Positions 1 to 64,000 of a stretch of DNA of 64,000 bases are shown here, in pieces. The notes under the pieces are model-generated. The model saw only the letters and a list, made by a program, of their open reading frames with translations, was not told the origin of the DNA and ran no database searches. The stretch's first letter is position 1; every line of letters begins with the position of its first letter. Origin of the DNA: Ignavibacteriales bacterium. Lineage in GTDB: Bacteria > Bacteroidota > Ignavibacteria > Ignavibacteriales > Melioribacteraceae. The DNA lies in contig JACOUS010000041.1 in NCBI GenBank assembly GCA_016177735.1, positions 1 through 64,000 on the forward strand, given 5' to 3'. The translations under genes were made by a program, and so were the position numbers.

Positions 1-2
1 AA

Positions 3-31
3 AAACAAAAAAGCCCCGGTAATTCGGGGCT
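3..31 (-). terminator. Intrinsic terminator after nuoI
   Basis: Read on the minus strand, a 7-bp GC-rich stem (AGCCCCG/CGGGGCT, 6-nt loop) is followed by a run of T. It lies about 20 bases past the nuoI stop. Transcription of the nuoG-H-I group probably ends here rather than continuing into further nuo genes. Confidence 0.85.
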
Positions 32-50
32 GATTTGCAAATGGAAATTT

Positions 51-545
51 CTATTTGAACTTCCGCAAAAATTCGAGACGGTCTTTTAATTTTTCTACCG
101 GAACAAGCAGTTTATCTTTTCCGAAAATTGCATCATCGCGGTTGGTGAAAACAAGTTCGTAATCTTTGCTCATTACAATTGCTTCTTCGGGGCAGACTTC
201 TTCGCAGAAACCGCAGAAGATACAGCGCAGCATGTTGATTTCAAACTTTTGCGGATAACGTTCTTTTTCCAATTCTGTTTCTGCGGCTTGCACTTCAATT
301 GCAAGTGCCGGGCAGACACGCGAGCACAATCCGCATGCAACACATCGTTCAGCGCCGTTATCTTCTTGCACGAGTACCGGTCTGCCTCTGTATGATGCCG
401 GCGGGTCAAATTTAACTTCGGGATATTGCATCGTAACTTTCGGGCGAAACATATTTTTCAACGTCAGCATCAAACCGCGTGCAATTTCCACTATATAAAT
501 TTTCTCGAAGAAGTTTAGATCTTTTGTTCGCTTCTTACCAGACAT
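51..545 (-). CDS. nuoI: NADH-quinone oxidoreductase subunit I
   Basis: This is the 8Fe ferredoxin-like subunit of respiratory complex I. It carries electrons through two 4Fe-4S clusters toward the quinone site at the cytoplasmic face of the membrane. Two complete CxxCxxCxxxCP motifs are visible: Cys68, 71, 74, 78 and Cys108, 111, 114, 118. The length of 164 residues is normal for NuoI, and the N-terminal stretch is amphipathic. It is the last gene of a minus-strand group after nuoG and nuoH, 44 bp behind nuoH. A strong terminator follows at once, so nuoJ-N are not co-transcribed from this promoter. Confidence 0.95.
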
Positions 546-589
546 TTTTCCGATCCTCGTTTTCCGGAAGAATTAAATTCGTTCCGTAA

Positions 590-1621
590 CTATAAATTAA
601 AAATCATAATTAATGCCGCTACCCAAATAATATTAACAAGTGCAAGCGGAAACATTACTTTCCAGCCAAGATTCATTAATTGATCGTAACGGAATCTCGG
701 AATAGACCAACGCACCCATATAAAAAAGAACAACATGAATGCTACCTTAAATAGAAATGAAGCAACGTACAATAAAGTTGCAACAGTTCCGGTCAATCCT
801 GAAATATCAACTAAAGGATTCTGCCAGCCGCCGAGATAGAGAGTAACAATTAAACAGCTTGCAATAATCATGTTTGCATATTCTGCTAAAAAGAATCCGG
901 CAAATTTGAACGAGCTGTATTCGGTATGATAACCGCCTACAAGTTCCGGCTCTGCTTCGGGTAAATCGAAAGGCAATCTGTTTGTTTCAGCAAATGCTGA
1001 GACAACAAAAGTGATGAAACCAATCGGTTGAACGATAGCATTCCACATCCATCCGTGCTGTGCATTTACAATATCTATCGGACGAAGCGATTCGGAGAGT
1101 AATAAAACTCCGGCAATGGAAAATCCCATCGAAACTTCGTATGAAATCATTTGCGCCGAAGAACGAACACCGCCGAGCAAAGAATATTTACTTCCCGAAG
1201 ACCATCCGGCAAAAGTAATTCCATAAACTCCGAGCGATGTTAATGCAAGTACGTAAAGTATTCCGATGTTAACATCGGCAACAACTAATTTTATATCATA
1301 ACCAAAAATATTTACGGAAGGACCGAACGGAATGACCGCATAAGTAGCAAAAGAAACAAACAATGCAATGAACGGCGCAAGTGTGTGCAAAGGTCTGTTT
1401 GCCGCATCCGGAACTATATCCTCTTTCAACAAAAGTTTGAACACATCTGCGAACGGTTGAAGCAATCCGTGAAAGCCGACTCTGTTCGGACCAATTCTGT
1501 TTTGTGCCCACGCACTTATCTTTCTTTCAAAATAAACGAGATAAGCTACGGTAGTAAGCATCACAATCACTACCAACAAAATTTTGATCAGCGATATTAC
1601 TATAATTTCCAAAATGCTCAT
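590..1621 (-). CDS. nuoH: NADH-quinone oxidoreductase subunit H
   Basis: This membrane subunit of complex I helps form the quinone chamber and couples it to the proton channels. The 343 residues contain about eight hydrophobic segments. Family signatures are present: ERKISAWAQNRIGPNRVG near residue 32, and the acidic loop ETNRLPFDLPEAEPELVGGYHTEYS near residues 213-237, which in the family faces the quinone site. Length is typical. It sits between nuoG and nuoI with short gaps, in the usual G-H-I order. Confidence 0.96.
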   Translation of the reverse strand: MSILEIIVISLIKILLVVIVMLTTVAYLVYFERKISAWAQNRIGPNRVGFHGLLQPFADVFKLLLKEDIVPDAANRPLHTLAPFIALFVSFATYAVIPFGPSVNIFGYDIKLVVADVNIGILYVLALTSLGVYGITFAGWSSGSKYSLLGGVRSSAQMISYEVSMGFSIAGVLLLSESLRPIDIVNAQHGWMWNAIVQPIGFITFVVSAFAETNRLPFDLPEAEPELVGGYHTEYSSFKFAGFFLAEYANMIIASCLIVTLYLGGWQNPLVDISGLTGTVATLLYVASFLFKVAFMLFFFIWVRWSIPRFRYDQLMNLGWKVMFPLALVNIIWVAALIMIFNL

Positions 1622-1647
1622 TAATCAAACTCCATCACAAATATGGA

Positions 1648-3321
1648 TTAGACTTTTACTTCTTGTTTTATTTTTAACTTCGCGCCTTGCTCGCCGATTG
1701 AATCGTAATCCAATCCTTTGAAAGCGTCAACCGAGCCGGCAATTTCTGCGAAAACATCTTCTGCCATTTCATATTTTGTTTTTCCGCCGAGCACATTTGA
1801 AATCTGAGACAAAATTTTCCAGCTCGGTTTGGAATTATGTTTCGTGCCTTGCATCCATCTATCGAACTTCGTACCGAATTTATCCCAGCGGCTCATGTTC
1901 ATTCCGTCAAGTGCGCGCTCCATTTCCTCAGTTGCAACTGCCGGGCGGATTCTCTGCACTCTTCCTTCGAAGTTCACAAATGTTCCATGTTTCTCTGCAT
2001 AAGTTGACGCACCGAATAAAACATCTGCAAGTGCGGTAGTTCTATTTTGATTTGCTGCATTCGCAATCAGCAGATCGAGTTTACCGAGCGCTTGTTCCCA
2101 TTCTTCGCTCAATGATGCAAGATCATCTTCAAGAATGTAGAGTGCTTTTATTTTCCCTTCTTGAATCGATTTTAAAATTGCATCGAGGTTCAACCCATTA
2201 TTCGATGATTTAACACCTACTAATTTTGCGCCGAGTGAATTCGGAGTTTTGTCTTCGCGGATTAAAATATCATCCTGATCGCCTGTCACAATATGACTTG
2301 CAAAATCCAAATTATGAACGCCAAGCTGCTTTGCCAATTTTGCGAGAAGATAATTGTCTTCACATGCTGCAAATGCAGAACCCGCAAAAGCGATTTCGCT
2401 ACTTTTATATTCTTTTAAAAGTTTTGCAGATTCATTTATTGCTTCTGCCCATTCAACTTTTTGAAGTGCACCTTCTTTTCTAAAAAATGCACCGTCGATT
2501 CTTTCATTATTGTTCACAAATTTGAATGTGTTTAATCTTCCGTTATCGCACATCCAGTAACTGTTCACGTTATCGTTTTGCCGCGGAGTCAATCTTAAAA
2601 TTTCGTTGTTGCGCACCCAAATTTCCGTGTTGCATCCGCGTGCACATCCGACGCAAACAGAATTGGTTGATGACATTTCCCACACGCGCGATTTGAAACG
2701 GAAATCATTATTTGTTAATGCGCCGACCGGACAAATATCAACCGTGTTCATTGTGTAAGGATTGTCAAAGGATTCGCCGGGGAAAGTTGAGATTGTAACT
2801 TTATCGCCGCGCTCAACAAAAGTAAGCTGGTTTGCTTTTGCAATTTCGTCCGAGAATCGGATACACCGCGAACACGAAATACATCTTTCGCCGTCAAATT
2901 TTATGTAGGGACCGAGTTGAACTCTTTTCTCTTTCCGGTTTTTAATTTCATCGAAGCGGCTTTCGCCTTTTCCGTGTGCGTATGCATATTCCTGAAGTTT
3001 GCATTCGCCGGCTTCATCGCAAATGGGGCAGTCGAGCGGATGGTTGATCAAAATAAATTCCATTACGGAATTGCGCGCATCCAAAGTTTTCGGAGAGTTC
3101 GTACTCACTACCATTCCTTCGGTTGCATAAGTCGAACACGCAATTACAAGCTTCGGCATTTTTTCAACTTCCACCAAACAAACGCGGCAGTTGCCCGAAA
3201 CGGATAAACTCGGATGCCAGCAGAAATGCGGTATGCTTATTCCGGCATCGCGTGCGGCTTGTATTATTGTTTGTCCCAGTTTGAATTCTATCTCTTTTCC
3301 ATCAACTATAAATTTGGGCAT
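1648..3321 (-). CDS. nuoG: NADH-quinone oxidoreductase subunit G (short form)
   Basis: This is the iron-sulfur subunit of the peripheral arm of complex I. Order of domains: 2Fe-2S ferredoxin domain with Cys34, 45, 48 and 62; the His-Cys cluster with His94, Cys98, 101 and 107; a CxxCxxC...CP 4Fe-4S set near residues 147-200; then a molybdopterin-oxidoreductase-type 4Fe-4S motif (CVGCARGCN) near 223-230 and a shortened molybdopterin-like domain. At 557 residues it is much shorter than the roughly 900-residue Escherichia coli NuoG, so the C-terminal part is reduced. It lies 10 bp downstream of an M16 peptidase gene; nuoE and nuoF are not adjacent. Confidence 0.93.
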   Translation of the reverse strand: MPKFIVDGKEIEFKLGQTIIQAARDAGISIPHFCWHPSLSVSGNCRVCLVEVEKMPKLVIACSTYATEGMVVSTNSPKTLDARNSVMEFILINHPLDCPICDEAGECKLQEYAYAHGKGESRFDEIKNRKEKRVQLGPYIKFDGERCISCSRCIRFSDEIAKANQLTFVERGDKVTISTFPGESFDNPYTMNTVDICPVGALTNNDFRFKSRVWEMSSTNSVCVGCARGCNTEIWVRNNEILRLTPRQNDNVNSYWMCDNGRLNTFKFVNNNERIDGAFFRKEGALQKVEWAEAINESAKLLKEYKSSEIAFAGSAFAACEDNYLLAKLAKQLGVHNLDFASHIVTGDQDDILIREDKTPNSLGAKLVGVKSSNNGLNLDAILKSIQEGKIKALYILEDDLASLSEEWEQALGKLDLLIANAANQNRTTALADVLFGASTYAEKHGTFVNFEGRVQRIRPAVATEEMERALDGMNMSRWDKFGTKFDRWMQGTKHNSKPSWKILSQISNVLGGKTKYEMAEDVFAEIAGSVDAFKGLDYDSIGEQGAKLKIKQEVKV

Positions 3322-3331
3322 AGCTTGACCT

Positions 3332-4600
3332 TTACGCTGCTTTGTGCAGTAATAAATTTTTTGGGCTTAAAATTACTCGTGTTAGCGAGCCATTTTCAAG
3401 TTTGTTTGATGTATCGAACAATTCGTTTGCGTAACTGCGTATTTCACTTGCACTCACTTCGCGGATTTTTTTTACCGTATCTTCAACACTTCTAATCCTG
3501 CCGAAGTAAATCATTGATTGAGCAATCCGCAGCATTCTGTTGGTTGTGCTTTCCAAACTCATCAGCATGCTGCCGATCAAATATTCTTTTGCTCTGTCCA
3601 ATTCTTCTTCGGAAACTCTTTTGTCTTTAATTTTTTTCAGCTCGTTGAAAATCAAACTCTGTGCTTTGTGAACAGATTTTTCGTTCGTGGAAAGATAAAC
3701 GCCGAAAGTTGAAATGTCATAGAACGAATTCAGAAAAGAGTTGATCTGATAAGCGATTCCGTTTTCTTCGCGTATTTTTTGAAACAGTCTCGAACTGCTT
3801 CCTTCTCCGAGAATGTGTGAAAGCACGCTTACCGGAATTCTCTTTTTATCTTTGAAGCCGTATGTTGTTTTGCCGAGTATGTAATGAACTTGCTGTGTTT
3901 CTTTTTCAACAAACAGATCGGATGAATTAGCAAGCACGAGTTCCCTTTTCTTTCCGTTCGTCTGAAGAAAATTTTTGTTGATATATTTTTCTGCGAACTT
4001 CAAAAGTTTGTTGTGATCGATATTTCCGCATGCAACAATATAAAATCTGTCGAACGTATAATTTTCCGCAACGTATTTTTGAATATCCTTTTGTTTAAAC
4101 GAGCGCAGATTTTTTTCCGTTCCGATTATCGGCATGCCGAGCGTGTTGCCGGCAAAAACATTGCTTTCAAATTTATCAAAGATCAATTCATCGGGTGAAT
4201 CTTCGATGTCGTAAAGTTCATCGATAACAACAGCAGATTCCTTTTCAATTTCCTTCGGACTGAATATGGAATTCTGCATCATGTCTGCCAGCACTTCAAA
4301 AGTTTTTTCGATATGCTCGCTTAATCCTCTTCCGTAAAAACATGTATGTTCTTTCGAAGTGAACGCATTCAAATATCCGCCGAGGGATTCGATATCTTCG
4401 GCAATTTTTTTTGCCGAGCGTTTTTTGGTTCCCTTAAAAAACATATGCTCGAGGAAATGACTGATTCCGTTGTTTGCGGTTGTTTCATCGCGCGAGCCTA
4501 CATTAAACCAAAATCCAAGTGAGAAAGATTTTAGATATTTGATCTTCTCGGAGACTACTGTGACGCCGTTCGGCAGTTGTGTTATGTTAATATTCTTCAA
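3332..4600 (-). CDS. M16 family zinc peptidase (pitrilysin/processing-peptidase type)
   Basis: This is a zinc metallopeptidase of family M16, the group that includes mitochondrial processing peptidase and bacterial PqqL/YmxG-like enzymes. The inverted zinc motif HxxEH is seen at His48-Glu51-His52 (ISHFLEHMFFKGT). The distal glutamate lies in the KESAVVIDELYDIED region around residues 122-136. The length of 422 residues fits a single-chain bacterial member with an N-terminal catalytic M16 domain and a C-terminal M16C domain. No signal peptide is evident, so it is probably cytoplasmic. It precedes nuoG by 10 bp and is probably co-transcribed with it; no functional link to complex I is known to me. 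Confidence 0.92.
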   Translation of the reverse strand: MKNINITQLPNGVTVVSEKIKYLKSFSLGFWFNVGSRDETTANNGISHFLEHMFFKGTKKRSAKKIAEDIESLGGYLNAFTSKEHTCFYGRGLSEHIEKTFEVLADMMQNSIFSPKEIEKESAVVIDELYDIEDSPDELIFDKFESNVFAGNTLGMPIIGTEKNLRSFKQKDIQKYVAENYTFDRFYIVACGNIDHNKLLKFAEKYINKNFLQTNGKKRELVLANSSDLFVEKETQQVHYILGKTTYGFKDKKRIPVSVLSHILGEGSSSRLFQKIREENGIAYQINSFLNSFYDISTFGVYLSTNEKSVHKAQSLIFNELKKIKDKRVSEEELDRAKEYLIGSMLMSLESTTNRMLRIAQSMIYFGRIRSVEDTVKKIREVSASEIRSYANELFDTSNKLENGSLTRVILSPKNLLLHKAA

Positions 4601-4678
4601 AGAGGATTTTTTTACTAATTATCTGAAATTTGTGGGACACAATATAGAGAAGTGCCGTTTTGTTATCAAATTATGTAG

Positions 4679-4969
4679 TCATTTCCTTTTAGCCAATACT
4701 TTGGGGTTCCTTTTCGAATGGAAGACCGCCAATACAATAATTTCTGTTTCAGTGTAATTGTAACAATAATAAACGGAAATCTTTTTAGACTACTCTTCTC
4801 AAATGTTTATTAATTACAGGATAAAATTCAGGGAGCGCTTTATTTTTTGAATAGCATCATCAATACAACTAACAAACTCTAATCCTAAACCTTTTTGTTG
4901 ATTCTCATATCCAAAAACCGATTCATAAAATTCATTTTCCGCATCTTTGTGAAAACGAATTGTTCTCAT
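4679..4969 (-). pseudogene. ParE/RelE-type toxin, frameshifted
   Basis: The reading frame opens with an ATG directly against the stop of the upstream antitoxin (TAAATG) and starts MRTIRFHKDAENEF. It runs about 52 codons to a premature stop. The rest of a ParE-type toxin is present but only in other frames: PEFYPVINKHLRRVV, then KRFPFII, then the typical ending VLAVFHSKRNPKVLAKRK and a TGA at 4679-4681. Three separate one-base losses restore a full protein of about 97 residues. All three lie in short runs of one base, so sequencing error is possible, but three in under 300 bp favours a decayed toxin. The antitoxin upstream is intact. Confidence 0.8.
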
Positions 4970-5188
4970 TTACTTGCCGAAGAAATCAGATTTAATTTCT
5001 TCCCAGCTTCTTGCAGATTTAGGATTTTTCTTGAATGATTTTAATCTTCTATCAAGTTCTTTTTTTTGCGCAGCACTTAATTCGAAAGTTTTATTTTCTT
5101 CGGCGACACTATCCCAAATATCTTCCACAAGCATTATCTTTTCTGAGGTACTGAGTTTTTTAATTTTATTTCGAATGCAGTCTTCCAT
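4970..5188 (-). CDS. Addiction-module antitoxin component (TIGR02574-like)
   Basis: This small 72-residue protein is highly charged and predicted helical. It resembles the 'putative addiction module component' family (TIGR02574), with the typical LSTSEKIMLVEDIWDS opening and SWEEIKSDFF ending. Members are antitoxins encoded just before a ParE/RelE toxin; they bind and neutralise it and usually repress their own promoter. Here the toxin frame begins one base after this stop codon but is broken, so the antitoxin may be an orphan. Function is inferred from family resemblance and position. Confidence 0.82.
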   Translation of the reverse strand: MEDCIRNKIKKLSTSEKIMLVEDIWDSVAEENKTFELSAAQKKELDRRLKSFKKNPKSARSWEEIKSDFFGK

Positions 5189-5262
5189 CTTTCTTCACTA
5201 ACTTTTGAACAAAAAAAGAGAATGGCTGTTAAGCAATCAAACCGTGCTTAACGGGTAATTTT

Positions 5263-5488
5263 TCACTCTCTATTTTCCATGACAGGTTGTTTACGTTTTC
5301 CCATAAAATCATCGCTGATTTTTTTTCAAACTCTCGATCAGCGGTTTCCATTTTGATTTAATTGGATAAAGAATAACAGTTCCACTAATTTCAGTTACAC
5401 CTACTTTTTTACCCTTCCTACTATAAACTTTAGGCACATTGATTGCGCGACTCTTCCTTTTCGCAAACAATTCTCTGTTTTTATTCTT
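5263..5488 (-). pseudogene. VapB-type (AbrB-fold) antitoxin remnant
   Basis: A stretch without a usable ATG reads RELFAKRKSRAINVPK, then KKVGVTEISGTVILYP and SKWKPLIESLKK. This pattern fits VapB/SpoVT-AbrB antitoxins ('xRAVxLPKE... VxLxP'). After an eight-A run the frame shifts by one base, and the expected ending ISDDFMGKRKQPVMENRE continues to a TGA at 5263-5265. A stop codon lies just upstream at 5489-5491 and no start codon remains. The VapC toxin that should follow is absent: only 75 bp separate this from the next gene, and they hold a short hairpin (5228-5252). I read it as a dead antitoxin gene. Confidence 0.72.
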
Positions 5489-5539
5489 CTAAAAATCAAA
5501 TAGAAAAAAAATGAAAATCGTCAAGCAAAAAAATATCTG

Positions 5540-5974
5540 CTATACCACCTTCTCAAGAATTTCTGTAGCATCGCGTAAAAGTTTCTCACATATTATTTCG
5601 GAGAGATTTTCCTCTTTCATTTTTTTCCGACCTTCGTCCGTGCTCAAATCACAGCCCAATAATTCTTTGCAAACAACAGAGTTGTTCCGGTTTTTAAATT
5701 CTTTCATAAATCGGTTGGACATATTGTAAATATGCATCTTCGCTTCATCATTATTGAGTTCCGGTTTCCAATGTTTAAGCCCGATAACCATCAGCGCGCC
5801 GGTAACAGCGCCGCATGTTTCTCCGTTGCGTGCAATTCCTCCGCCGAATGCGCTTGCAATTTTTTGCGCATGCTTCAAATCGATTCCGAGTTCTTCCGAA
5901 AACGAAGACAACACTGCTTGTGAGCAGTTATATCTTTCTTTAAAACAGTTAATAACTTTTGCGGTTTTATCCAT
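5540..5974 (-). CDS. C-GCAxxG-C-C family redox-type protein
   Basis: This 144-residue protein has the spaced cysteines of the C_GCAxxG_C_C family: an early CF(x5)CSQAVL segment (residues 10-20), a GETCGAVTGALMVIG segment near 50-65, and later cysteines in VCKELLGCDL and IICEKLL. The family is thought to be redox-active or metal-binding, but no enzyme activity is established to my knowledge. Members occur alone or fused to other domains; this one is free-standing. It lies inside the toxin-antitoxin island on the same strand. The upstream 180 bp contain a copied fragment of the nearby aminotransferase gene. Confidence 0.85.
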   Translation of the reverse strand: MDKTAKVINCFKERYNCSQAVLSSFSEELGIDLKHAQKIASAFGGGIARNGETCGAVTGALMVIGLKHWKPELNNDEAKMHIYNMSNRFMKEFKNRNNSVVCKELLGCDLSTDEGRKKMKEENLSEIICEKLLRDATEILEKVV

Positions 5975-6070
5975 GATTAATCCTCTATTACGAAAAAGAA
6001 CATCTATTCAGAATTTTCAATTCTGCATTCTAAACTCTGAGTTCTTAGTTCAAAGTCATTTCACGCTAAC

Positions 6071-6103
6071 TTTCTCAAACTTCTCAACATATTTTTCGTT
6101 GAA
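6071..6103 (-). repeat. 33-bp copy of the aminotransferase 3' end (upstream copy)
   Basis: These 33 bases are identical to 6878-6910, the codons for FNEKYVEKFEK near the C-terminus of the aminotransferase. Here the frame continues for four more codons (VSVK) and then stops. The codons before the repeat (KARKVILL) also resemble the corresponding KAYKAIAQ. The two copies bracket the PIN/Phd gene pair. This is probably the tail left over from an insertion or from a replaced homologue. Confidence 0.85.
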
Positions 6104-6157
6104 CAGCAAAATGACTTTGCGCGCCTTTGCATTAATGTTACTGTTATGCAAAAATTA

Positions 6158-6379
6158 TTAATAAGAAGATCGTGATTCTTTTAAGATATCTAAGATTTCT
6201 TCAGACGAAATATTCAAATTGATTCCCCCAACTTCTAACAAAGAATTTTTTCCCGTAATTGCCTTTATCTCAAACAAAGATCCGTCTCGTCGTCTAATAC
6301 GCACACTTCCTTCTTTTTTAGCTTTTTTCAAAAGTGAAGCAAGATTTTGTCGTGCTTTAGAATATGTATATGTAATCAT
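6158..6379 (-). CDS. Phd/YefM-type antitoxin
   Basis: This 73-residue protein begins MITYTYSKARQNLASLLKKA, a typical prevent-host-death (Phd/YefM) N-terminus. That domain dimerises and binds DNA at its own promoter; the C-terminal tail normally wraps around and blocks the toxin. The start codon overlaps the stop of the PIN toxin gene (TAATG at 6377-6381), showing translational coupling. The order toxin then antitoxin is the reverse of most Phd-linked systems. Family assignment is good; the pairing with the PIN toxin is inferred from overlap. Confidence 0.82.
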   Translation of the reverse strand: MITYTYSKARQNLASLLKKAKKEGSVRIRRRDGSLFEIKAITGKNSLLEVGGINLNISSEEILDILKESRSSY

Positions 6380-6780
6380 TAGTTAATCTCCAAAGTTTTG
6401 ATCTTATTATCTTTTGCAACAAGTATCAAGTTTTTGTCTAAGCTTATCAACGAAGATTTATATTTCTTCGCACATTCTATAAAGTAAGCATCATATGCAT
6501 AGATATCATACTTTGAACAATATTCAAGAACCGAATCCAAATCTACATTAACATACCGTATTGCAATCTGTTCGTAATAATTAATTGCTTCTTTAGCTTG
6601 TTCCAGTGTAACTCTTTTTCTCTTTAACATAGCCGAAAAGGCATTTCCAATTTCCCAATGAAGTGATTCTGGCGCTATCAATTCATAACCTAACGAAGCT
6701 GTTATTATTTTATTTTTGCTACTTTCGTTTGTAATGACCGCAATTATAATCGATGTATCAATTGTTAATAACATTTTCAT
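6379..6780 (-). CDS. PIN-domain ribonuclease toxin (VapC-like)
   Basis: The PIN-domain protein has the acidic residues of a magnesium-dependent ribonuclease: Asp in LLTIDTSIII, Glu in SLHWEIGNAF, Asp in YAYDAYFIECAK and Asp in LISLDKNL. VapC-like toxins cleave tRNA or rRNA and are held inactive by their antitoxin. I chose the ATG at 6780 (MKMLLTIDTS), because PIN domains begin right at this strand. A longer frame to 6843 adds 21 unlikely residues. A perfect TTGTACAA palindrome lies just before the ATG and could be an operator. The antitoxin follows with overlapping stop and start codons. Confidence 0.85.
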   Translation of the reverse strand: MKMLLTIDTSIIIAVITNESSKNKIITASLGYELIAPESLHWEIGNAFSAMLKRKRVTLEQAKEAINYYEQIAIRYVNVDLDSVLEYCSKYDIYAYDAYFIECAKKYKSSLISLDKNLILVAKDNKIKTLEIN

Positions 6781-6862
6781 CACTTGTACAATTGTGCGAG
6801 TAAAATAATCATTAATGCCTAACTGCACAAATACGATTAGCATTTTCCGGAAAATTCAACAT

Positions 6863-8086
6863 CTACACAACTGTTTGTTTCTCAAACTTCTCAACATATT
6901 TTTCGTTGAATTGTGCGATGGCTTTGTAAGCTTTCTCCAAAATATTTTCGGGAGGAAGGAATACAATTCTGAAATGCTGCGTGCCGGGCACTTGTCCGAA
7001 TCCGCTGCCGGGTACAATTACCACGCCGGTTTCACTAATTAATTCTTTAGCCCAATGCGCATCGTTTGAAATATTGTGAAGTCTCGGAAAAGCATAAAAG
7101 GAACCTTCCGGTGCAACACATGAAATTCCGTTTACGGCATTCATCATTTCAACTGTGAGGTCTCTTCTCTTCGTTAATTTTTTCATTGCAACTTCGAGAT
7201 GCGATTGATCGCCGAGCAGCGAAGGTGCAATAGCATATTGTTCAGGATGATTTGCAGAGAGCCGCGCTCGCAGTAATTTATTGATTGCTTCTATATAATC
7301 TTTTAATACATTTCTGTTACCGCTTACAATTCCCCATCCGATTCTGAATCCGGGCACCATGTAATTTTTTGATAAACCGCAGAATGTAATCACGGGCACT
7401 TCCGAATTGAGCGATGCAATCGATGTATGTTTTTTCCCATCCATCAAAAGTTTGTCGTAGATCTCATCGGCAAAGATTACAAGATTATGTTCTTTGGCGA
7501 GTTCGATTATCTGATTCAATGTTTCCGGCGATGAATTTGAGCCGGTCGGGTTATTCGGATTAATCAAAATTATTGCACGCGTTTTTTCATTAATCTTACT
7601 TTTAATATCGTCGATGTTCGGCTGCCATCCGTTATTTTCATCGAGGTAATACGGATTTTCATACATCTGCAATTTGCTTTGAATAGCCGTGTAAAGCGGA
7701 TAGCCCGGTGTTGGAGTTAAAACATTTTCGCCGTCGTTAACAAGCGCAGTTAAACAAATATCAATTGCTTCGCTTGCGCCGGTGGTAACAAAAATATCCT
7801 GAACATTTTTAATTCCTTTTTTCTCTGCTTCTTTTTCGATTGCTTCAATCGCTTGTTTAATTCCCGATGACGGTGCATAGCCGTTAAAATTTTTCAACAT
7901 TGCTTTGTAGGTTTCTTCAACAAGATGTTTCGGCGGTTCCCAATCGAACAAGTTCGGGTCGCCGATATTTAAGTAGAGCATCTCTTTTCCCGTTTTCGCA
8001 ACTTCATTCGCAAGCACAACAATATCACGCACCGCATAAGTTACTTTTTCCGTTCGTACTGCCGGTTTAATTACAAAGTTGGACAT
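6863..8086 (-). CDS. alaA: Pyridoxal-phosphate aminotransferase, AlaA-like
   Basis: This is a class I/II aminotransferase of fold type I, closest by motif to AlaA/YfbQ alanine aminotransferases that make alanine from pyruvate and glutamate. Visible features: NPNNPTG at 176-182, ADEIY with Asp207 and Tyr210 contacting the cofactor, and the lysine that binds pyridoxal phosphate in GLSKNYMVPGFRIGW (Lys240). The phosphate-contacting arginine is at 248. Length 407 matches AlaA. The 3' end contains a 33-bp segment duplicated at 6071-6103, beyond the neighbouring toxin-antitoxin pair. Substrate is inferred from family; aspartate activity cannot be excluded. Confidence 0.88.
   Translation of the reverse strand: MSNFVIKPAVRTEKVTYAVRDIVVLANEVAKTGKEMLYLNIGDPNLFDWEPPKHLVEETYKAMLKNFNGYAPSSGIKQAIEAIEKEAEKKGIKNVQDIFVTTGASEAIDICLTALVNDGENVLTPTPGYPLYTAIQSKLQMYENPYYLDENNGWQPNIDDIKSKINEKTRAIILINPNNPTGSNSSPETLNQIIELAKEHNLVIFADEIYDKLLMDGKKHTSIASLNSEVPVITFCGLSKNYMVPGFRIGWGIVSGNRNVLKDYIEAINKLLRARLSANHPEQYAIAPSLLGDQSHLEVAMKKLTKRRDLTVEMMNAVNGISCVAPEGSFYAFPRLHNISNDAHWAKELISETGVVIVPGSGFGQVPGTQHFRIVFLPPENILEKAYKAIAQFNEKYVEKFEKQTVV
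6878..6910 (-). repeat. 33-bp repeat inside the aminotransferase 3' end
   Basis: This is the in-gene copy of the repeat also present at 6071-6103, on the same strand and 807 bp away. It encodes FNEKYVEKFEK. Confidence 0.9.
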
Positions 8087-8119
8087 GTTTTCTCCTTGCC
8101 ATAGATTTATTTCATTTTT

Positions 8120-8461
8120 TCACAAACCCAATAATAATCTTATTTTGTTCTCAACCTCATTCAAAGTGTTTTGCGAAACAGTTCCGACATTTTGAATAAG
8201 TCTCTCTTTTGAAATAGAGCGGATGTCTTCACACTTTATAAAACTTTCTAATTTAAGACCTCCTTCGGGAGGTTCAATTTTAACATGAAGTGGAATTCCT
8301 TTTTTCTTTGCTGTAATCGGAATTGCAATAACCAAATCTGCTAAACTTTCATTGAATCTATTAACAGATAAAACGAGCGCCGGTCTAATACCCGATTGTT
8401 CTCTTCCTCGCTGAGGATTTAGATCAACTGTCCATATTTCACCGCGTGCCGGGTTTTTCAC
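8120..8461 (-). CDS. mazF: MazF/PemK-type endoribonuclease toxin
   Basis: This 113-residue toxin has the MazF/PemK pattern: RGEIWTVDLNPQRGREQSGIRPALVLS at the N-terminus, where the loop and the following arginine take part in RNA binding and cleavage, then VIAIPITAKKKG and the central IKCEDIRSIS. Family members cut mRNA at short specific sequences and stop growth when the antitoxin is lost. The start codon is GTG at 8461, sharing bases with the antitoxin stop (GTGA), so the genes are translationally coupled. All conserved blocks are present, so it appears intact. Confidence 0.93.
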   Translation of the reverse strand: MKNPARGEIWTVDLNPQRGREQSGIRPALVLSVNRFNESLADLVIAIPITAKKKGIPLHVKIEPPEGGLKLESFIKCEDIRSISKERLIQNVGTVSQNTLNEVENKIRLLLGL

Positions 8462-8712
8462 AATCGATCCTTTTTAATATTGTCGAGATTTGCACGCTCC
8501 CACGTTTTTCTTTCTTTCTTTTCTTCTGCCCAATCTTTTTTATTTGCCCGTAACTTTGAATAGGCTTCATTCACTTCTTCCCAGAACTGTACCTCTTTAT
8601 AATTTTCGAGTGCTTTCGAAATAATAGTCTGCATCGATTCACCCGAAAAATTTTTTATTTCTTGAAGAAGCTGATGAGTTCTTTTATCTATCCTAACTGT
8701 TGCTGTTGACAT
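8458..8712 (-). CDS. Ribbon-helix-helix antitoxin of the MazF pair
   Basis: The N-terminus MSTATVRIDKRTHQLLQEI fits a ribbon-helix-helix DNA-binding fold, with a beta strand followed by two helices. The charged C-terminal half would bind the toxin. I chose the ATG at 8712 because a GGAA ribosome-binding sequence lies just before it and the RHH strand starts there; a longer frame begins at 8739. Such antitoxins bind their own promoter: two direct TGTTTACA boxes lie just upstream (8729-8760). The gene overlaps mazF by four bases. Confidence 0.85.
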   Translation of the reverse strand: MSTATVRIDKRTHQLLQEIKNFSGESMQTIISKALENYKEVQFWEEVNEAYSKLRANKKDWAEEKKERKTWERANLDNIKKDRL

Positions 8713-8728
8713 CGTCGTTCCATTTTTA

Positions 8729-8760
8729 TGTTTACACATAAATATACAATTTTGTTTACA
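8729..8760 (-). promoter_or_regulatory. Candidate antitoxin operator, two direct repeats
   Basis: TGTTTACA occurs at 8729-8736 and again at 8753-8760, 24 bp apart, in an AT-rich stretch where the promoter of the RHH/MazF pair must lie. Ribbon-helix-helix antitoxins often bind such tandem boxes. No binding data; inferred from position. Confidence 0.5.
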
Positions 8761-8766
8761 AGATTA

Positions 8767-11760
8767 TCAATCATTGTTTGGTTTTAAAATTATTCCAATA
8801 CTTTTATGACCATTAATTTTTATTGTAAGCGGTTTATCCAGACGAATATGTTTTGTAAAATATTTTTCTTCCACAACATTGTGGCTGTCGAGCCATTGCC
8901 AGTCAATAAATCCTTGATCCGAAAATTCATCAACGGTGAAGTAGCCGATTTTAAATGAAGTAAGATTTTGGAAGAAGTGCGAACCTTGCGAAGGTGCAAC
9001 ATTGAAATCAAGAAAATTTGATTCGATGATTGCTTTTGCACCGTTTATTTGTTCCCACGTAACCGGAATGCCGAGCCAAGGATCGAGTGTGCCCCATCTT
9101 CCAACTCCGATTAACAAGTACGGTGTGCGTTCATGCAAAAGCTTGGAATTGAATTGTGTAATTTCGTGCGCTGCTTCCATAGCATATTTTCTATCGAAAC
9201 GTTTTACATCAATAAAAACAATATCGCGGACGGAAGTGATAATTCCGTTGCCGAGCACCTGACTGCTTTTGCAAAGAAGTTCATCGTGTTCAAAATGTTC
9301 GAACTCGAGTTCTTCAATTTCGCTGTTAACAACAAGCGGACGCATTTGAAGCAGTGCAAATTCTTTCGGCTTGCCCGGCGGCAAACTCAAGTTGACTGCA
9401 AATTCAATTTCCACCGGCGAGCCGGTTCCCCAATTTCCCATTTCAAGTAGTAGTTCCAAAATTTGAGGCAATGGAAAAACTTTTTGTTTGAGTATAGGCG
9501 CAAGAGTAAAAAGTTTTGGTCCGGGTCTTCCAGCTCCGTCGTAAATTATATTGTTATCGGGCGAATATGTTGATGCCGTAAAATCCAAAGTGCCGTCATT
9601 GAGCGCATCGGCAACGTTGTACTTTTTCATCAGTTTATCTTCATCAACAAGATTGTGCTGATATTCTTCCGAAAGATCGAGTGCAAAAAATTCGTGCGGA
9701 GTATATTTCAGCAAATCATCGATTGTTGCGAACTGCAAAATGTTCTGCGGATATTTCGGACAAAATCTGAAAGCTACTCCTCCTTCAACGATATACTTAC
9801 CGAGCCCCGGCGCAGTTGAAACAATCCCATCCGTAGATTTTAAAGGATGCGTCGGATAAAAATTATATGATTTTGCAACGCCGGAAAATTCGGGATAATA
9901 TTTTCCGTTGTGGGCAGCACCGACAAGTTTTTGAATTATCACCGCCATCTTTTCTTCTTCCAAACGGTAGGTTGTAACTTTTATGTAATCTTTCGACCGT
10001 TTGAAATAGATTGACATATAAATTCTTTTGATTGCATGAATCAGTTGTTTGAGCCGCACTTCAATATCGGGATGATTATTCGGCAGCATGTAAGTATCGT
10101 AAACGCCGGCAAACGGCTGACCTTGCGAATCTTCGAGAAGACTCGATGAACGCACGGCAATCGGTTCGTTCATTAGTTCGAGAAGATCGCGCAAACTGCT
10201 CAGTGCATATTCGGGAAATTTATCAGCTTCAAAGAATCTTTTTCTAATTTTTTCATCATCGCGTGTGCGGAGTGCAAAATCGAGAAGATTGTTATCGTTC
10301 ATGAATTGATCGAAAACATCAGTAGCCAATACAACTGCCGGCGGAACAAAAATTTTTACTTTATCAAAACGGTAACGGATTTCAAAATCGCTGAGAAGCC
10401 TGTTAACAAATCCGAGACCGCGGGCTTTGCCGCCGAGCGAACCTCCGCCGATTCTCGCAAAGACTGTTGTTGCATCGTAAGTATTTTTATCGAAATCGGA
10501 AATCACTCCGATCTGCCGCGCCTTTCTAAATTCGCGGACAGATTCGATTAATAATTGTCTCAGTTCTTCCGTTGAAGAAAAATCTTCCACTTTTTTTGGG
10601 CGCAGTTGATGAGCAAGCCAAAATTCTGTGCGTGCCTTCAGCCAATTTGAAAAATGATTCCGCGATGCATGATAATTGATCGACTCCACCGGAACTACCG
10701 TTAATTGTTTTTCGAGTTCGTTCAAGTTTCTTGCGCGCCCGACTTCAGTTCCATTTTCGGTTTTGAACACAAAATCACCGAAGCCGAAATTTTGTATCAT
10801 AAATTTTTTCAAGTCTTCGAGCAGAGTCGGCGAATCTTTTAAGAGAAATGACGCGCCGATTGTTGAAGCAATCTTTTCATTATCGGGAACAGTTGATTGA
10901 AGCAATATCGGAACATCGGGCTGATGTTCTTTAACTCTCTTTGCAAATTCAACACCGGCTTGCGGATCCGGCACACCCTCTTTAGAAAAATCAATGTCGG
11001 AAATTACGCCGAGAATATACTCTTCATATTTTTGAAAATAATTCCAAGCCTCTTCATAGTTTGAGCAAAGTAAAATTTTTGGGCGTGCACGCATTCTCAA
11101 AAATTTATGAGAAAGATTTATTCCTTCCGAAAGTAAACTTTGCGACTGCTGAAGAACAACAGTATAAATCAACGGCAAGTACGAAGAATAAAATCTTATG
11201 TTGTCTTCTATTAAAATTATTGATTGCAGACCGACACTTTTGGTATCGTTCTCAACATTGTATTTGTCCTCAAGAAATTTGATGATGCCGAGAACCATCC
11301 GGTAATCGCCTTGCCAGATAAAAACCTTATCAAAAACAGAAACACTTTTGGTCGAAAGCAGTTCCATCATTTCGGGATTATCATAACCGAGCAGAATAAT
11401 CGGTATATCGATCCCGGCTTCTCTAATTTTTTTTGCGAAAGAGACCGGCGACATATCTTCGATATGCAGAGTAGTAATAATCAGATCGAAACGGCGTTCA
11501 TCGTTTATTAATCGAAATGCATCCGCGCCGCTTGATACTTGCACAAGTTCGGGCGAGTGGCTCAAATTCAGTCCCTGATATTCTTGCCTGATCAATTCGT
11601 ACAAACGGTTGTCTTCTTCGAAGATGTACGAATCATACAAACTGGAAACGAGCAGAATATCGCGGATGCGAAAACGCATTAAGTTGTGGAAATCCTGAAA
11701 CTTCGAGTATCGGCTCTTTTCGATAAGTTCTTTGTTGAACTTGATGGGTTGTCTGTTCAT
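8767..11760 (-). CDS. Receiver-like domains fused to a PEP-synthase-type ATP/pyruvate-binding domain
   Basis: A protein of 997 residues counted from the ATG at 11760; a TTG at 11787 would add nine. Residues about 31-170 look like a degenerate receiver domain with no acceptor Asp in LIITTLHIED. Residues about 180-325 look like a second receiver with an acidic pair (IEDN), a candidate acceptor Asp near 255 (VISDIDF) and a late Lys near 308 (FLLKDS). The rest resembles the N-terminal ATP-grasp domain of PEP synthase and pyruvate phosphate dikinase (PPDK_N), with GGGSLGGKARGL, PIAVRSSSLLEDSQ and EIEFAVN segments. I see neither the swivelling phosphohistidine domain nor the C-terminal PEP barrel. 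It may phosphorylate another protein or small molecule under receiver control; function unknown. Confidence 0.8.
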   Translation of the reverse strand: MNRQPIKFNKELIEKSRYSKFQDFHNLMRFRIRDILLVSSLYDSYIFEEDNRLYELIRQEYQGLNLSHSPELVQVSSGADAFRLINDERRFDLIITTLHIEDMSPVSFAKKIREAGIDIPIILLGYDNPEMMELLSTKSVSVFDKVFIWQGDYRMVLGIIKFLEDKYNVENDTKSVGLQSIILIEDNIRFYSSYLPLIYTVVLQQSQSLLSEGINLSHKFLRMRARPKILLCSNYEEAWNYFQKYEEYILGVISDIDFSKEGVPDPQAGVEFAKRVKEHQPDVPILLQSTVPDNEKIASTIGASFLLKDSPTLLEDLKKFMIQNFGFGDFVFKTENGTEVGRARNLNELEKQLTVVPVESINYHASRNHFSNWLKARTEFWLAHQLRPKKVEDFSSTEELRQLLIESVREFRKARQIGVISDFDKNTYDATTVFARIGGGSLGGKARGLGFVNRLLSDFEIRYRFDKVKIFVPPAVVLATDVFDQFMNDNNLLDFALRTRDDEKIRKRFFEADKFPEYALSSLRDLLELMNEPIAVRSSSLLEDSQGQPFAGVYDTYMLPNNHPDIEVRLKQLIHAIKRIYMSIYFKRSKDYIKVTTYRLEEEKMAVIIQKLVGAAHNGKYYPEFSGVAKSYNFYPTHPLKSTDGIVSTAPGLGKYIVEGGVAFRFCPKYPQNILQFATIDDLLKYTPHEFFALDLSEEYQHNLVDEDKLMKKYNVADALNDGTLDFTASTYSPDNNIIYDGAGRPGPKLFTLAPILKQKVFPLPQILELLLEMGNWGTGSPVEIEFAVNLSLPPGKPKEFALLQMRPLVVNSEIEELEFEHFEHDELLCKSSQVLGNGIITSVRDIVFIDVKRFDRKYAMEAAHEITQFNSKLLHERTPYLLIGVGRWGTLDPWLGIPVTWEQINGAKAIIESNFLDFNVAPSQGSHFFQNLTSFKIGYFTVDEFSDQGFIDWQWLDSHNVVEEKYFTKHIRLDKPLTIKINGHKSIGIILKPNND

Positions 11761-11807
11761 AAACAGAAACGATTTTTTTTTATGCAAGTAAACTTATAAA
11801 AGTGTGC

Positions 11808-11840
11808 GTAGAGACGCCATTTTATGACGTCTCCGTTTTT
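11808..11840. repeat. Dispersed GTAGAGACG palindrome, copy 1
   Basis: GTAGAGACG and CGTCTC flank an 11-base centre and are followed by CGTTTTTG. The same hairpin pattern recurs at 13495, 13538, 26604 and, diverged, 26645. Confidence 0.75.
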
Positions 11841-11855
11841 GTGACTCTCTGAAGA

Positions 11856-12001
11856 GCATGTTGCATAACTCTTTGCGGAACTTCGTGTATTCTTCGTGTT
11901 CCTTTGTGAAAGAAAAGATCAAAGAAATTACACGAAGATTCACCGAGAAGGCACGAAGAGTCTCGAAGAAAAGACTACATTAATAGGTTTTGCAACAAGG
12001 C
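11856..12001. repeat. Imperfect palindromic element, MITE-like
   Basis: This fills most of the 339-bp gap between the fusion-protein gene and the lipoprotein gene. The left end GCATGTTGCATAAC and the right end GTTTTGCAACAAGGC are inverted and nearly complementary. Inside, CTTCGTGTAT (11881) pairs with ATTACACGAAG (11928-11937). No open frame is present. It could be a small non-autonomous mobile element or a long RNA hairpin. Confidence 0.45.
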
Positions 12002-12099
12002 TTCTACAGACATAATCCCACGCCCATTTTACCCCTTGATTTTAATTTTTCTACCTGATAGATTTCCAGTGTACTCCAATATGAAAAGGAGGGCACACC

Positions 12100-13482
12100 A
12101 TGAAAGTTTTACAAAAACTATTTCTCACAGTTATTATTTTTTCATTCGGCTGTAAAGAAACTATTGTCGAGCAAGTTCCAAAAGAATTTACAAACGACTT
12201 ACTTCATGCTGATCTTGTAGGGAAAGTCACACAAAAAGCCAGCAAAGCAAAAGTGATCATCAGTCAAGTTGCACCTATTGATTCGGTAGAAATTAATCCG
12301 TCTGACGGTTCATTTGCATTTCGTGATCTTCGCACCGGTAATTATGATGTGACAATCCGAGCTGACAATTACAGAATTTATCAAAGAGCAAATGTAATGC
12401 TTACCGGCGGCAGTATTATTTATTTGGGCGAAGTAAATCTTTCAACCGTTCCCGATCTTATTGAACAACACTACCCGGAAGATAATTCTGAAATTGTTTA
12501 CGATTGGCGCTACGGAAGAATAACCATCTCAATTTTATTCACACATCCGATGGATAGAGAAAGTGTTGAGAAAGCATTTTCTACTTATCCAGCTACCGAA
12601 GGAATTTTTTATTGGGGAAATTATACTCAAGCGCCGGTCAATTCATTTTTTGCCGATCCATTTACGGATTTTGACAAGAGTGCAACAATTACAACATTTA
12701 GTAAAATTACTTCGATGACTTATCACTTCGCAAAGAAGGATTCGTACACTGATACAACATACACAGTTACAATTGGAACGACTGCAAAGGATACATCGGG
12801 AAATTATTTACGCTTCCCTCTCAAGTTCAAATTCAAAACCGTGCAATCGTATTCTACTCAAAACGGAATTATGACCGATCCGGTTCACGGCGATATAAAT
12901 GTTTCGCCGCTCAATTATAATTACAGCGGAATCACAGTTACATTCCCGAGACGAATGGATAAAACTTCAGTTGAAATGTCAACACATATTTCGCCGCAGA
13001 TGAATGCAATCTTCCTCTGGCCCGAAGAAAATAAACTACGCATTTATACCGGCGGACCATTTTTATCCGATACAACAATTACCGTTACAATCGACAGCAC
13101 GGCTAAAGATAAAGATGGTACAAAATTAGGACACATATTTACGTTTTCATTTCAAACGGCTCCATTAAATATTGACAATACTTATCCGGCAAACGGACAG
13201 TTATTTGTATCTCCGACCGAACCGATTTATCTGACTTTCAGCAATTACATATCGCTTGAATCGGCAAAAAAAGCATTTTCAATTTCACCTTCTGTTGGCG
13301 GAACATTTTCATTCGGCGGATACTATCCTTACGAACAGTTGAATCAAATAAAATTTACGCCGACGAGTTCATTGAAACTGAACACCAAATACACGGTAAC
13401 CGTTTCAACAAAAGTTAAAGATATGCACGGATCAAATATGAAATCGGAATATTCCTTTTCATTTGTAACTAGACCAAATTGA
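12100..13482 (+). CDS. Lipoprotein with repeated Ig-like domains
   Basis: The signal peptide ends in a lipobox (FSFGC, Cys18), so this should be a lipid-anchored envelope protein. After the anchor there is a carboxypeptidase-regulatory-like beta domain (about residues 35-115, ending FRDLRTGNYDVTIRADNY). Three SbsA/Big_5-type Ig-like domains follow (about 120-255, 260-355, 360-460). Each has the pattern of a 'FxxPMDxxSVEKAFS' strand and a late 'YTVTVxTxxKDxxG' strand. Such proteins are structural or adhesive; no catalytic motif is seen. A strong ribosome site (AAGGAGGG) precedes the ATG. It is followed by two palindromic hairpins and then the sensor kinase gene. Confidence 0.82.
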   Translation: MKVLQKLFLTVIIFSFGCKETIVEQVPKEFTNDLLHADLVGKVTQKASKAKVIISQVAPIDSVEINPSDGSFAFRDLRTGNYDVTIRADNYRIYQRANVMLTGGSIIYLGEVNLSTVPDLIEQHYPEDNSEIVYDWRYGRITISILFTHPMDRESVEKAFSTYPATEGIFYWGNYTQAPVNSFFADPFTDFDKSATITTFSKITSMTYHFAKKDSYTDTTYTVTIGTTAKDTSGNYLRFPLKFKFKTVQSYSTQNGIMTDPVHGDINVSPLNYNYSGITVTFPRRMDKTSVEMSTHISPQMNAIFLWPEENKLRIYTGGPFLSDTTITVTIDSTAKDKDGTKLGHIFTFSFQTAPLNIDNTYPANGQLFVSPTEPIYLTFSNYISLESAKKAFSISPSVGGTFSFGGYYPYEQLNQIKFTPTSSLKLNTKYTVTVSTKVKDMHGSNMKSEYSFSFVTRPN

Positions 13483-13494
13483 AAATTGAAAAAA

Positions 13495-13518
13495 GTAGAG
13501 ACGTTCCGAGAACGTCTC
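13495..13518. repeat. GTAGAGACG palindrome, copy 2
   Basis: GAGACGTT and AACGTCTC pair around CCGAG, 12 bp after the lipoprotein stop codon. Same family as 11808 and 26604. Confidence 0.75.
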
Positions 13519-13537
13519 CGGCTGTGAAGTTCTAAAA

Positions 13538-13563
13538 GTAGAGACGCTATTTTATGGCGTCTC
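13538..13563 (+). terminator. GTAGAGACG palindrome, copy 3, possible terminator
   Basis: GAGACGC and GCGTCTC pair around TATTTTATG, followed by a pyrimidine-rich tract. Position after the lipoprotein gene suggests a transcription end; the T-run is interrupted. Confidence 0.5.
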
Positions 13564-13779
13564 TCTTTATTTGTTTTCGAAAAATTATTCGAGGCACTAT
13601 AAACTTGTCCGCCTTTAGTGTGATCACGCCTTTACAAATGCTAGCAACTTCCACAAAAAACAATACATCATTTATAATCATCGAATGATTAAGGATGATT
13701 ATTTTTTTATATTTTCAAAGAAGTTAAAAATTAGACAAGCATTTTTCATCGGCACAAAAATTTGTTATCTATCAAAAAG

Positions 13780-16700
13780 ATGAAGCATTTCACTAAACAA
13801 TTATTATTACTCATTCTCTTTTCCAAAATTGCAAGCGCCCAATTCTCTTCACTCAAGTTGGAACACTTCACCATTAACGACGGTCTCTCTAACAATTCAA
13901 TAAACAGCATTCTTCAAACCGCAGAAGGTTATTTATGGATTGCTACCAAAGACGGATTGAGCAGATACGACGGACAGAATTTCAAGAATTTCAAACACAA
14001 TCCGTTAGACCCAACTTCCATTCCCGAAAATTACATTATGACTCTGCTTGAAGGCAGAGACCAAACATTGTGGGTTGGCACATGGGGCGGCGGTTTATGC
14101 AAGTACGATCCGATTCATGAATCATTCGCACAAATAGAAAATTCTTCCGATAATTATATACAATGCCTCATCGAGGATCATTCCGGCAATATTTGGTACG
14201 GAACCACAACGAACGGGTTGTTCAAATACGACCCGAAGAATAAACAACTTACTTCGTACAAAGATAATCCGGGATTATCTAAAAAATTTCGGGATGTTAA
14301 CATTACCGCTTTAACCGAAGATCATAACAATAATCTTTGGATTGGAACATGGGATAAAGGATTGATAAAATTTAATCCCGTTACTGAAATTTTTTTTTAC
14401 TTCTCTCATGAACCCGGCAATAAAAATTCTATCTCGAATAATTCAATCTGGTCTGTAGAAATTACAGACAATCATTTTATCCTCGTTAGTACAAACAGCG
14501 GACTCGATAAAATAAATATTAACTCGCATAGCTTAATTCATTTCGCTTCCCCCTCTCCGGCACAAAATGATTTCTTTTCCACTGCAATCCGGTGCACACT
14601 TCGAGATACAAAAGGAAGAATTTGGATCGGTAATTTCGATTATTACGGTTTACTTTTAGTCGAGCAAGACAGAGCCGGTAAAAAAAATTATACTCATCTT
14701 AGAAAACAGAATGATGATCCATCCTCGCTTGTATGTGAACGGATAAGAAACTTGTATGAAGATAAACGCGGAAATATTTGGATTGGAACCGAAGACGGAT
14801 TAAATAAACTTCCCACTTTCAAATCCTTCACACAATACCGTTACATGCCGTTAAGAAAAAATAGTATCGGCGGCAGAGTTGTTAGTAATATTTTAGAAGA
14901 ACGCGACGGTTTATTGTGGATCGGTTATAACGGAGGCGGTTTCGACTGCATCGATCTTAAAACCAATATCCGCACACATTACAGAGCAGAGCCGCAAAAT
15001 AAAAACAGTTTGAGCGCAGACGATGTAATTGCTCTTTACGAAGACAAAAACGGAGTCATTTGGATTGGTACCGGCAACGGCGGTTTAAATCGTTTTGATA
15101 AGCGCACAAAAACTTTTAAGCGTTTTTTATTTGATGCAAATAATCCATATGGTATTAAAGCGAATTGGGTGCAGCAAATTTTGGAAACTCAAGACGGATT
15201 ATTTCTTGTAGGAACAAACGATGCACTGCAAATTTTTGATAGAGTAAAAGAAAAATTTTATCCGTTTAATCCGGTTACTGCCGATAACTCAATAAAATTT
15301 CCGGATACGGTTTCTATTAATTCTCTGTTTGAAGACAGCAAAAAAAATTTGTGGATCGGCACATGGTTAAGCGGACTCTTCCGCTACGATCAAAATTCCA
15401 AAAAATTATTTCACTATCTGCCGGATAAAAAATTTAATTCCATCAGCTCAAATAAAATTACGTCTATTATTGAAGACAGCAAAGGATTCATCTGGATTGG
15501 AACACACAGCGGAGGATTAAATAAGTTCGATAAACAAACCGGGAAATTTATTCACTTCACTACATTAAACGGGCTGCCGAACGATGTTGTCTTCGGAATC
15601 CTTGAAGACAATAAAGAAAATTTTTGGATCAGCACGATGAAGGGATTGGCAAGATATAATCCTTCAAAAAATTTATACAGAGTTTATGATGAAAAAGACG
15701 GCATTGTTCATAACCAATTCAACTGGCATGCGTACCACAAAAACAAATCCGGCAAAATGTACTTCGGCGGCATTGATGGATTTGTTTCATTCTATCCCGA
15801 TTCGATCAAAATGGAAACGAATGCTTCACCGGTTGTGCTGACATCATTCAAAGTATTTGATAAAGAAGCAGCACTGCCGCGCTCGCTTCCAAAAACAAAC
15901 GAAATAGTTTTCGAATATTATCAAAACTTTTTCAGCATCGAATTTGTTGCGCTCGATCTTCAGCCGCTGGAAAAACATCAGTTTGCTTACAAGCTCGAAG
16001 GCATCGATCCCGATTGGGTTCAAGCCGGAATTAGAAACACGGCTTTCTACACGGATATAAGACACGGTGAATACCGGTTTACTGTTAAAGCTTGTAACGC
16101 AGACGGAATTTGGGGAGCGCCGGTTCCACTCAAAATAATTATTATTCCGGCATGGTGGAATACGATTTGGTTCCGTCTATTTATTTTTTCGGCATTGGCT
16201 GCAATCGCTGTTGCATTGTATAAATATAGAATGAATCAGCTTTTGCAAATTGAACGCATCAGGTTAAACATTGCCGGTGATCTTCATGACGAAGTCGGAA
16301 GCAATCTCAGCAGTATCAGCGTCGATAGCCAGTCGTTAATGAAAAGTACTACTCTATCAAAAACAGAATTGGAGCTTTCAACAAATATCGGCAAAACTGT
16401 AAAAGAAACTATCGAATCATTCAGGGATATTATTTGGTTTATCAACCCTAAAAATGATTTTGGTGACGATCTCATTTTTAAGATGAGAGAGACGGCAGCA
16501 AAACTTCTTTCAAATATCGATTGGTCGTTTAATGTTCCTGATCATGTTCGTCTGGACATCTTCAATCTTGAAGTCAGACGTAACATTTTTCTTTTATATA
16601 AAGAAGCCGTCACCAATGTTATCCGTCATTCCGATGCTTCAAAATGCACAATTGATTTGTACGGAAATCAGAAAGACTTTAGTATGATTATTCATGACAA

Positions 16701-16872
16701 CGGAAAAGGATTTGATACGGTGAACGCCGGCAGTAATTACGGACTCGTAAATATGAAACGGCGCGCTGAAAAAATTAACGCACTATTAAATATCATCAGC
16801 GAAGAATCTACCGGAACAAGAATTGAGTTTTGCATGAACTATCAATCGAAGAAGAGTTATAAAAAAATATAA
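13780..16872 (+). CDS. Propeller-type periplasmic sensor histidine kinase
   Basis: A signal peptide (MKHFTKQLLLLILFSKIASA) is followed by many two-component-regulator propeller repeats, pattern 'LWIGTxxGGLNKFD', over about residues 20-690. These make a double beta-propeller sensor outside the inner membrane. Next is a Y_Y_Y Ig-like domain (about 700-790), one membrane helix (about 800-818), and a HisKA_3-type kinase core with the phospho-acceptor His836 in GDLHDEVGSNLSSIS. The HATPase domain shows NVIRHSDAS and DNGKGFD. I chose the ATG at 13780; an in-frame TTG at 13762 is possible. The NarL-type regulator downstream is the likely partner. The architecture resembles split hybrid systems that sense glycans or other polymers. 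Confidence 0.9.
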   Translation: MKHFTKQLLLLILFSKIASAQFSSLKLEHFTINDGLSNNSINSILQTAEGYLWIATKDGLSRYDGQNFKNFKHNPLDPTSIPENYIMTLLEGRDQTLWVGTWGGGLCKYDPIHESFAQIENSSDNYIQCLIEDHSGNIWYGTTTNGLFKYDPKNKQLTSYKDNPGLSKKFRDVNITALTEDHNNNLWIGTWDKGLIKFNPVTEIFFYFSHEPGNKNSISNNSIWSVEITDNHFILVSTNSGLDKININSHSLIHFASPSPAQNDFFSTAIRCTLRDTKGRIWIGNFDYYGLLLVEQDRAGKKNYTHLRKQNDDPSSLVCERIRNLYEDKRGNIWIGTEDGLNKLPTFKSFTQYRYMPLRKNSIGGRVVSNILEERDGLLWIGYNGGGFDCIDLKTNIRTHYRAEPQNKNSLSADDVIALYEDKNGVIWIGTGNGGLNRFDKRTKTFKRFLFDANNPYGIKANWVQQILETQDGLFLVGTNDALQIFDRVKEKFYPFNPVTADNSIKFPDTVSINSLFEDSKKNLWIGTWLSGLFRYDQNSKKLFHYLPDKKFNSISSNKITSIIEDSKGFIWIGTHSGGLNKFDKQTGKFIHFTTLNGLPNDVVFGILEDNKENFWISTMKGLARYNPSKNLYRVYDEKDGIVHNQFNWHAYHKNKSGKMYFGGIDGFVSFYPDSIKMETNASPVVLTSFKVFDKEAALPRSLPKTNEIVFEYYQNFFSIEFVALDLQPLEKHQFAYKLEGIDPDWVQAGIRNTAFYTDIRHGEYRFTVKACNADGIWGAPVPLKIIIIPAWWNTIWFRLFIFSALAAIAVALYKYRMNQLLQIERIRLNIAGDLHDEVGSNLSSISVDSQSLMKSTTLSKTELELSTNIGKTVKETIESFRDIIWFINPKNDFGDDLIFKMRETAAKLLSNIDWSFNVPDHVRLDIFNLEVRRNIFLLYKEAVTNVIRHSDASKCTIDLYGNQKDFSMIIHDNGKGFDTVNAGSNYGLVNMKRRAEKINALLNIISEESTGTRIEFCMNYQSKKSYKKI

Positions 16873-16959
16873 ACGACGGCAAAGAATGACACAATCGTGG
16901 TATGGCGTTGCCGCATGATTAATTTTATTTTGTCATAAAGGTAAAAACAACAAATAGAA

Positions 16960-17616
16960 ATGGCAGCAGCCGGCATCAATAAAAATATAGAAATATGGAT
17001 CATCGAGGACAATGTTAGTTACAGAAGAACATTGCTTGGTTTAATTGAGAGAACAAAAGGAATGTCTTGTTCCCAGGTATTTTCCTCTTGCGAAGAAGCC
17101 ATCAACAAATTTGAAGATGCCGATGCGCCGGAAATTATTCTTTTGGATATCGGCTTGCCGGGAATGAGCGGAATTCAAGGCATTGAGAAATTCAAAACTT
17201 TATCGCCGCAGACGCACATTCTAATTCTCACCGTTTATGATGATAATGATAACGTGTTCGAAGCACTGTGTGCCGGTGCTTCAGGTTACTTGCTGAAAGA
17301 TTCCTCGCCGGAAAAAATTATTGAATCTATTAAAGAAGTTCTTGCCGGCGGCGCGCCGATGAATATGAAAATTGCACATAAAGTGCTGGAAATATTCACG
17401 AGATTCAAACCCAAAAAAAACGATTACGGATTAACAGAACGCGAAAAAGAAATTCTACAACAAATGGTTGCCGGTTTAACAAAACAACAAATTGCCGAAA
17501 AACTTTTTCTCAGCTTCCATACCGTTAATACACATCTAAAAAACATTTATAATAAACTTCATGTTAATACGCGCTCCGGTGCTGTTTCAAAAGTTTATAA
17601 AGAAAACCTACTTTGA
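16960..17616 (+). CDS. NarL/LuxR-family response regulator
   Basis: The receiver domain (residues 10-130) has an acidic pair at Glu16-Asp17, the acceptor Asp63 in ILLDIGLPGMSG, Thr91 and Lys113, all as expected. The LuxR-type helix-turn-helix (about 150-215) contains LTEREKEILQQMVAGL and HTVNTHLKNIYNKL. It follows the propeller sensor kinase by 87 bp and probably receives its phosphate. Three downstream surface-protein genes share an upstream 25-bp element, which is a plausible but unproven binding site for this regulator. Confidence 0.93.
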   Translation: MAAAGINKNIEIWIIEDNVSYRRTLLGLIERTKGMSCSQVFSSCEEAINKFEDADAPEIILLDIGLPGMSGIQGIEKFKTLSPQTHILILTVYDDNDNVFEALCAGASGYLLKDSSPEKIIESIKEVLAGGAPMNMKIAHKVLEIFTRFKPKKNDYGLTEREKEILQQMVAGLTKQQIAEKLFLSFHTVNTHLKNIYNKLHVNTRSGAVSKVYKENLL

Positions 17617-17641
17617 AAAACAGAGTTAAAGTCCTCGTCTA

Positions 17642-17666
17642 ACCAAATACCACGAACGCGTGATTG
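17642..17666 (+). promoter_or_regulatory. Shared 25-bp upstream element, copy 1
   Basis: ACCAAATACCACGAACG continues to GATTG and lies 94 bp before the triple-LamG gene. Compared with copies at 20104 and 22861 it differs at about three positions. It contains a small dyad, CACG-AACG-CGTG. Confidence 0.55.
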
Positions 17667-17759
17667 ATACTTTTTTGATCCACTTCTAAATTATACCTGG
17701 TTAATTCTCTATTATCTATTCCCGACCGTTCACATATTATCACTTTCAAAAGGTGGATT

Positions 17760-20000
17760 ATGAAAAAAAACTTTTCTGTTACCAATTATTTGATCATTTT
17801 CTTTTCAATTCTCTCGTTAACACATGCACAAGTTCCAACACGTACTGGCTGGTGGAAATTCGATGACGCTGCAAACATTACAAAAGCAGAACTTGGAAAT
17901 GCATTAGAATTAGTAGGAGTTCAAGAAGCAGTTACCGGACCTTCCGCCGAAAACGGCGCGACACATATCGGGGTCGGTAGTCATTATAAGATGACGCACG
18001 GTATCATCCCTTCACCGGATACTTTAGTAAATGAGTACACGTTACAAATAGACATCAGAATAACACAAATTAGTTCATGGCATGCACTGTTTCAAACAAG
18101 CGCTGCAAACTCCAATGATGGAGATTGTTTTATAAATCCATCCGAGATGATTGGTGTTGCCGCTACCGGGTACGGTTCATTTTCTATCAGCCCGAACGAG
18201 TGGTACCGATTAGTAGTATCAGTGAAAAATGGAGTTTTTTATAAGTACTATCTCGATGGTCAGCTTTTGCTGGATGGAACAGTACAAGCGGTTGATGAAA
18301 GATTTGCACTTGATGACATTTTACTGGTTTTTGCAGATGAAGACGGAGAGGATAATGAAATTGATTGTGCAGAACTTGCTATTTGGAATCAAGCCCTCAC
18401 AAGCGGACAGATAAAAAGTCTTGGAGGTTACGGGCATGAATTACCAATGCTTGATTTACAGCCCGCCGATCTCTGGAAATTTGATTACGAGACAAATTTA
18501 ACAGAAGCTTATTATGGAAGCGATTTAGAATTAGTGGGTTTACATTCACAAGTAGAGGGACCTACACCTACAAACAAAGCTGTAAGGATCGATGCCGGTA
18601 GTTATTACAAAACGAACCATGGAATTAGTGCAAACGGCGGCGGCAATTTTGTAAACGAATATACTTTGAAATTCGATTTCAAAGTTTCGGAACTAAACAA
18701 ATGGAGAACATTCTTCCAAACCGATACTACGAATGCAAGTGACGGTGATTGCTTTATAAATCCGGATGGACAAATAGGAACAGCAACAACCGGTTATGGC
18801 GGCTATAAAATTCTTGCCAATGAATGGTATCGTTTAGTTATTTCTGTCAAGAATGGAACTCATTACAGATATTACCTTGATGGACAACTTTTGCTTGATG
18901 CAACAGCACAATCTATAGACGGCAGATTTGCTCTTGCCAACACTTTAATTCTTTTTGGTGATAACGATGGTGATGATGGTGTGATCGATATAGCCGAAGC
19001 AGCAATATGGGATAAAGCAGTTAGTGAAACTGAAGCAGCCCAGTTAGGAGGTTTTGGACATAATTTAACCAATGGCGGTTCGGTCGAAAAAAAGTTAGTC
19101 GGCAGATGGACATTCGATAATCCCTTCAATCTATTAGTATCGGATGGTAACGGGCAGCCGCTCACTTTAGAAGGTAGTGATGAACCAATGGATGGACCTA
19201 CTACAACTAATTATGCAACAAGGGTCGGCATAGGAAGTTATTACACGATGAATCATGGTATTACAGCTAATGGCGGTGGATTTTTAGTAAATGAATATAC
19301 CTTGCTTTTCGATTTCAGAGTTCCATCTATCGATAACTGGCACTCCTTCTTCCAAACAAATACCGGGAATGTTAATGACGGAGATTGCTTCATTAACACT
19401 TCCGGAAAGGTTGGCGTGCAGGCTACCGGATATACCGAATATGCCATTATTCCCAATGAATGGTACCGCATGGTCGTTTCAGTTCTTAACGGTTCACAGT
19501 ACTTAATTTACCTCGATGGCAATCTTGCATTGAGTGGAACAGTTCAACAAATTGATGGGCGTTTTGCACTTGGAAGTGAGTTATTAATTTTTGCCGATGA
19601 AAATGGTGAAGATGATGCTATTGATTGCGCAGAATTAGCAATTTATAATTATGCACTAACAAGTGATGAAGTTGCTGCACTCGGTGGTTACGGTCATATC
19701 ATCAGTGACGTAGAAGAATCCACCGGCAAACTTCCATCTGAATTTTCATTATCACAAAATTATCCCAATCCGTTTAATCCTTCTACAACAATAAATTATT
19801 CTCTACCCAAAGCATCACATGTTACTATTAAGTTATATGATATTCTTGGTAATGAAGTTGCGGTTATTGAAAATGAATTTAAGAATGCCGGTTATTACAA
19901 GGTAAGTTTTGACGGCAGTAAATTAGCATCGGGAGTTTATATATACAGAATGATTAGTAATAATTATTCTTCTTCCAAGAAATTAATTTTACTCAAATAG
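17760..20000 (+). CDS. Secreted triple LamG-like protein with T9SS sorting domain
   Basis: A signal peptide (about 24 residues, ending THAQ) is followed by three copies of a concanavalin/LamG-like module of about 205 residues each (about 25-230, 232-440, 445-655). Each has landmarks W-F-D at its start, NEYTL, a FFQT segment, DGDCFIN, NEWYR, YLDG, and ends LGGYGH or similar. The last 80 residues are a type IX sorting domain (NYPNPFNPSTTINYSLP, then DILGNEVAVI and a KKLILLK end). Such domains are cleaved off during export to the cell surface. LamG modules generally bind glycans or proteins; no catalytic motif is visible. It is the first of three exported proteins behind the kinase/regulator pair. 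Confidence 0.86.
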   Translation: MKKNFSVTNYLIIFFSILSLTHAQVPTRTGWWKFDDAANITKAELGNALELVGVQEAVTGPSAENGATHIGVGSHYKMTHGIIPSPDTLVNEYTLQIDIRITQISSWHALFQTSAANSNDGDCFINPSEMIGVAATGYGSFSISPNEWYRLVVSVKNGVFYKYYLDGQLLLDGTVQAVDERFALDDILLVFADEDGEDNEIDCAELAIWNQALTSGQIKSLGGYGHELPMLDLQPADLWKFDYETNLTEAYYGSDLELVGLHSQVEGPTPTNKAVRIDAGSYYKTNHGISANGGGNFVNEYTLKFDFKVSELNKWRTFFQTDTTNASDGDCFINPDGQIGTATTGYGGYKILANEWYRLVISVKNGTHYRYYLDGQLLLDATAQSIDGRFALANTLILFGDNDGDDGVIDIAEAAIWDKAVSETEAAQLGGFGHNLTNGGSVEKKLVGRWTFDNPFNLLVSDGNGQPLTLEGSDEPMDGPTTTNYATRVGIGSYYTMNHGITANGGGFLVNEYTLLFDFRVPSIDNWHSFFQTNTGNVNDGDCFINTSGKVGVQATGYTEYAIIPNEWYRMVVSVLNGSQYLIYLDGNLALSGTVQQIDGRFALGSELLIFADENGEDDAIDCAELAIYNYALTSDEVAALGGYGHIISDVEESTGKLPSEFSLSQNYPNPFNPSTTINYSLPKASHVTIKLYDILGNEVAVIENEFKNAGYYKVSFDGSKLASGVYIYRMISNNYSSSKKLILLK

Positions 20001-20011
20001 CCTCTCCATAT

Positions 20012-20045
20012 GAAACCCTCTCCGGTAATTTCAGGAGAGGGTTTC
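20012..20045 (+). other. 3' hairpin after the triple-LamG gene
   Basis: GAAACCCTCTCC and GGAGAGGGTTTC form a perfect 12-bp stem with a 10-base loop. It is followed by A residues rather than T, so it is not a textbook terminator. It may protect the mRNA 3' end. The same hairpin recurs at 22769-22802. Confidence 0.65.
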
Positions 20046-20103
20046 AAAAAAAATTTATGACTTTATCCATCACACCACTTTACAAAAATCAAAAAAATAC
20101 TTT

Positions 20104-20128
20104 ACCAAATACCACAAACGTGCGATTG
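20104..20128 (+). promoter_or_regulatory. Shared 25-bp upstream element, copy 2
   Basis: ACCAAATACCACAAACG continues to GATTG and lies 98 bp before the phosphatase-like gene. Identical to copy 3 and nearly identical to copy 1. Confidence 0.55.
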
Positions 20129-20225
20129 CTTTGCCTTTCACCACAAACTACTTTTTCGGTGATAAATTCAAAATCCGTTCTTATAGGCGAAAGGAGTACT
20201 TAAAAAATTATTACCCGGAGATATT

Positions 20226-22757
20226 ATGAAAAAATTTCTCAACCTCTTTATTCTGTTTATCCTGGTTACATCCGGCAATTCATATCTGCTTGCACAAGTT
20301 CATACCCAAACCGGTTTATGGAAATTTGACGATAACACAAATCTATTGAAGGCAGAAATAGGAACCGATCTACAATTAACTGGAAGTCATCAAGCTGCAA
20401 ACGGACCTACTACAGAAAATGGCGCTGTTACAATCGGTACCGGAAGCTATTATATACTTACGCACAATATTTCTCCAAACGGCGGCGGCACATACGTAAA
20501 TGAATATACGATACAGATCGATTTTAAAGTTAAAACCTTGGGACCATGGTACACTTTTTTCCAAACAAGTTTAACAAATTCCAACGATGGTGATTGTTTT
20601 ATAAACCCCAGTGGAAATATCGGAGTTGCGGCAGCCGGGTATTCAACTTACTCGGTTAAACCCGGGGAATGGTATCGTTTAGTTATTTCTGTGAAAAATG
20701 GAACTCAATACAAATACTTTTTAGATGGAAACTTATTACTGACCGGGAATACTCAAACCATCGATGGAAGATTTTCTTTAGAGAATAAATTATTACTGTT
20801 TGCAGACAACGACGGCGAAGATGGAGAAATAGACTGTGCAGAAATATCAACATGGAACTATGCACTCGATAATACCGAAGTAAAAAATCTTGGTGGATAC
20901 GGTCACCAAATTTCAGCACCGGGTACAAGGCAGCTGCTATTAGTTCCTTATTTACAGAATCCCTCCCCAACATCAATGATAGTTTCCTGGCATGATACTC
21001 TTGCAAATTTAACAAGAGTCGATTACGGAACTACTTCTTCCTTAGGACAAAGTGTTTCGGGTGCAAGTGAAATTGTTTTTGGTCTTCATAGATGGCATAC
21101 TGTTGAATTAACCGGCTTGCAGCCAAACCAGGAATATTATTATAAAATAGTCAGCGGAAGCGGAAGTTCACCGACGTATAATTTCAAGACTTTTCCAGAT
21201 TCAAATTACAACGGAAAGATTCGATTTTTGTTATTCAGTGATACTCACAACGGTGATACAACAAAATCGGTTAAGGTTATTAAGAATGCAAAGAAAATTA
21301 TTCAGCAGATTTACGGAAGTGATTTGCATAATCAAGTCAATTTGGTATTACATTCCGGCGATTTAGTTGTTACGGGTAGTTCAATAGCGCAGTGGACTGA
21401 ACAATATTTTGCCCCGATGTCGCACTTATCGCCTTACATACCTTTTCTAACAGTAACCGGCAATCATGAAGGTGAACATGAAAATTATTATAAGTATATG
21501 CATTACGATAATATTTCCGGCTATCCGCCGCCAAACGGATTTGCTGAAAAATTTTGGTCAATAATCATAGCAAATACTATGATTATTGGCTTGAATACAA
21601 ACCTTACCGGCGCAGCACAAACTTTGCAAAATGGATGGCTTGAACAAAAACTTAATGAAGCAGAGAATAATCCCGGAATCGATTTTGTTTTTCTTATAGG
21701 TCATCATTTTCCAATAACAGAACTTTGGGGTGAAGGGATAACTTACGACGGCGGTCCCTTTTACATAAAAAACCAGGTATTCCGGTTACTCAAAAAATGT
21801 TCTAAAGTTATTCAATATTCTTACGGCCATACTCACGGATTTGAGAGAGGCACAATTGAATCTGAGAAACCGGAAGTGCGCGGAGATTTTAGAATAGTCT
21901 GCGGCGGCGGCGGTGGCGGTGCAATTGATCGCTGGGGTTCTTATCAAAACCAGGATTTCCCAAATATCCATATAACACTTGATCATTTTTTCTACCAGGT
22001 TATAGAAATAGATGTTGCAAATAAAACTTTCGAATCAAAAATGTACAGCCTGGGCAATACAAGTAGAGCACGTGATAATGAAGTTATGGATAGTTGGTAT
22101 ATAAAAATAAATCAACCAGCGCCGGCACAACCAGTCACAGATGTACCGGCAATTAATGAAAGCCAAATTACTTTTAATACATCCCCGATATCAAACGATT
22201 CATTGATGACGGTTAGAATTCAAGTGTCTGAAAATTCTGATTTCAGCAAAACCGCAATCGATACAATGATTCATTGGAAAAATATTTATCAGGTAGATTC
22301 GTGGTTCAACCCGATTGACAAAAATAAAGGGCTCGATCTTACAAGATTATCTTTTAACAACTCGAGATTTAGAAAGAGTACGCCATATTTTTATAGAGTA
22401 AAATACCGTGATCATAATCTCAAATGGAGTGAATGGTCGAATGCAACTTCATTCAATATTACAACCGGCATAGCAAGTATTGCCGGTTTGCCAACTGCTT
22501 ATGATCTGTCCCAGAACCGCCCCAATCCGTTTAATCCTTCTACAACAATAAATTATTCTCTACCCAAAGCATCACACGTTACTATTAAGTTATATGATAT
22601 TCTTGGTAATGAAGTTGCGGTTATTGAAAATGAATTTAAGAATGCCGGTTATTACAAGGTAAGTTTTGACGGCAGTAAATTAGCGTCGGGAGTTTATATA
22701 TACAGAATGATTAGTGATAATTATTCTTCTTCCAAGAAATTAATTTTACTCAAATAG
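20226..22757 (+). CDS. Secreted LamG + purple-acid-phosphatase-like protein, T9SS exported
   Basis: A signal peptide is followed by one LamG-like module (about residues 25-235) very like those of the preceding gene. Then comes a purple-acid-phosphatase-type fibronectin domain (about 237-325) and a calcineurin-like metallophosphatase domain (about 335-575). The metal motifs are all visible: FSDTHNGD, HSGDLV, TGNHEGE, GHHFP and GHTHGFERG. A further Ig/FN3-like domain (about 630-745) and a type IX sorting domain complete the 843 residues. It should release phosphate from phosphomonoesters or diesters at the cell surface; the substrate is unknown. It ends with the same 3' hairpin and sequence as its upstream neighbour. 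Confidence 0.88.
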   Translation: MKKFLNLFILFILVTSGNSYLLAQVHTQTGLWKFDDNTNLLKAEIGTDLQLTGSHQAANGPTTENGAVTIGTGSYYILTHNISPNGGGTYVNEYTIQIDFKVKTLGPWYTFFQTSLTNSNDGDCFINPSGNIGVAAAGYSTYSVKPGEWYRLVISVKNGTQYKYFLDGNLLLTGNTQTIDGRFSLENKLLLFADNDGEDGEIDCAEISTWNYALDNTEVKNLGGYGHQISAPGTRQLLLVPYLQNPSPTSMIVSWHDTLANLTRVDYGTTSSLGQSVSGASEIVFGLHRWHTVELTGLQPNQEYYYKIVSGSGSSPTYNFKTFPDSNYNGKIRFLLFSDTHNGDTTKSVKVIKNAKKIIQQIYGSDLHNQVNLVLHSGDLVVTGSSIAQWTEQYFAPMSHLSPYIPFLTVTGNHEGEHENYYKYMHYDNISGYPPPNGFAEKFWSIIIANTMIIGLNTNLTGAAQTLQNGWLEQKLNEAENNPGIDFVFLIGHHFPITELWGEGITYDGGPFYIKNQVFRLLKKCSKVIQYSYGHTHGFERGTIESEKPEVRGDFRIVCGGGGGGAIDRWGSYQNQDFPNIHITLDHFFYQVIEIDVANKTFESKMYSLGNTSRARDNEVMDSWYIKINQPAPAQPVTDVPAINESQITFNTSPISNDSLMTVRIQVSENSDFSKTAIDTMIHWKNIYQVDSWFNPIDKNKGLDLTRLSFNNSRFRKSTPYFYRVKYRDHNLKWSEWSNATSFNITTGIASIAGLPTAYDLSQNRPNPFNPSTTINYSLPKASHVTIKLYDILGNEVAVIENEFKNAGYYKVSFDGSKLASGVYIYRMISDNYSSSKKLILLK

Positions 22758-22768
22758 CCTCTCCATAT

Positions 22769-22802
22769 GAAACCCTCTCCGGTAATTTCAGGAGAGGGTT
22801 TC
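22769..22802 (+). other. 3' hairpin after the phosphatase-like gene
   Basis: Second copy of the 12-bp stem hairpin at 20012-20045, inside the 365-bp repeat. Confidence 0.65.
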
Positions 22803-22860
22803 AGAAAAAATTTATGACTTTATCCATCACACCTCTTTACAAATATCAAAAAAAAACCTT

Positions 22861-22885
22861 ACCAAATACCACAAACGTGCGATTG
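22861..22885 (+). promoter_or_regulatory. Shared 25-bp upstream element, copy 3
   Basis: Identical to copy 2; lies 122 bp before the glycerophosphodiesterase gene. Confidence 0.55.
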
Positions 22886-23007
22886 TTGAAATTTTTCCAA
22901 TCATCTATTTTTCTTGCAGAAGAATAGGCCCCAAAAACAGAACCAAAAACTATTAGTTGTAGGGATTTGAAAGCCGGTCACAACTAATTCATCCATCAGG
23001 AGGTTAT

Positions 23008-26000
23008 ATGAAAATCATGAAATTTTATTTTATGACTCTCATGTTTGCGTTATTTCTTTTTTACAATTATAGCAATGCCCAGGTAAAAAACATTGCGCAT
23101 CGGGGCGGTGCAGCACTTGCACCTGAAAATACTCTCGCCGCATTTTCAAATGCAATTTCTCTCGGCGCGGATTATTATGAACTGGACGTCCAAATTTCAA
23201 AAGACGATTCGTTGATGATAATGCACGACGACACAATCAACAGAACTACTAACGGAACCGGCAGTGTAAGTTCGTTAACATATGCACAGTTGCGCAGTTA
23301 TGATGCCGGCTCAAAATTCAATGCTTCGTTTGCCGGTGAAAAAATTCCAACATTGTATGAATCATTAATGCTTGCCAAAAACAGTGCTTCGAATATCGGC
23401 GTTGTTGTTGAAATCAAAACTTCCAATTCAACAGCAGTTCAAAAAGTAGTTAAGATGGTGCAAGATTTGAACATGCGGAACAGAGTAATTATTTCCAGCT
23501 TCAACATAAGTCAAATTACCGAATCAAAAAGTTTGGACGCGGCTATTCCGGTTCAGCTTTTTGTCGGCACAACTTCAAATTCGGCTATTGATCAGGCTGC
23601 GGCAATTAATGGTGAATGGATTGGCAGCGGCGGCACTGCAACCTCGGCTTTTTTAGATTACGCTCATTCCAAAAATGTAAAGTATAATAGCTGGACAATA
23701 AACAGCTCTAGCCAAATGATTTCACTTTCGCAGCTTGGGGTGGATGGTATAACTACCGATAATCCTAAAACACTAAAATCGGTTTCAGATACGACGCCTC
23801 CCTCTGATGTTGTATTATCATCCACCTTTGTTGCCGAAACAAAAATAACTTTAAACTGGAACGCCGCAGTTGACGGCGAGAGCGAAATTATCGGTTATGA
23901 AATTTACCGCGATACTATTCCTTCGGCTGCAACTTTATTAGCATCGGTCGGCAATGTAACCGAATACACAGACGAAACTTACACGGAGACAAAACAATAT
24001 TTTTACAGAGTAAAAGCAAAAAACAGTGCCGGAATTTTGAGCACCAATTTCAGCAACGAATTATCAGCCGCTACCCTTTCCGATATTACCCAGCCCGTAT
24101 TGTTAAATGTTACTTCCAACGCGGAGGATTCTAAAATTGTAATCGATTTCAGTGAACGTGTTGATCAAACAATTGCCGAAACAACTACTAATTATACGAT
24201 CAACAAATCCGTCACCATTCAGAATGCAAAACTTTCATTGGATCAAAAATCTGTAATATTAACTGCATCGCAGCTTGCAGAAAATTCTTACACGCTTACG
24301 GTAAAGAATATAAAAGACCGCGCAGCAACACCAAATACAATAACCAAGACTTCGGCAATATTTATTCATAAAAATATTTCTTCGAGTACTGTTGCTTATT
24401 ACAGTGCAGATGAAATTCAAACAGACAGCACTTTGGTTGATGCTTCATCTAATTTGAATAACGGAACTTTGAAAAACGGCGCCGCACTTTCGGAAGGTAT
24501 TCTGGGCAACGCACTGGAATTCGACGGCGTTGATGATTATGTACAATTTTCAAGCTCGCCATCTTTTGATATAAACGGAAGTGCTGTTACAGTATCTTTG
24601 TGGGCAAAGTTAGATTATCTGCCGGCTGATTTACCCGGCGCGTACGGACCTCTGTTTGATTCGGATACCGATCAATATGTTTTGTACGAAGATAAAGGAA
24701 ATAACGAATTAAGATTTAAAGTCTCAACAACTTCTTCGGCGGAAAGACCGGGAATACCGGCTGCGGCTTTGGTTGCCGGCGAATGGCTGCATATTGTTGG
24801 AGTGTATGATGGTTCCAAAGCAATGATTTATTTGAACGGCGCGTTAAGAGATACACACACTCTAACCGGTAATGTGAAAACCGGACAAGCTGCATGGCTT
24901 GGCAAAAGCGCTCAAAATTCTCCGAGCTACTTCAAAGGAAAAATTGATAACGTACAGATATTCAACAGTGCATTAAGTCAAGCAGAAATTACAGATATGT
25001 ATAATTCTATCAAAGTTTCCCCTCTCGATCCGAAACCGAGCGATGTTCAATTAACATCAGTAACTGCGAACGGAACTGAAATTAAATTGCAATGGCAGCC
25101 GGCAGTAAATTATGAGAGTGCTTTAATGGGATATGAAATTTACCGTGATACTCACACTGCCGCTGCAACTTTGCTTGCAACAACCGGCAACGTAACCGAA
25201 TTCACAGATAAAAATACAGCCGAATATACTTCATATTTTTACAGAGTTAGAGCAAAAAATTCTTCTGCACTATTAAGCCCTAATTACAGCAACGAAATAG
25301 GTGCCGCCACAAATAAAGATGCAGTTAAGCCGGAAATTTTATTCTCTACTTCGAGAGCAGAGACAAACAAAATTATTATTGAATTCAGCGAGAAGGTAGA
25401 TCAAGCTGCTGCTGAAACGACAACTAATTACTCGCTCGATAAATCGGTTACTATTAACAGTGCAAAATTATGTTTAGATCAGAAGTCTGTAATATTAACT
25501 ACTTCAGATCTCGGCGAAGATACATATACGCTCATCGCCAAAAATGTAAAAGATAGAGCAAGTGCATTTAATACTGTTGCACCGGACAGCATTATATTTA
25601 ATCATAAAAATCTGCCGGCAAATATTATTGCTCATTACAGTATTGATGATATTCAAAATGACAGCGTACTAACCGACTACTCCTCAAACGCAAATAACGG
25701 TGTTCTGCGAAATGGTGCTGCACTTTCGGAAGGATTACTTGGCAACGCGTTACAATTTGACGGAGTTGACGACTACGTACAATTTTCTACTTCCCCTTCG
25801 TTCGATATTGGAGGCAGCGCAGTAAGCGTTTCGCTGTGGGTAAAATTAAATTATCTGCCGGCAGAATTACCCGGTTCATTCGGTCCTCTATTCGATTCCG
25901 ACGGCGATCAATATGTTTTATATGCAGATAAAGGCAATAAAGAATTACGATTCAAAGTATCAACAACTGCCGGCGCTGAAAGACCCGGAATTCCTGAAAC

Positions 26001-26589
26001 CGATTTAATAACCGGTCAGTGGATTAACATAGTTGGCGTTTACGATGGAACAAAAGCCATGATCTACTTGAACGGCATTCTAAAAGATTCGCATAATCTT
26101 ACCGGAGATGTAAAACCGGGTCAAGAAGCATATCTCGGCAGAAGCGCTAAAAATTCTCCAGCTTATTTTAAAGGAAGCATGGATAACGTTCAGATTTTCA
26201 ACCGCGCTTTATCACAAGAAGAAATCACTGATAATTACAGCAACACTAAAACAGCGGCAATAAAAAATGTTGTAAGCGTTGAAGATGATGAAAACAATTT
26301 AATGCCGTTAACATTTGCATTGTCGCAGAATTATCCGAATCCTTTCAACCCGGTAACAAAGATAAATTATCAGGTTCCCGAAATGAGTAATGTTCAACTA
26401 ACTATTTACGATATACTTGGCAGAGAAGTTTCTACAATTGTAAATGAAGTAAAAGCTCCGGGCACATATGAAGTAAAATTTAACGGAAGTAATCTTGCAA
26501 GCGGAGTCTATTTTTACAGATTGCAAGTTTACACGCTGGGGCGTGACGGCTCTTTTTCGGATATTAAAAAATTAATCTTGCTGAAATAA
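23008..26589 (+). CDS. Secreted glycerophosphodiester phosphodiesterase with LamG/FN3/Ig modules, T9SS exported
   Basis: After a signal peptide (cut near residue 24) the GDPD catalytic domain covers about 25-265. It has His31-Arg32 (AHRGG), Glu40 (PENT), Glu58 and Asp60 (YELD) and His73 (MHDD), the expected metal and catalytic set. The enzyme family hydrolyses glycerophosphodiesters to glycerol-3-phosphate and an alcohol. Two repeats of FN3, SbsA-like Ig and LamG domains follow (about 265-670 and 675-1105), and then a type IX sorting domain (NYPNPFNPVTKINY) that differs from those of the two preceding genes. The ribosome site is strong (AGGAGG). With the phosphatase-like neighbour it could form a surface phosphorus-scavenging pair. 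Confidence 0.9.
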   Translation: MKIMKFYFMTLMFALFLFYNYSNAQVKNIAHRGGAALAPENTLAAFSNAISLGADYYELDVQISKDDSLMIMHDDTINRTTNGTGSVSSLTYAQLRSYDAGSKFNASFAGEKIPTLYESLMLAKNSASNIGVVVEIKTSNSTAVQKVVKMVQDLNMRNRVIISSFNISQITESKSLDAAIPVQLFVGTTSNSAIDQAAAINGEWIGSGGTATSAFLDYAHSKNVKYNSWTINSSSQMISLSQLGVDGITTDNPKTLKSVSDTTPPSDVVLSSTFVAETKITLNWNAAVDGESEIIGYEIYRDTIPSAATLLASVGNVTEYTDETYTETKQYFYRVKAKNSAGILSTNFSNELSAATLSDITQPVLLNVTSNAEDSKIVIDFSERVDQTIAETTTNYTINKSVTIQNAKLSLDQKSVILTASQLAENSYTLTVKNIKDRAATPNTITKTSAIFIHKNISSSTVAYYSADEIQTDSTLVDASSNLNNGTLKNGAALSEGILGNALEFDGVDDYVQFSSSPSFDINGSAVTVSLWAKLDYLPADLPGAYGPLFDSDTDQYVLYEDKGNNELRFKVSTTSSAERPGIPAAALVAGEWLHIVGVYDGSKAMIYLNGALRDTHTLTGNVKTGQAAWLGKSAQNSPSYFKGKIDNVQIFNSALSQAEITDMYNSIKVSPLDPKPSDVQLTSVTANGTEIKLQWQPAVNYESALMGYEIYRDTHTAAATLLATTGNVTEFTDKNTAEYTSYFYRVRAKNSSALLSPNYSNEIGAATNKDAVKPEILFSTSRAETNKIIIEFSEKVDQAAAETTTNYSLDKSVTINSAKLCLDQKSVILTTSDLGEDTYTLIAKNVKDRASAFNTVAPDSIIFNHKNLPANIIAHYSIDDIQNDSVLTDYSSNANNGVLRNGAALSEGLLGNALQFDGVDDYVQFSTSPSFDIGGSAVSVSLWVKLNYLPAELPGSFGPLFDSDGDQYVLYADKGNKELRFKVSTTAGAERPGIPETDLITGQWINIVGVYDGTKAMIYLNGILKDSHNLTGDVKPGQEAYLGRSAKNSPAYFKGSMDNVQIFNRALSQEEITDNYSNTKTAAIKNVVSVEDDENNLMPLTFALSQNYPNPFNPVTKINYQVPEMSNVQLTIYDILGREVSTIVNEVKAPGTYEVKFNGSNLASGVYFYRLQVYTLGRDGSFSDIKKLILLK

Positions 26590-26603
26590 TTCCGTGTAAA
26601 AAA

Positions 26604-26636
26604 GTAGAGACGCCATATATGGCGTCTCCGTTTTTT
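26604..26636 (+). terminator. Perfect palindrome terminator after the GDPD gene
   Basis: GAGACGCCATA and TATGGCGTCTC form an 11-bp perfect stem followed by CGTTTTTT, 15 bp past the stop codon. It belongs to the GTAGAGACG repeat family. Confidence 0.75.
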
Positions 26637-26644
26637 GATTTAAC

Positions 26645-26679
26645 AATTTGTGGCGCGATATATCGCGCCTCTACAAATT
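26645..26679 (-). terminator. Palindromic hairpin after gdhA
   Basis: GGCGCGATA and TATCGCGCC form a perfect stem, flanked by AATTTG and CAAATT that also pair. It lies 11 bp past the gdhA stop on the minus strand and is a diverged member of the GTAGAGACG family. No good T-run, so terminator activity is uncertain. Confidence 0.5.
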
Positions 26680-26689
26680 TTGGAACTAA

Positions 26690-28454
<1,765 letters not shown>

Positions 28455-29063
28455 TCAGTGCCGGTTATTTGAAAACGTGAACATTATAACCGCTGTGCGG
28501 AATAAAATTTTCGCATCGAGTGTGAATGATTTGTTGGCTTCATAGTAGGAATCGAGTTCAATCAACTTGTTTGCTGATAAATCTTTTTTGCGGTTGATCT
28601 GCCAGTAACCGGTGATGCCCGGGAGTGATTTTATTTTTTCTCTCTGTTTGTAAAAATCAATATGATTTTCTTTGAGGTGGTTCAGATCGTCAATCATAAG
28701 CGGACGCGGACCAATCAAACTCATTTTTCCGGAAACAACATTGTACAACTGCGGGAGTTCATCCAACCCGCTCCATCTCAAAAATTTTCCGAATGCATTT
28801 ATGTCTTCATGGTTTTTCTTTTCGTGAAATTCTTCGTACGGTTTTTTTTTATGATTTGCAGCAATCGTTCTGAATTTAATTATGCGGAATCTTTTGTTGG
28901 TTAGTGTTACTCCCCTTTCTTGGATGAAGAGTGGATTTCCTCTCAAGGTAATTGCGATAGAAAAATAGAGTATCAGTTGCAAAGGAAGAGTAAACAGAAT
29001 CAATACAAGAGAAATGAATAAATCTATCAATCTCTTAATATGTTCGTAAAAAGAAAGTCTCAT
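28455..29063 (-). CDS. Undecaprenyl-phosphate sugar transferase (WcaJ/RfbP type)
   Basis: It carries one strongly hydrophobic N-terminal segment (about residues 12-38) and the C-terminal catalytic domain of bacterial sugar transferases. These move a sugar-1-phosphate onto the polyprenyl-phosphate carrier in exopolysaccharide or O-antigen synthesis. Motifs seen: RGNPLFIQERGV, FRIIKFRT, RWSGLDELPQLYNVVSGKMSLIGPRP and PGITGYWQI. I chose the ATG at 29063 (MRLSFYEHIKRLIDL), which gives a normal start for this small form; the longer frame would overlap the next gene. It is the last gene of a minus-strand run starting at the stress protein. No other glycosyltransferases are nearby. Confidence 0.9.
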   Translation of the reverse strand: MRLSFYEHIKRLIDLFISLVLILFTLPLQLILYFSIAITLRGNPLFIQERGVTLTNKRFRIIKFRTIAANHKKKPYEEFHEKKNHEDINAFGKFLRWSGLDELPQLYNVVSGKMSLIGPRPLMIDDLNHLKENHIDFYKQREKIKSLPGITGYWQINRKKDLSANKLIELDSYYEANKSFTLDAKILFRTAVIMFTFSNNRH

Positions 29064-29092
29064 AAAAAGTATTTTAGAAAAACATGAAGACG

Positions 29093-29866
29093 CTAAAAGA
29101 TAAGCATCCATAAAATGTAATCTAATATTAATATGAGAGCCGAGCTGAGAACAAAAGAACGAATTGTGGAATGCCCAACTCCTTCAGCACCGCCTTCGGT
29201 TTTGAAACCGATATGACAGCCGAGCAAAGAAGTAACGCCGCCGAAAAACATTCCTTTAATTAATCCGAAAATAAAATCGCCGAACAAAAAATATCTCCGC
29301 ACCGATTCAAAAAAAACATTGAAAGAAACGCCGAGAAAAAAATTTGAAATAAAGTACGCGCCGATAATCGAAATTGCGTTTGCAAAAACCACAAGTACGG
29401 GCATCATAATTATTGCGGCAAAAAAACGCGGTGTTGCAAGAAAACGCACCGGGCTAATTCCCATCGTATCGAGAGCGTCAATTTGTTCGGTCACTTTCAT
29501 CGAGCCGAGTTCGGCGGCAATTGATGCGCCGACTCTTCCGGCAATTACAATTGCAGTTAACACCGGACCCAACTCGGTAATTATTGCACGGCTTGTTGCC
29601 GCACCGAGAAATGATAACGGTGCAATTCCTTTTAATTGATACGCCGCTTGCCATGCGGCTACTGCACCGGTGAACATTGCGATAATTAACACAAGTGGAA
29701 TCGAATTAACACCGATGTGGTCCATTTGATAAATAAAATTGCGGCGGTTTTTGATAAGCGACGGTGCAAATCTGAAAATATCAAAAAGAAGTTTGGCAAC
29801 TTGTCCGCATTCTTCAAAAAAATCTAATGTCTTTTTACCGAGTTTTTGTATAAACGAAATTATCAT
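29093..29866 (-). CDS. mlaE: MlaE-family ABC transporter permease
   Basis: The permease of a lipid-transport ABC system moves phospholipids between inner and outer membrane. The 257 residues have five to six membrane segments and the family stretch TELGPVLTAIVIAGRVGASIAAELGSMKVTEQIDALDTMG. The last part includes VRRYFLFGDFIFGLIKGMFFGG. Its ATPase (mlaF) and MCE substrate-binding protein (mlaD) are not adjacent, so they must be encoded elsewhere. It lies 24 bp after the antiporter gene. Confidence 0.92.
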   Translation of the reverse strand: MIISFIQKLGKKTLDFFEECGQVAKLLFDIFRFAPSLIKNRRNFIYQMDHIGVNSIPLVLIIAMFTGAVAAWQAAYQLKGIAPLSFLGAATSRAIITELGPVLTAIVIAGRVGASIAAELGSMKVTEQIDALDTMGISPVRFLATPRFFAAIIMMPVLVVFANAISIIGAYFISNFFLGVSFNVFFESVRRYFLFGDFIFGLIKGMFFGGVTSLLGCHIGFKTEGGAEGVGHSTIRSFVLSSALILILDYILWMLIF

Positions 29867-29890
29867 GAATTTTTTTTTTGATAATCTAAA

Positions 29891-31573
29891 CTAAGAAAGT
29901 TGTTTGAAATTAAGAACAAATTCCGTTGCGTTGTTCAATTCAACAAGGCGGTCAATTTCATCTTTGTTGCCCAATGTTTTGGAAATCTCCGCAAGAAGTT
30001 TCAACTGCAGTTCGGGATCGTTTTTAGGAGTAACAAGCAGAACAATCAACTTTGCCGGGAGCCCGTCAATCGAATCGAACTCAATGCCGTTTTTGTTAAT
30101 GGCAACGGCAATCAATGGTTTTTGAATATCCACTTTTGCATGAGGAATTGCGAGATGTTTTTCCAAACCGGTAGAAATTAATTCCTCTCGCACCATTACT
30201 TCATTAAAAATTTTTTCGCTGCTCAATTTGTGATAGATAGAAATTTTATCGCACAACTCTTTTATAATTTCTTTTTTGGTTGATGCCTTCGAGAAGAAAA
30301 TAATTTCCGGTTTCAACAAACCGACAAAACTTACAAGCTGTTTGCTCTTCTTTAAAAAGAAACTCATCATCGGCGCACTTGAAATTGAAGTGACGAGAGC
30401 CATAATTACAAGCGCAACAAAAACTTTTTCGTGAATCAATCCGGTTTGAAACGCGAGTGTTCCGAGAACAATTTCCATCGCACCGCGCGAGTTCATTCCG
30501 AATCCGATTGCAAGCGATTCTTCTTTGCTCATTCCGCCCCAGTAAGCGCCCAAACCGCATCCGATAACTTTTCCGGCAAAAGCCAAAACTAAAAAGATCA
30601 GCACAATCCCGGGATCAAAATTCTGAATGAAATTTACACGCAGACCAATCGAAACAAAAAAGAGAGGTGCAAAAATGTTCGTTACAAATTGATGAATAAT
30701 TTCTCGCGTCTGTTCTTTTAAATGAACAGAATCGCCAATTGCAATGCCGACAATAAAAGCACCGAAGATTGCATGCACGCCGATGTATTCCGAAAATGCG
30801 GCACCCAAAAAACCGAGTACAAAAATAAAATTAAGAACACCACCCGGATACGTTGTAAATTTTTCAAGATACGGAAGAATGTAGTTTATAATTTTTCTTC
30901 CGATAAGAAGAGTAAAAAGAACAAAGCCTGTAAGCAGTAAAAGCAGTGATGAAAAAGGAACACCGTGCGACTGCCCGCCGATCATTCCAAGTATCAAAGA
31001 AAAAATAATCCAACCGACAAGATCATTAAACATTGCCGAAGCAATTATCAAAAAACCGATATCTGTTTTAAACAGATTCAGATCCATCAGCGTTCGTGCA
31101 ACAACCGGCAATGCAGTAATTGAAAGTGCTGTGCCGACAAAAAGTGCAAACACAAAACGAAGATTAACATCGGATGCGCCGAGTTCTTGTGGAAAATAAT
31201 ATGCGGCAAAAAATCCTAACGAAAACGGAAAAAGAATTCCCATTAAACTAACGAGCGAAGCGGTTTTGCCTTGCGTTACAAGAATTGAAAGATCAATTTC
31301 CAAGCCCGATACCAACAACAGCATAACAACACCGAGTGTAATCAATCCTTGCAATGCAATATTGACAGTGCCGGAATCATGAAAAAGATAATTGAACATG
31401 TCAGGAAAAATTGAACCGAGTATAGTTGGACCCAGAATTATTCCGGCAAATATTTCGCCGATGACGATTGGCTGTTTAAAATATCTTATTAACTCTCCGG
31501 TTGCACGCGCAAAAAACAAGAGCACACTGACGCATATAAAAAACAACGTTATTTCCTGAACGGACAAATTCAT
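29891..31573 (-). CDS. Cation:proton antiporter (CPA2 type) with EIIA-like C-terminal domain
   Basis: The first 400 residues form a Kef/NapA-type sodium or potassium/proton exchanger with about 12 membrane segments, including FNDLVGWIIF, GAFIVGIAIGD and GFGMNSRGAMEIVL. The last 150 residues (about 410-560) resemble a PTS fructose-type EIIA domain with its histidine in KHLAIPHAKVD. EIIA-like tails often sense or regulate rather than move sugar. This fusion is common in Bacteroidota-type genomes. It starts four bases after the universal stress protein gene, suggesting a stress or ion-homeostasis operon. Confidence 0.9.
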   Translation of the reverse strand: MNLSVQEITLFFICVSVLLFFARATGELIRYFKQPIVIGEIFAGIILGPTILGSIFPDMFNYLFHDSGTVNIALQGLITLGVVMLLLVSGLEIDLSILVTQGKTASLVSLMGILFPFSLGFFAAYYFPQELGASDVNLRFVFALFVGTALSITALPVVARTLMDLNLFKTDIGFLIIASAMFNDLVGWIIFSLILGMIGGQSHGVPFSSLLLLLTGFVLFTLLIGRKIINYILPYLEKFTTYPGGVLNFIFVLGFLGAAFSEYIGVHAIFGAFIVGIAIGDSVHLKEQTREIIHQFVTNIFAPLFFVSIGLRVNFIQNFDPGIVLIFLVLAFAGKVIGCGLGAYWGGMSKEESLAIGFGMNSRGAMEIVLGTLAFQTGLIHEKVFVALVIMALVTSISSAPMMSFFLKKSKQLVSFVGLLKPEIIFFSKASTKKEIIKELCDKISIYHKLSSEKIFNEVMVREELISTGLEKHLAIPHAKVDIQKPLIAVAINKNGIEFDSIDGLPAKLIVLLVTPKNDPELQLKLLAEISKTLGNKDEIDRLVELNNATEFVLNFKQLS

Positions 31574-31577
31574 TCTG

Positions 31578-32414
31578 CTATTTTTTTACTATTAGTAACG
31601 AACACGGTAATTGTTTAATAATGAACTCAATGTCGTGCTGAAAAATTCTATCGAACAATTTTAATTTTTTTGGCGGAGAAGGAATCACCAAAATATCCCC
31701 GTTAATTTCTTTAACATAATTTCCCGATTCCCATCCGTGCTTGCCGTACAAACAAATTGTTTTAATTTCGTTTGCGGTTAGTTTCAATTCTTTCACGAAG
31801 ACATTTAATTTTTCTTCCTCTTCCTTTTGCCATGCAATTCTTTTTTGTTCGGTTTCGGTTGTGGAGCCGCTGTCGGAAATTGTAATTGCGAGTCCGGGGA
31901 TTTGAAATTCTTTTATCAAAGTAAGTTCTTCGGCGTGTTCAAGCTTTGCAAATTCATTTGCAGTTGTTAAAGAAATTTCACCGAGCGAAGTATATTCAAC
32001 CGTTGCGCAGAATTTTCTGAAGTGCACCGCATCTTGCGTTGGATGTGTAATAATCAATACAGAACACGGCGATTCGCGCATCAAAGTGCGGGCAACAGAA
32101 CCGATATAATATTTGAGCAGATTTTCTTTTTCGAGTGCGCCGGCAATAAGTAGATCAACATCTTTTTCTGCGCACACACTCAAAATTATTTTTGAGGGTT
32201 CGCCCTTCTTCCAAACCAATTCGCTTTTTGTGCCGTCGATTCCGACTTCGTCCAAAAGTTTTTTCATTTTTAATTCCGAATCCGGTTCTTTATCACCGAC
32301 ATGAATCAAACACAGATCCGAATTAAAAAGATTTTGCAGACGCTTCGCTGTTTTCAAAAGTGCCAAACCGTTCGGCGAAAACGTTATTGCCAAACCGATT
32401 TTATTAAAAATCAT
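31578..32414 (-). CDS. Tandem universal stress protein
   Basis: Two UspA-type domains are joined: about residues 1-135, ending in a GSVARTLMRESPCSVLIITHP segment near residues 105-126, and 140-278, with a shorter matching end SLLIVKK. The first domain contains the nucleotide-binding-type G-2x-G-9x-S/T pattern in abbreviated form. Universal stress proteins bind ATP or AMP and modulate stress resistance. It is the first gene of a minus-strand operon with the antiporter and MlaE permease. A promoter with a 15-bp dyad in its spacer lies upstream. Confidence 0.85.
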   Translation of the reverse strand: MIFNKIGLAITFSPNGLALLKTAKRLQNLFNSDLCLIHVGDKEPDSELKMKKLLDEVGIDGTKSELVWKKGEPSKIILSVCAEKDVDLLIAGALEKENLLKYYIGSVARTLMRESPCSVLIITHPTQDAVHFRKFCATVEYTSLGEISLTTANEFAKLEHAEELTLIKEFQIPGLAITISDSGSTTETEQKRIAWQKEEEEKLNVFVKELKLTANEIKTICLYGKHGWESGNYVKEINGDILVIPSPPKKLKLFDRIFQHDIEFIIKQLPCSLLIVKK

Positions 32415-32455
32415 TTCTCTGTTTCTTTTTTTTAAATTCTAATTTACAAAAAGCA

Positions 32456-32484
32456 ATCTAAGTGAGAAACTTTCACATTGTCAA
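32456..32484 (-). promoter_or_regulatory. Promoter of the stress-protein operon with operator-like dyad
   Basis: On the minus strand TTGACA (32479-32484) and TTAGAT (32456-32461) are separated by 17 bp. That spacer holds a 15-bp near-palindrome, GTGAAAGTTTCTCAC, suggesting repressor binding. The -10 match is modest. Confidence 0.5.
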
Positions 32485-32683
32485 CTCTTTCTTTTTTTAT
32501 ATATATTTATAATTGAACTCATGCTTGTGAGAAATTTTTTAGTAACATTTGCTGTGAGAATTAATTTGTAAAACTGTTTCAATAGTTTCCCCTTTTTAGA
32601 TTTTTTTAATTCGCACAACGAGTTTAACATCACAAAATTTTTTAGGATTGCTTTAACGGCATCATTCAAAAGGATGGTGAAAA

Positions 32684-33745
32684 ATGAATATCGAAGTACT
32701 CGAAAAAGAAACAAATGTGATCATTCCTGAAAATTTGGTTTTTGGAAAAGTATTTACCGATCATGTATTCGAAATGGATTACGATGCATCGAAAGGCGGA
32801 TGGCAAAAACCGGTTATCAAAAAATTTGAAAAACTCAATATCAGTCCGGCTGCAATGGTTTTTCATTACGGACAGGCAATATTTGAAGGACTGAAAGCTT
32901 ACAAACAAGTTGACGGGCGCATTGCGCTGTTCCGCCCTGAAAAAAATGTAGAACGCTTGAACAAATCTGCTGCAAGAATGAGCATACCACAAGTAGATCC
33001 AAAACTTGCACTCGAAGCAATTCTTGAACTTGTCCGCATTGATCAGGATTGGATTCCTACAAAGCCGGGTTACTCACTTTACATTCGTCCCTTCATGATT
33101 GCAACGGAAGAATGTTTTGGTGTCCGCCCTTCGGATAATTATAAGTTTATTATTCTGCTCAGCCCGGTTGGTCCGTATTATCCGGAAGGATTTAAACCGG
33201 TTCCAATAATGGTTACCGACAAATATGTGCGTGCAGTGCGCAAAGGAACCGGCGAAGCAAAAGCCGCCGGAAATTATGCCGCCGGATTAATTGCACAAGC
33301 CGAAGCCAAAAAAGAAGGTTACACTCAAGTTCTGTGGCTCGATGCAGTTGAACAAAAGTACATCGAGGAAGTCGGTGCGATGAATATTTTTATACAATTT
33401 AAAGATGAAGTTGCAACACCAATGTTGAGCGGTTCGATTCTGCCCGGCGTTACAAGAATGTCCGTGCTGCAGCTTTTAAAAGATTGGAACTACAATGTAA
33501 CGGAAAGATTAATTTCAATTCAGGAAGTTGTTGAATCATACAAAAACGGAAACTTGCTCGAAATTTTTGGAACCGGCACCGCAGCGGTTATTTCGTCGGT
33601 CAGCAAATTGAAATACAACAACAACATTCTACAATTCAGCGATGAACAAGCCGGCGAGCTTGGAATTAAATTGTATGAAGAGTTGACTGGAATTCAGTAC
33701 GGAAAAATTGAGGACAAACACGGCTGGATGACTTACATTGATTAA
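32684..33745 (+). CDS. ilvE: Branched-chain amino acid aminotransferase
   Basis: Fold type IV, class IV aminotransferase, of the longer BCAT2-like kind (353 residues). It transfers the amino group between branched-chain 2-oxo acids and glutamate, giving leucine, isoleucine or valine. Seen: YGQAIFEGLKAY near residue 62, RPEKNVERLNKSA, the pyridoxal-binding Lys193 in GEAKAAGNYA, and EEVGAMNIF. A good ribosome site (AAAAGGATGG) precedes the ATG. No other leucine or valine genes are beside it. An intrinsic terminator follows at 33793. Confidence 0.94.
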   Translation: MNIEVLEKETNVIIPENLVFGKVFTDHVFEMDYDASKGGWQKPVIKKFEKLNISPAAMVFHYGQAIFEGLKAYKQVDGRIALFRPEKNVERLNKSAARMSIPQVDPKLALEAILELVRIDQDWIPTKPGYSLYIRPFMIATEECFGVRPSDNYKFIILLSPVGPYYPEGFKPVPIMVTDKYVRAVRKGTGEAKAAGNYAAGLIAQAEAKKEGYTQVLWLDAVEQKYIEEVGAMNIFIQFKDEVATPMLSGSILPGVTRMSVLQLLKDWNYNVTERLISIQEVVESYKNGNLLEIFGTGTAAVISSVSKLKYNNNILQFSDEQAGELGIKLYEELTGIQYGKIEDKHGWMTYID

Positions 33746-33792
33746 TCACCCATTGATAATCTAACCGATAAAGATTCTTATCTATTATATAG

Positions 33793-33821
33793 AGCCGCAA
33801 TCGAAAAGATTGCGGCTTTTT
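33793..33821 (+). terminator. Intrinsic terminator after ilvE
   Basis: AGCCGCAATC and GATTGCGGCT form a perfect 10-bp stem with a 5-base loop, followed by TTTTTC. Confidence 0.88.
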
Positions 33822-33847
33822 CATGTCATTTTTTTTTAGTGAGCGTC

Positions 33848-33900
33848 TTGACATAGTGCTCATTTGTTCACTATATTGATAGTGAACAAATGAGCACTAT
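33848..33900 (+). promoter_or_regulatory. lexA promoter overlaid by a perfect 48-bp palindrome
   Basis: Two perfectly complementary 22-bp arms (33853-33874 and 33879-33900) flank a 4-bp centre ATTG. TTGACA at 33848-33853 and TATATT at 33872-33877 form a promoter (18-bp spacer), so the palindrome covers it almost entirely. Each arm contains GTG-CA-TG-CAC spaced as GTGCTCATTTGTTCAC, a half-symmetric box. This fits two LexA-dimer sites for autorepression; inferred from position and symmetry. Confidence 0.82.
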
Positions 33901-33904
33901 AGGC

Positions 33905-34531
33905 ATGAAAGAAGAAATAACAGACCGCCAAAAAGAAATCCTCAATTTCATTCAAGATTATGTGGATTTCAACGGATTTCCCCCTACTTACCGCGAAATA
34001 GCAAAACAATTTAATCTCGCGAGCACATTCGGCGTAAAGCGCCACATCGATGCACTGGTCAAAAAGGGCTTTTTGAACAACGCCAACAATTCGAGCCGCA
34101 CACTTTCACTTGTAGTTAACAATAACCCGATTCAAAAAGGACCGGTTGTAGAAATTCCGGTAGTCGGCAGAGTAGCTGCCGGTCAGCCGATTCTTGCACA
34201 AGAAAATATTGAAGGCACTTTTTCAATCGATAAAAGTTTTTTGGGAAACCATCTTCAATGTTTCGGTTTGAAAGTGCGCGGAGACAGCATGATCAACGCC
34301 GGCATTCTCGAAGGCGATCTTGTAATTATCCAGCCGCAAAAAGAAGCAGTTAACGGAGAAATTATTGTTGCACTAATCGGCGATGATGCAACAATGAAAA
34401 AATATGTTGTTGAAGAAAACAAAATTTTTCTTGTACCCGAAAATGAAAAATACAAAGCAATAGTAATTGAAAACGACGAAGATTTTTCGATAATAGGAAA
34501 AGTGATCGGCGTTTTTAGAAGCTACAATTAA
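33905..34531 (+). CDS. lexA: LexA SOS repressor
   Basis: A winged helix-turn-helix N-terminus (RQKEILNFIQDYV, PTYREIAKQF) is joined to a self-cleaving serine peptidase domain. Numbered from the ATG at 33905, the cleavage bond is Ala92-Gly93 (GRVAAGQP). The catalytic serine is 128 (GDSM) and the lysine is about 165 (ATMKKY). RecA filaments trigger self-cleavage and release SOS genes. I chose 33905 rather than the ATG at 33890, because 33890 lies inside the operator palindrome and almost at the predicted transcription start. Two small genes follow closely and may be part of the same SOS operon. Confidence 0.94.
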   Translation: MKEEITDRQKEILNFIQDYVDFNGFPPTYREIAKQFNLASTFGVKRHIDALVKKGFLNNANNSSRTLSLVVNNNPIQKGPVVEIPVVGRVAAGQPILAQENIEGTFSIDKSFLGNHLQCFGLKVRGDSMINAGILEGDLVIIQPQKEAVNGEIIVALIGDDATMKKYVVEENKIFLVPENEKYKAIVIENDEDFSIIGKVIGVFRSYN

Positions 34532-34543
34532 AAAGGAGCTGTC

Positions 34544-34792
34544 ATGAAAACTTTATTATTCTCATCGGCAATCTTTAACAGAAATAGAGTAAAATTTTTG
34601 TACGGTCTTCACGAAACTATTTTGGAACCTTATTATGTGGGAAGAAATAAAACCGGTAAGAAAGTAGTTTACGGAAGAATAAACGGATTAAATGAAGTTA
34701 AAGCTTTCGAGTACGAAAAAATATCCAACATAAAAATTTTGGGATATGAAAAATTTTCACCGATAATTCCGATTGTACCATTATTCAATTAA
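34544..34792 (+). CDS. Small WYL-domain-like protein
   Basis: An 82-residue protein, 12 bp behind lexA with its own AAGGAG ribosome site. It begins AIFNRNRVKFLYGLHETILEP, followed by YYVGRNKTGKKVVYGR and a later KISNIKILGYEKF. This resembles the core strands of WYL domains, which bind small molecules or nucleic acids in many transcription regulators. No helix-turn-helix is present. Probably co-transcribed with lexA and so possibly SOS-linked. Function unknown; homology is a judgement from pattern only. Confidence 0.6.
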   Translation: MKTLLFSSAIFNRNRVKFLYGLHETILEPYYVGRNKTGKKVVYGRINGLNEVKAFEYEKISNIKILGYEKFSPIIPIVPLFN

Positions 34793-34796
34793 AATT

Positions 34797-35195
34797 ATGA
34801 AAGACAGCAGATCAAAAAGAGAAAAAGTAGATTCGCTGATAGACCAGCTTTGGAACAGCGGTTATCTAACACTCAGCCGCAAATACGGTAAGTATCTTCC
34901 GGCGCCGGCGCCGGTGGGCAACTACGAAGTTGACGCCGTTGCCAAGTACAAGAAAAAAATTGCGCTTGGACTTGCATTAACAGAAGATGAGTTGAACGAT
35001 CCAAATCTTGTTAACAAACTCAAATACCTGGCAAACAGCAAAACAAAATTTTCTACAAACAAGGTTACACTTTTTGTGGGAGTGCCGAGTGCATCTCTTT
35101 TAAAAGCTCACATGCTACTTTCTTCGCTGGATGAGGAAACACAAAGCAAAATTAAAATAGTATCTCTTCCCGAAAACGTTAAAAAGCAAGAGTAA
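34797..35195 (+). CDS. Hypothetical protein downstream of lexA
   Basis: I do not recognise this protein. From the ATG at 34797 it has about 132 residues. It starts with a charged helix (MKDSRSKREKVDSLIDQLWN), then a basic YGKYLPAPAPVG stretch, a lysine-rich middle (VAKYKKKIALGL) and a C-terminal beta/helix pattern (VTLFVGVPSASLLKAHMLL). No signal peptide or membrane segment. It starts four bases after the WYL-like gene, so lexA and both small genes are probably one transcript. A new TTGACA promoter follows before uppS. Confidence 0.65.
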   Translation: MKDSRSKREKVDSLIDQLWNSGYLTLSRKYGKYLPAPAPVGNYEVDAVAKYKKKIALGLALTEDELNDPNLVNKLKYLANSKTKFSTNKVTLFVGVPSASLLKAHMLLSSLDEETQSKIKIVSLPENVKKQE

Positions 35196-35232
35196 ATCCA
35201 GCCGGAGCGAATATCCATAAATTATTACAACC

Positions 35233-35261
35233 TTGACATTTACTCCATTGAGACCTATTTT
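35233..35261 (+). promoter_or_regulatory. Promoter of the uppS-bamA-lpx operon
   Basis: TTGACA (35233-35238) and TATTTT (35256-35261) are separated by 17 bp, about 32 bp before the uppS start. The good -35 match and ideal spacing make this the likely driver of the 35.3-43.7 kb envelope operon. Confidence 0.65.
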
Positions 35262-35292
35262 TTCGAGCCAAAATTAAAGAGCAAGAAAGCAG

Positions 35293-36120
35293 TTGGGTGT
35301 TAAATTAACAAGCTCCGAAATACGATCCATTGAAGAAGTAAAAACTAAAGGAAACATTCCGCGCCACATAGCAATAATTATGGACGGCAACGGAAGATGG
35401 GCTAAAAAAAGAAATCTTCCGCGCGTTGCCGGTCATAAGCGCGGTGTACAATCGGTGCGCGCTGTTGTTGAAGCATGCGGTAGTCTCGGTGTAGAATTTC
35501 TGACACTCTATTCCTTTTCAACGGAAAATTGGAAACGCCCGCAAGAAGAAGTTTCTGCTTTAATGCGTTTGATTGTTAAAAGTCTGCAGAACGAAACGGA
35601 CGAACTTAATTCAAAGAATATTAGATTAACAACTATCGGCGACTTAAAATCTCTTCCGTTGATTGTTCAACAAGAACTCAGGCAAGCTTGCAATAAAACA
35701 GAACATAATACAAAAATGACTTTGAACCTTGCACTGAGTTACAGCGGGCGATGGGAACTTGTTGAAGCGATAAAGAATATAAGCACACAAGCTGTTAACG
35801 GTAAAATTAAACCGGAAGAAATTTGCGAAGCAGTAGTTGCACAAAATCTTACTACTGCAAATATCCCGGATCCCGATCTTTTGATTAGAACAAGCGGCGA
35901 AATAAGAATCAGTAATTTTTTATTGTGGCAGATTGCATACTCTGAAATTTTTGTCTCCGACATACTCTGGCCCGATTTCAGATGCAAGCATCTCCTCGAA
36001 GCAGTAACCGACTATCAAAAGAGAGAAAGAAGATTCGGCTTAGTTAGTGAACAATTATCGGATAACTTGAGCAAAAATAATAATGCTAAATCTCACTCCA
36101 AGAAACCGGCTAAAGTTTAG
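35293..36120 (+). CDS. uppS: Undecaprenyl diphosphate synthase
   Basis: The cis-prenyltransferase extends farnesyl diphosphate to the C55 carrier used for peptidoglycan, O-antigen and teichoic-type polymers. The catalytic aspartate is Asp31 in IMDGNGRWA. Downstream motifs AGHKRG, FSTENW, RTSGEIRISNFLLWQ and AYSE are all present. The only usable in-frame start is a TTG at 35293, since a stop codon lies just upstream in frame. The gene overlaps bamA by 38 bp. It is the first gene of a long envelope operon. Length 275 is normal with a short charged tail. Confidence 0.95.
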   Translation: MGVKLTSSEIRSIEEVKTKGNIPRHIAIIMDGNGRWAKKRNLPRVAGHKRGVQSVRAVVEACGSLGVEFLTLYSFSTENWKRPQEEVSALMRLIVKSLQNETDELNSKNIRLTTIGDLKSLPLIVQQELRQACNKTEHNTKMTLNLALSYSGRWELVEAIKNISTQAVNGKIKPEEICEAVVAQNLTTANIPDPDLLIRTSGEIRISNFLLWQIAYSEIFVSDILWPDFRCKHLLEAVTDYQKRERRFGLVSEQLSDNLSKNNNAKSHSKKPAKV

Positions 36121-38575
36121 TCTCATCATTTTATTAATTTCTGCCGCGGCAGTTCACCCTCAATTTCAAAAGGTGAATTACAGCATTCTCGGCATTACTG
36201 TCGTAGGAAGTAAAACCGCAGATGCGCAGACAATTATTGCCAACACGGGTTTGAAAACCGGCGATGAAATTGATTTCCCGGGCGATCAAACCAACAATGC
36301 CATAAAAAGATTATGGAATTTGGGAATCTTTGAAGACGTTCAGCTTCTCATTGAAAAGAAAATTGATAACGGCATTTTTCTGCAGATCGTCGTTAAAGAA
36401 TATCCGAGGCTGGAAAAACTTGTTGTCCGCGGAAACGACGAGATAAGCGAAGATGAAATAAATAAGAAAGTAACTATCGTACGCGGGCAGACACTCAAAC
36501 CTCAGGAACTCGCACGCATCAAATCCAAAGTTAAATCTCTGTACGATGACGAAGGTTTTTTAAACGCAAAAATTGATATCAATTACTACACTTTTTTTCA
36601 AGCCGACACAACGGAAGATGAAATAATTGTTACTTGGCGCAACGAAAAAAATCTTTCTAAAGAATATCAAACAACGTACGAGCGCGAATCCTCTTATTCT
36701 CTCAATTCAATTGCGAGAATAAAAGACAGAACACTTGCTCTTTTCGATATTGAGGAAGGCGATGAAGTTTCGGTAAGACAAATTATTTTTAACGGCAACG
36801 AAGCCTTCGAAGATGATGATCTTAAAAGTGAATTTGACGAAACAAAAGAAAAACGCTGGTGGAAATTTTGGTCGTCTTCCAACTTAAAAAAAGATAAATT
36901 CGAAAAAGACAAAGAGCTTCTCGAAAAATATTACCGTAAAAACGGCTACAGAGATTTTACACTGCTGAGCGATTCGCTCGTTTACTCCGAAGACAAAACC
37001 GAGGTTGACGTTGTTGTAAATCTTTACGAAGGCAAGCAATTCAAAGTGCGCAATATTGTTTGGGAAGGAAATACTGTTTACCCGAACGAACTTCTTACCG
37101 AGCGGCTTGAATTTGTCAAAGGCGATGTGTTCGACTACGAAAAATTCAATTACAATCTGCACTACAACGAAAAGCAATCCGATGTATCTTCGCTTTATCA
37201 GGACAACGGCTATCTTGCATTTTCTGTTGATGCAAAAGAAGAAAAAGTTGCCGAAGATTCTTTGGATATTTTAATCAGAGTAAATGAAAACAACCGCTTC
37301 AAAATCGGCAAAGTAGAAATTCAAGGAAACGAAAAAACAAAAGACAAAGTTATTCGCCGCGAACTTTACACTATTCCCGGAAATTATTTCAGCAGAAGTT
37401 ACATTTTGAGAAGTATCCAGCAGTTATCAAATCTTCAGTTCTTCAATGTGGAAGCTCTTTACAAAGGTGTTGATTACAGACCGGCAAACGACAGCACGGT
37501 AAATATTTCGTACAAAGTGGAAGAAAAATCGAGCGACTACCTGAATGCTTCTGTTGGTTACAGCGGTGCGTTCGGTTTCAGCGGCTCGGTTGGATTTACA
37601 CTTACAAATTTTTCAATCACCGAACCGTTCCAAATGGGCGGTGGACAAATTCTAAATTTCAACTGGCAGTTCGGCGTTGGAAATTATTACAGAACTTTCT
37701 CGCTCGGATTTACCGAACCTTGGTTTATGGATACACCCACTTCGCTCGGGTTTGATTTGTTCGATACACGCCAAAGATATGTTTACGATCTCCGCCAATC
37801 AGGAATTACAACAAGAGTTGGAAGAAGATTAACATGGCCCGATGATTATTTTTACGTGCAAGGAATGCTTCGCTTTCAATACAACGATGTTATAGAAGGA
37901 CAAAATTATTACGTTGAAGGATTAACGAGACAATATACTTTGGGCATAACAATCAGCAGAACAGATATTGATAATCCAATCTTTCCGGCGCGCGGTTCAA
38001 AATTTAGTTTTAGTACCGAACTGACCGGCGGTCCGTTACTGCCGGGCAATGTGGATTATTATAAGATAGATTTTAAAACTGAATGGTATAAACCGTTATT
38101 CAACTCAAACAGAATTGTTCTTTATTCCAGCACAGATATCGGATACATACATAATCTCGGCGATAGAAAAAAAATCAATCCGTTCGAATTTTACTACATG
38201 GGCGGCAACGGAATGATTATAGCTACAACACCTCTGCGTGGTTATGAAGACCGCAGTCTCGGTTCGCAAGATGCCGCCGGCAACGTAATCGGCAGCAGTG
38301 TGCAAGCCAAATTTACTACAGAATTCAGAGCTGCACTTGCTCTCGAACCAATTCCAATTTATTTATTGGCATTTGCAGAGGCTGGTAACGTATATTTCGA
38401 TATCAAACAAACGGATTTGTTTAATTTGAAACGCTCGGTTGGTGTGGGCGCAAGAATTTTGATAAACCCGATCGGTCTGCTCGGGTTCGATTACGGGTAT
38501 GGTTTCGACCGCAGAAGTGTTGACGGTAAAGAACCGCAATGGATTTTCCACTTCCAGTTTGGCAAAGGTTTTTAA
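36083..38575 (+). CDS. bamA: Outer-membrane protein assembly factor BamA
   Basis: BamA folds and inserts beta-barrel proteins into the outer membrane. A signal peptide (about 27 residues, cleaved near HPQ) is followed by five POTRA-like domains (about 30-420) and the Omp85 barrel (about 490-830). Typical barrel features include the FPARGSKFSFSTELTGG loop and the C-terminal strand ending WIFHFQFGKGF with a terminal aromatic residue. Its start lies inside uppS, giving translational overlap. The Skp-like chaperone genes follow, then the lipid A genes, as in many Gram-negatives. Length 830 residues is typical. Confidence 0.95.
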   Translation: MLNLTPRNRLKFSLIILLISAAAVHPQFQKVNYSILGITVVGSKTADAQTIIANTGLKTGDEIDFPGDQTNNAIKRLWNLGIFEDVQLLIEKKIDNGIFLQIVVKEYPRLEKLVVRGNDEISEDEINKKVTIVRGQTLKPQELARIKSKVKSLYDDEGFLNAKIDINYYTFFQADTTEDEIIVTWRNEKNLSKEYQTTYERESSYSLNSIARIKDRTLALFDIEEGDEVSVRQIIFNGNEAFEDDDLKSEFDETKEKRWWKFWSSSNLKKDKFEKDKELLEKYYRKNGYRDFTLLSDSLVYSEDKTEVDVVVNLYEGKQFKVRNIVWEGNTVYPNELLTERLEFVKGDVFDYEKFNYNLHYNEKQSDVSSLYQDNGYLAFSVDAKEEKVAEDSLDILIRVNENNRFKIGKVEIQGNEKTKDKVIRRELYTIPGNYFSRSYILRSIQQLSNLQFFNVEALYKGVDYRPANDSTVNISYKVEEKSSDYLNASVGYSGAFGFSGSVGFTLTNFSITEPFQMGGGQILNFNWQFGVGNYYRTFSLGFTEPWFMDTPTSLGFDLFDTRQRYVYDLRQSGITTRVGRRLTWPDDYFYVQGMLRFQYNDVIEGQNYYVEGLTRQYTLGITISRTDIDNPIFPARGSKFSFSTELTGGPLLPGNVDYYKIDFKTEWYKPLFNSNRIVLYSSTDIGYIHNLGDRKKINPFEFYYMGGNGMIIATTPLRGYEDRSLGSQDAAGNVIGSSVQAKFTTEFRAALALEPIPIYLLAFAEAGNVYFDIKQTDLFNLKRSVGVGARILINPIGLLGFDYGYGFDRRSVDGKEPQWIFHFQFGKGF

Positions 38576-38599
38576 TAAATCATTAACAAAGAGGTAAAC

Positions 38600-39133
38600 G
38601 TGAAAAGAACTATTTTACTTTTATTTTTGATTATTGCCGGTACAGCTGCGGCACAAACACAACAACCGGCTGCTGTAAAAGTTGGCTATGTTGATTCGGA
38701 AATTATTTTAGCTCAGTTCCCTGAAGCAATTAAGGCAAAGAGCGATCTCGAAGGTCTTGTTTCCAAATGGAGAAAAGAAGCGGACAGCATCACTGTAGAT
38801 TTGCAAACCTCGTATGCAGATTATCAGAAACAAGCTCAAACAATGACTCCCGATAAACAAAAAGAAGCCCAGCAAAAGATTGTTGAAAAAGAACAGAAAC
38901 TTCAGTTGTACAAAGAACAAAAATTTGCTCAGCCTAACGGCGAATACTTTATCCGACAAGAACAATTAATGGCACCGGTTAAACAAAAAATCTTCAAATC
39001 GATTGATGAAATTGCAAAAGAAGAAAGCATGCACTACGTTCTCGATAAAGCCGGTGAAGTTGTTGTTCTTTACGCAGACGCTCAATTTGATATTACATTC
39101 AAAGTGCTCGACCGCTTAAAAAGAGGTAAATAA
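38600..39133 (+). CDS. Skp/OmpH-family periplasmic chaperone, copy 1
   Basis: The signal peptide (cut near AAAQ) and the conserved start VGYVDSEIILAQFPEA are followed by a long charged coiled-coil region (about 60-125) and a small beta tail. Skp-type trimers hold unfolded outer-membrane proteins in the periplasm for BamA. The length of 177 residues fits. It follows bamA by 24 bp and is followed by a paralogue of the same kind. Confidence 0.88.
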   Translation: MKRTILLLFLIIAGTAAAQTQQPAAVKVGYVDSEIILAQFPEAIKAKSDLEGLVSKWRKEADSITVDLQTSYADYQKQAQTMTPDKQKEAQQKIVEKEQKLQLYKEQKFAQPNGEYFIRQEQLMAPVKQKIFKSIDEIAKEESMHYVLDKAGEVVVLYADAQFDITFKVLDRLKRGK

Positions 39134-39150
39134 CAATAACGGAATAAATC

Positions 39151-39660
39151 ATGAGAAAGACCGGATTAATTTTATCTGTATTAGTTCTTTTTGCTTCACT
39201 TACTTACGCTCAGCCTAAAATCGGGTATGTTGACAGCGATGCAATTATGAAACAATTGCCCGATGCCCAGGATACTCAAAAGAAACTTGATGCAATGATT
39301 AAAGAGTGGCAAGAAGAATTAAACAAAATGGAAAAAGATTGGAAAACCAAATACGAAGATTACGAGAAACGTAAATTGATTCTCAGCGAACAGAAACGTG
39401 TTGAAATTGAAAAAGAACTTGTCGGGCTCGAAGATCAGGTTTCCAAATACAGACAAGATAAATTCGGTGTACGCGGTGAATTATTCCAAAAGCAAGAAGA
39501 ATTAATGAAGCCGATTCAGAATAGAATTTTTACGGCTATTCAGGAAATTGCAAAAGAAAATGAATATGATTTCATTTTTGATAGAAGCGGCGATATAATT
39601 TTCTTGTATGCAAAAGAAGAATATGATGTAACGAATTTAGTTTTAGAAAAACTAAAATGA
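39151..39660 (+). CDS. Skp/OmpH-family periplasmic chaperone, copy 2
   Basis: A paralogue of the preceding gene with signal peptide, IGYVDSDAIMKQLPDA core, coiled-coil middle and YVxx-type tail (EYDVTNLVLEKLK). It probably also carries outer-membrane proteins or forms mixed trimers with copy 1; that is inference. It lies 17 bp after copy 1 and 6 bp before lpxD. Confidence 0.88.
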   Translation: MRKTGLILSVLVLFASLTYAQPKIGYVDSDAIMKQLPDAQDTQKKLDAMIKEWQEELNKMEKDWKTKYEDYEKRKLILSEQKRVEIEKELVGLEDQVSKYRQDKFGVRGELFQKQEELMKPIQNRIFTAIQEIAKENEYDFIFDRSGDIIFLYAKEEYDVTNLVLEKLK

Positions 39661-39666
39661 GTTCTT

Positions 39667-40728
39667 ATGAAAATAAAATTGAAAGAAGCCGCCGACTTAG
39701 TCGGCGGTGTCGTTAACGGCAATCCAAATATTGAAATAACCGGCATTGCAAAAATTGAAGAAGCGAAAAACGGAGAACTTACTTTTCTCTATCTGCCCGC
39801 TTACGAAAAATTTTTAGAGACAACACAAGCAAGCGCAGTTTTAGTCAAACCCGATTTCAAAAAAACACGTAATGATATTTCCTACATCGAAGTAAAAAAT
39901 CCGAATATTGCACTTCAGAAAATTGTCATCACTTATCTGAAACCGGAGATACAAACAAAAGGAATTGATGCAAACGCGTACATCGCGCCCGGTGCATCAC
40001 TCGGCAAGAATGTTGCAATCGGAAAAAATGTTGTTGTTTCTTCGGGTTGTATTGTCGGCAACGACTCTGTAATTCTTCACAACACTGTGTTGATGGAAAA
40101 CGTAAAGGTTGGAAACGGATGTTTGATTTATCCGAACGTTTCAATCCGCGAAGACTGCGAACTTGGTAATAACGTAATCATTCATTCAAATAGTGTTATC
40201 GGTTCCGACGGATTCGGTTACATTCAAAATGAAAACGGCGAACATATTAAAGTGCCGCAGATCGGAAACGTTGTTCTCGAAGACGATGTTGAAATCGGTT
40301 CCAATGTTTCGATCGACCGCGCTACAATCGGTTCAACCAGAATTAAAAAAGGTGTTAAGATCGATAACCTCGTGCAGATTGCACACAACGTTGTTATCGG
40401 CGATAATAGCCTGATCATCTCGCAAAGCGGAGTTTCCGGCAGTACGAAGATTGGAAAGAATTGTATTCTTGCCGGACAAGTCGGAGTAGTCGGTCACATT
40501 GAACTTGGAGACGGCGTAGTTGTAACAGCACAGTCGGGCGTATCAAAATCAATTGATAAAGCCGGGCAGTACCGCGGCTCGCCGGCAATTGAACTTACAA
40601 AAACTTTGCGGCTTGAAGCACACGTAAAAAATCTACCCAGCTACGCAGAAAAGATTAAAAAATTAGAAGAAAAAATCGCATCTTTGGAACGGCAAATTTT
40701 AGAAAATAGTAACTCGAAAGGAAATTAA
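39667..40728 (+). CDS. lpxD: UDP-3-O-acylglucosamine N-acyltransferase
   Basis: This is the third step of lipid A synthesis: it transfers a hydroxyacyl chain from acyl-carrier protein to the amino group of UDP-3-O-acylglucosamine. The N-terminal uridine-binding domain (about 1-100) is followed by a left-handed parallel beta helix of repeated hexapeptides (I-G-x-N-V-x), including ISQSGVSGSTKIGKN and AGQVGVVGHIELGD. A helical end (about 320-353) completes the trimer interface. The catalytic histidine lies in a VQIAHNVVIG-type segment. It overlaps lpxC-fabZ by one base. Confidence 0.95.
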   Translation: MKIKLKEAADLVGGVVNGNPNIEITGIAKIEEAKNGELTFLYLPAYEKFLETTQASAVLVKPDFKKTRNDISYIEVKNPNIALQKIVITYLKPEIQTKGIDANAYIAPGASLGKNVAIGKNVVVSSGCIVGNDSVILHNTVLMENVKVGNGCLIYPNVSIREDCELGNNVIIHSNSVIGSDGFGYIQNENGEHIKVPQIGNVVLEDDVEIGSNVSIDRATIGSTRIKKGVKIDNLVQIAHNVVIGDNSLIISQSGVSGSTKIGKNCILAGQVGVVGHIELGDGVVVTAQSGVSKSIDKAGQYRGSPAIELTKTLRLEAHVKNLPSYAEKIKKLEEKIASLERQILENSNSKGN

Positions 40729-42146
40729 TGCTCGAACTGCAAAGAACAATTGATAAACCGGTTTCACTTTCAGGCGTTGGTCTTCATACCGGAACTTCAA
40801 GTACAATTACATTCAAACCGGCGCCGGAAAATTACGGCATCAAGTTTGTCCGCGTTGATATCGGCGGCAGACCGGAAATACCGGCTAACGTTGATTATGT
40901 TGTTGATATTTCGCGCGGAACAACTCTCGGTTTGGGCGATGCAAAAGTTCATACTGTTGAACATGTTCTTGCGGCAATCGTTGGTTTGCAGATAGATAAT
41001 ATTATTATAGAAATGGATGGAATCGAACCTCCTATCGGAGACGGCAGTTCGCTTCCGTTTGTTGAACTTCTTGATAAAGCCGGATTCGTTACTCAGAATA
41101 CTCCAAAAGATTATCTCGTGATCGATCAAACAGTTATGCACAACGATGAAAAAAATCAAGTTGATATTGTTGCACTGCCGCTCGATGGTTACAGAATTAC
41201 AGTGATGATCGATTATCAAAACCCGGCGTTGGGAAGCCAGCACTCCGGCATGTTCGATCTTGAAAAAGAATTTGTTAGTGAATTTGCACCGGCACGAACA
41301 TTCTGTTTCCTCAGCGAAGTTGAAGCATTATCGGATGCCGGATTAATCAAAGGCGGCAACATAGATAACGCAATTGTAATTGTTGATCATGAAATTGATA
41401 AAAGCGGTCTCGATCATTTACAAAATAAATTAGGAATTGAACACGAGCTTGCCGTTAGTTCGGAAGGATATTTAAACAACAACAAACTCCGTTACCGCAA
41501 CGAACCGGCGCGTCATAAAGTTTTGGATATGCTCGGAGATCTCGCATTGATTGGAGTTCCAATTAAAGCACAGATACTTGCTGCACGTCCGGGTCACAAA
41601 GCAAATATAGAGTTCGCAAAAAAAATTAGAGCATTGTACCAGCAGAAAAAATTTGTAAAGAAATATCAGTTCGTTAAAAAAGAAGGCGTTGTTTTTGATA
41701 TCAATGCTATTCAAAGAATTCTTCCGCACCGATATCCTTTCTTGCTTGTTGATAAAATTACGGAACTGGAAATGGACAAACGCGTTGTCGGTGTAAAATG
41801 TGTAACCATCAACGAACCTTTCTTTCAAGGTCACTTTCCCGGTCAGCCGGTTATGCCCGGCGTGTTGATTATTGAAGCGATGGCACAGACAAGCGGAATT
41901 CTTTTGCTTAATTCTTTCCTCGATCCTGAAAACCATCTTGTATTTTTCATGAGCATCAACAATGCAAAGTTCCGCAAGCCTGTTATGCCCGGAGATGAAC
42001 TTGTTATGGAAGCCGAACTTATCGGCAGAAAAAGTAAATACTTCTCTTTGAAAGGAACCGCATACGTTAATAATACCGTTGTTGCCGAAGCAGAATTTAT
42101 GGCGGCTATTGTTGACCGTGAAGGTAAAAAATCCAACAACTCATAA
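40728..42146 (+). CDS. LpxC-FabZ bifunctional enzyme
   Basis: Two enzymes are joined. Residues about 1-300 are LpxC, the zinc deacetylase that commits UDP-3-O-acyl-GlcNAc to lipid A; zinc ligands are His79 (VEHVLAA) and the His and Asp of ARHKVLDMLGD. Residues about 325-472 are FabZ, the beta-hydroxyacyl-ACP dehydratase of fatty-acid elongation, with HRYPFLLVDK and HFPGQPVMPGVLIIEAMAQ. The fusion is known in Bacteroidota and Chlorobi and links the two competing uses of hydroxyacyl-ACP. It sits between lpxD and lpxA as expected. Confidence 0.96.
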   Translation: MLELQRTIDKPVSLSGVGLHTGTSSTITFKPAPENYGIKFVRVDIGGRPEIPANVDYVVDISRGTTLGLGDAKVHTVEHVLAAIVGLQIDNIIIEMDGIEPPIGDGSSLPFVELLDKAGFVTQNTPKDYLVIDQTVMHNDEKNQVDIVALPLDGYRITVMIDYQNPALGSQHSGMFDLEKEFVSEFAPARTFCFLSEVEALSDAGLIKGGNIDNAIVIVDHEIDKSGLDHLQNKLGIEHELAVSSEGYLNNNKLRYRNEPARHKVLDMLGDLALIGVPIKAQILAARPGHKANIEFAKKIRALYQQKKFVKKYQFVKKEGVVFDINAIQRILPHRYPFLLVDKITELEMDKRVVGVKCVTINEPFFQGHFPGQPVMPGVLIIEAMAQTSGILLLNSFLDPENHLVFFMSINNAKFRKPVMPGDELVMEAELIGRKSKYFSLKGTAYVNNTVVAEAEFMAAIVDREGKKSNNS

Positions 42147-42151
42147 AATTT

Positions 42152-42928
42152 ATGTCCACAATTCATCCCACAGCAATAGTAAGTCCGAAAGCAAGAATCG
42201 GAAACAATATTTCAATCGGTCCGTATTCTATAATTCATGATGATGTTGAAATCGGCGATGACTGCATAATAGGTCCGCATGCTGTTCTGTATGACGGCGC
42301 GCGAATCGGAAACCGTGTTAAACTTTCGCAAGGTGTTTCCGTTTCAAACGCTCCGCAAGATTTGAAATACAACAACGAGAAAACATATTTCTACATCGAT
42401 GACGACACAACCGTACGCGAGTTTGCTGTACTCCACAGAGGAACAAGTTCACACGGCGAATCCAAAGTTGGAAAAAATTGTCTGTTGATGGCTTACGTTC
42501 ACATCGCACACGACTGTTATGTTGGCAACAATGTGATCATTGCAAACACTTGCCAGATAGCCGGCCACTGCGAAATTGAAGACAACGTGATTATCGGCGG
42601 GGTTACCGGTGTGCATCAATTTTCTAAGATAGGCAAACATGCAATTATAGGTGCATGTTCAAAAATTGCGTCCGATGTTCCTCCTTTCATAATGGCAAGC
42701 GGTCATCCGGCAAGATATTACGGATTGAATCTAATCGGGTTGAAACGCCGCGGCTTTCCAAAAGAAGAGATAGAAACGATCAGACAAGTTTATAAACTCT
42801 TTTACGAATCCGGTTTGAATCATACACAAGCTCTCGAAAGAATCAATCAAGAATTTGCATCAAACAAAATTGCCGAAGGCATTTTGGAATTTCTGAAGAA
42901 AGCGACACGCGGCACAGTAAGAAAATGA
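42152..42928 (+). CDS. lpxA: UDP-N-acetylglucosamine acyltransferase
   Basis: First enzyme of lipid A synthesis: moves a hydroxyacyl chain from ACP to UDP-GlcNAc. The 258 residues begin with hexapeptide repeats (TAIVSPKARIGNN, IGPYSIIHDDVEIGDD) forming a left-handed beta helix. The catalytic histidine lies in LLMAYVHIAHDC. The C-terminal helical region (GLNLIGLKRRGF onward) is typical. Its stop overlaps the following ligase-like gene by four bases. Confidence 0.95.
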   Translation: MSTIHPTAIVSPKARIGNNISIGPYSIIHDDVEIGDDCIIGPHAVLYDGARIGNRVKLSQGVSVSNAPQDLKYNNEKTYFYIDDDTTVREFAVLHRGTSSHGESKVGKNCLLMAYVHIAHDCYVGNNVIIANTCQIAGHCEIEDNVIIGGVTGVHQFSKIGKHAIIGACSKIASDVPPFIMASGHPARYYGLNLIGLKRRGFPKEEIETIRQVYKLFYESGLNHTQALERINQEFASNKIAEGILEFLKKATRGTVRK

Positions 42929-43668
42929 TCTGGCATTTCATCGATACCGGTTTTAACACCGGTACCTACAATATGGAATTCGATCTCAATCTTGCTTCAT
43001 CATGTTTGAGTAATGAAGCTTACTTCAGAATTTACAGATGGACACCCTACTGCATTTCACTAGGAGCCAATCAGCATTTCGAAGATATAATTCTTGAAAA
43101 GGCACAGAGTGATAATATCGACATTGTTAAGCGCCCCACCGGCGGCAGAGCAATTCTTCACGCCGAAGAATTGACTTACTCGGTCGTACTTCCCTACTCC
43201 GAACTTCATTCGGCAAAAGAGATTTATCAAAAAATTTCTATCGCACTGATAAAAGGATTGGAATTATATAACCCCGTTTTTGCAAAAGCGGAACTCGAAA
43301 ATTTTCAGCCGAACTTTCCGCAATTACTGCAAGAACCATCGGGCGTTTTGTGCTTCGGCAGTACGGCAAAGAACGAAGTGAAACTCGACGGAAAAAAATT
43401 AATCGGCAGCGCACAAAGAAAATTAAACTCTGTTGTACTTCAGCACGGTTCAATTCTTTGCGGAACATTTCATCGGCAACTTGTTGATTACATCAACGCG
43501 GATGGGAATACAAAGCTTCTTCTTTCAAAAGAGATTAACGAAAAAACCACCGAGCTTGAAACCATACTCCAAGAAAAAATTGATTACGACAAACTTACCG
43601 GGTGTCTTCGCAGCGGATTTGAATCTGTTTGGAATATAAAATTCACTCAAGCAGTTCAAACACTTTAA
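42925..43668 (+). CDS. Lipoate-protein ligase A-like protein
   Basis: A biotin/lipoate protein ligase (BPL/LplA) fold protein. Features: SLGANQHFEDI, the signature VKRPTGGRAILHAEELTYSVV, and LDGKKLIGSAQRKLNSVVLQHGSI. These match lipoate or octanoate transfer enzymes that attach lipoyl groups to dehydrogenase subunits. A separate C-terminal LplA domain is not obvious, so it could be an octanoyl-transfer (LipM/LipL-like) or a ligase form. It is the last gene of the envelope operon; the link to lipid A is likely only positional. Confidence 0.82.
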   Translation: MIWHFIDTGFNTGTYNMEFDLNLASSCLSNEAYFRIYRWTPYCISLGANQHFEDIILEKAQSDNIDIVKRPTGGRAILHAEELTYSVVLPYSELHSAKEIYQKISIALIKGLELYNPVFAKAELENFQPNFPQLLQEPSGVLCFGSTAKNEVKLDGKKLIGSAQRKLNSVVLQHGSILCGTFHRQLVDYINADGNTKLLLSKEINEKTTELETILQEKIDYDKLTGCLRSGFESVWNIKFTQAVQTL

Positions 43669-43689
43669 GGAATTTACTGCAAAATTTTC

Positions 43690-43835
43690 TGCTCAATAAA
43701 AATTGCCGCGACCTTTAGGTCGTGGATTTTTATTCAAAAATTATTTCGACTTTAGTCACATATTAGTTTTTAAATTGCGGCTAAAGCCAAATTGTATTAT
43801 TGTTTTTGTTCCCCCGACTTAAAAGCCGGGCTATA
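43690..43835. repeat. Cluster of small GACC/GTC palindromes
   Basis: In the 298-bp gap after the ligase-like gene. GCGACCTTTAGGTCGTGG, CGACTTTAGTC, GCGGCTAAAGCC and CCCCGACTTAAAAGCCGGG each form short hairpins in succession. The first, followed by ATTTTTATT, may end transcription. The pattern is that of repetitive extragenic hairpins. Confidence 0.6.
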
Positions 43836-43966
43836 TCCTATTTCGTTAAATTGTTTTCATGGTACAGTTCCATTCTTTTAAAATCCACCTATAAAATTTC
43901 ATTCGGAAAAATCTTAGTGTTAAATTAATTTTTATAATATAAATATTTTGTAGATATAGCCGGCAT

Positions 43967-45040
43967 ATGAAAAGACTACTAATTATCGTTAATATATTCT
44001 TCAGCATTACATCTTTTGCACAGAACGTTGATGAAATTGAATTTTATCTGGACGGCACTGCGGTAACAGATATTGCTGTTTACCAAAATGAAATTTGGGT
44101 TGCAACAAACGGCAGCGGAATATTCAGATACACAAGCAGCGGCAACAAATGGCAGCAGTATTCAACTTCACTCGATAACATTCAGCACGATTTTTTTTAC
44201 TGCATAGCCGCAAGCAAAGATTTTGTTTGGGCTGGTTCAACGGACGGACTTTTCATACTCGATAAAAAGCGGAACAGCTGGACAAAAAGGAAATTCGGTC
44301 TCGGCGGTCAGCTCGGCAATTGGATCCGTTCGCTCACATACGATAAATACGACGACGTTGTGTGGATCGGCAGATTCAAATATCTCACAAAGTACGATCT
44401 TAAAAACCGCAGATATACGGATTACGATTTAACAATCCGCGGCAACGAAAAAACAAACACAATAAAAACAATTCAAACCGACGGCGACAGCGTAGTTTGG
44501 TTCGGAACAGAAGCCGGGCTTCACAAGTATGATAAGTCAAAAAACTTGAACAACGGTTCAATTACTTTTTATGACAATAGATTTAATTATTTTAACGGCG
44601 AAGGTGAGCAAGTTTCTATTTCGGCAATTCTGTTCGAAAGAAATTTTGTGTGGATCGGTCTCGATGAATTTATTACGCCGGAACGACCGGAATTTAATCT
44701 CGGCGGATTGTTCAAATACAACAGAAGGAATGACTGGCTCAGATTCGATGACTCGAAAGGATTGAGCGGCAACGGCGTTTTCGATCTCGAGCGAACCGGA
44801 GATTATATTTGGGCATCGCTTTACCAGTTTGGAAAAAACACAAAAGAAATTTACGGGCGCGGTTTGGTTCTAATAAATAGAATTAACAACAAAGTTATTC
44901 CCGTTAACGATGAACGGATTTCCAAAACGATCAACACAATTTTTTTTGACGGAACGTTTTTGTGGCTTGGTACGGATAAAGGATTGGTCAAAATAAATTT
45001 CTTCAACAAACTTGCTCAATGGTCAAAAGGGGTTAATTAA
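43967..45040 (+). CDS. Secreted single beta-propeller protein
   Basis: A signal peptide (about 19 residues, cut near SFAQ) is followed by about seven propeller repeats with the 'xxVWIGTxxGLxxYD' pattern seen in two-component-regulator propellers. Examples are NEIWVATNGSGIFRY, KDFVWAGSTDGLFIL and SVVWFGTEAGLHKYDK. No kinase, membrane segment or sorting domain is present, so it is probably periplasmic. The stop codon overlaps the start of the heptose kinase gene (TAATG), suggesting co-regulation with heptose synthesis. Role unknown; could bind a polymer or a partner protein. Confidence 0.82.
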   Translation: MKRLLIIVNIFFSITSFAQNVDEIEFYLDGTAVTDIAVYQNEIWVATNGSGIFRYTSSGNKWQQYSTSLDNIQHDFFYCIAASKDFVWAGSTDGLFILDKKRNSWTKRKFGLGGQLGNWIRSLTYDKYDDVVWIGRFKYLTKYDLKNRRYTDYDLTIRGNEKTNTIKTIQTDGDSVVWFGTEAGLHKYDKSKNLNNGSITFYDNRFNYFNGEGEQVSISAILFERNFVWIGLDEFITPERPEFNLGGLFKYNRRNDWLRFDDSKGLSGNGVFDLERTGDYIWASLYQFGKNTKEIYGRGLVLINRINNKVIPVNDERISKTINTIFFDGTFLWLGTDKGLVKINFFNKLAQWSKGVN

Positions 45041-46035
45041 TGATCAGTACAACGTTGGACTCTCTAAAAAAATTAAAGAAAAAATTTTACAACAAACGGG
45101 TTGCCGTTATTGGCGATATGATGCTCGACTGCTATTACTGGGGCAACGTTAACAGAATTTCTCCCGAAGCGCCGGTTCCGGTTATCGAAGTTGACGATGA
45201 GTTTTCACGGTTCGGCGGAGCTTTGAATGTTGCACACAATATTACAACCCTCGGCGGAATTGCTTTTCCCGTCGGTGTAATCGGAAACGATAACGAAGGC
45301 AAAATTTTACGAAGACTAATGAAGGAAGCAAAGATTAACGGTGAAGGGATAATCGCTGAAAATAAAAGACCAACTACCGCGAAGACAAGAGTTATAGCCG
45401 ATAAACAACATGTCGTTCGTATTGATAAAGAGAAAACCCATGCAATTGACTCGAAGACAGAACAGAAAATTTTGAACGCATTAAAAAAAGACATCAAAAA
45501 AATTGATGCCATTATTCTTGAGGATTATAACAAAGGAGTTTTAACACCGAATCTTATTTCGGAAATTATTTCCATTGCCAATAATGAAAAAAAGATTGTC
45601 ACCGTAGATCCGAAGTTCCATAATTTTTTCGCTTATCAAAATGTTACCGTATTTAAGCCGAACAGAAAAGAAACGGAAGATGCTTTTGGAATAAGAATTA
45701 AGACTGCAAAAGATGTTACGAACGCCGGCGAAAAACTTCTTGAACGGCTCAAATCAAAATATGTTTTACTGACTCTCGGCGCAGAAGGAATTGCATTGTT
45801 CGAAAAAAATAAATCGGAACGGAGAGTTCCTACCAAAGCAAGAAAAGTTGCCGATGTTTCCGGCGCCGGCGATACCGTAATTTCCACTTTAACGATGGCA
45901 CTTACAGCCGGAGCCGATATTTACGATGCTACATATCTTGCTAACTTTGCCGGCGGACTCGTCTGCCAGGAAGTTGGCATCGTGCCGATTGAAATAGATA
46001 ATTTGTTCAACGCAATAATGGATGAAATAAAATGA
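45040..46035 (+). CDS. rfaE1: D-glycero-beta-D-manno-heptose-7-phosphate kinase
   Basis: A ribokinase-fold sugar kinase that makes heptose-1,7-bisphosphate, the precursor of ADP-heptose for the LPS core. The 331-residue protein has the PfkB-type signatures: VIGDMMLDCYYWGNVNRISPEAPVPV, GGALNVAHN and the anion-hole region VADVSGAGDTV with its catalytic aspartate. In many bacteria this domain is fused to the adenylyltransferase (HldE); here they are separate and overlap by four bases. Confidence 0.94.
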   Translation: MISTTLDSLKKLKKKFYNKRVAVIGDMMLDCYYWGNVNRISPEAPVPVIEVDDEFSRFGGALNVAHNITTLGGIAFPVGVIGNDNEGKILRRLMKEAKINGEGIIAENKRPTTAKTRVIADKQHVVRIDKEKTHAIDSKTEQKILNALKKDIKKIDAIILEDYNKGVLTPNLISEIISIANNEKKIVTVDPKFHNFFAYQNVTVFKPNRKETEDAFGIRIKTAKDVTNAGEKLLERLKSKYVLLTLGAEGIALFEKNKSERRVPTKARKVADVSGAGDTVISTLTMALTAGADIYDATYLANFAGGLVCQEVGIVPIEIDNLFNAIMDEIK

Positions 46036-46514
46036 ACTACGTCATTCATGTTGAAGAGCTTGCGAAAATCAGAAATGAGTTGAAGCATAAAAACAAAAAA
46101 ATTGTTTTTACAAACGGCTGTTTCGATATTATTCACGCCGGGCATGTTGATTATTTGACGAAGGCAAAAGAACTCGGCGATGTTTTAATTGTTGCGCTCA
46201 ACTCCGATGAATCCGTCACACGAATCAAAGGAAGCAAACGCCCGATCGTTCCTTTACCTGAACGTGCATTTGTAATTTCGCAGTTGAAAGCTGTTGATTA
46301 TGTTACAGTATTCGAAGAAGATACTCCGTACGAAACAATAAAAAAACTTGTGCCGGATATTCTTGTGAAAGGCGCCGATTGGTCGAAGGAAAATATTGTC
46401 GGGAAAGATATCGTTGAAAATGCCGGCGGCTCGATCGAGACTATTGAATTTGCTAACTTCCAATCCACAACCAATATTATCAAAACAATTGTGGAAAGAT
46501 TTAAAGAGCAATGA
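46032..46514 (+). CDS. rfaE2: D-glycero-beta-D-manno-heptose 1-phosphate adenylyltransferase
   Basis: A 160-residue nucleotidyltransferase that activates heptose-1-phosphate with ATP to ADP-heptose. The HxGH motif is in TNGCFDIIHAGHVDYL, and the second nucleotide-binding motif is in FQSTTNIIKTI. It is equivalent to the C-terminal half of HldE. Its ATG overlaps the preceding stop and its own stop overlaps tamB, so the three are translated together. Confidence 0.94.
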   Translation: MNYVIHVEELAKIRNELKHKNKKIVFTNGCFDIIHAGHVDYLTKAKELGDVLIVALNSDESVTRIKGSKRPIVPLPERAFVISQLKAVDYVTVFEEDTPYETIKKLVPDILVKGADWSKENIVGKDIVENAGGSIETIEFANFQSTTNIIKTIVERFKEQ

Positions 46515-49500
46515 ACGAAGAAATACCGAAAGCGTCACAACCGAAGCTTAAACGTTCTCTATTCAGAAAAATTATAAATCTCTTCATCGGGATTTTCCTC
46601 GGGATTGTTCTACTTCTTGTTCTGTTCATCGGGTTCTCTCAAACAAAAACCTTCCGCGATTTTTTAAGAGATAAAATTATTTCCCAAGTTAATTCTTCCA
46701 TCAACGGAAAATTGAGCATAGGAAAAATTGAAGGAACTCTTCTCACTTCTGTCTTTTTGCGCAGCATAATACTCACTACACAAGGCGACACTTTACTAAA
46801 CGCAAAGAATGTTGTTGTTAAAGTGAATGTTCTCCAGCTTCTATTAAAAAAAATTTATGTGAGAAATATTCTGCTCGAAGATGTAAAAGTAAAACTTCTG
46901 CAAAACGAAAAAGGCGAATGGAATTTTGAAAAGCTTGCAAAGCCCACTGAAGAAGACACGACAAAATCCGGCTTTACTTTTTTAATTGAAGTGAACGACC
47001 TTCAATTGCGCAACATTGATTTGGTGAAACAGACTTTTGAAAATGTTAACTCGCAGAAGAAATATCAAACGGCAAATTTTGGCGACTTGCGAATTGACAA
47101 CATTTACTTAACGGCACGCGCCTTCATTGATATCCAAAATTCCGATTATCTCCTTCAGCTAAAAGAATTATCTTTCAAACCGAATCTTAACCGGTTTACT
47201 CTGCGAAATATATCAGGTGAATTTGCCGTTACAAAAAATTTTGCGGGCGTAAAAAACTTTGCGCTTATCACGGATAGCAGCGACTTACGGTTAAATGCAC
47301 GAATTGACAGCTTGAATCTTTTCGGCAATGTTGCGCTCGAAGATTTCAAAAACTATCCGATCTCGATTGACCTCGACGCCGCATCCATAAATTTTGACGA
47401 TCTTTCTTCATTCATCGGCAGTACCGAAATTTTGAAAGGGAATCCTTCCGCAGAATTGAAAGCAAGCGGAAAGTTCGGCGGATTCAAAATTGAAAAGCTG
47501 ATTGTCGATTACAGAACAACTCATTTCGAATTGAGCGGCGAAGTTTTAAAACTTAACACGCCCGAAAATCTTTACATCAAAGCAAAGATTACCGATACCG
47601 ACATCAACTACAAAGATGTTAACGCTCTGCTCCCCTCTCTTGAACTGCCGGAGTTTGCAAAGTTATCCGTCTCCGGCGTAAATGTTGAGTACGAAGGCGA
47701 GCCGGTGAATTTTAAAACAAAGTTCTCCGGAAACATTGAAGACGGTTTTTTGCAGTTCGACTGCAAAATGAATCTTGCCGCCGAACCGATGAGATACGAT
47801 ATCAACTTTGAAACGGGCGATCTCGATTTGAGTCCGGTAATTGGTTTAACTACACTGCTCAATTCAAAAGGAAGTTTAACCGGCAAAGGTGTTTCGCCCG
47901 CGGATCTAAAATCGGAATTCCAGTTAACTGTGGAAAATTCTATGTTCGATCAAGTTCCGGTCGATAATTTTAAAATTACTTCAAAAGCTGCGGACAAAAT
48001 TATTGAACTTGAAGCCGAAGGTTTTAGCAAAGATTCCGAAGCATTGATTCTCGGAAGCATGGAGTTTGATAAAGATACAATCCCAACTTACAGTTTGGTC
48101 GGAAGCTTAAAACATCTCGATCTTTCTTCATATCTAAAAGACGATGAATACAAAAGCGATCTGAATTTTTATTTCAGCGCAGAAGGCAAGCACATCGATA
48201 TCGATGAAATAACCGGAACATTTTCCTTCGGCGTTGATTCATCGCAGTTCAAGAACACAAAAATTAATTACTCGCACATCGATGTTGATTTCAAAAAAGA
48301 TTCAACTTACAGAGAGATAAACCTCAAATCGGATTTTGTCGATTTCAATATCAACGGAAAATTTTCTTTGAAAGACGCACTCGATCTTTCGACTTACGAA
48401 GGGAAAACCATTTCGAAAATTATTGCAGATAAACTTGAAGAGTTGAATCCCCTTGCGGTAATGAATGAGTCGAGAAAAGAAAAAGTTGAAAGCGAGCCCG
48501 CACCGGATATCATTAATAAAGAAATACTTTTTAATTACGATTTCACTTTCAAAGATTTTTCTTTGTTTGCCGAGTTATTTGGTTTCGAAAAACTTGATAT
48601 TATCGGTTCCGGCAGCGGAACGATTCAAAACAAAGTTCCTAATTTTTCCGTCAACTCTGAAATCGATCTCGATTATTTTATAATGACCGATAACGACAGC
48701 ACGATTTATTTATCCAGCGTTGAAGCCGACATAAATTTCACACGCGACAACAGATTTACTTCTTTCGATAATTTGTTCGGTACTGCTTCACTTAACGGAA
48801 AAAGATTTTATTCGCAAGCAAGCATTAAAAATATTGCCGCGGACGTTGTGTTCAACCAGAGCAAACTTTTCTTCAGCGCTTCTGCTGATTACGAAGATTT
48901 CTTCAAAGCCGAAGCCGAAGGCGTTGTGCTGATGACCCCGAATGAACAGCAAATTATTATAGATAAAGTCGATGCGAGCTACGAAGGATTGAGCTGGACA
49001 AATAAAACTCCGATAAAAGTGTTGTTCAATCCGCAAAGGTTCAGCATTGCCGACTGCAAAGTTTACAACGACACATCTTTCATCAGCATAAACGGAATAA
49101 TTGAGAGCAGCGGCAAACAAGATATTAACGTGAGCGCATCTAAAATTTCAGGTTATGTACTCGGTAAACTATTTGCCGGTACCGAAAACCACGAGCTTAC
49201 CTCAAACGGAGAGTTTAACGGAAAGATAACCGGTTATTTCAAAAATCCTATTATCCGTTCCACTCTAAAAATCGATAAGCTTTCGTACAATAATTACAGG
49301 CTCGGAATGCTGACCGGAACAATTGATTACGCAGATAAACAAGTGATAACCGGTATAAATTTTCTCGATTCGACATACAACGCAAACAAACCACTCCTTA
49401 CTTTTTCGGGAACGATTCCGGTAGATTTGAGTTTTGGTTTCGTAAAAGATAGAATGATTAAAGATCAGCAGATGGATTTAAAATTAGTTTCGATCGATTT

Positions 49501-51001
49501 TAATCTGCGCTCGCTCGGCAACACACTGCCCGGCATTAAAGATCAATCGGGAAACTTGGTTTCGGATATTTCCATTAAGGGAACCATCAGCAATCCGCAG
49601 TTTTCAGGATATTTAACTTTATCGAACGGTTACTTTTTATCAACCTATTCCAATCTTCCCTACTCAACGGAATTTAAAATGAAATTGGAAGAACAAGGAA
49701 TTATAGTTGATAACTTTACACTTGCAAATGCCGGCGGAACAAAATATCCGGGCACAATTAAAGGATACGGCACAATAATGTTCGACGGGTTCAGCATCAA
49801 AGATTTGTTGATAAGATTCAACGGAGACATTGCTTTGCTGAGTAATCAATCGAGAACAAACAGTCCGCTCTTTTACGGAGATTTAAAAATTGGAACCGGA
49901 AGCGACTGGCTGCTGACTCTTCAAAATGAAAGACTCTTTTTCAAAGGCGATATTCTTTTAAAGGAAACAAATCTTACAATTACAACAACCGAGCAAGCGG
50001 CACAGTCCAACAATAATTTTAATATTATTTACGTAATAGATTCAACAAAGATAGACCGCGAGCAGATTAAGTTTCAGGAAATTCTCTCCGGCGGAAAAAA
50101 TGGTCAAGCCGGCACTTCATCAACAGAGAAAAAAATAAATATAGATTATGATATCGGCGTGAAAGTAGAAAATACTGCGCGTATAACTTTTATACTTTCG
50201 CAAGCGGTAAACCAAAGACTACTCGTTGAAATGCGCGGTGATCTGCAATATGTAAATATTGGCGGCGCAACACGTGCACAAGGAGCTTTCACATTAATGC
50301 CCGGCTCCAAATTGGAGTTTTTCAAAAACTTTGATGCAGAAGGTTTCCTTCGTTTTGAAAGTGATGTTACAAATCCGTATCTCGATGTGGTTGCAACATA
50401 CACAAGTGATTACATCAATCCTCGCGATGCCGATGCAACTCCACAAGATGTAGCAGTAAAAATTAAAATCAAAGGTCCGCTCAACGATCTCGGAAAAAAT
50501 CTTACCAATAATCCCGAAAGCATGGGCATTTATGTCGGTTCAAGAAATATTCAAAACAATGTTAGAGAAAGCAGATACGATTACGCAGATGCGTTCTCAT
50601 TTATTCTGATCGGCAAATTTAAAGATGATTTGACTGCTCAGGATAAAACGCAAGTTGCCGGTTTAACAAATGATCTCGGCAATACGGCAACTTCATTTCT
50701 CGGACCGATTCTCACAAGCTTCGTAAATTCTGCCGTTGGTGATTTAATCAACAACATTCAGATAAGCCAAAGCGGCGAGTACACAAAATTCAATCTCTCC
50801 GGAAGAATTCAAAACTTGCGCTACAGTTTCGGCGGAACGACCGAGTTGTTTCAAAATCTCAACAAAGCTAATATCAAGATCGAATATCTCTTCGACCCGA
50901 AATTTTTGATACGGCTCGAAAGAAAAGATCCCGTTGCACAAACATTTGGACTTGATGAAAAGATAAACGAAATTGCATTAAAGTATAGATTCGAGTTTTG
51001 A
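46511..51001 (+). CDS. tamB: TamB-family translocation/assembly protein
   Basis: A 1496-residue envelope protein. It has one N-terminal membrane anchor (about residues 20-45) and a long stretch of repeated beta strands resembling AsmA/TamB-type bridge proteins. The C-terminal DUF490/TamB domain (about 1150-1496) includes QNERLFFKGDILLKET and RVDPYLDVVATY-like segments. TamB works with an Omp85 protein in outer-membrane protein assembly or phospholipid transport. A TamA partner is not adjacent; the barrel protein at 53128 could play that role (inference). It overlaps rfaE2 by four bases and rnr by one base. Confidence 0.88.
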   Translation: MNEEIPKASQPKLKRSLFRKIINLFIGIFLGIVLLLVLFIGFSQTKTFRDFLRDKIISQVNSSINGKLSIGKIEGTLLTSVFLRSIILTTQGDTLLNAKNVVVKVNVLQLLLKKIYVRNILLEDVKVKLLQNEKGEWNFEKLAKPTEEDTTKSGFTFLIEVNDLQLRNIDLVKQTFENVNSQKKYQTANFGDLRIDNIYLTARAFIDIQNSDYLLQLKELSFKPNLNRFTLRNISGEFAVTKNFAGVKNFALITDSSDLRLNARIDSLNLFGNVALEDFKNYPISIDLDAASINFDDLSSFIGSTEILKGNPSAELKASGKFGGFKIEKLIVDYRTTHFELSGEVLKLNTPENLYIKAKITDTDINYKDVNALLPSLELPEFAKLSVSGVNVEYEGEPVNFKTKFSGNIEDGFLQFDCKMNLAAEPMRYDINFETGDLDLSPVIGLTTLLNSKGSLTGKGVSPADLKSEFQLTVENSMFDQVPVDNFKITSKAADKIIELEAEGFSKDSEALILGSMEFDKDTIPTYSLVGSLKHLDLSSYLKDDEYKSDLNFYFSAEGKHIDIDEITGTFSFGVDSSQFKNTKINYSHIDVDFKKDSTYREINLKSDFVDFNINGKFSLKDALDLSTYEGKTISKIIADKLEELNPLAVMNESRKEKVESEPAPDIINKEILFNYDFTFKDFSLFAELFGFEKLDIIGSGSGTIQNKVPNFSVNSEIDLDYFIMTDNDSTIYLSSVEADINFTRDNRFTSFDNLFGTASLNGKRFYSQASIKNIAADVVFNQSKLFFSASADYEDFFKAEAEGVVLMTPNEQQIIIDKVDASYEGLSWTNKTPIKVLFNPQRFSIADCKVYNDTSFISINGIIESSGKQDINVSASKISGYVLGKLFAGTENHELTSNGEFNGKITGYFKNPIIRSTLKIDKLSYNNYRLGMLTGTIDYADKQVITGINFLDSTYNANKPLLTFSGTIPVDLSFGFVKDRMIKDQQMDLKLVSIDFNLRSLGNTLPGIKDQSGNLVSDISIKGTISNPQFSGYLTLSNGYFLSTYSNLPYSTEFKMKLEEQGIIVDNFTLANAGGTKYPGTIKGYGTIMFDGFSIKDLLIRFNGDIALLSNQSRTNSPLFYGDLKIGTGSDWLLTLQNERLFFKGDILLKETNLTITTTEQAAQSNNNFNIIYVIDSTKIDREQIKFQEILSGGKNGQAGTSSTEKKINIDYDIGVKVENTARITFILSQAVNQRLLVEMRGDLQYVNIGGATRAQGAFTLMPGSKLEFFKNFDAEGFLRFESDVTNPYLDVVATYTSDYINPRDADATPQDVAVKIKIKGPLNDLGKNLTNNPESMGIYVGSRNIQNNVRESRYDYADAFSFILIGKFKDDLTAQDKTQVAGLTNDLGNTATSFLGPILTSFVNSAVGDLINNIQISQSGEYTKFNLSGRIQNLRYSFGGTTELFQNLNKANIKIEYLFDPKFLIRLERKDPVAQTFGLDEKINEIALKYRFEF

Positions 51002-53106
51002 TGAAAAAAGAAATTAAAGCATTTTTTAAGAACCACCCTTCTCTAAAAGTTAAGTCAAACGAGATTGCCGTTAAACTCGGCATTACCGAGGAATATCAAT
51101 ACGCAGAGTTGAAACATGTTCTGCATAAACTTACCGAAGAAGGTGTGATTGAAAAATTCGGAAAACGTTATTCGCTTGTGCACGGCAAATCTGAAAAACT
51201 GATCGGCACTGTGCAAATTGTTAACGAAGGAAGTTACGGCTTCGTTATATTAAAAGAAGGCGGATTGAAAACCGATGTTTTTGTTGCCGGTAAAAATTTG
51301 GGCACGGCTTTCGACAGCGATATTGTTGAAGTAAATTTCTTCGCAAAGAAAACCGGCAGAAGCATTGAAGGTGAAGTAATCCAGATTATCGAACGAGCGC
51401 ACACAGAAATTGTGGGCACTCTGCAGAAAAGTAAATCGTTCTATTTTGTAATTCCAGATGATAAAAAAATTCACCGCGATATTTATGTGCACCCCAAAAA
51501 GATTGGGCATGCAAAAGTTGGCGATAAAGTTGTTGTTGCAAATATCGAATGGAGATCGCCGGATTTAAATCCCGAAGGAACAATAACGGAATTACTCGGC
51601 AAAGCCGGAACCTACGATGCTGAAATTGCTTCGATAGCAAGAGAATTAAAACTGCCGTATAAATTTCCAAAAGAAGTTTTAAAGGAAGCAGAAACAATAT
51701 CCGTAGAAATTCCTGAAAAAGAAATTAAGAAACGCCTCGACTTGCGCAACACAATAACTTTTACGATCGATCCCGATGATGCAAAAGATTTTGACGATGC
51801 AGTTTCAATAGAAGAACTCGAAAATGGAAATTATTCCGTCGGTGTTCACATTGCAGATGTAAGTCATTACGCGCGCGAAGGACACAGAATCTACGAAGAA
51901 GCATTGAAGCGCGGAACAAGCGTTTATCTTGTCGGCAAAGTAATTCCGATGCTTCCCGAAAATTTATCGAATGTAATCTGCTCGCTTGTTCCCGACAAAG
52001 ACCGGCTTACATTTTCCGTAATTGCGGAAATAACACCCGCCGCTAAAATTGTTAAATATGAAATTTGCAAAAGTATCATCAACAGCAAAAGACGTTTTAC
52101 GTACGATGAAGTACAAAAAATTCTGGACAACAAAAAAGGCGAACACTACGAAAAGATTTTTAAATTAAATGAAATCGCCAAGCAGCTCCGCCAGAAAAGA
52201 ATGAAGAAAGGGAGTATAAACTTTTTTACTCCTGAAGTTGTCTTTAAACTGGATAATTCAGGCAAACCTGTTGATATAACCGTAAAAGTAATTAAAGAGA
52301 GCCACAACCTGATTGAAGAATTTATGTTGATGGCAAATCAAATAGTTGCCGAGCAGTTCAAGCCCAAAAAGAACATAGAAGCGATTCCTTTTGTTTATAG
52401 AATACACGATCTGCCGGATAAAGAAAAGGTAAATGAGTTTGCGCGGTTTGTAAGATCGCTCGGTTATTCTTTCGACCCGAACTCTGCAAACAAACCTTTG
52501 CAGTTTCAAAAACTTTTGGAAAGCGTTCAAGGCACCGAAGAAGAAGCAGTTGTTAACGAAGTTGCAATTCGTTCAATGGCAAAAGCAGTTTACTCAATAA
52601 ATAACATCGGGCATTACGGTTTGGGGTTCAAATATTATACTCACTTCACTTCTCCCATCCGCAGATTTCCCGATCTTGTTGTTCATAATCTGCTTAATAA
52701 TTTTTTAGATAATAAGTTAGAGAAAAATTTATCCATAGCAGATTTGGAAGAAATTTGCAATCATTCGTCTGCTCAAGAACGGAATGCTATAAATGCCGAA
52801 CGGCTTTCGGTAAAGTTGAAACAAATTGAATATTTGAAAGGTAAGGTAGGAAGTGATTTCCACGGTGTTGTTTCGGGCATTACACATTTTGGAATCTTTA
52901 TTGAACTGAGCCAAAATTTGGCTGAAGGAATGATACGATTGAGGGATTTGGAAGACGACTTTTATATTTACGATGAAAAAAATTATTCCATCACCGGAAG
53001 AAAATACGGAAGAAGAATCCGTTTGGGCGATAAAATAAATGTAAAACTGATACGGGTAGATGACGAGAAACGCGAAATTGATTTTGTCCTACTCGAAAAT
53101 GATTAG
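51001..53106 (+). CDS. rnr: Ribonuclease R
   Basis: A 3'-5' exoribonuclease of the RNB family that degrades structured RNA. Order: an N-terminal helix-turn-helix-like segment (residues 1-60), cold-shock domains (about 65-225), the catalytic RNB domain with the acidic cluster in TIDPDDAKDFDDAVS (about residues 253-267), and a C-terminal S1 domain (about 610-695). The length of 701 residues fits. I chose the ATG at 51001, which overlaps the tamB stop (TGATG), over the TTG at 50998. Its placement after tamB in an operon is ordinary for this lineage as far as I can tell. Confidence 0.95.
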   Translation: MKKEIKAFFKNHPSLKVKSNEIAVKLGITEEYQYAELKHVLHKLTEEGVIEKFGKRYSLVHGKSEKLIGTVQIVNEGSYGFVILKEGGLKTDVFVAGKNLGTAFDSDIVEVNFFAKKTGRSIEGEVIQIIERAHTEIVGTLQKSKSFYFVIPDDKKIHRDIYVHPKKIGHAKVGDKVVVANIEWRSPDLNPEGTITELLGKAGTYDAEIASIARELKLPYKFPKEVLKEAETISVEIPEKEIKKRLDLRNTITFTIDPDDAKDFDDAVSIEELENGNYSVGVHIADVSHYAREGHRIYEEALKRGTSVYLVGKVIPMLPENLSNVICSLVPDKDRLTFSVIAEITPAAKIVKYEICKSIINSKRRFTYDEVQKILDNKKGEHYEKIFKLNEIAKQLRQKRMKKGSINFFTPEVVFKLDNSGKPVDITVKVIKESHNLIEEFMLMANQIVAEQFKPKKNIEAIPFVYRIHDLPDKEKVNEFARFVRSLGYSFDPNSANKPLQFQKLLESVQGTEEEAVVNEVAIRSMAKAVYSINNIGHYGLGFKYYTHFTSPIRRFPDLVVHNLLNNFLDNKLEKNLSIADLEEICNHSSAQERNAINAERLSVKLKQIEYLKGKVGSDFHGVVSGITHFGIFIELSQNLAEGMIRLRDLEDDFYIYDEKNYSITGRKYGRRIRLGDKINVKLIRVDDEKREIDFVLLEND

Positions 53107-53127
53107 TTAAAAAAAGGTGGTTGAGTC

Positions 53128-56100
53128 ATGAAAAAAAATTTCTTAACAATTGCCGCAATGATTTTTTTAACGGGCATTACATTTGCACAATTCGGGCAAA
53201 ACAAAGTTCAGTACAAAGACCACAACTGGTATTACATACAAACAAAACATTTTGATGTTTACTTCGATAAAGGCGGCGAACGAATTGCTGAGTTTACTGC
53301 ATCTATTGCCGAAGACGCTCTTGCCAATTTGCAGAAAGATATGAATTACCAGATCAATAATAGAATTTCACTCATCGCGTATAATTCCCACAATGATTTT
53401 CAGGAAACAAACGTAACTGATGAATATACCGGTCAAGGAATCGGCGGCTTTACCGAACCTTTCAAAAACAGAGTTGTCTTCCCTTTCGAAGGTTCGTATC
53501 AAAAATTCAAACATGTTATTTATCATGAACTTGTTCATGCAGTAATGCAAGACATGTATTACGGCGGTACGATACAAAATATTATTTCTCGCGGAATAAC
53601 TTTGCAGCTTCCCCATTGGTTTATGGAAGGCAGTGCAGAATTTCTATCTCAGGGCTGGGAAACAAATACCGATATGTTCCTCAGGAATGCAATCATCAGC
53701 GAATCATTACCCGACATAAATCAACTCGGCGGTTATCTCGGTTACCGCGGCGGTCAATCCGTATTTAAATATATTGCCGATACTTACGGAAGACAAAAAA
53801 TCGGCGAGTTGATGAATAAAATTCAAACTCACGGTTCGCTCGAAGCGGCACTCAAAGCTTCCATCGGAATTGATTTCGAAGAACTAAATACAAGATGGAA
53901 AAAAAGTTTGAAGAAAGAATACTGGCCCGATATTGCAAAACGCGAAGACCCGGATGAATTTGCAAAGAGATTAACAGACAACAAAAAAACAATAGGATTT
54001 TATAATACAAGCCCGGCAATTTCTCCGCAAGGCGATAAAATAGCTTTCATTTCCGATAGAGATATTTATCTCGATGTTTATATCATGGATGCAAACGACG
54101 GAAAAATTTTGAAGAAGATTGTTGAAAGCGGAAAGACAAATGATTTTGAAGAACTTAATCTTCTACATCCATCGCTTACCTGGTCGCCCGATAATAAAAG
54201 GGTTGCGCTCTCTTCCAAGAACAGCGGCTTCGATGTTATTACAATAATTGATACAGAAACAGACGAGAGCAGTGAACTCCCTTTTAAGTTTACCGGCATC
54301 GAATCGGTGAATTGGTCGCGCGACGGTAACAAACTTGCGTTCAATGCACAGAACTCGATTCAATCGGATATTTATGTTTACGATTTCACAAACGGTTCTC
54401 TTGAAAACATTACCAACGATCTCTTCAGCGATTTTGATCCGGTATGGAGCCCCGACGGAAGTGCAATTGTCTTTTCATCCGATAGAGAAAATTATGTAAG
54501 CGGAAAAATATCAGATGATTTTATGATGCAGAACCACGATTACGAATTTCTCGATCTCTATCTGCTTAACATTGCTTCAAAAAATATTGAAAGAATTACG
54601 GATTGGAAGTACAGTGCCGAAAGAGCAACAGTAGTTTCGCCGGACGGCAAAAGCATTTTGTTCATCTCCGATAAAAACGGCATTAACAATATTTACCGCA
54701 AGCAGATTCAACTTCCGGAAGACGGTTCGGTAAAATCAATTGTAGAATTAAAAGCAGTGCCGCTTACAAATTCTTTAAGCGAGTTAAGCCAGATGTCTCT
54801 TTCTTACGACGGAAAGAAAATGGTCTTCTCTGCACTCTACAATATGGGTTACAATATTTTTCTGATAAACAATCCTTTCGAAATGTCGGTTAACAGAGAT
54901 ACGCTCGAATTAACAAGCTACATGTCAAGCGTAATAAATAAGAATTCTGAAAAACTTTTTGTTGATGAATCAATTAAACAGGCGAAAGATTCCGTTGCCG
55001 CTGTTGATGTAATCGAAGAAACACCCGAAACCGATTCAACAAAAAAAGAACGGACTATTTTTACCGGGCAGTATGTTTCCGATAAAAAAGAAAAAACAGA
55101 TTCCGTGAATACCGATTACAGCCGTTATGTTTTCGGCGCCAACAGTGAAGAAAGCGACAGTGCCCGCATCGAGAAAAGGAATCAGCTCTTCAGCGAAAAA
55201 CTTGATGATAACGGGAACTTTCTTGTTAACAGATACAAAATAAATTTCACGCCGGATTTAATTTATGCAAACGCCGGATACAGCACTTTGTACGGCTTGC
55301 TCGGTACAACCGTACTCTCCTTCAGCGATGTTTTGGGCAATCACAGATTAATCGGCATTACAAGTTTGCAAGTTGATATTAAAAACAGCGACTACGGTTT
55401 GGCTTATTATTATTTGGAGAACAGACTCGATTTCGGGATCGAAGGATTTCACATGGCAAGATTTTTATACAAGAATAGTTTTTTTGGTTCGGAGTTGTAC
55501 CGCTTCAGAAATTTCGGTGTTGTAGCCTCGGCAAGTTATCCGCTGGACCGCTTTTACAGAATTGACGGGTCGTTGAGTGTAATGAGTGTTACTTCAGAAA
55601 ACCTTGATAATCTTTCCGTTCCAACCGATAAAGCTACTTACGTAATACCGGCTCTAAGTTTTGTTCATGATAATACTCTTTGGGGATACACAGCGCCAAT
55701 TGAAGGAACGCGTTATAGTTTAACGGCATTCGGCAACCCCGGTTTTTCAAATCACACGCAGAGTTTCTATTCGTTTGTTTGGGATTACAGAACATACATG
55801 CGCTTTTGGTTCGATAACGCTTTTGTATTCAGATTATCCGGCGGATATTCCGGCGGTGCTAATCCTCAAAGATTTTTCTTGGGAGGCACCGATAATTGGA
55901 TTAACAGATCATTCGCTACAAACGATATTCCGATTGAAGACGCTTCAGATTTTGCATTCTTATCGCCCGCAATGCCGATGAGAGGTTACGATTACGCCGA
56001 ACAGATCGGCTCAAAGTTTTCATTGTTAAATCTCGAACTTAGAATGCCGTTGATCAGATATCTTGTTACCGGACCTCTGCCGCTCTTATTTCAAAATATT

Positions 56101-56331
56101 CTCGGCGGTGTTTTCATCGATGCCGGCTCTGCTTGGGAAAGTACAAATAAATTGAAACTCATCGGCAAAGATGAGTACGGAAATACCGTAACGGATGATC
56201 TGTTAATTGGCACCGGTGTGGGCTTAAGAATTTATATGCTCTTCTTATGGCGATTTGATGTTGCATGGAAATATAACATCGAAAGTTTTTCGAAGCCGAG
56301 ATATTATATTTCACTCGGGTTAGATTTCTAA
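53128..56331 (+). CDS. Zinc-protease-like / TolB-like propeller / outer-membrane barrel protein
   Basis: A signal peptide (about 20 residues) leads to a peptidase-MA-like domain (about 25-275). It has HELVH at His133-His137 and a glutamate pair in MEGSAEF (Glu167, Glu171), as in gluzincin metalloproteases. Residues about 285-620 are TolB/PD40-type propeller repeats with S-P-D-G and S-D-R motifs (WSPDGSAIVFSSDRE). After a charged linker (about 620-690) the last 375 residues look like an Omp85/surface-antigen-type beta barrel, ending with FSKPRYYISLGLDF. The combination suggests an outer-membrane protein with a periplasmic or surface protease head. The exact fold of the barrel is inferred from pattern only. 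Confidence 0.78.
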   Translation: MKKNFLTIAAMIFLTGITFAQFGQNKVQYKDHNWYYIQTKHFDVYFDKGGERIAEFTASIAEDALANLQKDMNYQINNRISLIAYNSHNDFQETNVTDEYTGQGIGGFTEPFKNRVVFPFEGSYQKFKHVIYHELVHAVMQDMYYGGTIQNIISRGITLQLPHWFMEGSAEFLSQGWETNTDMFLRNAIISESLPDINQLGGYLGYRGGQSVFKYIADTYGRQKIGELMNKIQTHGSLEAALKASIGIDFEELNTRWKKSLKKEYWPDIAKREDPDEFAKRLTDNKKTIGFYNTSPAISPQGDKIAFISDRDIYLDVYIMDANDGKILKKIVESGKTNDFEELNLLHPSLTWSPDNKRVALSSKNSGFDVITIIDTETDESSELPFKFTGIESVNWSRDGNKLAFNAQNSIQSDIYVYDFTNGSLENITNDLFSDFDPVWSPDGSAIVFSSDRENYVSGKISDDFMMQNHDYEFLDLYLLNIASKNIERITDWKYSAERATVVSPDGKSILFISDKNGINNIYRKQIQLPEDGSVKSIVELKAVPLTNSLSELSQMSLSYDGKKMVFSALYNMGYNIFLINNPFEMSVNRDTLELTSYMSSVINKNSEKLFVDESIKQAKDSVAAVDVIEETPETDSTKKERTIFTGQYVSDKKEKTDSVNTDYSRYVFGANSEESDSARIEKRNQLFSEKLDDNGNFLVNRYKINFTPDLIYANAGYSTLYGLLGTTVLSFSDVLGNHRLIGITSLQVDIKNSDYGLAYYYLENRLDFGIEGFHMARFLYKNSFFGSELYRFRNFGVVASASYPLDRFYRIDGSLSVMSVTSENLDNLSVPTDKATYVIPALSFVHDNTLWGYTAPIEGTRYSLTAFGNPGFSNHTQSFYSFVWDYRTYMRFWFDNAFVFRLSGGYSGGANPQRFFLGGTDNWINRSFATNDIPIEDASDFAFLSPAMPMRGYDYAEQIGSKFSLLNLELRMPLIRYLVTGPLPLLFQNILGGVFIDAGSAWESTNKLKLIGKDEYGNTVTDDLLIGTGVGLRIYMLFLWRFDVAWKYNIESFSKPRYYISLGLDF

Positions 56332-56335
56332 CAAA

Positions 56336-56442
56336 GAAAGCTGTATCAAAAGTAACTAATAAAAAATTCGTGATAATCCGTTTGAATCCGTTTTTATCAG
56401 CGGTTAATTATTTAAAAAAAAATTACTTTTGATACAGCTTTC
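56336..56442. repeat. 107-bp element with perfect 20-bp terminal inverted repeats
   Basis: GAAAGCTGTATCAAAAGTAA (56336-56355) is exactly complementary to 56423-56442. The AT-rich centre has no open frame. It lies between convergent genes, five bases after a stop codon. It may be a miniature mobile element or a bidirectional terminator-like hairpin. Confidence 0.75.
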
Positions 56443-56453
56443 ACTCTACACAC

Positions 56454-56675
56454 TTATTTGTTTCCAGATTTCCCAGATGAAGTTTTTGATGAATTGTTTT
56501 TGTAATCGGTATGATAAAAACCGCTTCCTTTAAATATTGGTCCGGCACCGGCGCTGATTAATCTTTTAACATTGCCGCTGCATTTGGGGCATGTTGTGAG
56601 CGGGTCTTCGGTTATTCTTTGGAACTCCTCAAAAAAATTTCCGCAGTCAAGACATTTATATTCATAAGTAGGCAT
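56454..56675 (-). CDS. FmdB-family zinc-ribbon protein
   Basis: A small protein of 73 residues. It opens MPTYEYKCLDCGNFFE and has a second CPKCSG, giving the CxxC...CxxC zinc ribbon of the FmdB/CxxC_CXXC_SSSS family. A GPIFKGSGFYHTDYK ending is typical. Function is unknown; first named for formamidase regulation. I chose the ATG at 56675, which has AAAGGA upstream; longer frames add hydrophobic residues not expected in the family. It stands alone on the minus strand. Confidence 0.88.
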   Translation of the reverse strand: MPTYEYKCLDCGNFFEEFQRITEDPLTTCPKCSGNVKRLISAGAGPIFKGSGFYHTDYKNNSSKTSSGKSGNK

Positions 56676-56792
56676 TAAGCAAATCCTTTGTAAACAAATT
56701 TTTTTCGAAAAATATATCGCAAATATAGAAATCAAATTTCTATTTTGTTTATCATTTTTTTCGCATATTAAAACCAACAAATTTTCACACTT

Positions 56793-57455
56793 ATGTCAAA
56801 CAAATCCAAGATTTTTCTTGCCGCTTTAATACTTCTTGGCGGATGCTTAAATTATACACAAGTTACAACAATCAAAACAGACGGTTCTGGCTCTATGTTC
56901 ATTCACTACTGGATGAAATGGACAAACCCGAAAGATTCATTAATAGTTGAACAACTCGGCATTTTCGAAAAAGATTCTGTTTACAACGAATTTACTTCAG
57001 AATACAGTTCGATAAAAAATGTTGAAGTGTACCGTGATTACAACGACAGTACCATCCATTCAAAGATTGAGCTTGAATTCAACAGTTTGGATTCGCTAAA
57101 CAACACACGTGCATTTAAAGGTTCCGAACTAACAATTCACGACGGCGAAAAAAACACAAAAATATTTTCACAGTTTATTAAACCAATTGCTACCGGCTTC
57201 GGATTTGAAAGCAAAGAGTTTTCTCTAACTTATGTTTATTATTTACCCGGAGAAATACTCAGTCACAACGCAACAGAGATAACAAGAAACAAACTAACGT
57301 GGCAGTATTCATTAGATGAAATCGGCACCGGGAAATTCATAACTGCCGCATACAGACCATTCAAACTAAAGGAAACACCGGTCTGGATTTACTTCTGCGC
57401 ACTCTTAGTTTTAGTAGTGGTTATAGTATTTTTATTCAGTAAACGCGTTAAATAA
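56793..57455 (+). CDS. Lipoprotein with C-terminal membrane helix
   Basis: The signal peptide ends in a lipobox (LLGGC, Cys18). A beta-rich domain (about 20-190) begins QVTTIKTDGSGSMFIHYWMKW, and a single membrane helix (about 197-216) ends in a basic FSKRVK tail. This organisation resembles LppM-type envelope proteins. No catalytic motif. It is tandem with prs but has no obvious link. I do not recognise a specific function. Confidence 0.78.
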   Translation: MSNKSKIFLAALILLGGCLNYTQVTTIKTDGSGSMFIHYWMKWTNPKDSLIVEQLGIFEKDSVYNEFTSEYSSIKNVEVYRDYNDSTIHSKIELEFNSLDSLNNTRAFKGSELTIHDGEKNTKIFSQFIKPIATGFGFESKEFSLTYVYYLPGEILSHNATEITRNKLTWQYSLDEIGTGKFITAAYRPFKLKETPVWIYFCALLVLVVVIVFLFSKRVK

Positions 57456-57492
57456 ACGTACCTATTGCCGTAAGTGTTTGATATACATAAGG

Positions 57493-57521
57493 TTGACTAA
57501 CCTTTCTTATTTTTTTATATT
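57493..57521 (+). promoter_or_regulatory. Promoter of prs
   Basis: TTGACT (57493-57498) and TATATT (57516-57521) are separated by 17 bp, an almost ideal arrangement. Transcription would begin near 57528, which argues that the prs start is downstream of the TTG at 57521. Confidence 0.6.
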
Positions 57522-57550
57522 TGGCAACTATTTTCAGAGCAAACTATAAA

Positions 57551-58501
57551 TTGGAACGCGAACCGATAATATTTTCCGGCAGTTCGAACAGAGAACTTAC
57601 TACTAAAATCTGCGCATACCTTAGTTTACCGATAGGTAGAATTGAACTGAGACGATTCAGCGACGGCGAGATTTGGGCTAAGTATATGGATAATGTGCGC
57701 GGAAGGGATGTTTATATTGTTCAATCTACTCATCCCCCGGCAGAAAATTTAATGGAACTGCTAATAATGATTGATGCCGCTAAAAGAGCTTCGGCAAAAA
57801 GAGTGACGGCTGTAATTCCATATTTCGGCTATGCACGCCAGGATAGAAAAGATCAACCGCGCGTTGCTATTACCGCTAAACTTGTAGCTAATTTAATAAC
57901 AATAGCCGGCGCCGATAAAGTTATAACAATGGATTTACATGCACCGCAAATACAAGGATTTTTCGATATTCCGTTCGATCACTTGTATGCTTCACCGGTC
58001 TTTACTGTTTTATTCAAAGATAAAATTTCCAATTTAGCGGTTGTTTCTCCGGATATCGGCGGAATAAAACTTGCACGTTCTTATGCGAACAGATTAGATG
58101 CTAATCTTGTTGTTATTGATAAAAGAAGACCAAAACATAATGTTGCTGAAGTGATGAATATTATCGGTGAAGTTAAAGATAGAAATGTTCTTTTGGTTGA
58201 TGATCTGATTGATACCGGCGGTACTTTTATATCTGCTGTAAAAACATTAAAAGAACGCGGTGCAAAAGAAATCTATGCTGCAATTTCTCACCCGCTCCTT
58301 TCTGGCGAAGCAGTATCAAGAATTGAAAATTCGGAAATTACTACAGTGTATGTTACAGACAGCATTCCGCTAAAAAATATTATATCAAAGAAAATTGTTG
58401 TAAGAAGTGCATCAAATTTATTGGCAGAAGCAATTCTTAGATCAAACAAGAATGAATCAATCAGTTCTTTGTTCGAAATAGACAAAGATCAAATTAGTTA
58501 G
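57551..58501 (+). CDS. prs: Ribose-phosphate pyrophosphokinase
   Basis: It makes PRPP from ribose-5-phosphate and ATP for nucleotide, histidine and tryptophan synthesis. Motifs: FSGSSNRELTTKIC at the start, the IFSG loop, YGYARQDRKDQPR, and the PRPP-binding region VLLVDDLIDTGGT. I chose the TTG at 57551 (MEREPIIFSG) because the promoter overlaps the alternative TTG at 57521. Both alternatives lack a strong ribosome site. It lies upstream of rplY, which is a common pairing of prs with L25 (the ctc gene). Confidence 0.93.
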   Translation: MEREPIIFSGSSNRELTTKICAYLSLPIGRIELRRFSDGEIWAKYMDNVRGRDVYIVQSTHPPAENLMELLIMIDAAKRASAKRVTAVIPYFGYARQDRKDQPRVAITAKLVANLITIAGADKVITMDLHAPQIQGFFDIPFDHLYASPVFTVLFKDKISNLAVVSPDIGGIKLARSYANRLDANLVVIDKRRPKHNVAEVMNIIGEVKDRNVLLVDDLIDTGGTFISAVKTLKERGAKEIYAAISHPLLSGEAVSRIENSEITTVYVTDSIPLKNIISKKIVVRSASNLLAEAILRSNKNESISSLFEIDKDQIS

Positions 58502-58525
58502 AATATATTTAGGAGTAACTCACCA

Positions 58526-59167
58526 ATGTCAGAAATAAGCATTAAGGCAAAACGCAGATCCTTAAGTACAAAAGGCGCAGTAAATAAATTAAGAAAGCAA
58601 GGCGAAGTCCCCGGCGTCTTTTATAGTAAAGGTGAAGAACCGATTGCAATTTCATTAGAAGAAAAATCACTGAAACCGCTTGTCTATACTTCCGAAACGC
58701 ATATTGTTGACTTGAAAATAGATGATGCAGATTCAAAGAAAACTATATTAAAAGGCATTCAGTTCGATCCGGTTACAGACAAGATAATTCATTTCGATTT
58801 TCAGGGAATTTCCCTTTTCGAAGAAATTGTTATTGAAGTACCGGTTGTACTTGAAGGACAGCCGAAGGGTGCCAAAGACGGCGGCGTTCTTCAGCATCAA
58901 ATGCATAAACTTCAGATTTCATGTCTGCCCGGCGATATTCCACAGCATATTACAATTGATGTTGCCAACCTCGGCGTAGGAGAATCTGTTCATGTTAAGG
59001 ATTTGAATATTGCCAAAGCAAAAATTCTTAATAACGCAGATGTAATAGTTGCATCAGTTGTAATACCGCGTGTTGCTGCTGAAGCATCTGCTGCTGAAGC
59101 CGGTGCCGAAGCTAAAGCAGAGCCTGAAATTATCGGTAAAGGAAAAACTGCAGAAGAAGAGGAATAA
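58526..59167 (+). CDS. rplY: 50S ribosomal protein L25 (CTC type)
   Basis: This 5S rRNA-binding protein is the long (CTC/TL5) form of 213 residues with an N-terminal L25 domain (about 1-95) and a C-terminal TL5 domain (about 100-185). It has an alanine- and glutamate-rich tail. It opens IKAKRRSLSTKGAVNKLRKQGEVPGV and contains HFDFQGISLFEEI. A clear ribosome site (AGGAGT) precedes the ATG. Order prs-rplY-pth is conserved in many bacteria. Confidence 0.94.
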   Translation: MSEISIKAKRRSLSTKGAVNKLRKQGEVPGVFYSKGEEPIAISLEEKSLKPLVYTSETHIVDLKIDDADSKKTILKGIQFDPVTDKIIHFDFQGISLFEEIVIEVPVVLEGQPKGAKDGGVLQHQMHKLQISCLPGDIPQHITIDVANLGVGESVHVKDLNIAKAKILNNADVIVASVVIPRVAAEASAAEAGAEAKAEPEIIGKGKTAEEEE

Positions 59168-59173
59168 TTTATT

Positions 59174-59785
59174 TTGCGCTGCATAGTTGGGCTGGGCAAT
59201 CCGGGTAAAAAATACCAATTGACCAGACATAATGTAGGATTTTTAATTCTCGATTCTTTTGCACTAAAACATAAAATAAATTTCTTCCCATCAAAGCGGG
59301 ATTACTTTTATTCGGAAGGCAGTTTAATGTCTTCCGATTTTTTTTTGCTCAAACCTACAACATATATGAATTTGAGCGGCACCGCCGTTTTAGATTTTGT
59401 TGACGAGCACAAAATCAGCTTTGATGATCTTCTTGTTATTGTTGACGATATTAATCTTGAGTTCGGTAAAATACGTTTGAGAAAAAGCGGCGGCGATGGA
59501 GGGCATAACGGATTAAACTCCATTATCTATCACCTACAGTCAGAAGAATTTCCACGTTTAAGATTCGGTGTGGGTAGTCAATTTGAAAAAGGAAGTATGG
59601 CAGATTACGTTCTGCAAAAATTCAGCAATGACGAACTAAAACTGTTAAACTCCAAATTTGATTTTGCCGTAGAACTAATTGAAAAATTTATTACCGGCGG
59701 ATACAAATCCATGTCGGATCATTTCAGTAAACAATCTCGAACACTAAACAATAATCAAGACAACTCCCACAAGGAGTTAAACTAG
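59174..59785 (+). CDS. pth: Peptidyl-tRNA hydrolase
   Basis: It frees peptidyl-tRNAs that fall off the ribosome. From the TTG start: [18 protein letters not shown] with the catalytic His19, PTTYMNLSG, then [24 protein letters not shown] and a conserved aspartate. The length of 203 residues is usual. The TTG at 59174 is the plausible start, since GLGNPG sits a few residues into the protein in the family. It lies 6 bp after rplY. Confidence 0.95.
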
Positions 59786-59795
59786 GAGATATTTT

Positions 59796-61877
59796 ATGAC
59801 ATTCCTCATATATCTAATTCCTCTTTTCGGAATTCTCGCACTTCTATATTCATACTTGAAAAATGCCTGGGTCTCAAAACAAGATCCCGGCACAGAAAGA
59901 ATGATAGAAATTTCAAATTATATAAAAGAAGGTGCAATCGCTTTTCTCAAAACAGAATATAAAATTTTATTTGTCTTTGTAATCTCAGTTGGAATTTTAC
60001 TTGCCGTTTCAAATATTGGAAGAAAAGATTCTTCGTGGCTGATTGCCGTATCATTTGTTGTCGGTGCATTCTGCTCTGCACTTGCCGGATTTTTAGGAAT
60101 GATCGCTGCAACAAAAGCGAATGTTAGAACAACAAATGCCGCACGCAAAGGTTTGGGGCAAGCTCTCGAAATTGCTTTCTCCGGCGGTTCAATTATGGGA
60201 ATGAACGTAGTCGGTCTCGGAATTTTCGGACTCGGAACTTTATTCCTTATCTATTCAAAACTTTGGGATGTTTCAAACACGTTTGATTTGGCAATTGTGA
60301 TAAATGTTATTTCGGGATTTTCACTCGGCGCATCTTCAATCGCACTTTTTGCAAGAGTCGGCGGAGGCATTTATACAAAAGCCGCCGATGTTGGCGCAGA
60401 TCTCGCCGGAAAAGTTTATGAAGGAATTCCCGAAGATGATCCGCGCAACCCGGCAGTAATTGCCGATAACGTTGGCGATAATGTAGGAGACGTTGCCGGC
60501 ATGGGCGCCGATTTGTTTGAATCGTATGTTGGTGCAATTGTAGGCACAATGGTGCTCGGCGCTGTTTTCGCAACTCCTGAAGTTCCCGAAATTGGTCTTG
60601 AAGCGGTAATACTTCCTTTGCTTCTTGCCGGTGTTGGAATTTTATTATCAATAGTCGGCGCTTTTTTCGTAAAAGTAAAAGAAGGCGGCAATCCGCAAAA
60701 AGCACTTAACACCGGAGAATTTCTTGCCGCCGGTCTAATGATAATCGCTTCATATTTTATCATAACAAATGTTCTGCCTGAAAGCTGGTCGTTCGAAGGA
60801 TTTAATTACACAAGTGTTGGAATTTTTTATGCAACGCTGATCGGTCTTGCGGCTGGGGTTTTAATCGGAATGATTACGGAATATTATACGAGCACTTCCA
60901 ACAAGCCTGTATTTTCGATTGCCAACCAATCAATTACCGGCGTTGCAACAAACATCATTGCCGGTTTGGGTGTTGGAATGATGTCCACTGCATTGCCAAT
61001 AATTATTATCGCACTCGGAATTATCGGCTCACATTACTTTGCAAATTTGTACGGTATTGCAATTGCCGCACTTGGAATGTTATCAACAACCGGTATTCAA
61101 TTAGCAGTTGATGCCTACGGTCCAATTTCAGATAATGCCGGCGGAATTGCAGAGATGTCCGAATTACCAAAAGAAGTTCGTGAAAGAACTGATAAACTTG
61201 ATGCAGTCGGAAATACAACGGCTGCAATCGGAAAAGGTTTTGCAATTGGTTCGGCGGCGCTAACTGCGCTCGCATTATTTTCTGCATACATGCATCAAGC
61301 GGATATAAAAGTAATTGATATGGCACAGCCGGTTATTATGGGAGGTTTGTTTATTGGTGCAATGCTTCCCTTTTTATTTTCTGCATTGGCAATGAACGCT
61401 GTTGGAAGAGCCGCAAAACAAATGATCATCGAAGTCGGCAGACAATTCAAAGAAATAAAAGGATTAAGAGAAGGAACCGCCAAAGCAGAATATTCAAAAT
61501 GTGTTGAAATTTCTACGAGAGCCGCAATAAAAGAAATGATTATTCCAGGGATAATGGCTGTTGTAATTCCGGTAGCAATCGGTTTCATTAGCAAAGAAAT
61601 GTTAGCCGGCGTTCTCGGCGGTGTTACGGTAAGCGGAGTTTTGTTGGCAATCTTCCAATCAAATTCCGGAGGTGCATGGGATAATGCAAAAAAACTTATT
61701 GAAGGCGGAATCGAAATAGAAGGTTTTACTTATGTAAAAGGATCGGATGCTCATAAAGCCGCTGTTGTTGGCGATACTGTTGGTGATCCGTTCAAAGATA
61801 CATCGGGACCATCACTTAACATTCTAATTAAATTGATGTCGGTGGTCTCATTAGTTATTGCGCCGCTGATTAAATAG
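59796..61877 (+). CDS. hppA: Membrane-bound proton (or sodium) pumping pyrophosphatase
   Basis: It splits pyrophosphate to pump ions across the membrane. The 693 residues contain about 15-16 membrane helices and the substrate-binding block [33 protein letters not shown] (near residue 200), plus DNAGGIAEM and [21 protein letters not shown]. The alanine in GNTTAA is associated with the potassium-dependent class; sodium versus proton pumping cannot be decided from motif alone. A good ribosome site (AGGAGAT) lies just before the ATG. Confidence 0.94.
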
Positions 61878-61909
61878 TCTTATTTTTAGCGGTCATTTTT
61901 GTAAACCCT

Positions 61910-61936
61910 GCTTCCCGCCATCAAGAGTGAGGAAGC
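61910..61936 (+). promoter_or_regulatory. Candidate S6:S18 ribosomal-protein leader hairpin
   Basis: Upstream of rpsF, GCTTCC (61910-61915) pairs with GGAAGC (61931-61936). On the 5' side there is a bulge containing CCG, and above it TCA-AGAG-TGA forms a small hairpin. S6:S18 complexes are known to bind leader RNAs with a conserved CCG bulge, allowing feedback on the operon. Match judged by eye. Confidence 0.6.
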
Positions 61937-61962
61937 CTAAACGTCCATAGGGAGGTGAAATA

Positions 61963-62352
61963 ATGAAATACGCGCAGTACGAAAGCGTTGTAATAATTAA
62001 TGCAGCGCTTGAAGATGAGCATGTTGATTCAACTGTAGCTCGTTTACGAGAAGTAATTACCAGCCATGGCGGAGAAATTGCCGCAGTAGATAAATGGGGC
62101 AGAAAACGTCTCGCTTATCCAATCAAAAAAGCTAAAAGCGGTTACTATGTTGTCTATCGTTTTAAAGCTCCAACCGATTTGATCGCAGTACTCGAAAGAA
62201 ATTATCGCTTGGATGAAAATATTTTCCGCTATTTAACTATTTCCTTAAATAAGTTTGCTCTTGAAGCAATAGCAAAACAAAAAGAATCTTCCAAAGCAGT
62301 TGAATCAGCCGCTGCAGAAGATCAAACTAAACCAAACGAAAGTAAAGAATAA
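61963..62352 (+). CDS. rpsF: 30S ribosomal protein S6
   Basis: This small-subunit protein binds 16S rRNA together with S18. It begins with YESVVIINAALEDEHVDSTV and continues WGRKRLAYPIKKAKSGYYVVYRF, the expected family core, then has a longer lysine, glutamate and alanine-rich tail (129 residues). A strong ribosome site (GGGAGGTG) precedes the ATG, and a candidate feedback leader lies upstream. It is first in the canonical rpsF-ssb-rpsR-rplI order. Confidence 0.96.
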   Translation: MKYAQYESVVIINAALEDEHVDSTVARLREVITSHGGEIAAVDKWGRKRLAYPIKKAKSGYYVVYRFKAPTDLIAVLERNYRLDENIFRYLTISLNKFALEAIAKQKESSKAVESAAAEDQTKPNESKE

Positions 62353-62379
62353 CAACTAAGTCAAGTAAGGGAGGTTACG

Positions 62380-62850
62380 ATGGCTGAATTAAAGATGCCA
62401 GAGTTAAACAGTGTTATTGTTGCAGGCAACTTAACAAAAGATCCTGTATTCAGACAAACATCAAACAATACACCTGTTGTTAATTTCCACATTGCTGCAA
62501 ACCGCAGATACAAAGACAGCAGTAATCAATGGCAAGAAGATGTATGTTATGTTGGCGTTGTTGCTTGGAATAAATTAGCCGATAGCTGTAAAGACCGCCT
62601 CAAAAAAGGCAGTGCAGTTTTAATTGACGGCGAGCTGCAGAGCAGAACTTTCAAAACAGAAGACGGCAAAAATAGAACTGTTGTTGAAATAAAAGCTAAA
62701 AGGATCCAGTTCTTGAACAAATTCAACAAAACACAAGGCAACGGTGAAAGCGATGTTATTGCTGAATCCGATGAAGCCGACTATGAAGATAATACATTCG
62801 ATAAATTTCTAACCGATGAAGAATCGAATCTTATGAAGGAAGGAAAATGA
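62380..62850 (+). CDS. ssb: Single-stranded DNA-binding protein
   Basis: The OB-fold domain (about residues 1-115) has the usual opening [36 protein letters not shown] and the core [17 protein letters not shown]. The acidic tail ends NLMKEGK and lacks the usual DDxxPF tip that binds DNA-repair partners. The protein is 156 residues. It lies between rpsF and rpsR and overlaps rpsR by four bases. Confidence 0.93.
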
Positions 62851-63095
62851 GAAACACAAATAGAAATCCCTCTCGTAACGGCATGAAGTCTACTAAAAAA
62901 GTTAAAAGAGTGATTGATGGTTACATCGACTATAAAGATACAAAACAACTCCAAAAGTTTTTGACTGACCAGGGTAAAATTATTCCAAGAAGAATTACCG
63001 GGCTCAGTGCAAAACAACACCGCGAGTTAGTTACGGCTATTAAAAGAGCCCGTCACCTGGCAATTTTGCCATACATTTCAGAAGCAGTTAAGTAA
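62847..63095 (+). CDS. rpsR: 30S ribosomal protein S18
   Basis: A basic 82-residue protein with [27 protein letters not shown], the family core, and a [21 protein letters not shown] segment. It lacks the cysteine residues of zinc-binding forms. It overlaps ssb by four bases. Confidence 0.96.
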
Positions 63096-63109
63096 TACGG
63101 AGCGATAAG

Positions 63110-63553
63110 ATGAAAGTAATACTTAGAAAAAATTTTGATCAGCTCGGCAAGGTGGGTGATATAGTTAGTGTTAAAGACGGTTATGCAAGAAACTATTTGA
63201 TCCCAAGACAAATTGCTTACCAGGCTACTGCTGGTAATATCCGTACCTTGGAAGAAGAAAAAAAGCAGATTCAAAAGAAAGAAGCTAAAGAGCTTGAAAC
63301 AGCTCAAACTTTTGCTGCCGAACTGGAAAAAGTATCGATCACAATACCGGTTACTGTTGGCGAAGAAGATAAAATTTTTGGTTCAGTTACAAGTCAAATG
63401 ATTGCCGATGCTCTCAAAGAAAAAGGGCTCGAAGTTGACAAAAGGAAAATCGAAATTACCGAACCAATCAAATCACTTGGTATTTACAGCGTAACCATTA
63501 AAATTCACCCGAGCGTTTCTGCAATTGTTAAAACCTGGGTCGTAAGAGAATAG
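63110..63553 (+). CDS. rplI: 50S ribosomal protein L9
   Basis: This large-subunit protein has two globular domains joined by a long helix. The N-terminal rRNA-binding domain begins MKVILRKNFDQLGKVGDIVSVKDGYARNYLIP; the C-terminal domain is around residues 90-147. The charged linker helix (EEEKKQIQKKEAKELE) is present. Ribosome site GGAGCG is close. It is followed by a strong terminator and then secD. Confidence 0.96.
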   Translation: MKVILRKNFDQLGKVGDIVSVKDGYARNYLIPRQIAYQATAGNIRTLEEEKKQIQKKEAKELETAQTFAAELEKVSITIPVTVGEEDKIFGSVTSQMIADALKEKGLEVDKRKIEITEPIKSLGIYSVTIKIHPSVSAIVKTWVVRE

Positions 63554-63560
63554 ATTCCAA

Positions 63561-63594
63561 GGGGGCTGTCTTTATGAGCCCCCTCCTTTTTAAA
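63561..63594 (+). terminator. Intrinsic terminator after rplI
   Basis: GGGGGCT and AGCCCCC pair around a 9-base loop and are followed by TCCTTTTT, right after the rplI stop codon. Confidence 0.85.
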
Positions 63595-63630
63595 TAAGCT
63601 TTTATTCATTAACTAAATTTAAGATTCGTA

Positions 63631-64000
63631 ATGAAAGAGATCAGATTCAGACTGTTCCTCATTATCGGCGCCATCGCTCTCAGCCTTTACCTCCTCTATC
63701 CTACATATCAAGATTACCAGAACGGCAATGAAGTAACTGAAAAATTGAAAAGTATTCAGGATAGTGTTAAAAAGAGCTCGCCCGTTATATCCAACCTGGA
63801 ATTAAAAGAATTTATTCAGGACAAAAAAGACAGCATACTTACAAGTAACCCTGACTATAAAAGTGCACGCGAAAAAAGAATTAAGCTCGGATTGGATCTG
63901 CAAGGCGGTATGTACATGGTAATGGAAGTTAACACTGCCAAATTACTTGAACGTCTCGCAAAAGATCCCGATGAGCAGTTTAAACAACTTCTTAATTATG
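63631..64000 (+). CDS. secD: Protein translocase subunit SecD (partial, cut by window edge)
   Basis: The first 123 residues are present. An N-terminal membrane helix (about residues 5-22, FRLFLIIGAIALSLYLLYP) is followed by a periplasmic part starting with KLGLDLQGGMYMVMEV near residue 90, the SecD signature that binds the translocating chain. SecDF uses the proton gradient to pull proteins out of the SecYEG channel. The gene continues beyond the window. Confidence 0.9.
   Translation, partial: MKEIRFRLFLIIGAIALSLYLLYPTYQDYQNGNEVTEKLKSIQDSVKKSSPVISNLELKEFIQDKKDSILTSNPDYKSAREKRIKLGLDLQGGMYMVMEVNTAKLLERLAKDPDEQFKQLLNY

Follow-up and report, generated by a model that had tools for sequence, protein, structure and literature searches.

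The gene at 53128-56331 (+ strand) of the window, that is, the whole stretch of 64,000 nucleotides of an Ignavibacteriales genome analysed here, encodes a single chain in which a zinc-protease head, a TolB-like propeller and a barrel of the BamA/TamA type follow one another, and the evidence for this anatomy is strong. The protein is likely to be a protease attached to the inner face of the outer membrane. On balance, we favour a zinc endopeptidase of outer-membrane biogenesis that is anchored in the outer membrane, faces the periplasm and has a role comparable to that of BepA beside BAM.

Results

The open reading frame starts with ATG and comprises 1067 amino acids. Inspection of the translation by eye suggested a putative N-terminal signal peptide (aa ~1-20, 53128..53187) with no Cys near its end, followed on the same strand by a gluzincin (Peptidase MA) domain (aa ~21-283, 53188..53976), a TolB-type beta-propeller (aa ~284-600, 53977..54927) and an Omp85-type barrel (aa 708-1067, 55249..56328). 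The full-length AlphaFold2 model, obtained with 69 aligned sequences (pLDDT 80.5, pTM 0.78), has the layout of protease, propeller, low-confidence linker (aa 606-677, 54943..55158, pLDDT <50) and barrel. A Pfam scan at E ≤ 1 found no POTRA domain in the protein. A first-pass annotation made from the DNA letters had described a zinc-protease head with intact HELVH/EGxAE motifs, a TolB-like propeller and an Omp85-like C-terminal barrel lacking POTRA domains, and had proposed structure prediction as a check; the model bears this description out, with HExxH and Glu placed on a gluzincin fold and a barrel that resembles Omp85.

The head matches Peptidase_MA_2 of Pfam (PF13485) over aa 61-262 (E 4.7e-15, 56.4 bits, cut-off 32.4). 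HELVH occupies aa 133-137 (53524..53538), which we take to provide two zinc-binding His and the catalytic Glu134, and EGSAE, the predicted third-ligand motif, begins at aa 167 (aa 167-171, 53626..53640). Of 582 confirmed relatives, the best 80, hence close kin, supplied the named loci in which conservation was followed; 75 of the 80 passed a full-length filter, and 68 of these together with the window sequence constitute alignment A2, while alignment A3 holds 52 and the window. These relatives come from Melioribacter, other Ignavibacteria and bins labelled Bacteroidetes or similar. H133, E134, H137, E167 and E171 are invariant in all 69 rows of A2. When modelled alone (aa 19-283, pLDDT 82), the head superposed on collagenase 8jt1 (Z 16.5, rmsd 4.0 over 228), M30 lugdulysin 7bb8 (Z 16.1, rmsd 5.8 over 230) and aminopeptidase N 6atk (Z 15.0). 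A chance match of the zinc motif is ruled out by the conservation in this close set together with the fold. The head combines HExxH and a downstream Glu on the fold, as gluzincins of clan MA do, and is predicted to form a zinc site; the retention of the motif throughout the closest set points to catalysis in the clade of the target.

The propeller repeats were recognised by PD40 of Pfam (82.7 bits, cut-off 20.9), and the TolB equivalog model of NCBIfam gave 116.5 bits, under its cut-off of 343. Residues 276-573 of the model superpose on the TolB-like structure 2ojh with Z 26.4 and rmsd 2.8 over 251 residues. No TolB over the family cut-off was found in the genome itself (G000), where the best of 17 matches (70.3 bits) was the propeller of the target and the next reached 69.4 bits; the cut-off is a strict one, passed by 2 of 14 control genomes. 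When solved structures were searched by sequence, TolB, other propellers and some peptidases matched via their propellers came up, with no Omp85 and no zinc-protease chain among the matches listed, so that the likeness of the barrel and the head to solved structures is visible by fold comparison only.

Sixteen barrel strands were counted by us in the predicted model, four strands of three residues being omitted. Residues 709-1067 superpose on BamA of D. radiodurans (8xnb; Z 25.4, rmsd 3.6, 313 residues) and the barrel also on that of TamA (8us4; Z 22.8, rmsd 3.5 over 285), for which Foldseek gave a TM-score of 0.76 by the length of 8us4. The motif RGY (aa 952-954, 55981..55989) lies between strands 11 (897-909) and 12 (963-973); R952 and G953 are present in all 69 rows of A2, drawn from the best 80 of 582, and position 954 is Y in 51 and F in 18. 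The Omp85 signature is described as a VRGF/Y motif in the excerpted text of PMC12611786, and a C-terminal 16-strand barrel of the BamA/TamA fold as the defining Omp85 feature in that of PMC4104836; the target has RGF/Y in loop 6 and, in the predicted model, the 16-strand barrel. PF01103 did not match the target at E ≤ 1, because the barrel is too divergent, and its cut-off was passed by three of nine homologues scanned; the paralogue in the same genome reached 45 bits in the genome scan, yet was absent from the hmmscan list. NCBIfam TamL matched the target with 28.7 bits over aa 880-1049 only. According to the wording in the PlpD paper, the Omp85 superfamily has at least one POTRA domain (PMC11116518), whereas the definition in PMC4104836, as excerpted, takes in subfamilies without POTRA, and it is only under the latter that the target is an Omp85 member.

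An N-terminal enzyme sitting on an Omp85 barrel could in principle be exported by it to the cell surface or the medium. Such export of the N-terminal head was reportedly first proposed for PlpD, and the nearest folds of the head in the present protein include collagenases and lugdulysin, which are secreted. However, the head of PlpD turned out to be periplasmic, as stated in the excerpts of PMC11116518, a large propeller separates the head from the barrel in the target, and the surrounding genes are those of outer-membrane biogenesis. We therefore regard export as improbable and retain the periplasm-facing endopeptidase as the preferred reading.

The gene belongs to a string of genes that starts with uppS, bamA (36083..38575, four POTRA stretches; TIGR03303 421 bits, cut-off 297), two OmpH/skp genes, lpxD, an lpxC-fabZ fusion and lpxA and continues with an hldE-type pair, tamB, rnr and the target, all of these on the + strand; a lipoate ligase gene and a gene with a weak PorZ-like match stand between lpxA and the hldE-type pair. 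The neighbourhood is one of outer-membrane biogenesis. The PorZ-like propeller match of the gene at 43967-45040, before the hldE-type genes, is weak (27.1 bits, cut-off 27), and it is possible that this gene is a part of type 9 secretion. The two overlapping genes at 45040..46514 (+), which open the run that leads to the target, encoding a kinase (PfkB E 7.7e-40 for the first gene) and presumably a nucleotidyltransferase, are of a type that we take to be hldE. The tamB-like gene (46511..51001, +, 1496 aa) overlaps by 4 bp with rnr (50998..53106, +; Pfam RNB E 1.7e-111), the gene of ribonuclease R, which ends 21 bp before the target. The name tamB is weakly founded in this genome: profile matches are below threshold (ATportTamB of NCBIfam, E 2.8e-16, 58.6 bits against a cut-off of 825; AsmA of Pfam, 27.5 bits against 29.8), and scans of the genome with PF04357 and NF047952 gave no match. 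Orthologues at the same place in two other genomes (G120 and G232) pass PF04357.

The first-pass annotation had placed the target next to tamB; the linkage is indeed conserved, with the correction that rnr adjoins the target and tamB lies one gene further upstream. Of the named loci, the best 80 of 582 relatives, 61 reach 4 kb or further upstream, and in 60 of these tamB and rnr were found on the same strand; rnr was found in 74 of the 76 with at least 900 bp. The median gap between rnr and the target is 20 bp (71 of 75 loci) and that between tamB and rnr is -1 bp (64 loci). A wider set of 37 loci of the phylum (L043-L079) was picked by hand for spread. There, tamB and rnr accompany the gene in 15 of 35 loci with 4 kb upstream, L058 having both, and are missing beside it in the other 20, which we count against our preferred reading; rnr was present in 16 of 36. 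On the tree of the target, each of the three main clades contains linked rows, hence the arrangement is most simply an old one that was lost several times, although the tree is blind to gain versus loss. Since rnr stands between tamB and the target, gene order alone is no proof of a complex. The neighbours of unlinked copies in the main clade, judged by eye from sequence starts, had no single theme. Downstream of the homologue in L060 and L067, a gene was seen that by eye resembles that of trigger factor.

The linkage in close kin, in part of the wider set and in all three clades, together with the barrel of BamA/TamA fold, is consistent with another reading, namely that in this lineage the target partners TamB in the outer membrane and does the work of TamA, with the propeller replacing POTRA domains. 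TamL counts bear on it as well: TamL was matched at E ≤ 1e-20 in 278 of 296 genomes of the phylum, weakly in most genomes of the same class and over the TamL cut-off in only 70 of the 296, and the 18 genomes lacking such a match (17 of the same class) all match the target. Furthermore, the genome has seven PF01103 matches besides the target, including BamA of the window, a patatin-POTRA-Omp85 protein, the paralogue on contig C2 and a 708-aa protein on contig C26, and the last of these, although matched by TamL over most of its length, stays under the cut-off (157.5 bits against 400). Nevertheless, this 708-aa protein, which has two POTRA stretches and no Cys near its N-terminus, falls with TamL in a quick tree of 63 barrel rows (SH-aLRT support only). 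One clade (SH-aLRT 99) unites all 28 protease-propeller barrels, the dead ones too, and another (98) unites 30 TamL or TamL-like rows, the 708-aa protein among them, which means that the genome retains a TamL-clade protein with POTRA domains and that the target, having neither POTRA domains nor a barrel within that clade, is not one. At E ≤ 1e-15, a TamL match was missing in only 2 of 38 chosen genomes, some matches being barrel-only, and an additional tamB lies close to a TamL-like gene in genomes of f29 and f30. The locus tags of tamL and tamB are far apart in F. johnsoniae, yet both genes appear essential there, according to the excerpts of PMC12045153, so a missing linkage between TamL and tamB says little.

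The proposal of the first-pass annotation that the protein may substitute for TamA is accordingly not supported in this genome, and we consider it unlikely that the target serves here as the partner of TamB. As all 18 genomes without a TamL match contain the target, it may substitute for TamA in their lineages; in the five of them that were fetched (G039, G055, G160, G204, G231), the gene is not beside tamB.

The family is widely distributed in its phylum. By our own count, 193 of 296 sampled genomes had a match to the target at E ≤ 1e-30, and 204 had one at E ≤ 1e-10; of the 11 weaker than 1e-30, the two that were re-examined (G015, G234) are confined to the propeller, and the full-length domain order was checked in the fetched loci. 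Seven plasmid records had a match, none spanning 80% of the protein. A paralogue of 935 aa with HELVH and EGLAE is encoded in the same genome (contig C2, L080:7452-10259, - strand). In a phylum-wide set of 37 sequences, which includes the window and this paralogue, both zinc His are present in 36 and lost in L064, and L059 carries HELVH behind a long N-terminal extension.

Distant members in other families have a similar length and the same domain order. When 19 such rows, including the paralogue, were aligned, nine had no HExxH, and single residues of the zinc motif survive in these, such as His133 in L199 and Glu167 in L214. The nine rows form one clade in a quick tree (SH-aLRT 100), which was made without the near rows L045, L049, L056, L073, L074, L077 and L078 and also without L065 and L066, and the architecture is kept throughout; RGF was found by pattern in the barrel region of eight of them, L214 being the exception. 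Judged by these alignments, the nine full-length homologues (L226-L234) make up a naturally occurring pseudoprotease clade, located in other families of the phylum. An intact copy is accompanied by a dead one in each of two genomes, G037 and G064.

Several neighbours recur beside the pseudoprotease genes: an FAD-dependent oxidoreductase (L226 and L228 by Pfam DAO, L230 and L231 by eye) and a protein of the metallo-beta-lactamase fold (L234 by Pfam; L227, L229, L230, L232 and L233 by eye). Very large proteins with SdrD_B, DUF11 and CHU_C-associated Ig domains are encoded beside two of them (L226:6-7424 and L231:4-7362, both on the - strand).

The pseudoprotease clade and the separate loss in L064, both of which keep the remaining protein, indicate that the scaffold does not depend on proteolysis in every case. 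They can also be read as a sign that the enzyme is secondary and that the family acts chiefly as a structural or lipid-homeostasis factor, the propeller and barrel forming a scaffold and the head serving as a binding domain; the pairs of intact and dead copies agree with this, as do the altered membrane lipids of a plpD mutant in the excerpts of PMC11116518. Against it stands the zinc motif, present in every one of the 69 closest rows from the best 80 of 582, and we find this reading quite unlikely.

Discussion

From these results, a hypothesis regarding the function of the protein may be put forward, in which we infer its catalysis, topology, substrate and partners. The Omp85-type barrel would fix a zinc endopeptidase to the periplasmic side of the outer membrane; the head and propeller would face the periplasm, because the N-terminus of an Omp85 barrel is located there. 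The propeller may act as a docking platform, as in TolB or BamB, and the protease may work near BAM or TamB, clipping outer-membrane or periplasmic clients that are stalled or misfolded, in the manner of E. coli BepA at BAM. The barrel would thus anchor and position the protease, not replace BamA or TamL. The genome has four M48 peptidase matches, three of them strong, and one of these peptidases might fill the BepA role. A bolder proposal, that the chain is a protease-docking-barrel machine which works with TamB as a TAM-type complex in much of Bacteroidota and has become a pseudoprotease in one clade, appears to us doubtful.

The target can be related to several known systems. A TolB-like propeller N-terminal to an Omp85 barrel is the arrangement of the proteins that Heinz and Lithgow named WD40-Omp85 in 2014 and likened to a BamA-BamB fusion (PMC4104836), and the target shares it; a protease head is not mentioned in the excerpts of that paper, whose separate 'Metallo' group, termed metalloproteases there, has PF00149 and not Peptidase MA as its defining domain. 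PlpD resembles the target in having an N-terminal enzyme, periplasmic according to the excerpted PMC11116518, on an Omp85 barrel, but its head is a patatin lipase and it has no propeller. BepA is likewise a zinc protease and acts on outer-membrane proteins at BAM, where BamB is a propeller on BamA (PMC13067283, in excerpt); however, BepA belongs to M48 and is separate from the barrel, whereas the target carries a head similar to collagenase, M30 and aminopeptidase N within a single chain. TamA and TamL have in common with the target the barrel fold and the linkage to tamB, and differ from it in that the target lacks POTRA, bears a protease and a propeller, and has its barrel in a separate clade.

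In the open-access literature searched, the name WD40-Omp85 was found in PMC4104836 only, no paper paired PF13485 with PF01103, and ribonuclease R was absent among the matches listed for a tamB/BamA/Bacteroidetes operon. Relative to that literature, as far as it was searched, three features are new: the conserved zinc head, the association with tamB and rnr, and the pseudoprotease clade.

If the hypothesis is true, many Bacteroidota bear a quality-control protease built onto an Omp85 barrel, and one chain fuses roles that in E. coli are divided among BepA, BamB and BamA. The pseudoprotease clade that exists in nature, together with the linkage to tamB, offers a direct handle on the separate roles of the head and the barrel.
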